Source of the DNA: Desulfobacterales bacterium
GTDB lineage: Bacteria > Desulfobacterota > Desulfobacteria > Desulfobacterales > Desulfatibacillaceae
Reading direction: 5' to 3'
Assembly: GCA_020057225.1 (NCBI GenBank)
Contig: JAGVGH010000136.1
Location: 1 to 45,458, forward strand
DNA length: 45,458 bases
The notes beneath the pieces are model-generated. The model saw nothing but the letters and a program-made list of their open reading frames with translations, did not search any database and was not told the origin of the DNA. A program made the translations under genes and the position numbers. Position 1 is the first letter of the stretch; every line of letters begins with the position of its first letter. This document shows positions 1 through 45,458 of this stretch, piece after piece.

Positions 1-172
1 CAAGCGTGCTATCATTAGGGGAGGGAAGGGCCCGCGTACTCCGAGGGGTTTATCCCTTTGTGCGCAGAACCGGGCGTCCGCGCCCCAACGGTCCAGACGC
101 CCTGATCCCAGAGGCCCTTTCCGGTTCCGTCGCGGAGAGTCACGGGATCCCGTCCACAACACGGAGGCAGGC

Positions 173-3100
173 ATGGCGTCCCGCTACCGCGTTTCCCGGC
201 TCTTACGTTTCCCTTATGAGAACACCGCAACCAGGCCCCGCGGCGGGCCGGCGCCTTTCAATGGCGCGGCCCCGCGCGCTCTCCGGCACAGCCCGCGGAT
301 TTCCGGGACAGGAATCATCCTCTCTGCCCTGGCCCTCCTGGTCTCTCTTGCCGCCTCCCAGGCCCTGTCCCAGGCCCATCCGCCCAAGGTGGTCATCCTC
401 AACTCCTACCACCAGGGCGAGGAATGGTCCGACAAGGAACTCGCCGGAATTCTTCCAGTTCTCAGGAAGGCATACCCCCACCTTGTCCCATCGGTCGAGC
501 ACCTGGACGCGAAACGCTTTCCGGGCCCGCGGCACGCGGCGCGCCTTGTGGGGTTTTTGTCTCAAAAATACCGGGGCCAACATGTGGACCTGGTCATGGC
601 CCTGGACAATCCGGCGTTTGACCTTCTCCTGGAATCGCGTGACGCGGTTTTTCCGGGCGCTCCTGTGGTTTTCGCCGGCGTAAACGGATTCCGTCCTGAA
701 ACACTGGCCGGACAAACCGGTATCACAGGAGTCTGCGAGGCCCAGGATGTTGCGGGGACCCTCGGGCTTGCCCTTGACCTGCATCCAAAAACCCGGAAAG
801 TGCTCGTCATCCACGATTACACGCCCTCCGGACTCGCGGTGCGCAAAGACATGGACGCCGTATCTCCGGCTTTTAAAGGGCGGGTGGAGTTCGGGTATGT
901 CCCACCCTGCTCCATGGAGGCGTTGCGCAGCCTGCTTAAAAATTACCAACAGACCGAATCCCTGGTTCTCCTCCTTTCCTTTGTCACCGATACAAACAAC
1001 CATGCCTATACCCGGGAGGAAGGCACTCTCCTTATCGCATCCTCTTCTCCTGTGCCTGTCTATGCCATGCATGAGACCCGCCTGGGCCATGGAATTCTTG
1101 GCGGCCTGCTCCTGGAGGGCAAAGAGCACGGACGGCAGGCCGCCGGGCTGGCTCTGCGTGTTCTAAAGGGAGAGAACCCCGCGCGGATTCCTGTAGAGCG
1201 CAGCGTCTCCCGGCCTGTGTTTGATTATGTCCAGCTTCGGCGTTTTAGCGTGCCTCTCCGCTCCCTTCCCCAGGGAAGCCTTGTCGTCAACCGGCCGCGG
1301 ACACTTTGGGAGGAATACCGCGAAGTGGTCCTTCCTCTGGCCGCTGTTGTGTGCGGCCTGTTCGTTCTGCTCCTGGCCCTTGCCGCCGCCTTTTTCCGGC
1401 TAAGGCGTATTCACCGGGACTTCAAAAAAACGGAAGCCAGCCACCGCCAGATGTTCGACACCGCGAACGAAGGCATCTGGGCCATGGACGGGGAGTACCG
1501 GACCACCCTTGTCAACCGGCACATGGCCCACATGCTTGGGTACGCGCCCGAGGAGATGCCGGGCCGCAAGGTGCATGAGTTCATGTTCGGGGAGGACATT
1601 GAAGACCACAGCGCCCAGATGGCGCAACGGCAGTATGGAGCTTCCAGTGTGTATGAACGGCGCTTTCGCAAGAAGGACGGCTCCGTCCTTTGGACCCTTG
1701 TTTCCGCCTCTCCGAAAATCGGCCCTGGAGGACGCTTTGACGGCTCCTTCGCCATGTACACCGATATAACTTTAAGGAAAAGGGCGGAAGAGGCGCTCAA
1801 GGAAAACGAGGCCCGCTACCGCCAGATGTTTGAGACAAACCAGGCTGTCAAACTGATTATTGACCCGTCCGACGGGCGCATCATCGAGGCCAACGGGGCG
1901 GCCCACAGGTTTTACGGTTTTGGCGGCAATGTGCTCGCGCAACTGCGGGAAATGGACATCAACACCTTGCCCGGGGAGGAGGTCCGCAGGGAAATGGAAC
2001 GGGCGGCGGGCGAAGAGCGTCCGCATTTCCATTTCCGGCACAAGCTCGCCTCCGGTGAAATCCGGGATGTGGAGGTTTACTCCGGACCTATTGTCATTGG
2101 CGGCAGGAAACTATTGTATTCGATTGTGCATGACATCACACAGCGGAGAAGAGCCGAGGAGGCGCTCAAGGAAAGCGAGGAGCGCTTCCGCCTCCTTTAC
2201 GAGGACGCTCCGCTGGCCTACCAGTCCCTGGACGAGGAAGGCAATTTCGTGGAGGTGAACCCCGCCTGGCTCAGGGTTCTGGGATATTCACGGGAGGAGG
2301 TGATCGGCAAAAATTTCGCGGAGTTTATCGCTCCGGAATCGCGGGACCATTTCAGGGATAACTTCCCAAGATTCAAAGCCGTGGGCGAGGTTCTGGGCGT
2401 TGAGTTCGAGATGGTGAAAAAAGACGGCCGTCGCATTCTCGTTACGTTCAACGGAAAGATAGGGCGGGATTCCGGGGGCGGGTTCAAGCAGACCCATTGT
2501 ATTTTCCTGGATATCACTGAAAGCAAACGCGCCCAGGAGGCGCTCAGGGAAAGCGAGGAGAACTACGCCTTTGTGGTCAACTCCATGCAGGAGACCCTTT
2601 CGGTGATTGACACGGAAGGCCGTTTTCTTTTCGTCAACACCAAGGCCGCGAAAAACCTGTCCGGAGAAGGTCCGGAGAAGGTCACCGGAAAAAACCTGCG
2701 CGACTTTGTCCCTGAAGAAGATGCGGACTATCTCATCTCCCGATACAGAGAAACAGTCGCATCGGGAAAACCCATATCCCAGGACATCCGGGTCACCCTG
2801 TCAGGCGGCGCGCGCTGGTTTCACAACATCCGGCAGCCCGTTTTCTTTGGCCGGGAAAAAACACCCGCTGTGCTCAGCATGTCCCTGGACATCACGGCCC
2901 GCAAGCAAACCGAGGAGGCGCTTAAGGCGAGCGAAGAGAAATTCCGGACTCTGGCTGAAAGCAGCGAAGACTACATCATGCGCTATGACCGCAAGGGGCG
3001 GCATATCTACATGAATCCGGCGGGGCTTGCGGTCTCCGGGTTCTCGGAAAAGGATGTTCCCGGAAAAACCCACTGGGAACTGGGTTTTGATCCGGCCCTG

Positions 3101-4879
3101 TGCGCCCTTTGGGAAGAGAAGATAGAGGCCGCGTTTCAAACAGGCGCTCCCCGGCAGTGCCAGTTTGAATGGGAGAGCGTCAAGGGAAAAGTCACCCTTG
3201 ATTTGCGCTTTACCCCGGAATTCGGAGAAAACGGCCAGGTTGTCTCTGTGCTGGGAGTCTCCAGGGATATCACCGCCCTCAAACAGGCCGGGGAAAAGCT
3301 GCGCGACCAGATGGAATTTGTCTCAACACTCTTGGACACCATCCCCATCCCCGTGTTTTACAAAAACGCCAAGGGCAGATACCTGGGATGCAACCGGGCC
3401 TTCGAAAGCTTTTACGGCCTCCCCAAGGAAACACTTGTGGGAAAAACCGTGAAGGAGATCGGCATCGGCGAACAGGCGGCTCTTTTTGACGCCAAAGACC
3501 AGGAGCTTTTTCAAGCGCCCGGCACCCAGTTCTATGAAAGCACGGTCAAAACCGCCGCCGGAGAAAACAAGGACGTGCTGCTCCACAAAGCAACGTTTAC
3601 CGGTTCCCAGGGCCGGGTGGCCGGAATTATCGGCGCCATCCTCGACCTGACCGGGCGCAACAGGGCCCACGCGGAACGCCTTGCGATGCAGGAACGCCTG
3701 CTCCACTCCCAGAAACTCGAAAGCATCGGGGTGCTTTCGGGAGGCATCGCCCACGACTTCAACAACCTCCTCATGGCTGTTCTCGGCAACCTGGACATGG
3801 CCCTGTACGACATTTCAGCCTATTCTCCGGCCCGGCAGCCTGTGGAGGCCGCCATTCAAGCCTCGAAGCGCGCGGCGGACCTTACACGCCAGCTTTTGGC
3901 CTACTCGGGCAAGGGCAGGTTTGTGGTGGCGGAGGTGGACCTGAACGCGGTGGTGCGGGAAAACGCGCGCATGCTCAAGGCCGCCATTTCCAAAAATGTG
4001 AGCCTGGAGATACTGGCCGCTGAAAACCTGCCCCAGGTCATGGCCACGCCGGAGCAGGTGCAGCAGGTGGTGATGAATCTCATCACCAACGCGTCGGAGG
4101 CCATTTGCGATAATCCCGGAGTGGTAACCCTCAAAACCTTCACCTGCGACTGCGGCGCGGAGGAGCTTTCCAAAAGCCTCGCCGGAGATATCCCGCCTCC
4201 GGGAAAATTCGTCGCGCTTGAGGTCATGGACACAGGCTGCGGAATGGACGCGGCCACTTTGGCGAAACTCTTCGACCCCTTCTTTTCAACGAAATTCCAG
4301 GGCCGGGGCCTTGGAATGTCCGCCGTGCTGGGCATTGTGCGGGGACACCAGGGCGCGATTTTCGTGGATTCCGCGCCGGGACTGGGAACCACCATCCGGG
4401 TTTTGTTTCCATTGTCCGCGGACGCCAGGCCGTCTGTGCCCGGGGAAACCCGGAAGGAGCCTGCCGCTCCGACAAACCCCTGCGCGGCCCGGGAAAAGAA
4501 AGGACTGGTCCTTCTGGCGGACGATGAGGAGGCGGTGCTGAACGTGGGTGAAAAGATGCTCCAAAGGCTGGGGTACGATGTCCTTACAGCGGAAGACGGG
4601 GACGAGGCCCTTGCAACCTACGCGCGCCATGCCGAACGGATTGTCTGCATTGTTTTGGACTGGAGGATGCCCAGGCTGGACGGGCCCGCCACCCTGGCCT
4701 TGCTTCGGCAAACCGCGCCGGATGTCCCGGTGGTCCTGTCGAGCGGGTATTCCCAGGAAGAGGCTCTATCCAGGCTGGACAACAACCGCCATGTGGCTTT
4801 CATCCAAAAGCCCTATACTTTGGGAAACCTGGAAAATATCCTTGCGAAAGCCACGCGGAAAACCGGGGAGGGAAACTGA
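173..4879 (+). CDS. Hybrid sensor histidine kinase/response regulator: N-terminal ABC substrate-binding-like sensor, about six PAS domains, HisKA/HATPase, C-terminal receiver
   Basis: 1568-aa ORF; N-terminal 'PPKVVILNSYHQGEEWSDKELAGI' then TM; repeated PAS linkers ('RAEEALKESEERFR' and similar); H-box 'IGVLSGGIAHDFNNLL', N-box 'NLITNASEAI', 'DTGCGMD', receiver 'LLADDEEAV...VLDWRMPRLDG'. Confidence 0.93.
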   Translation: MASRYRVSRLLRFPYENTATRPRGGPAPFNGAAPRALRHSPRISGTGIILSALALLVSLAASQALSQAHPPKVVILNSYHQGEEWSDKELAGILPVLRKAYPHLVPSVEHLDAKRFPGPRHAARLVGFLSQKYRGQHVDLVMALDNPAFDLLLESRDAVFPGAPVVFAGVNGFRPETLAGQTGITGVCEAQDVAGTLGLALDLHPKTRKVLVIHDYTPSGLAVRKDMDAVSPAFKGRVEFGYVPPCSMEALRSLLKNYQQTESLVLLLSFVTDTNNHAYTREEGTLLIASSSPVPVYAMHETRLGHGILGGLLLEGKEHGRQAAGLALRVLKGENPARIPVERSVSRPVFDYVQLRRFSVPLRSLPQGSLVVNRPRTLWEEYREVVLPLAAVVCGLFVLLLALAAAFFRLRRIHRDFKKTEASHRQMFDTANEGIWAMDGEYRTTLVNRHMAHMLGYAPEEMPGRKVHEFMFGEDIEDHSAQMAQRQYGASSVYERRFRKKDGSVLWTLVSASPKIGPGGRFDGSFAMYTDITLRKRAEEALKENEARYRQMFETNQAVKLIIDPSDGRIIEANGAAHRFYGFGGNVLAQLREMDINTLPGEEVRREMERAAGEERPHFHFRHKLASGEIRDVEVYSGPIVIGGRKLLYSIVHDITQRRRAEEALKESEERFRLLYEDAPLAYQSLDEEGNFVEVNPAWLRVLGYSREEVIGKNFAEFIAPESRDHFRDNFPRFKAVGEVLGVEFEMVKKDGRRILVTFNGKIGRDSGGGFKQTHCIFLDITESKRAQEALRESEENYAFVVNSMQETLSVIDTEGRFLFVNTKAAKNLSGEGPEKVTGKNLRDFVPEEDADYLISRYRETVASGKPISQDIRVTLSGGARWFHNIRQPVFFGREKTPAVLSMSLDITARKQTEEALKASEEKFRTLAESSEDYIMRYDRKGRHIYMNPAGLAVSGFSEKDVPGKTHWELGFDPALCALWEEKIEAAFQTGAPRQCQFEWESVKGKVTLDLRFTPEFGENGQVVSVLGVSRDITALKQAGEKLRDQMEFVSTLLDTIPIPVFYKNAKGRYLGCNRAFESFYGLPKETLVGKTVKEIGIGEQAALFDAKDQELFQAPGTQFYESTVKTAAGENKDVLLHKATFTGSQGRVAGIIGAILDLTGRNRAHAERLAMQERLLHSQKLESIGVLSGGIAHDFNNLLMAVLGNLDMALYDISAYSPARQPVEAAIQASKRAADLTRQLLAYSGKGRFVVAEVDLNAVVRENARMLKAAISKNVSLEILAAENLPQVMATPEQVQQVVMNLITNASEAICDNPGVVTLKTFTCDCGAEELSKSLAGDIPPPGKFVALEVMDTGCGMDAATLAKLFDPFFSTKFQGRGLGMSAVLGIVRGHQGAIFVDSAPGLGTTIRVLFPLSADARPSVPGETRKEPAAPTNPCAAREKKGLVLLADDEEAVLNVGEKMLQRLGYDVLTAEDGDEALATYARHAERIVCIVLDWRMPRLDGPATLALLRQTAPDVPVVLSSGYSQEEALSRLDNNRHVAFIQKPYTLGNLENILAKATRKTGEGN

Positions 4880-4999
4880 TACCAAAATGCGGTCCAATCC
4901 GTAACACCCTGCCTGCTGAAAGCTCCCGCTCAATCTCCCTCTCCCTGCGGGAGAGGGCCGTGGTGAGGGCATACCTTGTCTGATTGCGCCTTGGTATCA
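4877..4999. repeat. MITE-like palindromic element with terminal TGATACCAA...TTGGTATCA and an internal CTCTCCCTGCGGGAGAGGG hairpin
   Basis: 9-bp perfect terminal inverted repeat (longer if imperfect: ...GCGGTCCAATC / GATTGCGCC...); left end contains the TGA stop of the upstream kinase. Confidence 0.6.
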
Positions 5000-5565
5000 A
5001 TCCTCAAAGATTCTCCCGAAACTCCGAAACTTCAGAGGTGAGGAAACAGGGCTTGAGATTCCCGTCTCCGTACCTGTCGGGGCACCCAATAATTTCGAGA
5101 CGGAACGGCGTTACATTCTTGAATATCTTTGCCTTGTTGAAAGAATAAAAGAGAACGGTTGAATGATTTTTTTCAACCTTTACATGCATCATTACCCTTT
5201 CACATTTCCATACCGGAAGAGGGGCCCTCCGCCCCCGGCGTTTCTTGGCTTTCAAACACAAACCTTGCTTTACACCGCCCCGCTTTTTGCGCTATGCTAC
5301 CGGGAATTCCAGGTTGCTTTTTCCTGCGGATTTTGGGTATTCTCATGTGATTTCCCGGCAACCCGCGGCGTCCCCGCGACGGCCTGACGCTCCTCCCTTA
5401 ACCGTCCCCGGCCTGAAGAACGGCCCAGGGAGAACGGGCATCCGCCTGTTGGCGCGCGGTTGCCTGTGCAGGCCCGAAACGCGCCGGAATATCCATGGCG
5501 ATACAGCCCGGCGCCCATGGTTACGCTGTCCAAACCCGGTAAACCTCAACAGGAAGGGAGATGCC

Positions 5566-6357
5566 GTGAGCTACTATTACGCCAAAGGCGGGGACAAAAT
5601 CGGCCCCTTGACAGGGGAGGAATTCGGTCTGGCTCTGGACAGGGGGGATGTGGGCCCGTCCACCCTGGTCTGGACCTCGGGAATGGACAACTGGAAACCC
5701 TTTGCGGACGCGGCAAGCCTTTTTCCCGCCCGGTCTCCCTCCGCTCCTTCGGTCCCTGCGGCCTCGCCGGTTTCCGCCTATCCGGCCCAGGCGGAAAATC
5801 CCGTCTCCCAGCCCGGAAAACAAGCATGCGCCGAGTGCGGCGGCCTCTTCGATCCCGACGACATGGTGCGGCACGGAGCCTCCTGGATCTGCGCGGGCTG
5901 CAAGCCGCTCTTCCTCCAAAAACTCCGCGAGGGTGTCGGCCTTCGAAGCGCCATGAACTACGCCGGATTCTGGATACGTGTCGCCGCGTATTTGCTGGAC
6001 TGGGTCATCAACCTTGTGTTGACCGTCGTTGTCACGTTTGTCCCCGGCCTGCTCTTTATTGGTGACGACTCCGGAATCGGAGGACTCATTGGCACGGTTT
6101 TAGGGGCGATCATTGGTCCCGCCTACTACGTGTTTTTTGTCGGCAAGTACGCGGCGACTCCAGGAAAAATGGCCATCGGGCTTAAAATTGTCCGGAGCGA
6201 CGGAAGCAGAGTTTCTTATCCGCGGGCGTTTGCCCGTATTTTCGCCTTATCACTGGCGGCGATTCCCCTTGGCGCGGGCCTCATCGCCGTCGGGTTCGAC
6301 CCCGAAAAACGTGGCTGGCATGACAGAATATGCGATACCCGCGTCATTCGGAAATAG
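5566..6357 (+). CDS. GYF_2-domain / RDD-family membrane protein
   Basis: GTG start after AGGGAG; 'YYAKGGDKIGPLTGEEFGLAL...LVWTSGMDNWKPF' (GYF_2), CxxC...CxxC zinc ribbon, RDD 'AGFWIRVAAYLLDWVINL...GKYAATPGKMAIGLKIV'; ORF open upstream so the start is inferred. Confidence 0.82.
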   Translation: MSYYYAKGGDKIGPLTGEEFGLALDRGDVGPSTLVWTSGMDNWKPFADAASLFPARSPSAPSVPAASPVSAYPAQAENPVSQPGKQACAECGGLFDPDDMVRHGASWICAGCKPLFLQKLREGVGLRSAMNYAGFWIRVAAYLLDWVINLVLTVVVTFVPGLLFIGDDSGIGGLIGTVLGAIIGPAYYVFFVGKYAATPGKMAIGLKIVRSDGSRVSYPRAFARIFALSLAAIPLGAGLIAVGFDPEKRGWHDRICDTRVIRK

Positions 6358-6371
6358 TAAAAGGTGCTGGA

Positions 6372-6929
6372 ATGCTTACCTGCGACAACTGCAACACCGC
6401 GGTTCCGGGATATTTGGTGAACACCGGCGAGGCGCGCTGCCCGGGATGCGGGGATAAAATCACAGCCTACGCGTTTCCGGCCATCGCGCGGGTGGAGCAA
6501 GGGCAGCATCCCGAGTCCCTTATGGAGCTGGGTCACGCGGGATGCTTTTACCATCCCGGCAAAAAGGCCGTTGTGCCCTGCGGATCCTGCGGAAGATTCC
6601 TGTGCGCTCTGTGCGATCTGGAACTGGACGGCAAACACCTCTGCCCTGCCTGCCTGGAAACCGGAAAGGACGCGGGGAAAATCGCCTCGGTGGAGAAGGA
6701 GCGGGTCAACCATGACTCCCTAGTCCTCTCCATGGCTATTCTCCCCGTTCTGATCTGGCCGATAGTCGTGATAACCGCTCCATTGACCATCTATTCCACG
6801 TTCCGCCACTGGAAAAAGCCGCTTTCCCTCACCCGGAAAAGCCGGTGGCGGTTCATTGCCGGCTCAGGAATCGCACTCCTTGAACTGGCCGGAATCGCCG
6901 TCATTGCCATCACCCTAGCGGCCCAATGA
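6372..6929 (+). CDS. B-box-type zinc-finger membrane protein
   Basis: 'CDNC...CPGCG', 'CFYHPGKKAVVPCGSCGRFLCALCDLELDGKHLCPACL' and two C-terminal hydrophobic segments. Confidence 0.75.
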   Translation: MLTCDNCNTAVPGYLVNTGEARCPGCGDKITAYAFPAIARVEQGQHPESLMELGHAGCFYHPGKKAVVPCGSCGRFLCALCDLELDGKHLCPACLETGKDAGKIASVEKERVNHDSLVLSMAILPVLIWPIVVITAPLTIYSTFRHWKKPLSLTRKSRWRFIAGSGIALLELAGIAVIAITLAAQ

Positions 6930-8104
6930 ACGGCCTTTTGCGGGAAGGAATGAAACAGCCGGTTCCCTATAAAAAGCTGCCCGGAACAGCCACCCTTTGG
7001 CTTGTTGGATCCCAACGCCTATGGGCAGGTCCGGACCATCTGCTAATGGTGACAAGCTCAGGATACACCGAGGCATATAAACGGTTCGCCTACCGGGACA
7101 TTCAGGGCTTTGTGAGCCGCCGCACCTGCCACTGGGCTTTGGGCCTTGGCCTGGGAGGTTTCTTCTCGGCCCTGGGCGTGCTTCTGTGCTTTACGGAAGA
7201 CGGGTGGAGCCTGGGCGCTTTCTTTCTTTTCTTCGCGTTGCCCGTGGCTTTGTGGAACCTCGTGTTCGGCCCCACCTGCCGGACAACCATCCGGACCGCG
7301 GTCCAAACCGAGAAGGTGCCGTCCCTGTCGCGCGCCCGGCATTTCCGCAAGGCCATGCGGCAGGTGCTGCCGCGCATCCAGGAGGCCCAGGGGGTGCTGA
7401 CCCCGGAGGAGTACGAGGGCGCGTTCCGGGAGGCAAAGGAACAAAGACCCGGGACGCCGCCGCCTGTTCCTTTGGAACAAGGCATAGAGAACACGGAAGG
7501 GGCACAGGGTCTGTTCGCGGGGCGGCGGACTCTGTATGACGATATGCGGAAGGATATTGGGCTGAGTCTTCCACAACGCGCTTCCTTGGACGCTCCCCCC
7601 GGCCTTCCCGGCGCCGCCTTGGCCGGGCGCGGTCAAGCCCGGAAAGCCGCCCGTTTCTGGAGCGCCTCGCCTCATTTCCGGGCTTTTGTCTGCCTTTTCG
7701 CCTCAACCGCCCTGGACGCGACACGGTTTTCCTTCACATCCTCGGCGCCCGGTCTTGCCGCGTTGTTTCTGGGATCGGCCGCCATCATTTTTTTTATCCT
7801 GGGGCTGGTAAAACAATACAATACGGACCTGCCCGGGATGATCCGGTTTCTGACATGGGCGGGCGCCGCGTTTTGTCTTATCAAACTGGCTATCCTCTAC
7901 ATAACAGGGGTACTGAGCCTTGCGATAAACGCACCGGATGAGTTGGCCGCCAACGCGGATATTGCCCTTGCAATGGCACGGCTCTCCCCCTATGACGGTC
8001 ACGGCGGCATGGCCGTCCTCCTCGTCTGTGTGTTTGGCGGGCTTGCCGTCTCCCTTCCCGGCCTTGCCCTGGTCTTCTATCACCGCGCGCGGAGAAGGCC
8101 ATGA
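6926..8104 (+). CDS. Membrane protein of unknown function
   Basis: 392-aa ORF, several hydrophobic segments, 4-nt overlaps with both neighbours. Confidence 0.75.
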   Translation: MNGLLREGMKQPVPYKKLPGTATLWLVGSQRLWAGPDHLLMVTSSGYTEAYKRFAYRDIQGFVSRRTCHWALGLGLGGFFSALGVLLCFTEDGWSLGAFFLFFALPVALWNLVFGPTCRTTIRTAVQTEKVPSLSRARHFRKAMRQVLPRIQEAQGVLTPEEYEGAFREAKEQRPGTPPPVPLEQGIENTEGAQGLFAGRRTLYDDMRKDIGLSLPQRASLDAPPGLPGAALAGRGQARKAARFWSASPHFRAFVCLFASTALDATRFSFTSSAPGLAALFLGSAAIIFFILGLVKQYNTDLPGMIRFLTWAGAAFCLIKLAILYITGVLSLAINAPDELAANADIALAMARLSPYDGHGGMAVLLVCVFGGLAVSLPGLALVFYHRARRRP

Positions 8105-8418
8105 CCGCGCTTCATCAAGAGCGCTGCGCCCACCACGCCGCCCGGGAGGCCGCGGCAAAATGCCTTTCCTGCGGACGGTTCTTTTGCCGGGAATGCGTCA
8201 CCGAGCACCTGGGCCGGGTGCTGTGCGCGGAGTGCCTGGCGCGGGAGGGTGAAAAAAAGGCGGCGCGCAGGCGCAGGCTGGCAAGCCTCCGCCAGGCGGG
8301 AATGTTCATCGCGGGCTTTTTCCTGGTCTGGCTGGTGTTTCACACCACAGGCAGGGCGCTTATGGCGATCCCGGACTCCTTCCATGAAGGCACGGTGTGG
8401 GAGGAGGCGCTGCCATGA
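8101..8418 (+). CDS. Small B-box-type zinc-finger protein with TM segment
   Basis: 'CAHHAAREAAAKCLSCGRFFCRECVTEHLGRVLCAECL' then hydrophobic helix; overlaps neighbours. Confidence 0.75.
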   Translation: MTALHQERCAHHAAREAAAKCLSCGRFFCRECVTEHLGRVLCAECLAREGEKKAARRRRLASLRQAGMFIAGFFLVWLVFHTTGRALMAIPDSFHEGTVWEEALP

Positions 8419-10082
8419 GCGCGAAACCCGGCCGCGAGAGCCAGGTTCCGGGGGCCATGGAACTCCTGGACGAGGCCGCGCACCTGTTGCGGGCAAGGCC
8501 CGCGGCTTTTTTGTTCTCTTACGCGGCCGGCACGCTTCCCTTTGTATTGGGCCTGTTATACTTTTGGGGAGACATGAGCACAAACGCCTTTGGCGCGGAG
8601 CATCTCACCGCCTCCGCCTTTGCCATGGCCGCGCTCTTTGTATGGATGAAAGTCTGGCACACGCGTTTTTCCCTGCTTCTGCATGAAACCGCCTCGGGCA
8701 TTCCCATGGGTCCCATGAGCCTTGGCCGCTGGTGGAAAATTACCGCGACCCAGACCTTTTTGCATGCCACAAGCCTTTTTGTCCTGCCTGTGGCGTTCCT
8801 GATCACCCTCCCCGCCGGATACTGCGTCGCGTTTTACCACAACGTCTCCCTCCTGGGGGACGGAAGGGAAGAGAGCCTTTTCTCTGTGGCGGAGGAAGCC
8901 TGGGCACAGGCCCGCCTGTGGCCGGGACAAAACCACACCGCGCTTCTCTGGCTCGCGTTGTTTTCCGTTCCTGTTCTCATCAACATCGCGGCGGCCCTGG
9001 CCGGGGCGCCCCACATGGCCAAAATGTTTCTGGGACTCGATTCCGCGTTTACCCTGGCCGGGCCGCGCTCCATCCTGAACACCACATGGCTCGCCGCGGT
9101 GTGCGCGCTCTCCTGGACGGTGATGACACCCCTGGTAAAAGCCTTTTACGTGCTACGGTGCTACCATGGGAAATCGCTCCGCACAGGCGCGGACCTTTCC
9201 CGCGCCCTCAAGCGGATTGCCGTGAAAAAATCCGTGGCGGCGTGCGCGCTGCTGGCTCTTCTGGCGGGCGCCGCCCTTTCCCCCGGTCTTTGCAGGGCGG
9301 CGGAGACGCTTTCTCCCCCGTCCGGAAAAGAGGCGTCTGTCCCGCCGGAGGAGCTTTCTAAAAGCCTTGATCAGGTGCTCTCCGAGCGCGCGTTTACCTG
9401 GCGCGTTCCCCAGGAGGAAAAACCTGTGGCGGAACAAGGAGCAATCGCTTCCTTTATCGGGTGGATAGCGGAACAACTCGGAGACGCCCTCAAATATCTG
9501 GGAGAGCGGATCGCCCGCCTTTACAACTGGATACGGAAACTTTTTCCTAAACGGAATCCGCAGGACAACGAAGAATCCGCCGGACTCAGCCCGGAAACCC
9601 TGCGGATTCTGGCCTTGATTATTCTTGCCCTGAGCGCTCTTGGACTTCTCTGGCTTGGGGTCCGCGCGCTGCGCGCGCGCCGGGCAAAGCCCGCGCTTGT
9701 CCCTGTTCCGGTCCCGCCCGCGCCCGACCTCATGGACGAGAAAACAACGGCCGCGGACCTGCCCGCGGGCGAATGGCTGACACTGGCCCGGGAGCTTCTT
9801 GCCCGGGGCGCGGCCCTCGAAGCCTTGCGCGCGTTTTATTTCGCGACCCTGGCATCCCTTGCGGACGCGCGCCTTGTCACCATCACCCAATACAAAACAA
9901 ACGGCGAGTACGCGGGCGAAGTCCGGCGCAGGGGACACGCCATTCCGGAGCTTCCCGGGGAGTTCGCCCGGCATGTCCAGGCTTTTGACCGGGCATGGTA
10001 TGGAAAACACGCCGTGGAAATGGACGAGGCGCGGAGCTTCGCGCTTCAGCATGAGAGGATAAGCGCCCTTGCCCTCCGCTAG
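8415..10082 (+). CDS. DUF4129-type multi-pass membrane protein
   Basis: Several TM segments; C-terminal 'AGEWLTLARELLARGAALEALRAFYFATLASLADARLVTITQYKTNGEYAGEV' resembles DUF4129; position next to MoxR/DUF58 genes. Confidence 0.75.
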   Translation: MSAKPGRESQVPGAMELLDEAAHLLRARPAAFLFSYAAGTLPFVLGLLYFWGDMSTNAFGAEHLTASAFAMAALFVWMKVWHTRFSLLLHETASGIPMGPMSLGRWWKITATQTFLHATSLFVLPVAFLITLPAGYCVAFYHNVSLLGDGREESLFSVAEEAWAQARLWPGQNHTALLWLALFSVPVLINIAAALAGAPHMAKMFLGLDSAFTLAGPRSILNTTWLAAVCALSWTVMTPLVKAFYVLRCYHGKSLRTGADLSRALKRIAVKKSVAACALLALLAGAALSPGLCRAAETLSPPSGKEASVPPEELSKSLDQVLSERAFTWRVPQEEKPVAEQGAIASFIGWIAEQLGDALKYLGERIARLYNWIRKLFPKRNPQDNEESAGLSPETLRILALIILALSALGLLWLGVRALRARRAKPALVPVPVPPAPDLMDEKTTAADLPAGEWLTLARELLARGAALEALRAFYFATLASLADARLVTITQYKTNGEYAGEVRRRGHAIPELPGEFARHVQAFDRAWYGKHAVEMDEARSFALQHERISALALR

Positions 10083-11436
10083 CCGGACAACCCTCATTGG
10101 CCTTCTCGCGCTTGCCGTTGCCTTCCTGTACGGGATGCACCACCTGTTTTCCCTGCGCTTTGACAAGGGGGACATCTACCCTCCCTACTCGTCCCTGCGC
10201 TCCGACCCCTTGGGCGTCCGGGCTTTGTACGAGGCGTTCCGGCGGCTGCCGGGAGTCAGCGTGTCCCGCAATTCACGGCCGCTCGCAAAGCTCTCCCCGG
10301 AACCGGGCTGGACGGTGTTTTATCTGGGAGCCGGGGAATGGGATCTTTCCCGCCCGGAGACGGTTTCGGGTCTTGAGCGCCTCGCCGCCGCGGGCGCCCG
10401 TGTTGTGGTGGGCATGGGCCCCCTCTGGGCCGGGTATTGGACGGATTTTGAGGAAGACCAGGAAGAGGACGAGAGTGTGGAAGAGGAGCAGAAGGCCGCA
10501 AGGGGGAAGGGAGCCTGTCCCTTGCAAGACAAAACCAGCAGTTCCAAGGAAAAGAAGGAAAAAAACGGCGGTTTGGCCGGGGACAAGGCGTCCGCGCAGT
10601 CCAAGGAGTCCGGAAAGGAAGAGTCCGGCGAAAACCAAAAGTGCGGGGAGGGGGAAGCGGAGAACGGGAAGGAAGAGGATTCCCGGGCGGCCGCTGCCCG
10701 CTGGGGTCTTGTTAGCGCTAAAAACAGGGCGGATATTCCCCCCAAAGCCCTTTTGCAAGGCGGCTCTCCGGGGCTGCCCAAAGAAATCCCCTGGGGAGGC
10801 AGAACCTTCTTCAAAGACCCGCCCGGGTTTTGGGCTCCGGTTTATACCGCGGGCGGCAAACCTGTGGCCCTTGTCCGGAAATTCGGCAAAGGCTCCGTGG
10901 TGGCCCTGGCCGACACCTATCTTCTTTCCAACGAAGGTGTCTCCCGGCACCGCGCTCCGGAGTTTTTGACCTGGCTTGCGGGCCAAAGCGGCCGTCTGGT
11001 GTTTGACGAGTCCCACTTTGGGATACGACACCGGGAAAACACCATGACCCTTCTTCTCCGCCACAGGCTCCACGGCCTGTTCGCCGGCCTTTTTGTCTTC
11101 GCGTTCCTGTTCGCCTGGAAAAGCTCAACGCGCTTTCTCCCGGAAGAGGCGGAGGAGGAACGCCCCGGCTTTCTTTCCGCCACCGGGGCGCGGGACCACA
11201 CCCAGGGCCTTGCGTCGCTCCTGCGGCGCGAAGCGCCTCCGTCCCGGCTCCTTTCCCTGTGCTTCGAGGAATGGCGCTCCTCTTCGGGGATGCCGGAAAC
11301 AGAAATCCGGCGTCTTGTTGGCGCCATTGAAAAGGAACTGGGACCCGGGGCGCCCGCATCCCGGAATCCGGAAACGGCTGTCCAAGCCTACAACATGATC
11401 AGTGAAACACTTGGAAGGGAAAAGAGACGCGCATGA
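10069..11436 (+). CDS. DUF4350-type membrane protein with a charged low-complexity insertion
   Basis: 'YPPYSSLRSDPLGVRALYEAFRRLPGVSVSRN' N-terminal DUF4350-like signature; C-terminal TM; genomic context. Confidence 0.75.
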   Translation: MPSASRTTLIGLLALAVAFLYGMHHLFSLRFDKGDIYPPYSSLRSDPLGVRALYEAFRRLPGVSVSRNSRPLAKLSPEPGWTVFYLGAGEWDLSRPETVSGLERLAAAGARVVVGMGPLWAGYWTDFEEDQEEDESVEEEQKAARGKGACPLQDKTSSSKEKKEKNGGLAGDKASAQSKESGKEESGENQKCGEGEAENGKEEDSRAAAARWGLVSAKNRADIPPKALLQGGSPGLPKEIPWGGRTFFKDPPGFWAPVYTAGGKPVALVRKFGKGSVVALADTYLLSNEGVSRHRAPEFLTWLAGQSGRLVFDESHFGIRHRENTMTLLLRHRLHGLFAGLFVFAFLFAWKSSTRFLPEEAEEERPGFLSATGARDHTQGLASLLRREAPPSRLLSLCFEEWRSSSGMPETEIRRLVGAIEKELGPGAPASRNPETAVQAYNMISETLGREKRRA

Positions 11437-12398
11437 GAGCGGACATGGAGGTTTTGGGAAGAGCAATGGCCGCCGCCCGGGCCGAGGTGGGAAAAGTGAT
11501 CATCGGGCAGGACGAGGCGGTGAACCAGGCCCTTGTCACCATTTTCACCAACAGCCACGCCTTGGTGGAAGGCGTGCCCGGCGTGGCCAAGACCCTCTTG
11601 GTCCGGACCCTGGCCCGGGTTCTGGGCTGCGGGTTTTCCCGCGTCCAGTTCACCCCGGACCTCATGCCCGCCGACATCACCGGAACCCACGTCTATAACA
11701 TGCAGACCGGGACTTTTTCCCTGGTCCGCGGCCCGGTGTTCACCACCTTCCTCCTTGCCGACGAGATCAACCGCGCGCCGGCCAAGACCCAAAGCGCCCT
11801 TCTGGAGGCCATGCAGGAGCGCTCTGTGACCATTGACAGGAAAACCCACAGGCTTTCCCCCAATTTCGCGGTGTTCGCCACCCAGAACCCTGTGGAGTAC
11901 GAGGGCACTTATCCTTTGCCCGAGGCGCAGAAGGACCGGTTTTTGTTAAAAATCAACATGGCCCCGCCGGAGCGGGAGCATGAGATCGAGCTTGCGGCAA
12001 GGACTCTGGGCCGGGAGAGCCCGGAGGCTGTTCTCGCCGCCGGGAGCGTTGCCCCGGTGATGGACGAGAAGACTTTGGAAGAGCTGCGGCGCGAGATGGA
12101 AAACATTCTGGTCCGGGACGAGTTGGTGGGGTACGTTGTGGAAATCGTGCGGGCGACCAGGTTCCACCCTTCGGTCCTGGTGGGCGGCGGGCCCCGGGCG
12201 ACCCAGGCCCTGCTGCTCGCGTCCCGGGCGCGCGCCGGAGTCGCGGGGAGGGATTTTATGACCCCTGACGATGTGAAGGAAATGGCGCGCGGGGTGCTGG
12301 AGCATCGTCTGGTGCTGCGTCCGGAGGTCGAGGTGGAGGGGCTCACGGTGTCCGAGGTGGTTTCCTCCATTCTGATGGACGTTCCGGTGCCGCGATGA
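11433..12398 (+). CDS. MoxR-family AAA+ ATPase
   Basis: Walker A-like 'EGVPGVAKTLLVRTLA', Walker B 'LLADEINRAPAKTQSALLEAMQE', 'FAVFATQNPVEYEGTYPLPEAQKDRFL'. Confidence 0.95.
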   Translation: MRADMEVLGRAMAAARAEVGKVIIGQDEAVNQALVTIFTNSHALVEGVPGVAKTLLVRTLARVLGCGFSRVQFTPDLMPADITGTHVYNMQTGTFSLVRGPVFTTFLLADEINRAPAKTQSALLEAMQERSVTIDRKTHRLSPNFAVFATQNPVEYEGTYPLPEAQKDRFLLKINMAPPEREHEIELAARTLGRESPEAVLAAGSVAPVMDEKTLEELRREMENILVRDELVGYVVEIVRATRFHPSVLVGGGPRATQALLLASRARAGVAGRDFMTPDDVKEMARGVLEHRLVLRPEVEVEGLTVSEVVSSILMDVPVPR

Positions 12399-13762
12399 TT
12401 GCGCCGACAGAAAGGCTTTTGTTTCTCGCCGGGGCGGTTTTCACCCCCATGGCCATGGTGGCCGGGGCCGCCGGGGGAATTGCCGCGGCCGCCGCCGGGT
12501 GGGCCTGCGCTGTTCTTGTTGTCGCGGCCTGTGTGGACGCCTTTCTCGCCGCGGGAGCGCTCAAGGGCCTTTGGGTTGTTTTTCCGGAAACCGTTTCCCT
12601 GTCCAGGGGCAGGGAGGAGCATTTGCCTTTTCAGATTACAAACCAGGGGGCGCGGGCCCGGACCCTCCTCCTGGGCCTTTCCCTGCCTTCCGCGCTGTAT
12701 TCCCCCTGTCTGGACATGCGGGCGCCTGTGCCGCCCCGGGGAGAAGCCTTTGCCTTCAAATGGCCTGTGGTGGCCGGGCGCCAGGGCGACTGGCGGGTGG
12801 AGAAAATGGCGCTTTGGGGAAGGTCGCCTCTGGGCCTGTGGTCGGTGCGCGGGCTTGTGAACCCCGGCCTCGAGGTGCGCGTGTATCCCGGCCTTCACCA
12901 GGAGCGGCGCCATCTTGCCGCGCTTTTCTCCAGGGGTGCCCTGGGGTCCTCGTCGGTCCGCAGACTGGGCCAGGGCCGGGATTTCGAGCAGCTCAGGGAT
13001 TACATTCCCGGGGACTCTTTAGGGGACATCCACTGGAAGGTCATGGCCAAACGGGGCAGGCCCGTGACCAAAGTCTATCAGTTGGAGCGCACCCAGCGTC
13101 TTATGGTGGTGGTGGACGCCTCACGGCTCACCTCCCGCGAGGTGGAGCAGCTTGCCGCCCCTGGCCCGGACAGCGCTCCCGGCGCGGTTTTCCCCACCAC
13201 CATGCTGGACAGATACGCCACCGCGGCCCTGGTGCTGGGTCTCGCGGCCCGGCGCCAGGCGGACCTTTTCGGCGTGCTCGCCTACAGCGACCGCGTGCAG
13301 GGCTTTGTCCCGGCCAAAGGCGGACTGGCACAGTACAACGCGTGCCGGGAAGCGCTCCACCACCTGAAACCTGAAACCGTCTCCCCGGATTTCGCCGAGG
13401 TGTTCTCCTTTATCGGCAACCGCGTGCGCCGCCGCACCCTTCTGGTGTTCCTCACCAATCTGGCCGAGGGAACCATGGCGGAGAGTTTCCTGCGCCATGT
13501 CCAAATCGCGGCCCGCCGCCATCTGGTGCTCGTGGCCATGCTCCGTCCGGAGAACGCCCGGCCCCTTTTCCACGCCCCGGACGCGCGGCGCCTGGAGGAT
13601 CTCCACGACCGCCTTGCCGGGCATTTTTTCTGGGCGGGACTCAGGGAAACCCGAAAGCGCTTCGAGCGCATGGGCGTAGGCTTTGCCCTTCTGGACAATG
13701 AAAAAATGGCGGCCCAGCTTGTGACCCGCTATCTCACCATCAAGCAAAGGCAGACTCTGTGA
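12395..13762 (+). CDS. DUF58 domain-containing protein
   Basis: 'GQGRDFEQLRDYIPGDSLGDIHWKVMAKRGRPVTKVYQLERTQRLMVVVDASR' typical DUF58 core. Confidence 0.92.
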   Translation: MIAPTERLLFLAGAVFTPMAMVAGAAGGIAAAAAGWACAVLVVAACVDAFLAAGALKGLWVVFPETVSLSRGREEHLPFQITNQGARARTLLLGLSLPSALYSPCLDMRAPVPPRGEAFAFKWPVVAGRQGDWRVEKMALWGRSPLGLWSVRGLVNPGLEVRVYPGLHQERRHLAALFSRGALGSSSVRRLGQGRDFEQLRDYIPGDSLGDIHWKVMAKRGRPVTKVYQLERTQRLMVVVDASRLTSREVEQLAAPGPDSAPGAVFPTTMLDRYATAALVLGLAARRQADLFGVLAYSDRVQGFVPAKGGLAQYNACREALHHLKPETVSPDFAEVFSFIGNRVRRRTLLVFLTNLAEGTMAESFLRHVQIAARRHLVLVAMLRPENARPLFHAPDARRLEDLHDRLAGHFFWAGLRETRKRFERMGVGFALLDNEKMAAQLVTRYLTIKQRQTL

Positions 13763-14850
13763 TCGTTGACCTCAAACGGTTTATCAAAGAGGAACAACCC
13801 TTCTGGACCGAGCTGGAGGAGGTTTTGGAGCGGCGCGTCAAGGATCCGGACAGAACCATGGATATTCCGGAACTCCGCCGGTTTCACTACCTTTACCAGC
13901 GCGCCTCCGCGGACCTCTCCCGAATCGCCACCTTTTCCTCGGAAAAAAACATCCGGATGTATCTGGAAGGGCTTGTGGCCCAGGCCTATGGGGAGATTCA
14001 CGAAGGCAGGGGAAGGCACTGGCGGCCTAAGCCCATGCGCTGGTTTTTGGTCCGCTTCCCGGAAACCTTCCGCGCCCATATCAGGGCGTTTGCCCTGGCG
14101 GTCTTCGTGACCCTGTTAGGCGCGGTGTTTGGCGCCGGGGCGCTGGGGATGGACGAGGAGGCCAGGGAGGCGCTCATGCCTTTTGAGCATCTTTGGGGAA
14201 ATCCCGGCGACCGGGTGGCCATGGAGGAACAGTCAGAAGGGGAAGACATGGCGGGGCATCACGCCTCCTTTGCGTCGGAACTGCTGACCCACAATATTCA
14301 GGTCTCCATTCTGGCCATGGGCGCGGGGATTTCCTGGGGCATTGGCACGTTGTTAATCCTTCTGACCAACGGCGTGATACTGGGCGCGGTGTGCGCGGAC
14401 TATATCCTTGCCGGGGAGGGGGTTTTTCTGGCGGGCTGGCTTTTGCCCCACGGCGTGGTCGAGATTCCGGCCATCCTCATTGCCGCGCAGGCGGGTCTTG
14501 TGCTGGCCGGGGCGGTTATCGGGAGCGGGGCGCGGGAGAACCTTTCCGCGCGCCTTGTCCGCGTTTCCGGCGATTTGGTGACGCTGGCGGGCGGCATGGC
14601 GGTGATGCTGGTCTGGGCGGGAATCATCGAGAGCTTCCTTTCCCAGTATCACGCTCCGGTGCTGCCGTACTCTGTGAAAATCGGTTTTGGCTGCGCGGAG
14701 CTTTGTGTGCTGGTGCTGTTTTTGTCCAAATCCGGCGAGGCGTTTTACGCAAAGGCCGCGCGGGTGATACGGGTTCCCGGCCCGGTGTCCCGGCTCGGCG
14801 CGAGGCTCATGGCCGCGCGGACGCGGAGGAGGGCGGGCTATGGACGTTAG
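13759..14850 (+). CDS. Stage II sporulation protein M (SpoIIM)-family membrane protein
   Basis: 'ELLTHNIQVSILAMGAGISWGIGTLLILLTNGVILGAV...LLPHGVVEIPAILIAAQAGL'. Confidence 0.88.
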   Translation: MIVDLKRFIKEEQPFWTELEEVLERRVKDPDRTMDIPELRRFHYLYQRASADLSRIATFSSEKNIRMYLEGLVAQAYGEIHEGRGRHWRPKPMRWFLVRFPETFRAHIRAFALAVFVTLLGAVFGAGALGMDEEAREALMPFEHLWGNPGDRVAMEEQSEGEDMAGHHASFASELLTHNIQVSILAMGAGISWGIGTLLILLTNGVILGAVCADYILAGEGVFLAGWLLPHGVVEIPAILIAAQAGLVLAGAVIGSGARENLSARLVRVSGDLVTLAGGMAVMLVWAGIIESFLSQYHAPVLPYSVKIGFGCAELCVLVLFLSKSGEAFYAKAARVIRVPGPVSRLGARLMAARTRRRAGYGR

Positions 14851-15598
14851 GCGGAACACGGTGGTGGCGCGGACGCCCGAGGGCGTGAGTTTTTCCCTCG
14901 AACTGGCCGGTCCTGTTTCCCGGTGCATGGCGTTTTTGCTGGACATCTGCTGTGTAATGGCCATGCAGGCGGTTGCGGGCAAAGCCGCGTCGCTCATGGG
15001 CATCCTGAGCATGGACATGGCGTCCGGGTTTGCCGTTGTTTCCTATTTTGTTCTGTCCATGGGTTACGGAATGCTCACGGAGTGGGCGTGGCGCGGGCAG
15101 ACTTTGGGCAAGCGGCTTTTAAGGCTAAGAGTCATGGACGCGGACGGGCTTGCGCTTACGTTTCCGCAAATCGCCTTGAGGAACCTGTTGCGGCCGGTGG
15201 ACGCCCTGCCCGCCATGTATCTGGCGGGAGGCCTGTGCATGCTGGCCACGCGGCGCGCCCAGCGCCTGGGGGATATTGCGGCGCGGACCATTGTGGTGCG
15301 CGCGCGGGAGACGAAAGAGCCGGACCTGGACGGGCTGTTGCCGGACAAGTACAATTCTCTCAGGAGGATTCCCCATCTTGCGGCGCGGCTCAGGCAGCGG
15401 GTCGGGGTGGAGGCGGCGGGAATTGCCCTGTCGGCCTTGACGCGGAGGGACGGGATGAATCCGGAGGACAGGGTTCGCCTTTTTGCGGAGATAGCGGCTT
15501 ATTTCAAAGAGACGGTGACGTTTCCGCCGGAGGCGACAGAGGGTTTGTCAGACGAGCGGTATGTGAAAAACGTGGTGGATGTGCTGTACCGGACGTGA
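14840..15598 (+). CDS. RDD-family membrane protein
   Basis: 'AGPVSRCMAFLLDICCVMAMQ...EWAWRGQTLGKRLLRLRVMDADGLALTFPQIALRNLLRPVD'. Confidence 0.88.
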   Translation: MDVRRNTVVARTPEGVSFSLELAGPVSRCMAFLLDICCVMAMQAVAGKAASLMGILSMDMASGFAVVSYFVLSMGYGMLTEWAWRGQTLGKRLLRLRVMDADGLALTFPQIALRNLLRPVDALPAMYLAGGLCMLATRRAQRLGDIAARTIVVRARETKEPDLDGLLPDKYNSLRRIPHLAARLRQRVGVEAAGIALSALTRRDGMNPEDRVRLFAEIAAYFKETVTFPPEATEGLSDERYVKNVVDVLYRT

Positions 15599-15658
15599 GG
15601 TGTGCCGGACACCACACGGCCCGCTTGACACACAGTTCTAACTCCTAAACCGGCGGAT

Positions 15659-15859
15659 CCGGAGAATTCAGGAGTCAGGAGATAGAATAATAGGGAGAAA
15701 GACCCTGTTTTGCTCAAATTTTTTTGCTATAAATGGGCCTTTCTCCTCATAGCAGCCGCAGTGCGGCAAGGTTTTTGAGGTAGCCTGGGGTTTCAACCCC
15801 AGGGCCATGGCTCAGACATTATCAGCGCAAAAAACGCGGATAATCCGGACATAGAATCC
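15659..15859 (+). repeat. Dispersed repeat family A, copy 1
   Basis: Shares with 24565-24760 and revcomp of 42604-42765 the blocks CCGGAGAA..., ATGGGCCTTT.TCC..ATAGCAGCCGC.GTGCGGCAAGG, TAGCCTGGGGTTTCAACCCCAGG.CCAT, ACATTATC..CGCAAA. Confidence 0.85.
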
Positions 15860-15889
15860 AACTTCCGCCCATAAACCCTGGAGGCTTGT

Positions 15890-16636
15890 GTGAGGGAAAC
15901 CCTGCTTGGCAGGCACAGCGTGCTCGAGGCGCTCCGCGCCGGGCGCCGCCAAATGTTCTGCGTCCACGTCGAAAAAGTCGGCCGTAAAGGCCCCCCCTCC
16001 GATGTCCTGGACCTCGCCAAGGAGCGCGGCGTTCCCGTCCGCTTCGAGGAAGGCTCCTTTTTCGCGGGCCAGGAGGGCGGCGGACGGCGGTTCGCCCTGG
16101 ACGCCGGACCCTATCCTGAAATCCCCTTGGACGACCTTGTGGACGCTGTGCGCGCGGAAACCTCCCCGGCCCTTGTTCTGGTGCTGGACGGCATCGTGGA
16201 CCCCCGGAATTTCGGCGCTCTCATCCGCACCGCCCTGTGCGCGGGTGTCTCCGGCATTGTTGTTCCCAAAGACAACAGCGCGCCCTCTTCCCCGGCGGCC
16301 TCCCGGGCCTCCGCGGGCGCCCTGGAGCACGCGCGGGTGGCCAGGGTGAACAACCTGGTCCGGGCCTTGTATATCCTTAAAGAAGCGGGCCTGTGGGTTT
16401 ACGGCGCGGCCGCGGACGGGGACACCGCCCTCTGGGAGGCAAACCTCACGGGTCCGGCGGCCCTGTGTCTGGGAGGGGAGGGCAAGGGGCTGAGACGCCT
16501 TGTGAGGGAAACCTGCGACGTGCTGCTCTCCATTCCCCAGGAAGGACCGCTGGACTCCCTGAACGCCTCGGTGGCCGGCGCCCTGTGCATGTACGAGGCC
16601 TTCCGCCAGCGCAGGGCCGCGGGACGCGGCGCGTAA
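15890..16636 (+). CDS. rlmB: TrmH-family RNA 2'-O-methyltransferase, probably 23S rRNA (guanosine-2'-O-)-methyltransferase RlmB
   Basis: 'LLGRHSVLEALRAGRR', 'LVLDGIVDPRNFGALIRTALCAGVSGIVVPKDNSA', 'CLGGEGKGLRRLVRETCD', 'IPQEGPLDSLNASVAGALCMYEA'. Confidence 0.88.
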   Translation: MRETLLGRHSVLEALRAGRRQMFCVHVEKVGRKGPPSDVLDLAKERGVPVRFEEGSFFAGQEGGGRRFALDAGPYPEIPLDDLVDAVRAETSPALVLVLDGIVDPRNFGALIRTALCAGVSGIVVPKDNSAPSSPAASRASAGALEHARVARVNNLVRALYILKEAGLWVYGAAADGDTALWEANLTGPAALCLGGEGKGLRRLVRETCDVLLSIPQEGPLDSLNASVAGALCMYEAFRQRRAAGRGA

Positions 16637-16715
16637 TCCCGGGCAATCCTATTTCCACCTTGGTATTTTTCAGAGAATACTAAACCTTTAACAGTTAAAA
16701 ATGTAGTTTTAAAAC

Positions 16716-16859
16716 GTAGGCCCGGTGGTTCCGCGCGCCCCAGGAGGATTCGTTGTGGCAAATGCGTTGTTCGCGCGCGGGTTCACCCGACAAGCCATTC
16801 CACGAAGACCATGACAGTGTCGGGTGAACCTGCGCTTCGCGCAGAACCACCCGGCCTAC
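16716..16859. repeat. REPIN-like head-to-head palindromic repeat (family B)
   Basis: Left arm GTAGGCCCGGTGGTTCCGCGCG...CGCGCGGGTTCACCCGACA and inverted right arm TGTCGGGTGAACCTGCGCTTCGCGCAGAACCACCCGGCCTAC. Confidence 0.8.
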
Positions 16860-16919
16860 GCATGAATCTGTTGTTTAAAGTCGCCAAAGCAGAACTATAA
16901 CAAGACAAGAGAGGAAACC

Positions 16920-18146
16920 ATGCCGGACAACGCTCAGCCTGTCTCCATCAACCCCGACGGCTCCCTGGCCGTTCCGGACAACCCTGTTGTGCTGTTCATC
17001 GAAGGCGACGGCACAGGACCTGACATCTGGCGCGCCACACAGCGCGTGCTGGACGCCGGAGTCGCCGCCGCGTACAATGGCGCGCGGAGCATCGCCTGGA
17101 AAGAGGTTCTTGCAGGCGAAAAAGCCTTTAAGGAAACCGGGGAATGGCTCCCCCAGGCCACCCTGGACGCCATACAGAAATACCGCGTGGCCTTGAAAGG
17201 TCCCCTTACCACACCGGTTGGCAAGGGCATCCGCAGTGTCAACGTGGCCCTCCGGCAGGCGCTGGATCTCTACGCCTGCATCCGCCCCGTGCGCCATTAT
17301 CCCCGCGTGCCCAGCCCGGTGCGCGACCCTGACAAAGTCAACATGGTCGTGTTCCGCGAAAACACCGAGGACCTCTACGCGGGCATCGAGTACGCCGCGG
17401 GCACGCCCGAGGCCCAAAAGCTCGCGGAATTTCTTGGGTCTCTGGGCGCCAAGATACAGCCCGGCTCCGCCCTGGGCATCAAGCCCATGTCCGCCTCAAA
17501 CACCAAGCGTCTTGTGCGCGCCGCCATCCAGTACGCTTTGGACAACGGACTTGCCAGCGTCACCCTCATGCATAAAGGCAACATCATGAAGTTCACAGAG
17601 GGCGCTTTTGCCGCGTGGGGATACGAGGCCGCGCGGGAGTTTTTCCCGGGGCGGACCCTTACGGAAAAGGAACTGTGGGACGCGCACGGCGGAAAACGGC
17701 CTGAGGGCATGGTGGTCATCAAGGACCGCATCGCCGACATGCTCTTTCAGCAGGTGCTGCTCCGGCCCGGCGAGTTTGATGTCATCGCCACGCCCAACCT
17801 GAACGGCGACTACATCTCCGACGCCCTGGCCGCCCAGGTCGGGGGCCTTGGCATCGCCCCGGGCGCCAATGTGGGCGACGGCGCCGCGGTGTTCGAGGCA
17901 ACCCACGGCACGGCGCCCAAGTACGCGGGCCTGGATAAAGTGAATCCCGGCTCTCTGATTCTGTCCGGCGTGATGCTCCTGAGACATCTGGGCTGGAGGG
18001 AGGCGGCGGACGCGGTGGAGAAGGCGCTCTCGGACACCATCGCCTCCGGGGTGGTGACCTATGATTTGGCGCGGCAGATGGAAAACGCGACCGAGGTGTC
18101 ATGCTCCGGGTTTGGCGGGGCCGTGGCGACACGGCTTTTGGGTTGA
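16920..18146 (+). CDS. icd: NADP-dependent isocitrate dehydrogenase
   Basis: '[17 protein letters not shown]', '[33 protein letters not shown]', '[18 protein letters not shown]', '[45 protein letters not shown]'. Confidence 0.96.
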
Positions 18147-18148
18147 GC

Positions 18149-18958
18149 ATGGGCGCGGGCCTGGAGGCGCTTTGGCGGACCTGGGGCGCTTTTCTGGACA
18201 CCCTGTATCCGCCCCGGTGCCGGGTGTGCGGGGTGTTTCTCCCTCCTGCGCCCCCGGAGCGGGCGGGGCGCGCGCCTGTCTTGCCGGAGGACTTCTTTTG
18301 CGAAGAATGCCTCGCGGGCATGGCTCCCTTGGAACCGCCTTTGTGTGAACGGTGCGGAGAGCCCTTGCCGGATGCCCATGATTCCCGGCCCGTGTGCCGG
18401 GGCTGCCTGGACTGGGGCGAAACCCCTGTGGCGGCCCGGGCCTGCGGGGTATATGCGGGAGCCTTGCGGGACGCTGTCCACCGGCTTAAATACGGCGGAC
18501 GGATGGATTTGGCGGGGCCTTTGAGCCGCATGGCCTGGGACGGATATCAACGGCTTTATCCGGACACGGGCCATGATGTGCTGGTCCCTGTGCCGCTCCA
18601 TCCCAAACGGCTGCGCAAACGCGGATTCAACCAAAGCCTGCTGCTCGCCCGTGAGTTTTCGCAACGAAAGGGCGCCCCCGGCGTGCCCCTGGTATTGCCC
18701 CGGGCCCTGGTCCGGGCGCGCTCCACAGCCACCCAGGCCGGGCTTTCCCTGAGCGAAAGGGAAGCCAACATCAAGGGCGCCTTTGTTGTGGTTTCCCCCG
18801 GAAAAATCAAGGGCATGCGGCTGCTTCTTGTGGATGATGTCCTTACCACAGGCGCCACGGCCCGGGCCTGCGCCCGGGCGCTCATGGACGCCGGGGCGCT
18901 CCGGGTGGATGTGCTCACCCTGGCCCGCGCCGTGCGGATGTTTGGAGAAGGACCATGA
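18149..18958 (+). CDS. ComF-family phosphoribosyltransferase-like protein
   Basis: Zinc-finger 'PPRCRVCGVFL...CEECL...CERCGEPLPD', 'VPVPLHPKRLRKRGFNQSLLLAREFS', PRPP motif 'MRLLLVDDVLTTGATARACA'. Confidence 0.88.
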   Translation: MGAGLEALWRTWGAFLDTLYPPRCRVCGVFLPPAPPERAGRAPVLPEDFFCEECLAGMAPLEPPLCERCGEPLPDAHDSRPVCRGCLDWGETPVAARACGVYAGALRDAVHRLKYGGRMDLAGPLSRMAWDGYQRLYPDTGHDVLVPVPLHPKRLRKRGFNQSLLLAREFSQRKGAPGVPLVLPRALVRARSTATQAGLSLSEREANIKGAFVVVSPGKIKGMRLLLVDDVLTTGATARACARALMDAGALRVDVLTLARAVRMFGEGP

Positions 18959-19749
18959 CCACGCTTGTTGCCGGAGCGGCGCAGTTCGATGTCCGTCTTG
19001 GGGAAACAGAGCGGAACACGGCCCGGGCCGAGGCCGGAATCCGGCGCCTTGCGGCCCGGGGCGCCCGGCTTGTGGTGTTGCCGGAGATGTTTTCCTCGGG
19101 TTTTGACCTGGAGCGGCTGGAAGCCCATGCCGAACAAAGCCCGGCGGTCACCGCGCGGCTCGCCGCCCTTGCCAGAGAGCTGGGGATTGTCATTTCCGGG
19201 ACCCTTCCCGAGAAAACACCGCAGGGCGTGGCCAACACCGCCCGGGTGCTGGGACCGGACGGCGCCATGCTCGGCGCATACAGAAAAGTCCACCTTTTCC
19301 GCCCCACAGGCGAACACCGGCGCTTTATCCCTGGAAACACCCCGGTCATGGTTCCCACGCCTCTCGGCAACATCGGCCTTGTCACCTGCTTCGACCTCCG
19401 CTTTCCGGAGCTTTCCCGGGCGCTGGCCGAACAGGGCGCGTCCATTCTTCTCGTTTCCGCCCAGTGGCCCACTCCCAGGGCCGCCCACTGGGACCTTTTG
19501 TGCCGCGCCCGGGCCGTGGAAAACCAGCTCTTCGTGGTGGCCTGCAACCGATCGGGAAAAGACGGCAACACCGTGTTCGCGGGCCGCTCCCAAATCATCA
19601 GTCCCTGGGGCAGGGTGCTGGCCAGGGCCGGACTCCGGGGCGCCCTGGTTCGCGCCGAACTCGACATGGAGGAAATGGAGGCGTTCCGCCGCGCCATTCC
19701 CTGCCTCGACCACCGGGTGTTTGCCATCCATGCCAGACAAGACCGTTGA
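18955..19749 (+). CDS. Carbon-nitrogen (nitrilase) family hydrolase, omega-amidase-like
   Basis: 'LVVLPEMFSSGFD', 'YRKVHLF', 'GLVTCFDLRFPELSRALAEQGA' with E-K-C catalytic motifs. Confidence 0.9.
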   Translation: MTTLVAGAAQFDVRLGETERNTARAEAGIRRLAARGARLVVLPEMFSSGFDLERLEAHAEQSPAVTARLAALARELGIVISGTLPEKTPQGVANTARVLGPDGAMLGAYRKVHLFRPTGEHRRFIPGNTPVMVPTPLGNIGLVTCFDLRFPELSRALAEQGASILLVSAQWPTPRAAHWDLLCRARAVENQLFVVACNRSGKDGNTVFAGRSQIISPWGRVLARAGLRGALVRAELDMEEMEAFRRAIPCLDHRVFAIHARQDR

Positions 19750-20224
19750 CAAGGAAGAGGCCGCCCGCCGCGCGGCCCTGGCCAGAGCCGGGGGCAAGAC
19801 CGTGGTCTTCACCAACGGCTGCTTTGATATTCTCCACGCTGGCCATGTGCGGTATCTCGAAGAGGCCCGCGCCCAGGGGGATATGCTGGTGGTGGGGCTT
19901 AACTCGGATAATTCGGTGCGCGCCATCAAAGGCCCTTCGCGCCCGGTCAACGTCCAGGAGGACAGGGCGCTGGTTTTGGGAGGTCTTGCCTGCGTGGACC
20001 TGGTGTGCGTCTTTGACGAGCCGGACCCCCTGCCGCTCATCCGCGCCATCCTTCCGGACGTGCTGGTCAAAGGCGCGGACTGGGAGGAAAAAAACATCAT
20101 CGGCGCGGATGTGGTAAAAGAACGCGGTGGCCGGGTGCATCGGGCCTCTCTGGTTCCCGGGGCGTCCACCACCGGGGTGATTGAGCGGATTCTCGGCGCG
20201 GACAAGGACAGGGGCAAAGCATGA
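19730..20224 (+). CDS. rfaE2: Stand-alone D-glycero-beta-D-manno-heptose 1-phosphate adenylyltransferase
   Basis: 'GKTVVFTNGCFDILHAGHVRYLEEARAQGDMLVVGLNSD.SVR..KGPSRPVN...RA.VL.GL..VD.V..FDE.DPL.LI....PDVLVKGADW'; start inferred at internal ATG 19730. Confidence 0.9.
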   Translation: MPDKTVDKEEAARRAALARAGGKTVVFTNGCFDILHAGHVRYLEEARAQGDMLVVGLNSDNSVRAIKGPSRPVNVQEDRALVLGGLACVDLVCVFDEPDPLPLIRAILPDVLVKGADWEEKNIIGADVVKERGGRVHRASLVPGASTTGVIERILGADKDRGKA

Positions 20225-21021
20225 GCGGGTTTCTGCCGATGGAAAAAGACGGGGTGAAATTTTTCCGGTTCGCCGCCCTTTCCCGCTTTCCGGGCCTTTC
20301 CCACGCGGTGTTCACCCGCCACGGGGGCGTGAGTCCCGGGGCCTGGGCAAGCCTCAACATCGGACGCAACGTGGGGGACACCTCGGAAAACGTGCGGGAA
20401 AACCGGGAGCGCATGGCCCGGGTTCTGGGCGCCCGGGAACTGGTCTTTATCCGTCAGGTCCACGGCCGCGAAGTTTTCCGGGTCGAAGGGCTGGGGGGCG
20501 GGACGGGCCTTGTGCGGCAAATCGAGGAAGGGGGCGACGCCCTGGTGACCGACACGAAAGGCGCCTTTCTCGCCGTGACCGTTGCGGACTGCCAGCCGGT
20601 TTTGCTGCACGACCCCGGCCGGGGCGTTGTGGCGGCCGCCCACGGCGGGTGGAGGGGAACACTCGCCAATGTGGCGGCGAACACGGTCAGGGCCATGCAG
20701 GGCTGTTACGGCACCCGTCCCGGGGATGTGGTGGCCTGCGTGGGCCCTTCCCTGGGGCCGTGCTGCGGGGAATTCGTGAACTACAAAGACGAGATTCCCG
20801 GAAATTTTTGGAAGTACCGGACCGGGGAACACCACTTTGACTTTTGGGCCATAACCCGGAACCAGCTTCAAGCGGCCGGAGTTCGGGAGGAAAATATCCA
20901 CACCGCGGGGCTGTGTACCAAATGCCGCCAGGACGTGTTCTACTCGTACCGCGGCGGCGGGACAACCGGCCGGTTCGCGGCGGTCATCGGAATCCGGGAG
21001 GACGATGATGGCAAGGACTGA
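20221..21021 (+). CDS. pgeF: PgeF/YfiH-family polyphenol oxidase (laccase-domain purine nucleoside phosphorylase-like)
   Basis: 'HAVFTRHGGVSPGAWASLNIGRNVGD', 'QVHGREVF', 'TVADCQPVLLHDPGRGVVAAAHGGWRGTLANV', 'TAGLCTKCRQDVFYSYRGGGTTGRFAAVIGI'. Confidence 0.92.
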   Translation: MSGFLPMEKDGVKFFRFAALSRFPGLSHAVFTRHGGVSPGAWASLNIGRNVGDTSENVRENRERMARVLGARELVFIRQVHGREVFRVEGLGGGTGLVRQIEEGGDALVTDTKGAFLAVTVADCQPVLLHDPGRGVVAAAHGGWRGTLANVAANTVRAMQGCYGTRPGDVVACVGPSLGPCCGEFVNYKDEIPGNFWKYRTGEHHFDFWAITRNQLQAAGVREENIHTAGLCTKCRQDVFYSYRGGGTTGRFAAVIGIREDDDGKD

Positions 21022-21844
21022 GGCGCGCGCGGAAATTTTGGAAAACACCGAGACCGCGCCGGAGGTGTTCCGGCTCCGCCTTCAAGCGCCTGCAATCGCC
21101 CGGGACGCCGCGCCCGGCCAGTTCGTCATGGTCCGCTGCTCCGAAAGCACCGCGCCGTTGCTGCGCCGTCCGTTTTCCATTCATGATGTGTTTGGTCCTG
21201 ATGTGTTTGGCGAAAACGCGGCGGGGGAAGGCGAATCGGGCATCGTCCTGTTGTACCGGGCAGTGGGGGAGGGCACGCGGCTGTTGTCGGCAAAGCGGGC
21301 CGGAGAGTTTGTGGATGTGCTGGGTCCTCTGGGCCGGGGATTTGGCCCTTTCAAGGAAAACTCCCGGGCGCTTCTCGTGGCGGGCGGCATGGGTGTCGCG
21401 CCCTTTGTGTTTCTTGCCCGGCGCCGGAGCGCCCAGGCCGAGATCACCCTTCTTTTAGGGGCGCGGACCTGGAGGGACGCCTTGTGTCTGGAGGATTTCG
21501 CCGGGATGGGCGTGCCCGCGCGGACAGCGACAGAGGATGGAAGCCTGGGAGCGAAAGGTCTGGTGACAGACCTTTTAGGGGAGGCGTTTAGGACGGGCGC
21601 GCCGGACGTTGTCTGCGCCTGCGGTCCGGCCCCCATGCTCAAGGCTGTGGCCGCGCTCTGCCTGCAGGAGGGGGTGGCCTGCGAGGTCAGCCTCGAGGCG
21701 GCCATGGCCTGCGGCATTGGTGTGTGCCTGGGCTGCGCCGTGGCAAAACGTCCGGACGGGCAAGGCTATTACCATGTGTGCGCTGACGGGCCGGTGATGC
21801 GCGCGGAGGACCTTTACGCCTCCGGGCGCCTCGCCGCTCTGTAG
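21005..21844 (+). CDS. Dihydroorotate dehydrogenase electron-transfer subunit (PyrK)-like FAD/2Fe-2S protein
   Basis: 'APGQFVMVRCSE...PLLRRPFSIHDV', 'LLVAGGMGVAPFVFLA', 'CACGPAPMLKAVA', 'CGIGVCLGCAV...YYHVCADGPV'. Confidence 0.85.
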   Translation: MMARTEARAEILENTETAPEVFRLRLQAPAIARDAAPGQFVMVRCSESTAPLLRRPFSIHDVFGPDVFGENAAGEGESGIVLLYRAVGEGTRLLSAKRAGEFVDVLGPLGRGFGPFKENSRALLVAGGMGVAPFVFLARRRSAQAEITLLLGARTWRDALCLEDFAGMGVPARTATEDGSLGAKGLVTDLLGEAFRTGAPDVVCACGPAPMLKAVAALCLQEGVACEVSLEAAMACGIGVCLGCAVAKRPDGQGYYHVCADGPVMRAEDLYASGRLAAL

Positions 21845-21908
21845 GGGCTGGGCTTGCCCCGCCCTCATGCCATGTCCTTGCGCCGGGCAGGGCAAGCCCA
21901 GCCCCTGC
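21841..21908. repeat. Palindrome GTAGGGGCTGGGCTTGCCC ... GGGCAAGCCCAGCCCCTGC at the pyrK-like stop codon; possibly terminator-like
   Basis: 18/19 inverted-arm match; TAG stop (21842-21844) lies in the left arm. Confidence 0.75.
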
Positions 21909-21937
21909 AGAGGCCGCTCAACCCATTGCCCGAATAG

Positions 21938-22015
21938 ATTCTATGTCCGGATTATCTGCGTTTTTTGCGTAGATAACTTCTATTTATGGTTCGGATGTTG
22001 TCCTGGGGTCAATGT
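21938..22015 (-). repeat. Degenerate partial copy of family A repeat
   Basis: GATTCTATGTCCGGATTATCTGCGTTTTTTGCGTAGATAA...TGTCCTGGGGT matches the reverse complement of the 3' part of copy 1. Confidence 0.6.
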
Positions 22016-22537
22016 AATCAACTTAAGGCTGTCTTGGCCCTGTATTAAAAAGCAGATGGCAAAACCGCCCGGCCAAATGATCAACACCGCGCATATCGAA
22101 CGAACCAACCTTGACAGGAGGTTGCGGGGCGCGCATCTCACCCGAAAGGCTCCGACAGCCGCCAAACCGATGCGCCGGCTGAAAACTAAATTTGCCCTGA
22201 ATCCGTGAGCGAATCGAGTGTCAAAGAGGATTAACTATCTGATTTTAAACAGTTTAAAGAGTATTTTTTGGATTTGAAAAATTCACCCGGAGGGCCATTT
22301 TTCTGAGCTGGTAAAGTGCTTGCTAAACCTTTGCTATCAAGGGGTTTCAGAATCCCTATGCAATGGCGTTCACGGATTCAGGAAGTATTCCGACAAACGC
22401 TCTGACTCCTGGATTCTCCGGCCTCCGCCGGACGGCCGGGCCAAAATGCCGTTGACTCGAACACCGGTAACAGGTACGAGTGAGAACCGGCGCCGCCAGG
22501 GCGGCCGGCTCTTTTCATTTACCGACACAGGTGCCAA

Positions 22538-23029
22538 ATGCCAGTACCGGCCATCGAGGTTCTTGGAGTGTACCGTCTCGCCGTGACGCCCGAACTGGTG
22601 CGGGAGGCGGTCGCCAAACTAGCTCCGCCGGGATGCCCGCCCGGTGAACGCGCGGTCATGGAGGAGCTGGTGGGCGACGAAATGGCGTCCACCGTGCTTT
22701 TCGAGGTCCGAATCGCCCGGACAGGGGGCGCTCCCAACCTTGGGAGCTTCAAACAGCCCGATTACGAGATAGACCCCGAAAAATACCAAGTGGCCTACGA
22801 TCCGGTGTTTCTCTCCCTGGACGGGGAATCCGTCGTGTCCAGGGGGGATGCCCCGCCCCCGGAGGCGGCGGAATACCGGTGCGCGTTCTGGATGCATTTT
22901 TTCCAGCCTGACCTTGCCCTTGAAACAGCCTATGGCAAGGTCTTGGTTCCCAAAGCAAAGGAAATGCCTGAGCGGCTCAGGCTGCTTGTGCCCTACCGCG
23001 TCCAGGCGGGCGCTGTCCAGGCGGGCTGA
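22538..23029 (+). CDS. Hypothetical protein
   Basis: 163-aa ORF between the leader region and flavodiiron gene; no family recognised. Confidence 0.6.
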   Translation: MPVPAIEVLGVYRLAVTPELVREAVAKLAPPGCPPGERAVMEELVGDEMASTVLFEVRIARTGGAPNLGSFKQPDYEIDPEKYQVAYDPVFLSLDGESVVSRGDAPPPEAAEYRCAFWMHFFQPDLALETAYGKVLVPKAKEMPERLRLLVPYRVQAGAVQAG

Positions 23030-23057
23030 ATTCCCCCTTAAAGGAGCAGACAAAACG

Positions 23058-24248
23058 ATGAGACCGGTTGAAATCGCGAAAGACGTGTACTGGGTCGGAG
23101 CCATAGACTGGAATGTGCGCGACTTCCATGGGTATTCCACCTACGAAGGCACCACGTACAACGCCTTTCTCGTGGTGGACGAGAAGGTGGCTCTGGTGGA
23201 CGCCGTCAAGGCGGGGCACGAGGACCAGCTTTTCCAACGCGTGAGCCAAGTGATTGACCCGAAAAAAATAGACCTCGTGGTGAGCAACCATACGGAGATG
23301 GACCATTCCGGGGGCCTGCCCCGGCTGATGCACCGCATTGGCGAGGCCAAGCCGGTGTATTGCTCCAAGATGGGCGAAAAGAACCTCCGCATGCATTACA
23401 GGGGCGGACTCAATCTTCAGCCGGTCCAGGACGGCGGCTCCCTCTCCCTGGGCAAACGGGAGCTTCTCTTCCTCGAAACCCGCATGCTCCACTGGCCGGA
23501 CAGCATGTTCTCCTATCTCAAGGAAGACAAGATTCTTTTCTCCAGCGACGCCTTTGGCCAGCATTACGCAAGCCTGGAGCGCTTCGACGACACCATCCGG
23601 GATGACATCTGGCCCCACGCGCTTAAATATTACGCCAACATTCTGCTTCCGTTCTCCGGCCTTGTTGAAAAGCTCATCGAGAAAGTCGCGGCCTCGGGTC
23701 TTGAATTTTCGATGATCTGCCCGGACCACGGCATCCTGTGGCGGAAAGACCCGCTCTCCATTGTCAATGCCTACGCCAGGTGGGCGGCGCAAAAGCCGGA
23801 GAAAAAGGCATTGGTGATCTATGACACCATGTGGCACAGCACGGAGATGATGGCCGAGGCCATTGTCGAGGGATTGAACGACACCGGTGTTCCGGCCAAG
23901 CCCCTGCATCTCAGGAAATGGCACCGGAGCGACATTGTGACCGAAATGCACGCGGCGGGCGTTATGGCCTTAGGCTCTCCCACGCTCAACAACGGAATTT
24001 TCCCCTCGGTCGCGGATTTCCTCACCTACATCAAGGGACTCAAGCCCAAAAACAAAATCGGCGCGGCCTTTGGCTCCTACGGATGGAGCGGCGAGGCGCC
24101 CAAAATCCTGCACCAGGAACTCTCCGGGATGGGCTTTGAAATGGTGGATCCTCTGCGGGTGCAGTATGTGCCGGACGGAAACGCCATGGAGGATGCCTAC
24201 ACCCTGGGGGTTCGGCTGGCGAAAAGCTGCCTGGAGAAACTTGCGTGA
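23058..24248 (+). CDS. FprA-type flavodiiron protein (rubredoxin:oxygen / NO oxidoreductase family)
   Basis: 'HTEMDHSGGLP', 'MLHWPDSMFSYL...LFSSDAFGQHYAS', 'PDHGILWR', flavodoxin loop 'VIYDTMWHSTEMMAEAI'; upstream AAGGAG RBS. Confidence 0.93.
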   Translation: MRPVEIAKDVYWVGAIDWNVRDFHGYSTYEGTTYNAFLVVDEKVALVDAVKAGHEDQLFQRVSQVIDPKKIDLVVSNHTEMDHSGGLPRLMHRIGEAKPVYCSKMGEKNLRMHYRGGLNLQPVQDGGSLSLGKRELLFLETRMLHWPDSMFSYLKEDKILFSSDAFGQHYASLERFDDTIRDDIWPHALKYYANILLPFSGLVEKLIEKVAASGLEFSMICPDHGILWRKDPLSIVNAYARWAAQKPEKKALVIYDTMWHSTEMMAEAIVEGLNDTGVPAKPLHLRKWHRSDIVTEMHAAGVMALGSPTLNNGIFPSVADFLTYIKGLKPKNKIGAAFGSYGWSGEAPKILHQELSGMGFEMVDPLRVQYVPDGNAMEDAYTLGVRLAKSCLEKLA

Positions 24249-24439
24249 GAAGGCCGGTTTTGGACCATGCGGAATGCACGGGGTGCGACGGCTGCCTTGC
24301 CGTGTGCCCGGAGGTGTTTTCACGCAACGCCGACACCGGATTGATCGAGGTGGCGGATTTGGAGGCGTATCCGGAGGCGTGCGTGGACGAGGCGGTGAAG
24401 CTCTGCCCGTGCCGGTGCATTGCGTGGGAAGGGGAATGA
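24245..24439 (+). CDS. Small single-[4Fe-4S]-type ferredoxin
   Basis: 'AECTGCDGCLAVCPEVF...EAVKLCPCRCIAW'; GTG start overlapping the flavodiiron stop. Confidence 0.88.
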   Translation: MRRPVLDHAECTGCDGCLAVCPEVFSRNADTGLIEVADLEAYPEACVDEAVKLCPCRCIAWEGE

Positions 24440-24518
24440 CGCCTGCACCGGCTTGGCGGAAGAACGCTGTAAAAGGAGGTTTTTTTCGTTGATTCGAAGC
24501 CGCGCGGCCGCTTATGAA

Positions 24519-24556
24519 AAAAGGCCCTGTTTTCCATTGAGAAAACAGGGCCTTTT
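24519..24556. terminator. Bidirectional intrinsic terminator between convergent genes
   Basis: Perfect 16-bp stem AAAAGGCCCTGTTTTC-(6 nt)-GAAAACAGGGCCTTTT. Confidence 0.9.
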
Positions 24557-24564
24557 CCATAAAG

Positions 24565-24760
24565 CCGGAGAATACAGAATTTAGGAGTCAGGAGTTAAAC
24601 AAAAAATTCTGTTTTTGCCGTGTTTTTTTGTTATAAAATGGGCCTTTATCCTTATAGCAGCCGCGGTGCGGCAAGGCTTTTAGTCTAGCCTGGGGTTTCA
24701 ACCCCAGGACCATGGCATAGACATTATCTACGCAAACACGGATAATCCGGACATCGAATC
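24565..24760 (+). repeat. Dispersed repeat family A, copy 2
   Basis: See copy 1; same blocks in the same order. Confidence 0.85.
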
Positions 24761-24767
24761 TAAACCC

Positions 24768-26165
24768 CTACCACCCCAGGCTCAAGTATTTATGCATGCT
24801 CGTGGCCGCCCTGCGGCCCGCGCCCATGGCCTCGATGACAGTGGCCATTCCTGTCACGATGTCGCCGCCCGCCCATACCCCGCGCATGGTCGTCTTGCCT
24901 GTCTCCGGCTCCGCGATGATGTAGCCGCGCTTGTTGAGCGTAAGCCCGGGCGTGCTGCCTGTCAAAAGCGGGTTCGCCCCGGCCCCCACCGCGATCACCG
25001 CGAGATCGCAGGGCATCTGGAACTTCGAATCCGGAATGGCGACCGGCCGCCTGCGGCCCGAGTCGTCCGGCTCCCCAAGCTCCATGCGAACGCATTCCAT
25101 GCCCGTGAGCCAGCCCTTCTCATTGCCTAAAAAACGCACGGGATTGTTCAGAAGCTTGAGCTCGATACCCTCTTCCTCGGCATGGTGGATTTCCTCGGCC
25201 CGGGCAGGCATCTCCTCCCTGGAGCGCCGGTAAACAATGGTGACCGTATCCGCGCCCAGCCGCATGGCCGTGCGCGCGCTGTCCATGGCAACATTGCCCG
25301 CTCCCACCACCACCACGTTTTTCCCCCGGACAATGGGCGTGTCGTACTCGGGGAAAAGGTACGCCTTCATGAGGTTGCTCCGGGTAAGGTACTCGTTGGC
25401 CGAATACACGCCAATGAGGTTTTCCCCCGGCACCCCCAAAAAGTTGGGAAGCCCCGCGCCCACCGCCACAAACAGGGCGTCATACCCTTCGGCAAACAGC
25501 TCCTCCAGGCTCACGAGCTTTCCCACCACCGTGTTGCACTCGAACTTCACGCCCAGGCGTTCGAGATAGTTGATTTCAGCAAAGAGGATCTCCTTGGGCA
25601 GACGGAATTCCGGAATGCCGTACAGGAGCACGCCGCCGGGCTTGTGGAAGGCCTCGAACACCGTGACCTCATGGCCCAGAAGAATGAGGTCGCCCGCCAC
25701 CGTAAGGCCGGCAGGCCCGGAGCCGACGACTCCCACGCGCCTGCCTGTGGGGGCGGCTTTTTGCGGAAGTTTGACGGCGCCTGTGCTCCGCTCCCAGTCC
25801 GCCAAAAAGCGCTCCAGGCGGCCGATGGCAACGGGTTCGTCCTTTTTACCGATAATGCACTGGGCTTCGCACTGGGACTCCTGGGGACAGACGCGCCCGC
25901 AGACGGCGGGAAGCGCGTTGGTCTCCTTGAGCTTGGCGATGCCGGCCGCAAAGTTGTTCTCGGCGATCTGCTTGATGAATCCGGGGATGTCAATGCCCAC
26001 CGGACAGCCCTTGCGGCATCCGGGGACCTTGCACTGGATGCACCGGGAGGCTTCCAGTTTTGCAAGCTCCGGGGTGTAGCCCAGAGGCACTTCCTTGAAA
26101 TTCCTCCTGCGCTCCGAGGCCGCCTGCTCGGGCATTTTCTGCCGGGGGACAGATTCCTTGGCCAT
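24768..26165 (-). CDS. NADPH-dependent glutamate synthase small-subunit-like protein (GltD/SudA/NfnB type)
   Basis: 'SRCIQCKVPGCRKGCPVGIDIPGFIKQIAENNF', 'CGRVCPQESQCEAQCIIGKKDEPVAIGRLERF', 'VGVVGSGPAGLTVAGDLILLGHEVTVFEA'. Confidence 0.92.
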   Translation of the reverse strand: MAKESVPRQKMPEQAASERRRNFKEVPLGYTPELAKLEASRCIQCKVPGCRKGCPVGIDIPGFIKQIAENNFAAGIAKLKETNALPAVCGRVCPQESQCEAQCIIGKKDEPVAIGRLERFLADWERSTGAVKLPQKAAPTGRRVGVVGSGPAGLTVAGDLILLGHEVTVFEAFHKPGGVLLYGIPEFRLPKEILFAEINYLERLGVKFECNTVVGKLVSLEELFAEGYDALFVAVGAGLPNFLGVPGENLIGVYSANEYLTRSNLMKAYLFPEYDTPIVRGKNVVVVGAGNVAMDSARTAMRLGADTVTIVYRRSREEMPARAEEIHHAEEEGIELKLLNNPVRFLGNEKGWLTGMECVRMELGEPDDSGRRRPVAIPDSKFQMPCDLAVIAVGAGANPLLTGSTPGLTLNKRGYIIAEPETGKTTMRGVWAGGDIVTGMATVIEAMGAGRRAATSMHKYLSLGW

Positions 26166-26214
26166 GTCCGCGTCACTCCCTCTATGTCAGGCCCTGTTGG
26201 CCGGTTTTAAGGCG

Positions 26215-27063
26215 TCAGCCTTGCGCTTTGCACGCGCACTCGCCCTTGTAGCGCTCCATGGACTCTTTCTCATGGGTCATGTACCCTGCAAGCCTTTTGG
26301 AAAGCTCGTCAAAGTCCACGAGATGGCCGTCGAACTCCGGGCCGTCCACGCAGGCGAAGCGGGTCTGGTTGCCCACAGTCACCCTGCAGCAGCCGCACAT
26401 GCCGGTTCCGTCCACCATGATGGCGTTCAGGCTGACCAGGGTCTTTATCCCGTGTTCCCTGGTGAGCCTGCACACCGCCTTCATCATGGGAACCGGGCCG
26501 ATTCCCACCACAAGGTTTACGGTTTCCCGGGTGAGCACCTGGAGGAGCAGGTCCGTGCCAAAGCCGTGGTAGCCGCAGGAGCCGTCGTCGGTGCAGATCA
26601 TGCACTCGTTGCTTGCGGCCTCCATGGCGTCCTCGAGGATGAGAAGATCCTCGCAGCGGGCGCCGCAGATGGCGATGGTTTTGTTTCCGGCCTGTTTGAA
26701 GGCCCTGGTGATGGGATGGAGCACGGCGATGCCGGTGCCGCCTCCCACACAGACCACGGTGCCGACTTTTCCGATGTGGGCGGGTTTGCCCAGGGGGCCC
26801 GCGATGTCGAGAATGCTATCGCCCACTTCCATGTTTTTGAGCATGGCCGTTGTTTTGCCCACGACCTGGTAAATAAGGGTGATGGTGCCCTTTTCAGGGT
26901 CGCTGTCCGCCATGGTAAGGGGAATGCGCTCGCCGGTCTCGTTTGCGCGGAGCATGACGAACTGGCCGGGTTTGGCTTTGGCGGCTATCCGGGGGGCCTG
27001 GATGACGTTTTCGACCACGGTGCCCTGGGCGAGCTCCCGTTTTTTGAGAATCGTGTAAGGCAT
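26215..27063 (-). CDS. FAD/NAD-binding, [2Fe-2S] oxidoreductase subunit (SudB/NfnA type)
   Basis: 'KPGQFVMLRANETGERIPLTMAD', 'VVCVGGGTGIAVLHPI', 'GIGPVPMMKAVCRLT', 'DGTGMCGCCRVTVGNQTRFACVDGPEFDGHLVDFDEL'. Confidence 0.92.
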   Translation of the reverse strand: MPYTILKKRELAQGTVVENVIQAPRIAAKAKPGQFVMLRANETGERIPLTMADSDPEKGTITLIYQVVGKTTAMLKNMEVGDSILDIAGPLGKPAHIGKVGTVVCVGGGTGIAVLHPITRAFKQAGNKTIAICGARCEDLLILEDAMEAASNECMICTDDGSCGYHGFGTDLLLQVLTRETVNLVVGIGPVPMMKAVCRLTREHGIKTLVSLNAIMVDGTGMCGCCRVTVGNQTRFACVDGPEFDGHLVDFDELSKRLAGYMTHEKESMERYKGECACKAQG

Positions 27064-27349
27064 CGTGTGTGTCCTCCTTGGGCGCGCGCGCCCTTGCGGG
27101 AGCGCGCCTGGCGCGGCATTCGTAATGCGGCCAGTATAGTCTGGTCCGGGCGCGCGGGCAAGTGTAAAAATGGGGATTGCGCGCCATGGTCCGGGCGGCG
27201 GGGCAAGGGCGTGTGGAGTTGTGGAAGGGGAGGGCTGCGGCAGAAAGCCGCGTGTGGGCAGGAGGAACTTCCGGGCTGGACAGTTATGCGTGTTCCCCGG
27301 GCCACGCCTCCTGGAATCCGTGGTTTTAAGGAGAAGAGAGGGCTTCCCT

Positions 27350-28084
27350 TCATCCCTGAAGGGTGGTCAGCGTCCGCGCCTGCCTGGGCCACTCGTCGTA
27401 GGTTTTTCCGTCCAGGTTCCAGCCCGCTTTTTTCTTGTTCACGCCGCCCCACTGTTTGAAGAAAAAGGGAACGCCCGCCTCCCCGCATTGTTTCCGGATA
27501 TCCAGGATCCAAGGCTCTTCCATGGGGCGCGCCCCGGGCCCGGACTCTCCGCCGACGATTACCCAGTGGATTCCGGAGAGGTCAAGTTCTCGAACAGGGC
27601 CAAGAAGAGGCTCCATGGACAGAAAGCGGACTTTGGCGGGAACATTTTTAAGGTGACGGGCTCGGAAAACGTAATCCGCGCGCTCAATGGTCACGCCCAT
27701 CCACACATTGGAGGGCCAGACGAGTTTGGAGGCAAAATTTTCCATCCGTTCGGAGCGTTTGGTGAGCACCTGGAATATATGCCATTTGGCCTTGCGCATG
27801 ACATTGAAAATGTCCAGGATAAACGAGTCCGGGACATTCTTGTGGAACAGGTCGCTCATGGAGTTGACGAACACCATTTGCGGTTTTTTCCATGTGAGGG
27901 GGGTTTCAAGGCTTTCGGGGTGAAGGGCAATATTAAAGCCGGTGGAGTAATGCGGCTGACCCATGGCCTGGAGGCGGCGGGCCATTCTTTCCGCGTAGCA
28001 GTTCAGGCATCCGGCGCTGATTTTGTCGCACCCGGTCACCGGATTCCAGGTGGCTTCGGTCCATTCGATTTTAGAGGCTGCCAT
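27350..28084 (-). CDS. DUF5131 (phage Gp37/Gp68-like) family protein
   Basis: 'IEWTEATWNPVTGCDKISAGCLNCYAERMARRLQAMGQPHY', 'VFVNSMSDLFHKNVPDSFI', 'FQVLTKRSERM', 'WVIVGGESGPGARPMEEPWILDIRKQC'. Confidence 0.88.
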   Translation of the reverse strand: MAASKIEWTEATWNPVTGCDKISAGCLNCYAERMARRLQAMGQPHYSTGFNIALHPESLETPLTWKKPQMVFVNSMSDLFHKNVPDSFILDIFNVMRKAKWHIFQVLTKRSERMENFASKLVWPSNVWMGVTIERADYVFRARHLKNVPAKVRFLSMEPLLGPVRELDLSGIHWVIVGGESGPGARPMEEPWILDIRKQCGEAGVPFFFKQWGGVNKKKAGWNLDGKTYDEWPRQARTLTTLQG

Positions 28085-28154
28085 GCTTTATCGCCTTTAG
28101 TATGGCATACCGGTAAAGAAAAATTCCGGGCAGGATCGCCGATGGAATCCAAAG

Positions 28155-28688
28155 TCAAAACGGGGAAAAAGCCGCCACCCCGCGGCTCACCGGCCATTTG
28201 GGAAAGTTCGCATTCCAGTTGGCCACGTTGACCACTTGGCAACTGGTGACGATGCCCTGCTTCCATCGTTTGGACGCCAACCCAACAGGCAATTCCTTCA
28301 CCAGAGCCTTTCGCATGACCGTATTCAAGGCGTTGTCGAAAGTCAGCAGGCATATATAGTGGATCGGCTTATCAACTTTTTGTTCCGCATGGCGAAAAAG
28401 ATAGGAGTCCCGATATTTATATTTAAGATAATTTTTAAGCCATTTAAATCTGGTTTGTTTTTCATCGCCTTCCTGATCGGTGGTCATATCTTCCATTTCA
28501 TATAAAAAAGGGTCATTAAAATCCTTCATTTCAACAAAGATATAAGCATCAGGCAATTCGACAATTATGTCAACAGCCTTCATAGGCTGGCCATGGTATG
28601 TAGGCTTTGATTTGTCCTTTTCATCAAAAACAAAAGCATCAAGCGCATCAGTGAAATTAAAAGAAAACCCGTCAGCATCAACCTTCAT
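28155..28688 (-). CDS. Uncharacterised protein with possible PD-(D/E)XK nuclease-like core
   Basis: 177-aa ORF; 'KAVDIIVELPDAYIFVEMKDF' fits D-(X)n-ExK; ATGA overlap with the upstream ATPase. Confidence 0.65.
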   Translation of the reverse strand: MKVDADGFSFNFTDALDAFVFDEKDKSKPTYHGQPMKAVDIIVELPDAYIFVEMKDFNDPFLYEMEDMTTDQEGDEKQTRFKWLKNYLKYKYRDSYLFRHAEQKVDKPIHYICLLTFDNALNTVMRKALVKELPVGLASKRWKQGIVTSCQVVNVANWNANFPKWPVSRGVAAFSPF

Positions 28689-29722
28689 TTTCCGAGTCCT
28701 TTCATGGATTTCACAATTTCACGGTCAACAATACTGCCAAAAGTATCATCAATTGCGTTTGGAGAAAGACTCATATAATCATCGGTTGAAGAAAGTTCTA
28801 TTTCTCTGGTTTCCTTGTTCCTAAACAGGCTGTGAAAAAGAATTTTGTCTTCTGAATTTGCCTGTAAATCGAATTCTTTAAGAATCATATAATCATGTGT
28901 TGTAAGAAAGATTTGCACGCTAAGGCGCTGTAATTCAATCAATATATTCACGACAGCCTTCATCAGGCGCGGGTTGAGATTGGTCTCAGGCTCATCCCAA
29001 AATAGCGCTGATCCGTTCAACAAAGTTCCATTTTGAATCAATATCCAAAGAAGACCCATTTTCCGGAATCCCTCGGCCAGCAAGGTAAACTCCAATTCGC
29101 CATCTTTGCCGCGCAGAAAAAACTCCTCTTTTTTCGCCACAACTTTGCCGTCCATAGCCTCCTGCAAATTTTCAAGAAGCTGCCTGCGCGGTTTGTCTGT
29201 AGGGCCTTTAAGCAAGGGAAGAAATGCCTTCCGCAGGATATCAACATAGACCTCTTCAAAGTGAATTTCCCGCTCCTCGTAGAGTGAGCGAAATCCAGGA
29301 GCGTTCGCCATCATGTCCTTGACAGGAATGTAGGCCGCCTCCATGGGGTTTTCTTTCCAGGCCTTTGGAGAGCCGGAAACCTTGGCGTTTTCGGGGTTGG
29401 CGGTATGATTTGAAAGAGACAGCCGCAGGGTGATTTTTTTTCCGTCCTCGAGCTTTCGATGCACTTCCAGCGACCCATTGATACTGCCAGGAGACCGCTT
29501 GACAAGACGTCCGATTTGTTTGCCGGAAGGATAGAAAACATTGTTGATTTTTTCAGCAAAACCCTCTTTACTTTTAGCTATATCACATGCGGCATAGGCA
29601 GCCTTCAGAATATGGGTTTTCCCGGTTCCGTTTTCGCCGACGAAAATGTTAATTCCCGGCGAGAAAACGACCTCGAGTTTTTCGAAGGCTGTAAATCTTT
29701 CAAATTTTATCTTGTCAAGCAT
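28685..29722 (-). CDS. SMC/ABC-like AAA15/AAA21-type ATPase
   Basis: Walker A 'FVGENGTGKTHILKA', Walker B 'ALFWDEPETNLNPRLMKA', H-switch 'FLTTHDYMIL'; ATG 29722 preceded by AGGAGG. Confidence 0.85.
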   Translation of the reverse strand: MLDKIKFERFTAFEKLEVVFSPGINIFVGENGTGKTHILKAAYAACDIAKSKEGFAEKINNVFYPSGKQIGRLVKRSPGSINGSLEVHRKLEDGKKITLRLSLSNHTANPENAKVSGSPKAWKENPMEAAYIPVKDMMANAPGFRSLYEEREIHFEEVYVDILRKAFLPLLKGPTDKPRRQLLENLQEAMDGKVVAKKEEFFLRGKDGELEFTLLAEGFRKMGLLWILIQNGTLLNGSALFWDEPETNLNPRLMKAVVNILIELQRLSVQIFLTTHDYMILKEFDLQANSEDKILFHSLFRNKETREIELSSTDDYMSLSPNAIDDTFGSIVDREIVKSMKGLGK

Positions 29723-30079
29723 GTTCAGCCTCCTGTCTCTGTAATCCTGATTCTTTCCTCCGCCAAAGGGTAATGGATATTGATACCTCTGCCGGGCTTT
29801 GCCGGCGGCGGCGCGTGCGGATATCAGGCTCTCCCGGGGCCTTGTCCGGAGGACCTGGGCCGGAGACACCCACAAAGGCGGGAGTATCTTCTTCAAGGCC
29901 GCTATCAGGCGTTTTCAGAGCATAGGGACCGGCCGGGCCTTTATTCGCGGCTCTGATTGGGGCCAACGCGGTCATGGACGTGGCGTGAAATGGATTGCGT
30001 TGACCAATTCGGGACCCGGATGAAACGGTTACCAGTTTAAAAGCGAAGGTGCAAGCGTCTCGAAAAGGAAAGCCCCCCC

Positions 30080-31159
30080 TCACACATCCCTGAACGTGAC
30101 CTCCCCAGCCATCACCCCCCGCGCCATCTTGTCCAAAATATGCACCGCGAATATCAGCATGGCAAAGCGCTTGTCCTGGGTCTGCCCATGAAAAAACCGG
30201 TAGTAAATCTGCTGCGCAATCACCACCAGACGGAACAGCCCAAACACAAAATAAAAATCAAACCCCGAAACATCCACACCCGTCTTCTCCGCGTACCTCC
30301 TCAAAAGCTCCTTCCGCGTCATCGCCCCCGGCAAGTCCGTCGGCATCAGCCGCACCGTCCGCACATCCTCCGGATCCCCCGCCTCCACCCAGTACGCCAG
30401 CGAACTCCCCAAATCCATCAGCGGATCCCCCAGGGTCGCCATCTCCCAGTCCAGCACGCCCTTGATCTTCAAGGGGTTCTCCGGGTCCAAAACCACATTG
30501 TCAAACTTGTAGTCCCCATGGATCACCGCGGCCCTTCCCGCCTCCGGCGGCATATTCGCCGCAAGCCAGCCCATCACCTCCTCGCAGTCCGGCGCGTCCG
30601 GCGTGCGCGCGGCCCGGTATCTCCCGCTCCAGCCCTCCACCTGCCGCCGGACGTAGCCCTCCGGCTTGCCGAAGCCCTCCAGGCCCACCGCCTTGTAGTC
30701 CACGGCGTGGAGCCTGGCGTGAACATCCAAAAGCTCCTCGCACAGACGCCGCGCCTCCTCCGGTGTGTAGGAAAGGCCCTTGGGCAGGTCTTTTCTTAGG
30801 ATGATTCCGGGAATCCGCTCCATGACGTAAAAGGGCGCGCCAATGACCGAGGTGTCCTCTGTGTAGGCCACCGTCCTGGGACAATAGGGGAACACCGGCA
30901 AGAGCGCCGTGAGGATGCGGTATTCCCTTCCCATGTCGTGGGCTGTCTTGGCCTTTTGCCCAAAGGGCGGCCTCCTGAGCACAAACTCCTTGCCGCCGAC
31001 GGAAACACTGTAGGTAAGGTTGGAAAACCCCGAGGGAAACTGGCGGACCACCGTCTCGCCTTCGAGTCCAGGCACCGTGTCCTTCAAAAACGCCCCCACC
31101 GCCCTGGCGTCCAGTTCCTCTCCCCGCCGCACTTCCGTCGCCGCGTCAAGCTGGCTCAT
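30080..31159 (-). CDS. APH-family kinase-like protein (ACAD10/11-type phosphotransferase)
   Basis: 'RQFPSGFSNLTYSVSVGGKEFVLRRPPFG', 'VIHGDYKFDNVVLDPENPLKIKGVLDWEMATLGDPLMDLG'. Confidence 0.88.
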   Translation of the reverse strand: MSQLDAATEVRRGEELDARAVGAFLKDTVPGLEGETVVRQFPSGFSNLTYSVSVGGKEFVLRRPPFGQKAKTAHDMGREYRILTALLPVFPYCPRTVAYTEDTSVIGAPFYVMERIPGIILRKDLPKGLSYTPEEARRLCEELLDVHARLHAVDYKAVGLEGFGKPEGYVRRQVEGWSGRYRAARTPDAPDCEEVMGWLAANMPPEAGRAAVIHGDYKFDNVVLDPENPLKIKGVLDWEMATLGDPLMDLGSSLAYWVEAGDPEDVRTVRLMPTDLPGAMTRKELLRRYAEKTGVDVSGFDFYFVFGLFRLVVIAQQIYYRFFHGQTQDKRFAMLIFAVHILDKMARGVMAGEVTFRDV

Positions 31160-31856
31160 GCGCGCGCCCTCCGGGCGGCAGCAAAAACGCCTCCGCCCAT
31201 TCAATGACAAATTCCGCGTACTCCTCCACGCTCACGTTGCGGGAGGTGTATTTCCACCGCTTGAGATACCAGTCCTGCAGCATGGCCTTGAGCACGGCTC
31301 CGGTAAGGTCCGCGTTTCGGGCGGCAAACACCCCGGCCTCCGCCCCTTCCTGAAGAATTCCGGACAAAAACCGCTCCATGGCAAGTTCGCTTTGAATGGC
31401 TTCCTTCTGCTCCTTCTTCCCCAGGTTCTTCGCCTCCATGTACGAAAAATAGAACCAGGGCTGCATCACCTCGGAAAGATACAGATGCGTCGTAATAGCG
31501 GCCCGGAGCTTCTCCCTGGGTCCGGAAAGACCGGCCACCTGCTCGCCCATGACCCGGAACGTCACACGGCGGCCCTGCTCCTGAATCATGTTGAGGAGCT
31601 CGTCCTTGCTCGCAAAATAGCAGTACAAGGCGCCCATGGAAAGACCGGAACCCTTGGACAGGTCCCGCAGGCTCATGGCGTGGAAACCTTTTTTATTCCC
31701 TATGGCAAGGGTTGCCTCGAAAATCCGGGCCAGGTTCCGCACGACCCGCTCTTCCTTCTTGACCTTGATGGAGTCCTGGTTCTCCGTAAATATCTCCTTG
31801 CATATCTCCCGCCTGGAAAGATTCACGAGGTTCCGGAACTCCTGGAATGTCAGCAT
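31146..31856 (-). CDS. TetR-family transcriptional regulator
   Basis: 'RIFEATLAIGNKKGFHAMSLRDLSKGSGLSMGALYCYFASKDELL' HTH. Confidence 0.87.
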   Translation of the reverse strand: MLTFQEFRNLVNLSRREICKEIFTENQDSIKVKKEERVVRNLARIFEATLAIGNKKGFHAMSLRDLSKGSGLSMGALYCYFASKDELLNMIQEQGRRVTFRVMGEQVAGLSGPREKLRAAITTHLYLSEVMQPWFYFSYMEAKNLGKKEQKEAIQSELAMERFLSGILQEGAEAGVFAARNADLTGAVLKAMLQDWYLKRWKYTSRNVSVEEYAEFVIEWAEAFLLPPGGRAHEPA

Positions 31857-31960
31857 CCGCCTGCTCCCCTGGTTGGAATGAAAACCATCTTGTAAGGGAA
31901 TGGTTTCTTCTTTATTACTCCAAAAAGGGAGGTATTGACAACCGGAAATGCCCCGCATGG

Positions 31961-33166
31961 TTAACGTACCGTCCGGTTCTCATAGGACTGCAAAATGCGC
32001 CTGGACACCGCCATCTTGTGAACCTCGTCCGCCCCGTCGTATATCCGCGCGGCGCGCTCGTGCCGGTAGAAATAGGCGATGATGGTGTCGTCGGTCATGC
32101 CAAGCCCGCCGTGGACCTGAAGCGCCCGGTCAATGACCTTTTGCATGATGCCCGCGACATAGAACTTGATAAACGAGACCTCGTCCCGCGCGGCCTTGTG
32201 TCCGATTGTCTCCATGGCCCAGGCGGCGTGGAGAACCATGAGCCGCGCGGCCTGGATTTCCGCGGCGGACTCGGCCACCCAGGACTGGATGAGCTGCTTG
32301 GTGGCCAGGGTCTTTCCCGGAGCGATGAGCCTGTGGGCGGCCCTGTGGCACATGAGGTCAAAGGCGCGTTTGCAGATGCCCAGCCAGCGCATGCAATGGT
32401 GGATGCGGCCTGGTCCAAGCCGCTCCTGGGCGATAACAAACCCGGCGCCCTCCTGGCCCAGAAGGTTCTTTTGGGGCACCCGGCAGTTTTGGAACAGCAC
32501 TTCCCCGTGGCTCGCGTAGTCGTCCCCGGTGTGGCCCATGACAGGAATGTTCCGCACAAGGTTAAAGCCCGGGTTGTCTGTGGGCACGATGATCATGCTG
32601 GCCTGAAAATACCTGGGCGCGTCCGGATTGGTCACAGCCATGACAATGGAGAAGGCCGAGCCGTCCGCCGCCGTGGAATACCACTTCTGGCCGTTGATGA
32701 TGTAATCGTCCCCGTCTTTCACCGCCGTGGTCTCCATCATCACCGGGTTGGATCCCGGCATCTCCACCTCGGTCATGGAAAAGCAGCTTCGGATGTCGCC
32801 GTTGACCAGGGGCGCAAGAAATTTTTCCTTTTGCTCCGGCGTGCCGTGGCCGTGGAGAATCTCGATGTTGCCCGCGTCCGGGGCTTGGCAGCCAAAGACA
32901 AAGTGGCCCAGAGGGCTTCTCCCCAAAGCCTCGGAGACAAGCCCGTGCTCCACAAGGCCAAGGCCCATGCCCCCAAGCTCCACAGGGTGGTTGGGCGCCC
33001 AAAGCTCCATCTTTTTCACCATGCGCCGCTTTTCCTCCAAAACAGGCAGCATCTGGCGAAAGGTTTTGGTGAGAAACTCCGGCTCCAGGGGAATGAGCTC
33101 CTTCTCAACAAACTCATCAATCATGCCGAGCACGGCCTGCGTTTTTTCAGAAATGGCGAAATCCAT
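31961..33166 (-). CDS. Acyl-CoA dehydrogenase
   Basis: 'CFSMTEVEMPGSNPVMMETTA', 'DYIINGQKWYSTAADGSAF', 'VHGGLGMTDDTIIAYFYRHERAARIYDGADEVHKM'. Confidence 0.94.
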   Translation of the reverse strand: MDFAISEKTQAVLGMIDEFVEKELIPLEPEFLTKTFRQMLPVLEEKRRMVKKMELWAPNHPVELGGMGLGLVEHGLVSEALGRSPLGHFVFGCQAPDAGNIEILHGHGTPEQKEKFLAPLVNGDIRSCFSMTEVEMPGSNPVMMETTAVKDGDDYIINGQKWYSTAADGSAFSIVMAVTNPDAPRYFQASMIIVPTDNPGFNLVRNIPVMGHTGDDYASHGEVLFQNCRVPQKNLLGQEGAGFVIAQERLGPGRIHHCMRWLGICKRAFDLMCHRAAHRLIAPGKTLATKQLIQSWVAESAAEIQAARLMVLHAAWAMETIGHKAARDEVSFIKFYVAGIMQKVIDRALQVHGGLGMTDDTIIAYFYRHERAARIYDGADEVHKMAVSRRILQSYENRTVR

Positions 33167-33196
33167 GGGGCCTCCGGGTAAGGAGTATGGAAAGGG

Positions 33197-33907
33197 TTAA
33201 CGGTACGTCAAAAGCGCGGGGTCTCCCGCCTGGGCGAGATGGGCCACGTCGTTGAATCCGGCAAGGGTGAATCCGCGCGGGCCGAACACGAACCGAGTGA
33301 TGCTTGCGTTCATCACCTGCCAGGCCATCTCCAGGGTTTTTTCGTTGGAAAGCCCCAGCGCTGTCTGCATGGCGACGGCAATGGCCCCGGCGGAGGTAAA
33401 GACCGCCACACGGGAGCCTTTGCCATGCTCTTCCATGAGGGAGCGAAGGCCCCCGCGTACTCTTTCGGCAAAGGATTCCCAGGAGACGAGTCCGGGCCTG
33501 GGGTGGCGGCCCGAGATCCACAGGAGGGCGGCGCGCTCAAAGACAAGCTGGAAGGCGCGGCGGTCCTGGGGAATGGCCTGCATCCAGCGGGCCACGCCGG
33601 GGTCTTCGCGGAGAAGGTCCGGGACGTAGGCGGCCCACACGGCGGCGGCGTCGAATTCGTCAAAGGCGTCGGAGACGCGGGGTTCGGGCGGGGAGGCCGC
33701 GCCCTTGGCCAGAAACCCGATAACAGGCTCCAGGGTCATTTCATGGCGGCGCATGTTGCCGCGGAAAAGGGAGTGGAAGGCCGCGCCGGATTTGGATAGA
33801 AAGGCGGCGAGGATATGGGCCTGGCGGGCGCCCAGGGGAGAGAGGAGGTCGTAGTTTGCCGCGCCAAAGGAGGCCTGGGCGTGTCGGACCATGGTGAGAG
33901 TGGCCAT
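33197..33907 (-). CDS. Histidine phosphatase-family protein
   Basis: 'LTMVRHAQASFGAANYDLLSPLGARQAHILAAFL' RHG-like motif (RHA); start inferred at ATG 33907. Confidence 0.82.
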   Translation of the reverse strand: MATLTMVRHAQASFGAANYDLLSPLGARQAHILAAFLSKSGAAFHSLFRGNMRRHEMTLEPVIGFLAKGAASPPEPRVSDAFDEFDAAAVWAAYVPDLLREDPGVARWMQAIPQDRRAFQLVFERAALLWISGRHPRPGLVSWESFAERVRGGLRSLMEEHGKGSRVAVFTSAGAIAVAMQTALGLSNEKTLEMAWQVMNASITRFVFGPRGFTLAGFNDVAHLAQAGDPALLTYR

Positions 33908-33992
33908 GGGGCACCTGTTTTGGGATTTCGAGGGGTTTTGCCGGATTGTTTGACCAGTTGGGCAACAGATATAATGCCTTTTTCTGTAAAAG

Positions 33993-34048
33993 GTTATATC
34001 CGGGCTGGCGGTGGCTGTCAAGGAGAAAAAAGAGCGAGCGCTCTTTTT
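33993..34048 (-). promoter_or_regulatory. Near-consensus sigma70 promoter with adjacent palindromic operator candidate
   Basis: On - strand: TTGACA (34021-34016), 17-nt spacer, TATAAC (33998-33993); perfect AAAAAGAGCG-AG-CGCTCTTTTT at 34027-34048. Confidence 0.75.
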
Positions 34049-34098
34049 ATATTTTGGCAACCCCCTCGCCCCGTCCCCCTATGATTCCTTTCCCTTTT

Positions 34099-34247
34099 GA
34101 GGCAATTGCAAAATTGGGCGTAGATTGCGTGGTTCCAGGCCGCAAGGCCCGGGTTCACCCAACAATTATACCATTATTCCAAGATGTTGGGTGAACCTGC
34201 CCTTCGGGCGGAACCACCCAGCCTACGCCTCGTTTTGCAATTACCTC
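34099..34247. mobile_element. MITE/REPIN-like element, TIR GAGGYAATTGCAAAA with family B head-to-head core
   Basis: Ends GAGGCAATTGCAAAA / TTTTGCAATTACCTC (14/15); core GTAGATTGCGTGGTTCC...GGGTTCACCCAACA / TGTTGGGTGAACC...GGAACCACCCAGCCTAC. Confidence 0.82.
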
Positions 34248-34288
34248 TTAAATGTAACTTATTCGGGAACTTACCAAAGTAGAAGTAA

Positions 34289-35046
34289 TTACAGCCTGTT
34301 CGACACGCCATAAACCGCCCTGAGTTTTTCAAGAACAACTGCCGCGGGCATCCTCCCCGGGCCAAAAGGCTTTAAATCCTCGCGCGGGTCGGCCTCCACA
34401 GATTCCAGAAACCTGTTCAAATCGCCGCCAATGGAGGCGGGCAAAGGGACACGGGTTTCCGGCGCAAGGAGCTGAAACAGCCGGAACACATCGTTTCTGT
34501 GCTTTTTAATGTCTCTCCCATCCACCTTTTCCCCCTTGGCCTGTCTCCCGGTGAGGTCCAGCCATGCTTTTGCCTTCAAGGGAACCAGACATTCCGGAGT
34601 CACTGCCATCAGGCCCTCGATTTCCCGTTTGAATTCATGGATAAAGCCATAGTAGGCGCCATCCATCAGGATCGCCGAAAGGCTGGAAAGCTCCCCGTCC
34701 ACAGGTATAGGGGTCAGATGATGCTCCCCTTCCAGATCCAAGGCGTCCGGAGTCCGGGAAAACAACTCCAGCATCCATGGATAGGCATCTTTATCAGGAT
34801 CGTGGAACCGGCAGAACAGCTTTTTCCCCGTGCTCTTCTGCAGGTTCTTATAACCTTCGTTTTTTACGAATTCCCAAAAAGCCTTCACGAACGCCCCGTC
34901 CATGGACTCCAGGCACAGCACGATGTCGAGGTCTTTGGTGGCCCTGAACTCCAGGCCCGCCTCTTCCATGGCAAGATCGCAGGCGGCTCCCCTATCAGGA
35001 CGTAGCTGTCCTGGAATCCCGCAAAATGCTCCCGGAAGCGCTCCAT
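34289..35046 (-). pseudogene. AbiEii/AbiGii-like nucleotidyltransferase toxin with apparent 1-nt frameshift near the N-terminus
   Basis: From ATG 35046: MERFREHFAGFQDSYVLIG..., then +/-1 frame change at GGGG (34989-34992); downstream frame: (GAACDLA)MEEAGLEFRATKDLDIVL... to stop at 34289. Confidence 0.75.
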
Positions 35047-35051
35047 GCCTT

Positions 35052-36035
35052 TTACCACCGGGCCTTCTCCATCATTGCATCCAGAGCTGACTCCACACGC
35101 TCGTCATTGGTTTTCCACAGGCTGAGATAGAGCGAAAAACGGTCCGCCAAACCGTCTTGGGCAAGGAGGGCCGGGGAATAACTCCAGATTTCCAATTGGC
35201 TGGCGTCTGGTTCGCCAACGGGCAGTTCCAGGACGCTATTGAGATTCCGTACACCTTTCCATTCCTTGCCGCCCATGGCAAAGACCGGATTGGGGGGCCC
35301 GGCCAGGGAGGAATACCCGGCCAAAGCGGTGAGTCCGGCCTTCACCCCCGGGTGCCCGTTCGCGGGAAATTTTACCCAGAGGAGCTTTCGGACAGGGCTT
35401 CGAAGGAATGCCAGCGCTTTTTCCCAAAGGGTTCTCCGGTCCCCGTCCAGGCGAAGGATCCGCCGCCTTCCTTCCATGGCGACATGGCACAACTCCAGGG
35501 TTTCCAGTTCATCAAACGCCCGGGTCATGCTCATGGGCGTGTACCCAAACCGGTCCGCCATCTCCTTCGGAGTCAAGCCCTTTTCATGGCCATAAATCAG
35601 GGCGTATAAAAACACGGCCTGGGTGGAAGGGCTCCATGCGGGGCGGATATTCCGGATGGTCTTGAAATGTTCCCGTAGATCAATACCCAGGGGAGGCAGG
35701 TACATTTGATTTCCAGGAACCACAAACGGAACTTTTTGCCCGATAAGGCGGTTGCGGTTGGCTGCGGAAATCCTCCGGCAGGCGAAAACGACCTGGTGTC
35801 TCCAATGTTTTTGCACTTGGCCGATGTGTTTCCGGACGGACGCCGGAGTCTGCTCTTCTTCTTCCCGGAGGACCATGACGAGGCATGGTGTATCAAGGAA
35901 GGACACCTGGAAAAACGTATATAGGTTTGACAGGAAAAAGGGGAGGCTGCCCTCTCCTTCCCATGCTTCCGGTTTCACCGGGATATCCAGGGTTTCCTTG
36001 ACGTACCGCGTGAAATCGTTTTTCAGGGTTTCCAT
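35052..36035 (-). CDS. HTH (MarR-like) protein, putative partner/antitoxin of the nucleotidyltransferase
   Basis: 'LTPKEMADRFGYTPMSMTRAFDELETLELCHVAMEGRRRILRLDGD' winged HTH; stop 5 nt upstream of the toxin ATG; start inferred at ATG 36035 rather than 36065. Confidence 0.72.
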   Translation of the reverse strand: METLKNDFTRYVKETLDIPVKPEAWEGEGSLPFFLSNLYTFFQVSFLDTPCLVMVLREEEEQTPASVRKHIGQVQKHWRHQVVFACRRISAANRNRLIGQKVPFVVPGNQMYLPPLGIDLREHFKTIRNIRPAWSPSTQAVFLYALIYGHEKGLTPKEMADRFGYTPMSMTRAFDELETLELCHVAMEGRRRILRLDGDRRTLWEKALAFLRSPVRKLLWVKFPANGHPGVKAGLTALAGYSSLAGPPNPVFAMGGKEWKGVRNLNSVLELPVGEPDASQLEIWSYSPALLAQDGLADRFSLYLSLWKTNDERVESALDAMMEKARW

Positions 36036-36059
36036 GGCCCCTCGTTGATAACTATTATT

Positions 36060-36092
36060 TTGCATGCTAACGCCTTAAGTGTTACCATGCAA
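36060..36092. promoter_or_regulatory. Operator-like palindrome upstream of the HTH/toxin pair
   Basis: TTGCATGCTAACGCCTTAAGTGTTACCATGCAA, near-perfect inverted repeat. Confidence 0.6.
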
Positions 36093-36165
36093 GAAAAAAG
36101 TTATCCCCTGGATGGCGCCGCCACACCATCCACGCGGCAACAAGAAGCACGCCCGGAAACACAAC

Positions 36166-36188
36166 GGGGCGGAGCAAGGCTCCGCCCC
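36166..36188. terminator. Hairpin downstream of radical SAM gene
   Basis: GGGGCGGAGC-AAG-GCTCCGCCCC 10-bp stem; weak T-tract on the - strand. Confidence 0.55.
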
Positions 36189-36216
36189 CTTATCCCAACG
36201 CGGCCATTTCCGCGCC

Positions 36217-37752
36217 CTAAGCCTCCGCCGCCTCCAGCCGCGCCGCCCGAAGCGTCTGCCGCGTCACATAATGCATGTGGTGCCCTATCACCGTAAACTT
36301 GATCACCTCCGCAATGGAACCCGTGTGGCGCACAAGGTTGCGCGCCACAAACTTGAGATACTGCCACCCGTAGGGCGTGAACGGCTGCCGCGCCAGGGAT
36401 CTGAACAATATTTTCACCTCATGCCACCGGATGTCCCGGCTCGCGTAGGGCAGCCCCGCTGTCTGGTCCAGAACCGTGTTGCACCGCGAAAAATAGCTCT
36501 TCAGGTCCTCGTCGTAAATCGCGCCAAGCACCCTGCAATATCCTTCCCGGAGCTTTTCCGGATCCATCCGCGTCACAAAATTCGCCGCTCCGCAGTCCGT
36601 GTTGTTGCCGCTGCTCGCCCTCAAAATCCGACCCTCCCGCTTCAGCCTGTTGTAGAGATCCGTCCCCGGAAGGGCGGTCAAAAGCCCCACCATGGCCCGT
36701 GGAATACCCGTCTTCTGAATAAAAGCGATCTGCCGGTCGGCAATATCCTCGGTGTCCGAGTCAAAGCCCAGGATAAAGCCTGCCATTACCTCAAAGCCGT
36801 AGCTCTTGATTTTGGCCACCGCGGCCGCCATGTCGGTCTTGAGGTTCTGGATTTTGCCGGTTTCGGAAAGGCACTCGGCGGACGGGGTCTCGATGCCGAT
36901 AAAGACCTCGTTAAAGGCCGCGTCCCGCATAAGCGCGAGCAGGGCGTCGTCCTCGGCCATGTTGATGGACGCCTCGGTGTAAAACCGGAAGGGGTATTTG
37001 TGGGCCTTTTGCCAGGAGATGAGCGCCGGAAGAAGCTCTTTTTTCACACGGGCCTTGTTGCCGATGAAGTTGTCGTCCACGATGAAGACCGCGCCGTTCC
37101 ATCCCAGGGCGTAGAGCGCGTCGAGCTCTTTTAAAATATCCGGCACCGATTTAAGCCTGGGCTTGTTGCCGTAAACCTTCCAGATGTCGCAAAATTCGCA
37201 GTGGAACGGGCAGCCTCTGGAATACTGGACCGACATGGAGGCGTAGGCGTTGAAATTCAAAAGATCGAACCGCGGGACGCGGGTGGTTTCGAGGCTTGGT
37301 TTCCCTTCCGATTTGTAGAGAAACCGGGCGTTTCCCGCGAGCAGGTCTTGCATAAAGGGGCCGATGATTTCTTCGGCCTCTCCGAGGATGAAGTGGTCCA
37401 CGCCGTGGATTTCCTCGTGGCTGCCGGAGGGGTAGGGTCCGCCGGCGACGACCAGGGCGCCCATGGCTGTGGCGCGGGAGACGACACGCGCGAAGGAGTC
37501 CTTTTGGATAATCATGGCGGAGACGAACACCGCGTCGGCCCAGAGAAGGTCCTCGTCCCGGAGAGGGGCGACGTTCATGTCCACGAGGCGGAGGGACAGG
37601 TGTCCGGGGAGATGGCTGGCCACCGTGATGAGGCCCAGGGGCGGCATGGCGCTCTTCTTATTAAGGAAGGGCATGGTGTGTTTGTAGCTCCAGTAGGTGT
37701 TCTGGGGCACTTCGGGATAGACCAGCAGGATGTTGTGGATGGGGCGGCGCAT
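36217..37752 (-). CDS. B12-binding-domain radical SAM protein, DUF4070-like C-terminus
   Basis: 'YSRGCPFHCEFCDIWKVYG' CxxxCxxC, N-terminal B12-binding-like fold 'ILLVYPEVP...VVAGGPYPSGSHEEI'. Confidence 0.9.
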   Translation of the reverse strand: MRRPIHNILLVYPEVPQNTYWSYKHTMPFLNKKSAMPPLGLITVASHLPGHLSLRLVDMNVAPLRDEDLLWADAVFVSAMIIQKDSFARVVSRATAMGALVVAGGPYPSGSHEEIHGVDHFILGEAEEIIGPFMQDLLAGNARFLYKSEGKPSLETTRVPRFDLLNFNAYASMSVQYSRGCPFHCEFCDIWKVYGNKPRLKSVPDILKELDALYALGWNGAVFIVDDNFIGNKARVKKELLPALISWQKAHKYPFRFYTEASINMAEDDALLALMRDAAFNEVFIGIETPSAECLSETGKIQNLKTDMAAAVAKIKSYGFEVMAGFILGFDSDTEDIADRQIAFIQKTGIPRAMVGLLTALPGTDLYNRLKREGRILRASSGNNTDCGAANFVTRMDPEKLREGYCRVLGAIYDEDLKSYFSRCNTVLDQTAGLPYASRDIRWHEVKILFRSLARQPFTPYGWQYLKFVARNLVRHTGSIAEVIKFTVIGHHMHYVTRQTLRAARLEAAEA

Positions 37753-37976
37753 GGGAATCCTCCTAGCGGGAAGGCTATTTGGTTGTAACCTGAAAAGAAG
37801 GCGCACGACGGAGCGCGCTGAGAAACGCATGGAAGGGATTGTAGCGGGGGGAATTGGGAAAGGGAAGGGGGATGCGGGTGTTTTACAGTTGTTTTACAGG
37901 CGTTCACAGAGGTCTGACCTGTTGCCTGGGGGAGGCGCCACTCCTTGCGAAAAAAGAGGACTTAATTGTTCGCGGG

Positions 37977-38076
37977 TTGACTTAAGTCAAGGACGGGGCG
38001 GAAAGGATAGGGCATAAAGGGAGCCAACAAGGGATGCAATTTTTTGCTTGCACAAAAATTGGTATTCTGGTACTTA
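37977..38076 (+). promoter_or_regulatory. Candidate hcp control region: TTGACTTAAGTCAA palindrome and a sigma70-like promoter
   Basis: Perfect 14-bp palindrome 37977-37990; TTGCAC-17 nt-TACTTA at 38048-38076. Confidence 0.5.
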
Positions 38077-38135
38077 AATAGAAGAAACGGAAAACATCCC
38101 GGCCGTCACCCTCACCCAAAAGGAGACCCAACACC

Positions 38136-39749
38136 ATGTTCTGCTACCAGTGTGAACAAACCGCCAAAGGCCAAGGCTGCGACAAATCCGGTGTCTGCGG
38201 AAAACAACCCGACGCCGCCTCCCTCCAGGACCTCCTGGTCTATTCCCTCAAAGGTCTCGCCCTGGCCGCCCTTGAGGCCCGCAAAAAAGGCCATGTCTCC
38301 GCCGAAACAGACCGCTTTGTCTGCGAGGCCCTCTTCTCCACCATCACCAACGTCAACTTCGACCCCGCGCGTCTTGAAACCCTCATCCGCCGCTCGGCAG
38401 AGGTCCGCGAGGCCCTGAAAAAAGCGGCCGGCGTCTCCGTTTCCGGCGGACCCGCCAGCTTTGTCCCCGCCGCGGACTTGGCCGGGCTGGTGGCCCAGGG
38501 CGACAAAGTCGGGCTTAAATCCGACCCCGGCATCAACCCCGACATCCTCTCCCTCCAGCACATCACCCTCTTCGGCATCAAGGGTGTCGCGGCCTACGCC
38601 GACCACGCGGCCATCCTCGGCCAGAGCGATCCCGCCGTGGCGGAATATCTCTACGAGGCCCTGGCGGCCATGGAGAACAAGGCGCTGGGCCTGAACGACT
38701 GGGTGGGGCTGGCTTTAAAATGCGGCGCCGTCAACCTCCGCGCCATGGAGCTTCTGGACGCCGCCAACACCGGAACCTACGGCCATCCCGTGCCCACCAA
38801 GGTTCCTCTCGGCCACACAAAGGGCAAGGCCATTCTGATTTCCGGCCACGACCTCAAAGACCTGGACGCCCTTCTCAAACAGACCAAGGGCAAGGGAATT
38901 AACATCTACACCCATGGCGAAATGCTGCCCACCCACGGCTATCCGGAACTCAAAAAGCACACGCATTTTTACGGCCATTACGGCACAGCCTGGCAGAACC
39001 AGCAAAAAGAGTTCGACGCCTTCCCCGGCGCCATTCTCATGACCACCAACTGCATTCAGAAGCCCAAGGAAACCTACAAGGACAACATCTTCTCCACCGG
39101 ACTTGTGGCCTATCCGGGAGTACGGCACGTGGCCAACGGAGACTTCGGCCCTGTCATCGAGAAAGCCCTCGCGCTTCCGGGTTTTGCGGAGGACGCGCCT
39201 GGAAAGTCGGTGATGGTGGGATTTGCGCGGAACGCGGTGCTGGGTGTGGCCGGAACCGTTATCGAGGCGGTGAAGGGCAAGGCGCTCAGGCATTTCTTCC
39301 TGGTGGCGGGCTGCGACGGCGCCAAGCCGGGCCGGAACTACTATACCGAGTTCGTGGAAAAGGTGCCCAAAGACTGCGTGGTTTTGACCCTTGCCTGCGG
39401 CAAGTTCCGCTTCTTTGACAAGGAGCTGGGCGACATCGGCGGCATCCCGCGGCTTTTGGACGTGGGCCAGTGCAACGACGCCTATTCGGCCGTTCAGATC
39501 GCGGTGGCGCTGGCGAACGCTTTTGGGGTGGGGGTGAACGACCTGCCGCTTTCCATTGTGCTTTCGTGGTACGAGCAAAAGGCGGTGGCCATTCTGCTTA
39601 CGCTGTTGCACCTTGGGATCAAGAACATCCGCCTGGGGCCCACGCTTCCCGCGTTCATCTCGCCGGGAGTGCTCCAGGTGCTGGTGGACAATTTCAACAT
39701 CATGCCCACGACCACAGTGGATGAGGACTTGAAGGCGATTCTCGGATAG
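38136..39749 (+). CDS. hcp: Hydroxylamine reductase / hybrid cluster protein
   Basis: 'MFCYQCEQTAKGQGCDKSGVCGK', 'YTHGEMLPTHGYPELKKHTHFYGHYGTAWQNQQKEF', 'LACGKFRFFDKELGDIGGIPRLLDVGQCNDAYSA'. Confidence 0.97.
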   Translation: MFCYQCEQTAKGQGCDKSGVCGKQPDAASLQDLLVYSLKGLALAALEARKKGHVSAETDRFVCEALFSTITNVNFDPARLETLIRRSAEVREALKKAAGVSVSGGPASFVPAADLAGLVAQGDKVGLKSDPGINPDILSLQHITLFGIKGVAAYADHAAILGQSDPAVAEYLYEALAAMENKALGLNDWVGLALKCGAVNLRAMELLDAANTGTYGHPVPTKVPLGHTKGKAILISGHDLKDLDALLKQTKGKGINIYTHGEMLPTHGYPELKKHTHFYGHYGTAWQNQQKEFDAFPGAILMTTNCIQKPKETYKDNIFSTGLVAYPGVRHVANGDFGPVIEKALALPGFAEDAPGKSVMVGFARNAVLGVAGTVIEAVKGKALRHFFLVAGCDGAKPGRNYYTEFVEKVPKDCVVLTLACGKFRFFDKELGDIGGIPRLLDVGQCNDAYSAVQIAVALANAFGVGVNDLPLSIVLSWYEQKAVAILLTLLHLGIKNIRLGPTLPAFISPGVLQVLVDNFNIMPTTTVDEDLKAILG

Positions 39750-39780
39750 TTATGCCGGGCGGTTTGGTTGTATAGCAAAA

Positions 39781-39812
39781 AGGGGCGGTCCGGACGGGCC
39801 GCCCCTCAAAAA
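39781..39812 (+). terminator. Intrinsic terminator-like hairpin after hcp
   Basis: AGGGGCGGTCC-GGAC-GGGCCGCCCCT stem flanked by A-rich sequence on both sides. Confidence 0.7.
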
Positions 39813-39954
39813 ATATAGCCCCAAAAAACAAGGAAGCCTGCCCGGGAACCCAACGGTTATGGAATGAACCGCTCCTCCCCCCTGGCAGGTGATATATAAA
39901 TATCGCATCACGGTTTTGTTGTCAAGGCAAAAACCGGGCTGTCGGGTAGTGGCT

Positions 39955-40031
39955 TGTCGGGTGAACCCGCGCGCGAAAAAGGGTTTTTGCGGCAACAGAT
40001 CACACGGGCGCGCGCGGAACCACCCGGCCTA
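39955..40031 (-). repeat. Family B repeat, single long-loop arm
   Basis: Revcomp GTAGGCCGGGTGGTTCCGCGCGCGCCCG...CGCGCGGGTTCACCCGACA closely matches the left arm at 16716-16792. Confidence 0.8.
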
Positions 40032-40085
40032 CATGACTGGCTGTCAAGGGAAAAACCGCAGAGAGAGCCGCGCTGCCCCCCCCCC

Positions 40086-41513
40086 TCACCTCAACACCTC
40101 CCGCCCCCGCCCCGGAAACAGCACCTTCCCCGCCTCCTGAACCGCGTAACGCGCCAGCATCCAGTTCGCCCCCTCCACAATCATCCTCCCAAATCCCCAG
40201 GCGTAATGCGGGCGGAAATACACCCGCCGCGTCATCCGCCGAACCAGCCCCTCCAGGTCCGCGCGCGTCCGCGTCCAGGGCAGGCGGACCCAGGGATATT
40301 CCTCCATGTCCGGCGCCCAGTCCCCGGCAAGGGTTCCCGCCGCCTCCGCCTCCAGATACACCGGCGTCCCTGGATAGGGCCTGAGCGCCGCCACATTGGC
40401 CGTTGTGGGTTTGATGGCCAAAATGAAGCGCTCGGTCGCAAGAGCCGTCTCCGGCGTCTCCCCGGGATACCCCACCACCCAGCTCGAATGACAGGCGAAC
40501 CCGTTCTCCCGGCACAGCTCCCGCGCCCGCGCCGACATCTCCAGGGTTATCCGCTTCCCCATGGCGTTGAGCATCCTCTGGGACCCGGACTCCATGCCAA
40601 AGGCCACCAGATATACCCCGGCCTCCCGGGCGCGGGCCGCGAGCCGTTCCGTAAACACGTCCACCCGGCTTTTGATGCGGAAGGAGACCCCCAGGCGCTC
40701 TTTAATGATAAGCCCAAGGATGTCCATGGCGCGGCCCTCGTCCGCGGTGAACGTGTCGTCCGCGATCTCCACGTCCCGGATTCCCCGCTCCCGGATGGAC
40801 AGAAGCTCCTCCACCACGTCCCAGGGATCCCGGGCGCGGTATTTTTTCCGGAAATTGTAGCAAAACCCGCAGGAGAACGGACAGCCGCGGCTCGTCAGGA
40901 GGGTGTCCACCGGGCGCCGCCGGACCAGAAGCGAATGGTAGAGACGGGCGTCGTACACATCCTGCACAAGTCCGCGCGCGGGCCGGGGCAGGTTTTTGGG
41001 GTCGGGAAACACATGGGGCGGCCCGGAAACCGCGCGCCCGTTTTCCCGCCGCCACAGGCCCGGAATTTCGGTAAACGCCGAGCCGTCCTGTAACGCCAGG
41101 GCCAGGGCGACCAGGGAGTGTTCCGCCTCTCCGGTAAGCACAAAGTCCGCTTCGGGTATCTGGGCAAGGGTCTTTTCGGGCGCCGAGGTCGCATGGGGTC
41201 CGCCAAGAACCAGACGCGCGTCTGGAAGGGCGTTTTTAAGCGCGCGGGAAAGGGCCGCGGCATGGGGCAGGATGTCGGAGTACACGGAGACGCCCAGGAG
41301 AAACGGACGGCTGGACGCGGCCCGGGCCGCGATGGCGGCGTCGGGCAGCGCCTGGGCGTTGGCGTCCACCACCACCGGGGCAAACCCCGCAGCCTCCAGG
41401 GACGCGGCGAGGTATAAAAGATGCAAAGGAGGGTAGCACTTTTGCGACACCTCTTCCGCGTAGGTGGCCCTGGGATTCACAAGAACCACGGCCCTGCCTT
41501 TTTTCTCCTCCAT
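40086..41513 (-). CDS. B12-binding-domain radical SAM protein
   Basis: 'LLTSRGCPFSCGFCYNFRKKYRARDPWDVVEEL', N-terminal 'YPPLHLLYLAASLEAAGFAPVVVDANA...LVLGGPHATSAPEKTL'. Confidence 0.9.
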   Translation of the reverse strand: MEEKKGRAVVLVNPRATYAEEVSQKCYPPLHLLYLAASLEAAGFAPVVVDANAQALPDAAIAARAASSRPFLLGVSVYSDILPHAAALSRALKNALPDARLVLGGPHATSAPEKTLAQIPEADFVLTGEAEHSLVALALALQDGSAFTEIPGLWRRENGRAVSGPPHVFPDPKNLPRPARGLVQDVYDARLYHSLLVRRRPVDTLLTSRGCPFSCGFCYNFRKKYRARDPWDVVEELLSIRERGIRDVEIADDTFTADEGRAMDILGLIIKERLGVSFRIKSRVDVFTERLAARAREAGVYLVAFGMESGSQRMLNAMGKRITLEMSARARELCRENGFACHSSWVVGYPGETPETALATERFILAIKPTTANVAALRPYPGTPVYLEAEAAGTLAGDWAPDMEEYPWVRLPWTRTRADLEGLVRRMTRRVYFRPHYAWGFGRMIVEGANWMLARYAVQEAGKVLFPGRGREVLR

Positions 41514-41524
41514 GGCCCCTCCGC

Positions 41525-42367
41525 TCAGCGCGCGGACAACAGCGCCGCCGCGTTGCCGCCTGTAATCCTGGCGATGTCCGCCGGGTCGAGGCCCGTTTCC
41601 CCAAGCTCTTTGAAATACCGTTTCGCCCTCAGAAGCGGATAGTCCGTGCCCAAGAGCACCTTGTCCGCGCCGATGGTCCGGCAGGCGATGTCCCATATCC
41701 GGGAGTCATACAGAAACGGCGAGGCCGCCGTGTCGAGCCAGACGTTGTTAAAGCGTTCTTTTGCCCCGCGCTTCATGAGATGGTAGAAAAACACGCCGCC
41801 GCCCCAGTGGGCGAGAATCAGCCGGTTTTGAGGAAAACGCTCCAGAAGCCCCCAGATTTGCCCGGGCGTTATGGGCGTTTTTCCGGGATACACGTGGCCC
41901 ACCGGCTCATTGGTGTGAATGAGAACCGGCGCGTTTCTCTCCCTGGCCAGGGCCATGACAGGTTCGAGACGCGCGAGCGCGCTATCGTCAACGCCCGAGC
42001 GGTACAGGGCAAGCTCCCCAAGGCCGGCGGCTCCCGCGTCCAGGCGGCGGCGCGCCTCTTCGGCGGGGTCCGGGCCTTCCACGTCAAAGCAGGCAAAGGG
42101 CACGAGCCGGTCCGGATGCCTGGCCGCGGCCTCCAGTATATAGTCGTTGTGGCGGGCGGAAAGGTCCGGATTTGTCCAGGGGAAGCCGAACACCACGGAC
42201 TTGTCCACGCCGTCCTCGTCCATGGCGGCAAGAATGTCGTCCACGCCTGCCATGGGGGATTTCCGGGGACGGTAGAGAAGCTCGAACGCGGGTTCGCCGG
42301 GGAAGAAGCGTTCCCGGTTTTGGCGTGCGGCGTCGAAGAAGAGGTGGGTGTGGATGTCTATGCGCAT
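41525..42367 (-). CDS. Amidohydrolase-family TIM-barrel metal-dependent hydrolase
   Basis: 'MRIDIHTHLF', 'VPFACFDVEGPD', 'VLIHTNEPVGH', 'LILAHWGGG', 'KVLLGTDYPLL'. Confidence 0.9.
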   Translation of the reverse strand: MRIDIHTHLFFDAARQNRERFFPGEPAFELLYRPRKSPMAGVDDILAAMDEDGVDKSVVFGFPWTNPDLSARHNDYILEAAARHPDRLVPFACFDVEGPDPAEEARRRLDAGAAGLGELALYRSGVDDSALARLEPVMALARERNAPVLIHTNEPVGHVYPGKTPITPGQIWGLLERFPQNRLILAHWGGGVFFYHLMKRGAKERFNNVWLDTAASPFLYDSRIWDIACRTIGADKVLLGTDYPLLRAKRYFKELGETGLDPADIARITGGNAAALLSAR

Positions 42368-42603
42368 GGTTTTCCGGAAGGCGGAAGTTAGGAGTTAGGA
42401 GTCAGAATGAAAGACAAAGATGAAAGCGCGTGTGGAATCCATGTCATTAAAGGGCGAAAGCGCCACGGGCTAAAACCCAGAAGCGTGGTTCCCGCCCCGA
42501 AGGGGCGCGGCCAAAAGACATGGCCTGCGAAAGCGTCGCCCCTTGCGGGGCGGCCCTGAATCAGGCGCCCGGCCTCGCCCCTTCGGGGCGGAGCGGACGC
42601 CCG

Positions 42604-42765
42604 GCGTTTTTTGCGTAGATAATGTGCAATGGTCCTGGGGTTGAAACCCCAGGCTACATTAAAAAACCTTGCCGCACCGCGGCTGCTATGCGGAGAAAGG
42701 CCCATTTATTAAAAAGAAAGAATAACAAAAACAGGATGTTTTATTCTAAGTCCTGACTTCTCCGG
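42604..42765 (-). repeat. Dispersed repeat family A, copy 3 (inverted)
   Basis: Revcomp shares family A blocks with copies 1 and 2. Confidence 0.85.
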
Positions 42766-43089
42766 CTCCGTCGGCCTAGGACTCAGAACGGAAGACAACA
42801 CGACGCATAAACCTTGAAATAACAGACAATTAGAAAATCAAGCCCTGAAAAGCCCCCTCATCCCTCCGCAAGCCGCGTCCTCGGGCCGCCCCCGCCGGAG
42901 CATAAATCCACCACTTCCGACGCGCCGGTTTCCCGCAGCGCCCTGGCAAGCCGCCTGACAATCTTTCAGCGCGGCGCCAGGTATCTCCGGCAAAACGGAA
43001 GCGTGTCGGTCGCCCCGTTCCGGACGGATTCGGGGCGCCCGGAAAGGCCCTCAATTTCCACCAACTTTTTTCGTCCCGTGTTTTTCCTG

Positions 43090-45036
43090 TTATTTGCCCG
43101 CGCCTCCTTCTTTTTTAAGGCGCGCCAGATTGGCCTTGGCGGGGTTAAAGGCAGGATTGACGCGCAGGGCCGCCTCGAAAAGCCGTTGGGCCTCGTTCGT
43201 TCTTCCCGCCTTGGCGTAGGTTACTCCCAGCCCGTTCAACGCCACAGCGTTTTTGGGGTCTTTGGCAAGCACTCTTTCAAAATGAAAGGCGGCCTCGGCC
43301 ATGTGACCCAGGGCCAGCATGCTTCTGCCAAGGCATGTTCGCGCCTCGGTTTCCGAGGACGGGTCAATGAGCGCCTGAAGATAATAGCCTGCCGCGTCCT
43401 CGTATTCCTTTCGGGACGCGCGCAAATCCCCAAGATTCAAAAACGCTTCTCCCAGCGAGGGGTCGCGTTCCACAGCCATGAGAAAATACATTTCCGCGCT
43501 CTTCTTGTCTCCCTTGGCCATTAAGAGCGCCCCTGCGCTGTTTAAAAACACACCAGGGCATTCATCCCCAAAACGTTTCAACGTGTCAAGATACAGTTTC
43601 AGGGCCTTGTCCGGTTGTTTCATCTTCAGATACAACGCCGCGAGATGCTCGATACCCACCGCAAAGCGGGGGTTGACCGCGAGCGCGGCCTCAAAGTGGG
43701 CGGCGGCGGAGGCAACCCGTCCCTCCTGTTCAGCCAGGCTTCCCAAAAAGCCATGGGCCACGTAGCTTTGTGGTTCCACCTCCAGGGCCCTTTCGAAAAC
43801 GGTGCGCGTGTCCTCGTAGCAGCGCGCGTAGGACTGGGCGGCCGCCGCCATCCCGATGGTAACGACAGCGCCCAAAAGAGCCGCGGCGGGCGCGCCGCGC
43901 CGCATGCGGGAGAGAAGGGCGGGGAGACCCCAGGAAAGAAGGATGAAGACACCCACAAGGGACATGTAGGTGTAGCGGTCCGCCCTGGCATGGGGACCGA
44001 TGACGATGATGCCGGACATGGGGAACAGGACGCCCAGGAACCAAAGCCAGCCTGTCAGGAGCCACGGCGCTTTTCCGCGCGCGGCAAAACCGGCAAGGGT
44101 GGCGGCAGTGACAACAAAAACAGCCAGGAGGGTTTTAAAAAGGCCGGGAGCGTCCGGGTGGATATAGATGATGGACAGTCCCATGGGCAGAAGCGTGTCG
44201 GATAAAAATTCCAGGTAAGCCCAGAGCGCCGCCGCTGTCCGGGTTCCTAATGAAAACATTCCCGGCGGGGCCACGGCCTCTGTCATGGTCTGGGTCACCT
44301 GGGCAGCGATGGCGGCGCATAGGGAAATTCCGAAGAGAAGCGCTTTTTCGCGGACAAGGGGCCAGACGGCGCGGGGAAGCCTGGAAAGCGGGGTGTCCGG
44401 GGCAAGGCGTCCAAGGGGCCAAAAGTCTAGCAGTAAAAGCGCAAACGGCAGGGTGACGGCCATGGGCGAGGCCATGCAGGCAAGCGCGCAGGCGGCGGCC
44501 ACTTTGAGGAGCGTCCGGATTTCGGGTTTTTTCCCGTGCTCCGCGTGCCACAGCAGGGCGAGCATCCAGAAAAAGCCTGCCACAAGGTGTTTTCTGCCGG
44601 AAATCCAGGCGACGGCCTCCACATGCAGAGGGTGAACGGCAAACAGGGCCGCGACGAAAAAGCTTCTCCATGGGGCGCCGGTGAGTCTGCGGAGCGCGGC
44701 AAAGAGAAGAATGGAATTGAGGGCGTGGAATAACAGGTTTGTTAGGTGCCTGCCGCCGGGATTCAGCCCGTACACAGCGGAATCGGCCAGAAACGTGAGC
44801 CAGGTGAGGGGCGCGAAGTACGAGCTCCGCTGTGTGGCGCCGGAGAAGGCCCAGATGAGGTTGTTTAATAAACCGATGCCTGACTTTCCGTGCGGCGGGG
44901 CGAGGTAGAGCGGGTCATCGTAGTGGATGAGGTCAAAGCCCATGGTCTGGGCGAACACGGCAAAGACAGCGGCCGCAAGGACGAGGGAGGCAACAAGAAA
45001 CGGGAACAGGCCGCGCCGGTTGAGGGGAATACGCAT
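43090..45036 (-). CDS. Multi-pass membrane protein with C-terminal TPR repeats (TMTC/O-glycosyltransferase-like)
   Basis: 'FDLIHYDDPLYL...NNLIWAFSG...YFAPLTWLTFLADSAVYGLNPGGRHLTNLLFHALNSILLF', 'FAVHPLHVEAVAWISGRKHLV'; TPR-like repeats in the C-terminal third. Confidence 0.85.
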   Translation of the reverse strand: MRIPLNRRGLFPFLVASLVLAAAVFAVFAQTMGFDLIHYDDPLYLAPPHGKSGIGLLNNLIWAFSGATQRSSYFAPLTWLTFLADSAVYGLNPGGRHLTNLLFHALNSILLFAALRRLTGAPWRSFFVAALFAVHPLHVEAVAWISGRKHLVAGFFWMLALLWHAEHGKKPEIRTLLKVAAACALACMASPMAVTLPFALLLLDFWPLGRLAPDTPLSRLPRAVWPLVREKALLFGISLCAAIAAQVTQTMTEAVAPPGMFSLGTRTAAALWAYLEFLSDTLLPMGLSIIYIHPDAPGLFKTLLAVFVVTAATLAGFAARGKAPWLLTGWLWFLGVLFPMSGIIVIGPHARADRYTYMSLVGVFILLSWGLPALLSRMRRGAPAAALLGAVVTIGMAAAAQSYARCYEDTRTVFERALEVEPQSYVAHGFLGSLAEQEGRVASAAAHFEAALAVNPRFAVGIEHLAALYLKMKQPDKALKLYLDTLKRFGDECPGVFLNSAGALLMAKGDKKSAEMYFLMAVERDPSLGEAFLNLGDLRASRKEYEDAAGYYLQALIDPSSETEARTCLGRSMLALGHMAEAAFHFERVLAKDPKNAVALNGLGVTYAKAGRTNEAQRLFEAALRVNPAFNPAKANLARLKKEGGAGK

Positions 45037-45152
45037 AGGTGGACCGAGTGTCTCCCATGGCGCATGGGCGGGAAAGGGGAGCGTCGAAAAGTCCCTGGAT
45101 GCCTTGGTCCTGGGGTTGAAACCCATAAGCGCCAACTTATATGAACATTCTT

Positions 45153-45337
45153 GAGGTAATTGCAAAATAGGGATACCGCTCTTGCCCATTGTGGAACTTG
45201 CGCCCGTGCGTCATTCCCGCGAAGGCGGGAATCCAGTCTTTTCAAGATGTTCTGGATTCCCGCCTTCGCGGGAAAGACGGATTGGGGCGCGTCCCCATCC
45301 GCAACAACATCTCCTTTGGGAGTTTTGCAATTACCTC
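45153..45337. mobile_element. MITE-like element, TIR GAGGTAATTGCAAAA with a TTCCCGCGAAGGCGGGAATCCAG core
   Basis: 15/15 TIR (TTTTGCAATTACCTC at 45323-45337); inverted cores at 45211-45237 and 45252-45274. Confidence 0.85.
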
Positions 45338-45359
45338 TCTTGCTTAAAGATATATGAGG

Positions 45360-45458
45360 GAGGCAATTGCAAAACTCAAAGAAACGACAAATTTAACGTA
45401 GGGTAAATGGTTCCGCCCGTAGGGCAGGTTCATCCAACACATAGAAATTATTTTAGAA
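45360..45458. mobile_element. Window-truncated third member of the same TIR family with family B arm
   Basis: GAGGCAATTGCAAAA...GTAGGGTAAATGGTTCCGCCCGTAGGGCAGGTTCATCCAACA. Confidence 0.7.

Follow-up and report, generated by a model that had tools for sequence, protein, structure and literature searches.

A predicted ATPase-nuclease gene pair from a Desulfobacterales bacterium matches the candidate anti-phage module HEC-02 and has close relatives embedded in BREX loci

Is a compact, AT-rich pair of genes for an ATPase and a small putative nuclease, lying among metabolic genes in a Desulfobacterales genome, a defence system, and if so, is it a new one? Both genes are on the minus strand of the 45,458-nt stretch of DNA analysed here (the window). 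The upstream gene, HEC-02A (28685..29722), runs from an ATG at 29722, with AGGAGG just 5' of it, to a TGA at 28685 and encodes a 345-aa OLD/ABC-type ATPase (AAA_21) that is the predicted sensor, as judged from PADLOC, Pfam, AlphaFold2 (AF2) and Foldseek. The downstream gene, HEC-02B (28155..28688), runs from an ATG at 28688 to a TGA at 28155 and encodes a small predicted PD-(D/E)XK nuclease of 177 aa, an assignment based on PADLOC, the conservation of D40, E53 and K55, the AF2 model and PDB folds. The stop codon of the first and the start codon of the second share an ATGA (28685..28688), a 4-nt overlap also found in most relatives, from which translational coupling is suggested. Inspection of HEC-02A gave the Walker A motif GENGTGKTH, the Walker B motif LFWDEPETNLNP and TTHD, and that of HEC-02B gave VDIIVE...FVEMK. 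The reading frames, their overlap and these motifs are as an earlier sequence-only reading had described them, as is the AT richness of the block, its GC fraction being 0.43-0.44 over 28155-29722 versus ~0.6 in both flanks.

Both proteins match dedicated PADLOC family models over their full length. HEC-02A aligns through residues 1-341 to positions 1-335 of the 337 in the HEC-02A profile PDLC04213 (E=2.3e-125), and HEC-02B through residues 1-169 to positions 1-167 of the 171 in the HEC-02B profile PDLC04229 (E=1.2e-63), with matches to seven more HEC-02B models at E values up to 7.7e-13. The two genes, adjacent on one strand with the ATGA overlap, have the HEC-02 gene arrangement. Judged by sequence, the window pair is an intact copy of HEC-02, which is already catalogued as an anti-phage candidate. 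The sequence-only reading had proposed an undescribed system and had named a match to an already named one as what would count against it; such a match was found. A separate observation concerns the library itself, in which model PDLC04146 bears the label HEC-02B but hits the ATPase (E=5.9e-66) and not the nuclease, in what looks like a labelling slip.

HEC denotes a Hma-embedded candidate, one of a set proposed through "guilt by embedding" (Payne et al. 2024, as cited in PMC12988326); according to the citing paper several HECs, including HEC-06, are active, and HEC-02 is not singled out (PMC12988326). The name HEC-02 did not occur in the defence literature searched, which covered papers other than the preprint that named the HECs. 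No Hma neighbour lies beside the window pair or in the relatives examined, though a location within Hma is not known to be a requirement for belonging to HEC-02. The window pair shares with PADLOC's HEC-02 both full-length model matches, the gene order and the adjacency, whereas the window copy stands alone and the relatives examined sit in BREX rather than Hma.

The combination of an ATPase with a small ExK partner, which the sequence-only reading could match to no known system, has been published as WonAB (PMC12137116) and as OLD-ABC plus REase modules in BREX (PMC12839542). WonAB, from the WASA-1 prophage of V. cholerae (Nat Microbiol 2025), is an experimentally validated pair in which an OLD-ABC ATPase (WonA) is joined by a small PD-(D/E)xK nuclease (WonB); both subunits are required for phage defence, the substitutions K34A, R182A, E300A and H333A in WonA and K71A in WonB abolish defence, and WonB shows toxicity only alongside WonA (PMC12137116). 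It aborts infection through translation arrest, without degradation of genomic DNA, and its authors assign it to a broader family and link it with an operon termed "OLD-ABC ATPase + Novel REase" (PMC12137116). HEC-02 resembles WonAB in its two-gene operon, the nuclease half of which is recognised from its motif and a weak fold match, in the equivalent order of catalytic residues (WonA K34/E300/H333 and HEC-02A K35/E244/H276) and in the spacing from Glu to His (33 residues in WonA, 32 in HEC-02A). It differs in having 209 residues from the Walker A lysine to the Walker B glutamate versus 266 in WonA, ~57 fewer, which implies smaller inserts in HEC-02A. In WonA a C-terminal extension provides the nuclease-binding surface; HEC-02A ends in a single lower-confidence helix (residues 323-344 of the AF2 model). 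Because insert lengths differ and the two were compared by description rather than by sequence, we call HEC-02 WonAB-like, not WonAB. Krishnan et al. 2020 are also said to have described an "OLD-ABC ATPase + Novel REase" module.

OLD-ABC proteins paired with PD-(D/E)XK and other nucleases inside BREX have been proposed as back-up effectors (PMC12839542), and these modules, compared here by description only, have the same pairing within BREX loci. PARIS likewise joins an OLD-ABC sensor to a nuclease partner and is recruited to BREX neighbourhoods too, but its AriB is a TOPRIM protein and HEC-02B has no AriB or TOPRIM match. PtuA proteins of Septu and retron-associated PtuAB are among the best PDB folds for HEC-02A, whereas PtuB is an HNH nuclease and HEC-02B has no PtuB or HNH match. 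PD-T4-4 also comprises an ATPase and a second protein, and HEC-02A matches PD-T4-4_A weakly (1.3e-11), but HEC-02B has no match to PD-T4-4_B at E values up to 10. In Gabija a TOPRIM-fused ATPase is paired with a UvrD-like helicase, unlike the 345-aa HEC-02A, which has no TOPRIM domain and no adjacent helicase.

We favour the reading, at a probability of roughly 0.7, that the window locus is a complete, functional-looking and horizontally acquired HEC-02 copy, in which an ATPase sensor would gate a nuclease effector in WonAB-like abortive infection.

Relatives were sought with HEC-02B alone, the ATPase being outside the query. A scan of the GTDB collection for HEC-02B motifs returned 184 places, of which 80 relatives were kept for analysis, spanning Pseudomonadota, Chloroflexota, Planctomycetota, Acidobacteriota, Nitrospirota, Omnitrophota and others; one viral contig carries HEC-02B, two plasmids carry distant relatives, and the phage records searched yielded none. 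Within the phylum, a profile search detected HEC-02B in 14 of 395 genomes, and in no other sampled member of the window genome's family. HEC-02A lies directly upstream of HEC-02B on the same strand at 81/81 scan loci and 13/13 profile-search loci, which, since one locus is present in both sets (L025 = L035), makes 93 of 93 distinct loci; the expected co-occurrence of homologous pairs is borne out. At one locus (L022:3481-4517) HEC-02A is split over two ORFs upstream of an intact HEC-02B, possibly through a frameshift or an assembly error.

The sequence-only reading had also suggested horizontal acquisition, and the neighbourhood agrees. An order of histidine phosphatase, acyl-CoA dehydrogenase, TetR and APH-like kinase genes is kept wholly or largely in six relatives from the same family, and within the stretch examined in those six there is no HEC-02A, HEC-02B or DUF5131 gene. 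The pair-free site in these relatives, together with the low GC, indicates an insertion in the window's lineage; low GC of the pair is also seen in hosts whose loci are 48-56% GC. No convincing direct repeats, tRNA or att site flank the pair. Both genes are under constraint. Comparison of the window with its relative L023 gave pN 0.08 and pS 0.77 for HEC-02A and pN 0.14 and pS 0.71 for HEC-02B, with synonymous sites near saturation, and divergence overall ranged over pN 0.08-0.23 versus pS 0.71-0.85; the purifying signal against L023 is pairwise and does not isolate the window branch. This constraint, the AAA_21 match (E=1e-23), the two full-length matches to dedicated family models and the 184 sites with relatives of HEC-02B make the pair more than a product of chance. 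The copy is intact and probably a functional system of a catalogued candidate family.

A third gene was considered as a component and rejected. The DUF5131 gene (27350-28084, minus strand), 71 nt downstream of HEC-02B on the same strand, is phage Gp37/Gp68-like (PF07505, E=2.9e-103) and matches the PADLOC candidates PDC-M41B and PDC-M30B. Because none of the 94 relative loci carries a homologue, we do not count it as part of the HEC-02 pair; its GC content for the most part resembles the flanks, and its absence from that place in the family relatives suggests that it may have come separately. The window neighbours of the pair are otherwise metabolic genes.

The closest relatives of the window pair are embedded in BREX. 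L023, whose HEC-02A is 87% and HEC-02B 75% identical to those of the window, is a complete type I BREX locus with the order BrxA, BrxB, BrxC, an unassigned 572-aa gene, HEC-02A, HEC-02B, PglX, an unassigned 512-aa gene, PglZ and BrxL. The pair stands between BrxA-BrxB-BrxC-x and PglX in L024, directly before PglX in L027, between PglX and BrxH in L059, L042 and L034, and likewise in BREX in L035. Counted over distinct loci, BREX genes lie beside the pair at 19 at least, a lower bound because contigs are short. Most of the 93 loci have no BREX gene nearby, and most of the relatives outside BREX adjoin ordinary metabolic genes, with no obvious defence islands. The proposed defence association is supported through the BREX embedding of relatives; the metabolic surroundings of most other relatives count against it. 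Mapped on the HEC-02A and HEC-02B trees, the BREX label requires 12 changes, with well supported branches forcing seven changes on the former and three on the latter. The pair has thus moved into or out of BREX on several occasions.

Some of these loci have features of their own. L034, a contig from a viral collection with the order PglX-HEC02A-HEC02B-BrxH-PglZ, is close to the Burkholderiaceae chromosome L042, which means either that a mobile element carries BREX or that a contig of bacterial origin has been filed as viral. L021 has another embedded defence gene, a PADLOC Ppl (1786-4599, minus strand, E=1.3e-157) that follows PglX on the same strand, three genes further downstream. HEC-02B of L027 (8066-8473) is shortened to 135 aa, with ~35 C-terminal residues missing, in a BREX operon in which HEC-02A is intact.

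This distribution bears on the possibility that HEC-02AB acts as an accessory to BREX, on which it would depend as a back-up effector or as a regulator, with the window copy stranded outside BREX and perhaps useless alone. The nearest relatives (L023, L021 and L027, and for HEC-02B also L024) are BREX-embedded, and the window's genome has no match to PglZ; at 92% completeness, however, the assembly could lack a BREX locus that the genome has. Against such dependence, free-standing copies are common, as the majority of loci without a nearby BREX gene attests, the window ORFs are intact and complete in their motifs, and the pairwise divergence from L023, with the window branch not isolated, is strongly purifying. 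We regard a BREX accessory as unlikely, and a self-contained, WonAB-like HEC-02 copy remains the preferred reading.

Two small overlapping genes with a patchy distribution could alternatively be a toxin-antitoxin or addiction module, with HEC-02B as nuclease toxin and HEC-02A as ATPase antitoxin, kept by mobility and not by defence. The annotation of Pfam AAA_21, the top match of HEC-02A, as "putative AbiEii toxin, Type IV TA system" would fit such a module. The embedding of relatives in BREX speaks against it, as do the near absence from phages (0 records) and plasmids (2 records) and the precedent of WonAB, in which the nuclease depends on the ATPase for its toxicity instead of being restrained by it (PMC12137116); we consider the addiction module decidedly improbable and return to the ATPase as a predicted sensor.

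The AF2 model of HEC-02A (pLDDT 89, pTM 0.87) finds its best PDB folds by Foldseek in PtuA, retron-associated ATPases and the heads of Rad50 and SMC (E ~1e-14), so that the SMC-type head expected from structure prediction was obtained. Among 39 sequences, G29, N31, T33, G34, K35 and T36 of Walker A (residues 29-36, GENGTGKT; 29615..29638, minus strand) are invariant, as are F241-E246, N248 and L249 of the Walker B/D-loop region (residues 241-251, FWDEPETNLNP; 28970..29002, minus strand), in which position 247 is T or A, together with G218 and K221 of the signature region and the TH of the H-switch. HEC-02A thus has the Walker A, signature region, Walker B with its Glu, and H-switch of an OLD/ABC ATPase. 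The label "SMC/AAA15-like" of the sequence-only reading was right as to the head; the protein is better named a member of the OLD-type ABC ATPase clade, because AAA_21 is its top Pfam match. The likeness of the head to Rad50 and SMC could also point to DNA repair, with the pair forming a Rad50/SbcC-type complex with a nuclease and having no role in defence, but HEC-02A, at 345 aa, has no long coiled-coil arm, and a pair found in 14 of 395 genomes, absent from close relatives and embedded in BREX is unlike core repair genes, which makes a repair complex very improbable and leaves the ATPase-gated effector as the reading pursued here.

HEC-02B carries its predicted catalytic residues on a hairpin, D40...E53-x-K55 (28524..28571, minus strand), identified from the alignment, residue counts and AF2 strands. 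Across 77 relatives D40 and E53 are kept in all and K55 in 76 (one R), and K91, R93 and D94 are invariant. Because MKAVD and KxRD were in the scan patterns, the patterns themselves account for part of the conservation of these residues, D40 included, in this sample; E53-x-K55 was absent from the patterns and its conservation is therefore not a selection bias, and the loci found by profile also keep D...ExK. In the AF2 model (pLDDT 84, pTM 0.83) the D...(D/E)-x-K residues lie at two successive strands, 41-44 and 49-55. The top nine Foldseek matches in the PDB, led by the large and small subunits of Nt.BspD6I and by Can2, are all PD-(D/E)XK nucleases but weak matches (probability 0.92-0.99, E ~0.01-0.1, TMq 0.31-0.44), and give the expected fold weak support (TM ~0.43). 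Alignment by hhalign to Mrr and Shedu profiles places D and ExK in register at a non-significant probability of 1-3%. HEC-02B has no significant match in Pfam, NCBIfam or PHROGs, its 77 relatives have only sub-threshold Pfam matches, including SduA_C and DUF4143, a sequence search of the PDB found no relative, and a BFVD fold search gave no clear match. Taken together, the motif, its conservation, the topology and the fold matches, none of which would suffice alone, make HEC-02B a probable PD-(D/E)XK nuclease, as had been proposed from its motif. That it is instead a catalytically dead, REase-fold binder of nucleic acid, with another enzyme as effector, would agree with how weakly its fold and profile resemble those of known nucleases and with the inactive REase domains that occur in BREX helicases (PMC12839542), but is extremely improbable given the near-invariant D, E and K, of which E53 and K55 lay outside the search pattern.

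Phylogenies of the two subunits suggest that they can change partners. Distances among HEC-02A and HEC-02B proteins correlate overall (Mantel r 0.48; 0/2000 permutations as high). In L024 (6738-8410), HEC-02B groups with those of the window, L021 and L023 (support 96, starred) and is 61% identical to the window protein, and HEC-02A groups with L029 and L030 (support 99, starred) and is 37% identical. L027 (7035-8473) shows the opposite tendency, with HEC-02A 80% and the truncated HEC-02B 40% identical. As the trees are quick ones, L024 is the case to rely on, and by its placement in them the subunits have swapped partners in at least this one relative. A bolder proposal, possible though doubtful, is that each subunit can be exchanged independently of the other in an ATPase-gated nuclease that moves back and forth between BREX operons and free-standing life. 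On this proposal the window copy would have escaped from BREX to defend alone, and HEC-02B would re-pair with ATPases only ~37% identical and so mix sensor and effector specificities.

Under the favoured reading, HEC-02A most likely dimerises around ATP, and the dimer most likely senses a phage-induced state. We infer an A-B complex in which HEC-02B is probably held by HEC-02A and activated through it. By analogy with WonAB, triggered HEC-02B would cut host or phage nucleic acid and thereby bring about abortive infection. BREX-embedded copies would form an extra effector layer, and the window copy would act in defence alone.

What the analysis adds is the BREX position of the nearest kin, the solitary window copy, the exchange of partners, the 93/93 adjacency of the two genes and the conservation of the catalytic residues. 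The claim of an undescribed system gives way to HEC-02, a catalogued candidate now tied to a mechanism class, that of WonAB, which has been tested. The material supplied, an intact stand-alone pair with BREX-embedded kin and the exchanged-partner pair of L024, bears on whether such modules depend on BREX and on how an ATPase recognises its nuclease.

Follow-up and report, generated by a model that had tools for sequence, protein, structure and literature searches.

A frame-broken nucleotidyltransferase gene behind an intact winged-helix partner: probable loss of the toxin-like half of a distantly AbiE-like gene pair in a Desulfobacterales genome

Our analysis of a 45,458-nucleotide stretch of DNA from a Desulfobacterales bacterium (contig JAGVGH010000136.1; hereafter the window) revealed a two-gene module on the minus strand, in which an intact, antitoxin/regulator-like gene is followed by a broken gene for a toxin-like nucleotidyltransferase (NTase). 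The partner gene encodes 327 amino acids from ATG 36035 to TAA 35052 (35052–36035) and is preceded by a 33-bp operator-like palindrome at 36060–36092, a site that is kept before the partner across the family. The footprint of the NTase gene, delineated from open reading frames, relatives and profile matches, extends from GTG 35058 to TAA 34289 (34289–35058), with a GGAG at 35067–35070 as its probable ribosome-binding site. Sequence and profile both place a frame break at a GGGG run (34989–34992), in the codons for the GG pair of motif I. The GTG-initiated product (34885–35058) is 57 amino acids long and carries family residues up to the first glycine of GG, after which it runs out of frame to a TGA, and a remainder of 226 amino acids without motif I is open from an internal ATG (34289–34969).

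The break lies 22 codons into the NTase gene, in the minus-strand context GTC CTG ATA GGG GAG CCG CCT GCG. The starting frame ends at TGA 34885–34887, and the family sequence resumes in the next frame, which stays open to TAA 34289. A profile of 59 relatives, from which the window sequence was excluded, matches the window as two pieces on the same strand, 2–24 (E = 5.5e-5) and 24–251 (E = 1.4e-84), which abut at the second glycine of motif I; this exact junction argues that the frame break is not a chance occurrence. The whole gene lies in one frame in 66 intact relatives, none of which needs a shift, and the GG codons vary among them (GGCGGA, GGTGGT and others); five relatives carry a five-G run at the same spot, all of them in frame. 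The frame read-through and the split profile match thus show that the one-base frame break which the initial annotation had recognized in the G run is genuinely present in the sequence as given, and its location inside motif I of an AbiEii-like NTase, upstream of the DxD and behind an intact partner, was likewise supported. Apart from the break, the gene is in good condition: it matches the profile at E = 6e-85 and keeps every family-invariant residue beyond that point. Such preservation suggests a recent break, and would fit an error in the sequence equally well.

The start of the gene had been placed at ATG 35046, 5 nt after the partner's stop. GTG 35058, four codons earlier, is the most likely start, because relatives begin with MV(R/K)GL, because 43 of the 66 relatives overlap the partner's stop codon by 7 nt (typically ATGGTAA; GTGGTAA in the window), and because the GGAG lies 8 nt before this codon, at the same spacing as in relatives. 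The NTase gene therefore overlaps its partner by 7 nt, and the proposed gap disappears. No homologue begins at the equivalent of the internal methionine (34969), which had been raised as the possible N-terminus of an intact protein; relatives start about 30 residues upstream of it.

The partner protein is longer than its one recognizable domain, a MarR-like winged helix located mid-protein, and no dedicated model for it exists in Pfam, NCBIfam or PADLOC. A partner homologue lies directly upstream of the NTase in most loci, and upstream of the partner, again in most loci and across phyla, we find the palindrome TTGCAnnnTAAC-N9-GTTAnnnTGCAA, with an almost invariant 9-nt centre. Of 84 upstream regions (a few of which represent one locus more than once), 59 contain it with at most four mismatches, compared with 0.8% of shuffled sequences. 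In the window the site reads TTGCATGGTAAC-N9-GTTAGCATGCAA and is perfect. The element is likely to be the operator of the family, and its conservation before the partner, together with the perfect copy in the window, suggests that the partner is probably a MarR-like autorepressor and antitoxin; autorepression is known for AbiEi (PMC3985639). A partner start at 36065, as given in the list of open reading frames, is unlikely because the operator-like site covers that position, and ATG 36035 agrees with the family. An Rfam search of the region returned nothing.

What kind of nucleotidyltransferase does the broken gene represent? The family shares four conserved elements, namely GG, RxTKDhD, a KA(K/R)A-hydrophobic segment and DIKKHRND. 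The GG pair is present in 57 of 59 members, R39, T41 and D45 are invariant, and D43 is found in at least 90%; the spacing from GG to D is 18 residues in 56 members and 19 in three. Most members contain the motif-III-like sequence KA[KR]A[WFY][LIV]DL, to be compared with the AbiEii motif III, a lysine in hydrophobic surroundings of the KLxAaxxR type, and DIKKHRND is conserved where AbiEii has its motif IV, +DxxD, a pattern it does not reproduce. The Pfam family PF08843 (AbiEii, DUF1814) is a recurrent weak match, detected in 37 of 59 members with a best E-value of 3.5e-5; the intact relative L007 scores 13.1 bits against a gathering cut-off of 22.5, and the window protein has no match to this model. 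None of the PADLOC AbiEii models matched the NTase better than E = 0.007, and Pfam, NCBIfam, PADLOC and PHROGs hold no dedicated model for it. A profile search of solved structures gave nothing significant, the best hit being 8an4 (MenT1) over residues 7–55 (E = 0.21). The structure predicted for L007 (pLDDT 89.6) matches pol-beta-type nucleotidyltransferases, best of all the Mimivirus poly(A) polymerase 4wse (E = 8e-5) and Cid1 (E = 6e-4).

The closest parallel is the AbiE type IV toxin–antitoxin system. Both have two overlapping genes, with the winged helix-turn-helix regulator first and the pol-beta NTase second, motifs I and II of the form GG...RxTxDhD, inverted repeats before the regulator, and an occurrence on plasmids. 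They differ in that AbiEii has the spacing hG[G/S]-x15-DhD where the family described here has GG-x18-D, in that the motif IV region here is DIKKHRND and not literally +DxxD, in the mid-protein position of the partner's winged helix and, in the window, in the broken NTase. Given the departures in spacing (18 versus 15) and motif IV, we keep the NTase apart from AbiEii (PMC3985639). The earlier label "AbiEii-like" is apt for a distant relationship and fails for AbiEii proper, on account of the Pfam score below the cut-off, the spacing and motif IV; the family is a divergent one, which we describe as working like AbiEii without assigning it to AbiEii. The tRNA nucleotidyltransferase toxins of the MenAT systems of Mycobacterium tuberculosis also have a DUF1814-type NTase toxin and supply the best profile match, 8an4, but that match is non-significant and confined to the N-terminal motifs, and the MenA antitoxins are different proteins. 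With the non-canonical poly(A)/poly(U) polymerases (4wse, Cid1) the family shares the superfamily fold only (TM-score 0.3–0.43 on the query).

NTase genes of this family occur in proteobacterial groups, Actinomycetota, Clostridia, Bacteroidales, PVC groups and others, and on at least 51 plasmid records, 32 of them typed as conjugative; among the 40 plasmid records listed, the protein is mostly annotated as a hypothetical protein. They were also found on 3 phage records and 19 viral contigs. Across these loci decay is markedly one-sided. In 13 loci (the window, L006, L033, L057, L064, L072, L075, L078, L082, L083, L084, L095 and L127) the NTase is broken next to a partner that is intact in so far as the contig covers it; L082–L084 are related, and in L006 and L084 the contig breaks off, so that just the end of the partner is visible. 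The reverse was seen in one locus, L056 (1801–2765), where a consensus error is plausible since its contig title gives a coverage of 4.3. A sign test of 13:1 yields p = 0.0018, or p = 0.006 with one lineage collapsed (11:1). Because the partner gene is the longer of the two, the asymmetry becomes stronger once length is allowed for (p = 0.00016 for all loci and 0.00075 with one lineage collapsed).

The lesions themselves are heterogeneous. They comprise a nonsense codon in L057, frameshifts elsewhere in the gene in L033 and L127, an in-frame deletion in L078, other deletions or truncations in L006, L072, L075, L082, L083, L084 and L095, and, in L064 (2970–2990), a distant homologue from a groundwater MAG, a frameshift that arose independently at the GG codons affected in the window. 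L127 (3001–3748) lies on the Mesorhizobium amorphae plasmid pM0123d, a complete record, where the NTase is annotated as two coding sequences next to an intact partner; it is alone among the 40 listed plasmid records in matching as two pieces. Two draft genomes each hold one intact and one damaged NTase copy (L015/L072 and L017/L074). Searching 395 genomes of the phylum with the partner recovered eight full-length partners, whose NTase is intact in five, broken in two (the window and G417) and cut by the contig end in one. With kinship ignored, a split NTase is known from one plasmid record in 51 (L127), compared with about a dozen of some 80 genome-collection loci; all 19 viral copies are unbroken. 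The loss of the NTase with retention of the partner, at 13:1, points to the NTase as the harmful member of the pair. A comparable state has been described for orphan and decayed toxin–antitoxin loci in Klebsiella (PMC7192599), in which the antitoxin is kept and the toxin lost or degraded; those loci belong to other families, whereas the asymmetry here was counted for an undescribed one.

Based on these observations, we propose that the window carries a real, ordinary loss-of-function mutation of the NTase (toxin) gene in an AbiE-like two-gene module, a reading to which we assign a probability of about 0.72. Of the three options initially put forward, namely an inactivated toxin, an assembly error and phase-variable or programmed slippage, the first is the best supported, by the heterogeneous NTase lesions found with the partner intact. 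A single-base frameshift in the short G run would have inactivated the NTase gene, leaving the upstream winged-helix partner and its putative operator untouched. With its start at GTG 35058 coupled to the partner's 3' end, translation would yield only the 57-residue fragment, devoid of the DxD centre, and any product begun at ATG 34969 would be missing the glycines of motif I. The G49A substitution and changes at R63, D67 and D69 abolish toxicity in AbiEii (PMC3985639). With the one product deprived of the DxD and the other of the glycines, the locus would in effect be, and probably is, antitoxin-only. We infer further that the NTase is toxic and is neutralized by the partner, which also represses the operon via the palindrome, and that the mutation is present in the organism itself.

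This last point bears on the chief alternative, which we consider unlikely but worth serious attention: the organism's gene may be intact, with one base dropped from the G run in the consensus. The assembly is a draft of 323 contigs (91.9% complete), the break sits in a homopolymer, albeit a short one, and the rest of the gene, including all family-invariant residues past the break, is as would be expected of an intact gene. On the other hand, the other long genes of the window are uninterrupted frames, and a random error would fall in the NTase gene rather than elsewhere in the window in only about 2% of cases by length. A frame-switch scan of 623 kb of the genome yielded 26 candidates, not clearly above false positives plus natural gene overlaps; the scan is noisy, with false positives in 7 of 120 intact open reading frames, and missed the window's own short N-terminal break. 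Moreover, broken NTases recur in the family, one of them in a complete plasmid and many by large deletions, which are not base-calling errors. The suggestion of an assembly error thus retains some force, tempered by the recurrent NTase breaks and the uninterrupted genes around this one. We found no second NTase copy in the same genome, and the locus was absent from the other genomes examined of the host's taxonomic family.

It is highly improbable that the 226-residue remainder has taken on a new function of its own, for example as a non-catalytic, partner-binding regulator. From ATG 34969 the reading frame is fully open and well conserved, retaining RATKDLD, the motif-III-like KAKAWLDL and DIKKHRND, and C-terminal parts alone are kept in L006, L070, L074, L083 and L084. 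Against this, no ribosome-binding site is seen before ATG 34969, relatives do not start there, and the fragments kept in other loci differ in their limits, a pattern more in keeping with decay than with a defined product. A low, regulated level of full-length NTase produced by programmed −1 frameshifting or transcriptional slippage in the G run is barely tenable. In its favour, the frames overlap precisely at the motif, low expression of a toxin would make sense and L064 is broken at the same codons. Against it, an in-frame X_XXY_YYZ heptamer is lacking (the frame-0 codons are ATA GGG GAG), the relatives, five-G runs included, are read in a single frame, and other loci are damaged by nonsense changes, by deletions and by frameshifts elsewhere. 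Slippage of the phase-variable kind, evaluated as a separate candidate, fared no better, the tract being 4 nt where a long simple-sequence tract is the hallmark of such genes.

Under the favoured reading of an inactivated toxin gene, the retained partner raises a further, more speculative idea. Other bacteria contain many orphan antitoxins, for which an anti-addiction role has been proposed (PMC7192599). It is conceivable, if somewhat doubtful, that in this undescribed NTase/winged-helix family the partner has been kept under its 33-bp putative operator after the loss of the toxin because it is useful in itself; if true, it could, for instance, protect the cell from incoming plasmids that carry an intact pair. 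A frameshift by itself is commonplace. The value of the present one lies in the widespread, little-described family behind the window pair, in which one-sided decay tells the likely toxin gene from its companion. We predict that the NTase is toxic and the partner its antidote and autorepressor, and that loci such as this one are candidate anti-addiction loci.

The surroundings of the pair offer some additional observations. An empty site could not be demonstrated by synteny, since the radical SAM neighbour, which is present in relatives, occurs there apart from the other window neighbours. About 5 kb from the pair, three minus-strand genes (27353–29896) match the PADLOC candidate defence models PDC-M41B/M30B and HEC-02A/B, within a stretch of low GC content (43–51% at 28–30 kb). 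Just past the NTase stop codon, at 34258–34282 on the minus strand, lies the 25-bp sequence CTACTTTGGTAAGTTCCCGAATAAG, which has five copies in the genome (at most two mismatches; none for a reversed-pattern control) and is probably a small dispersed repeat.
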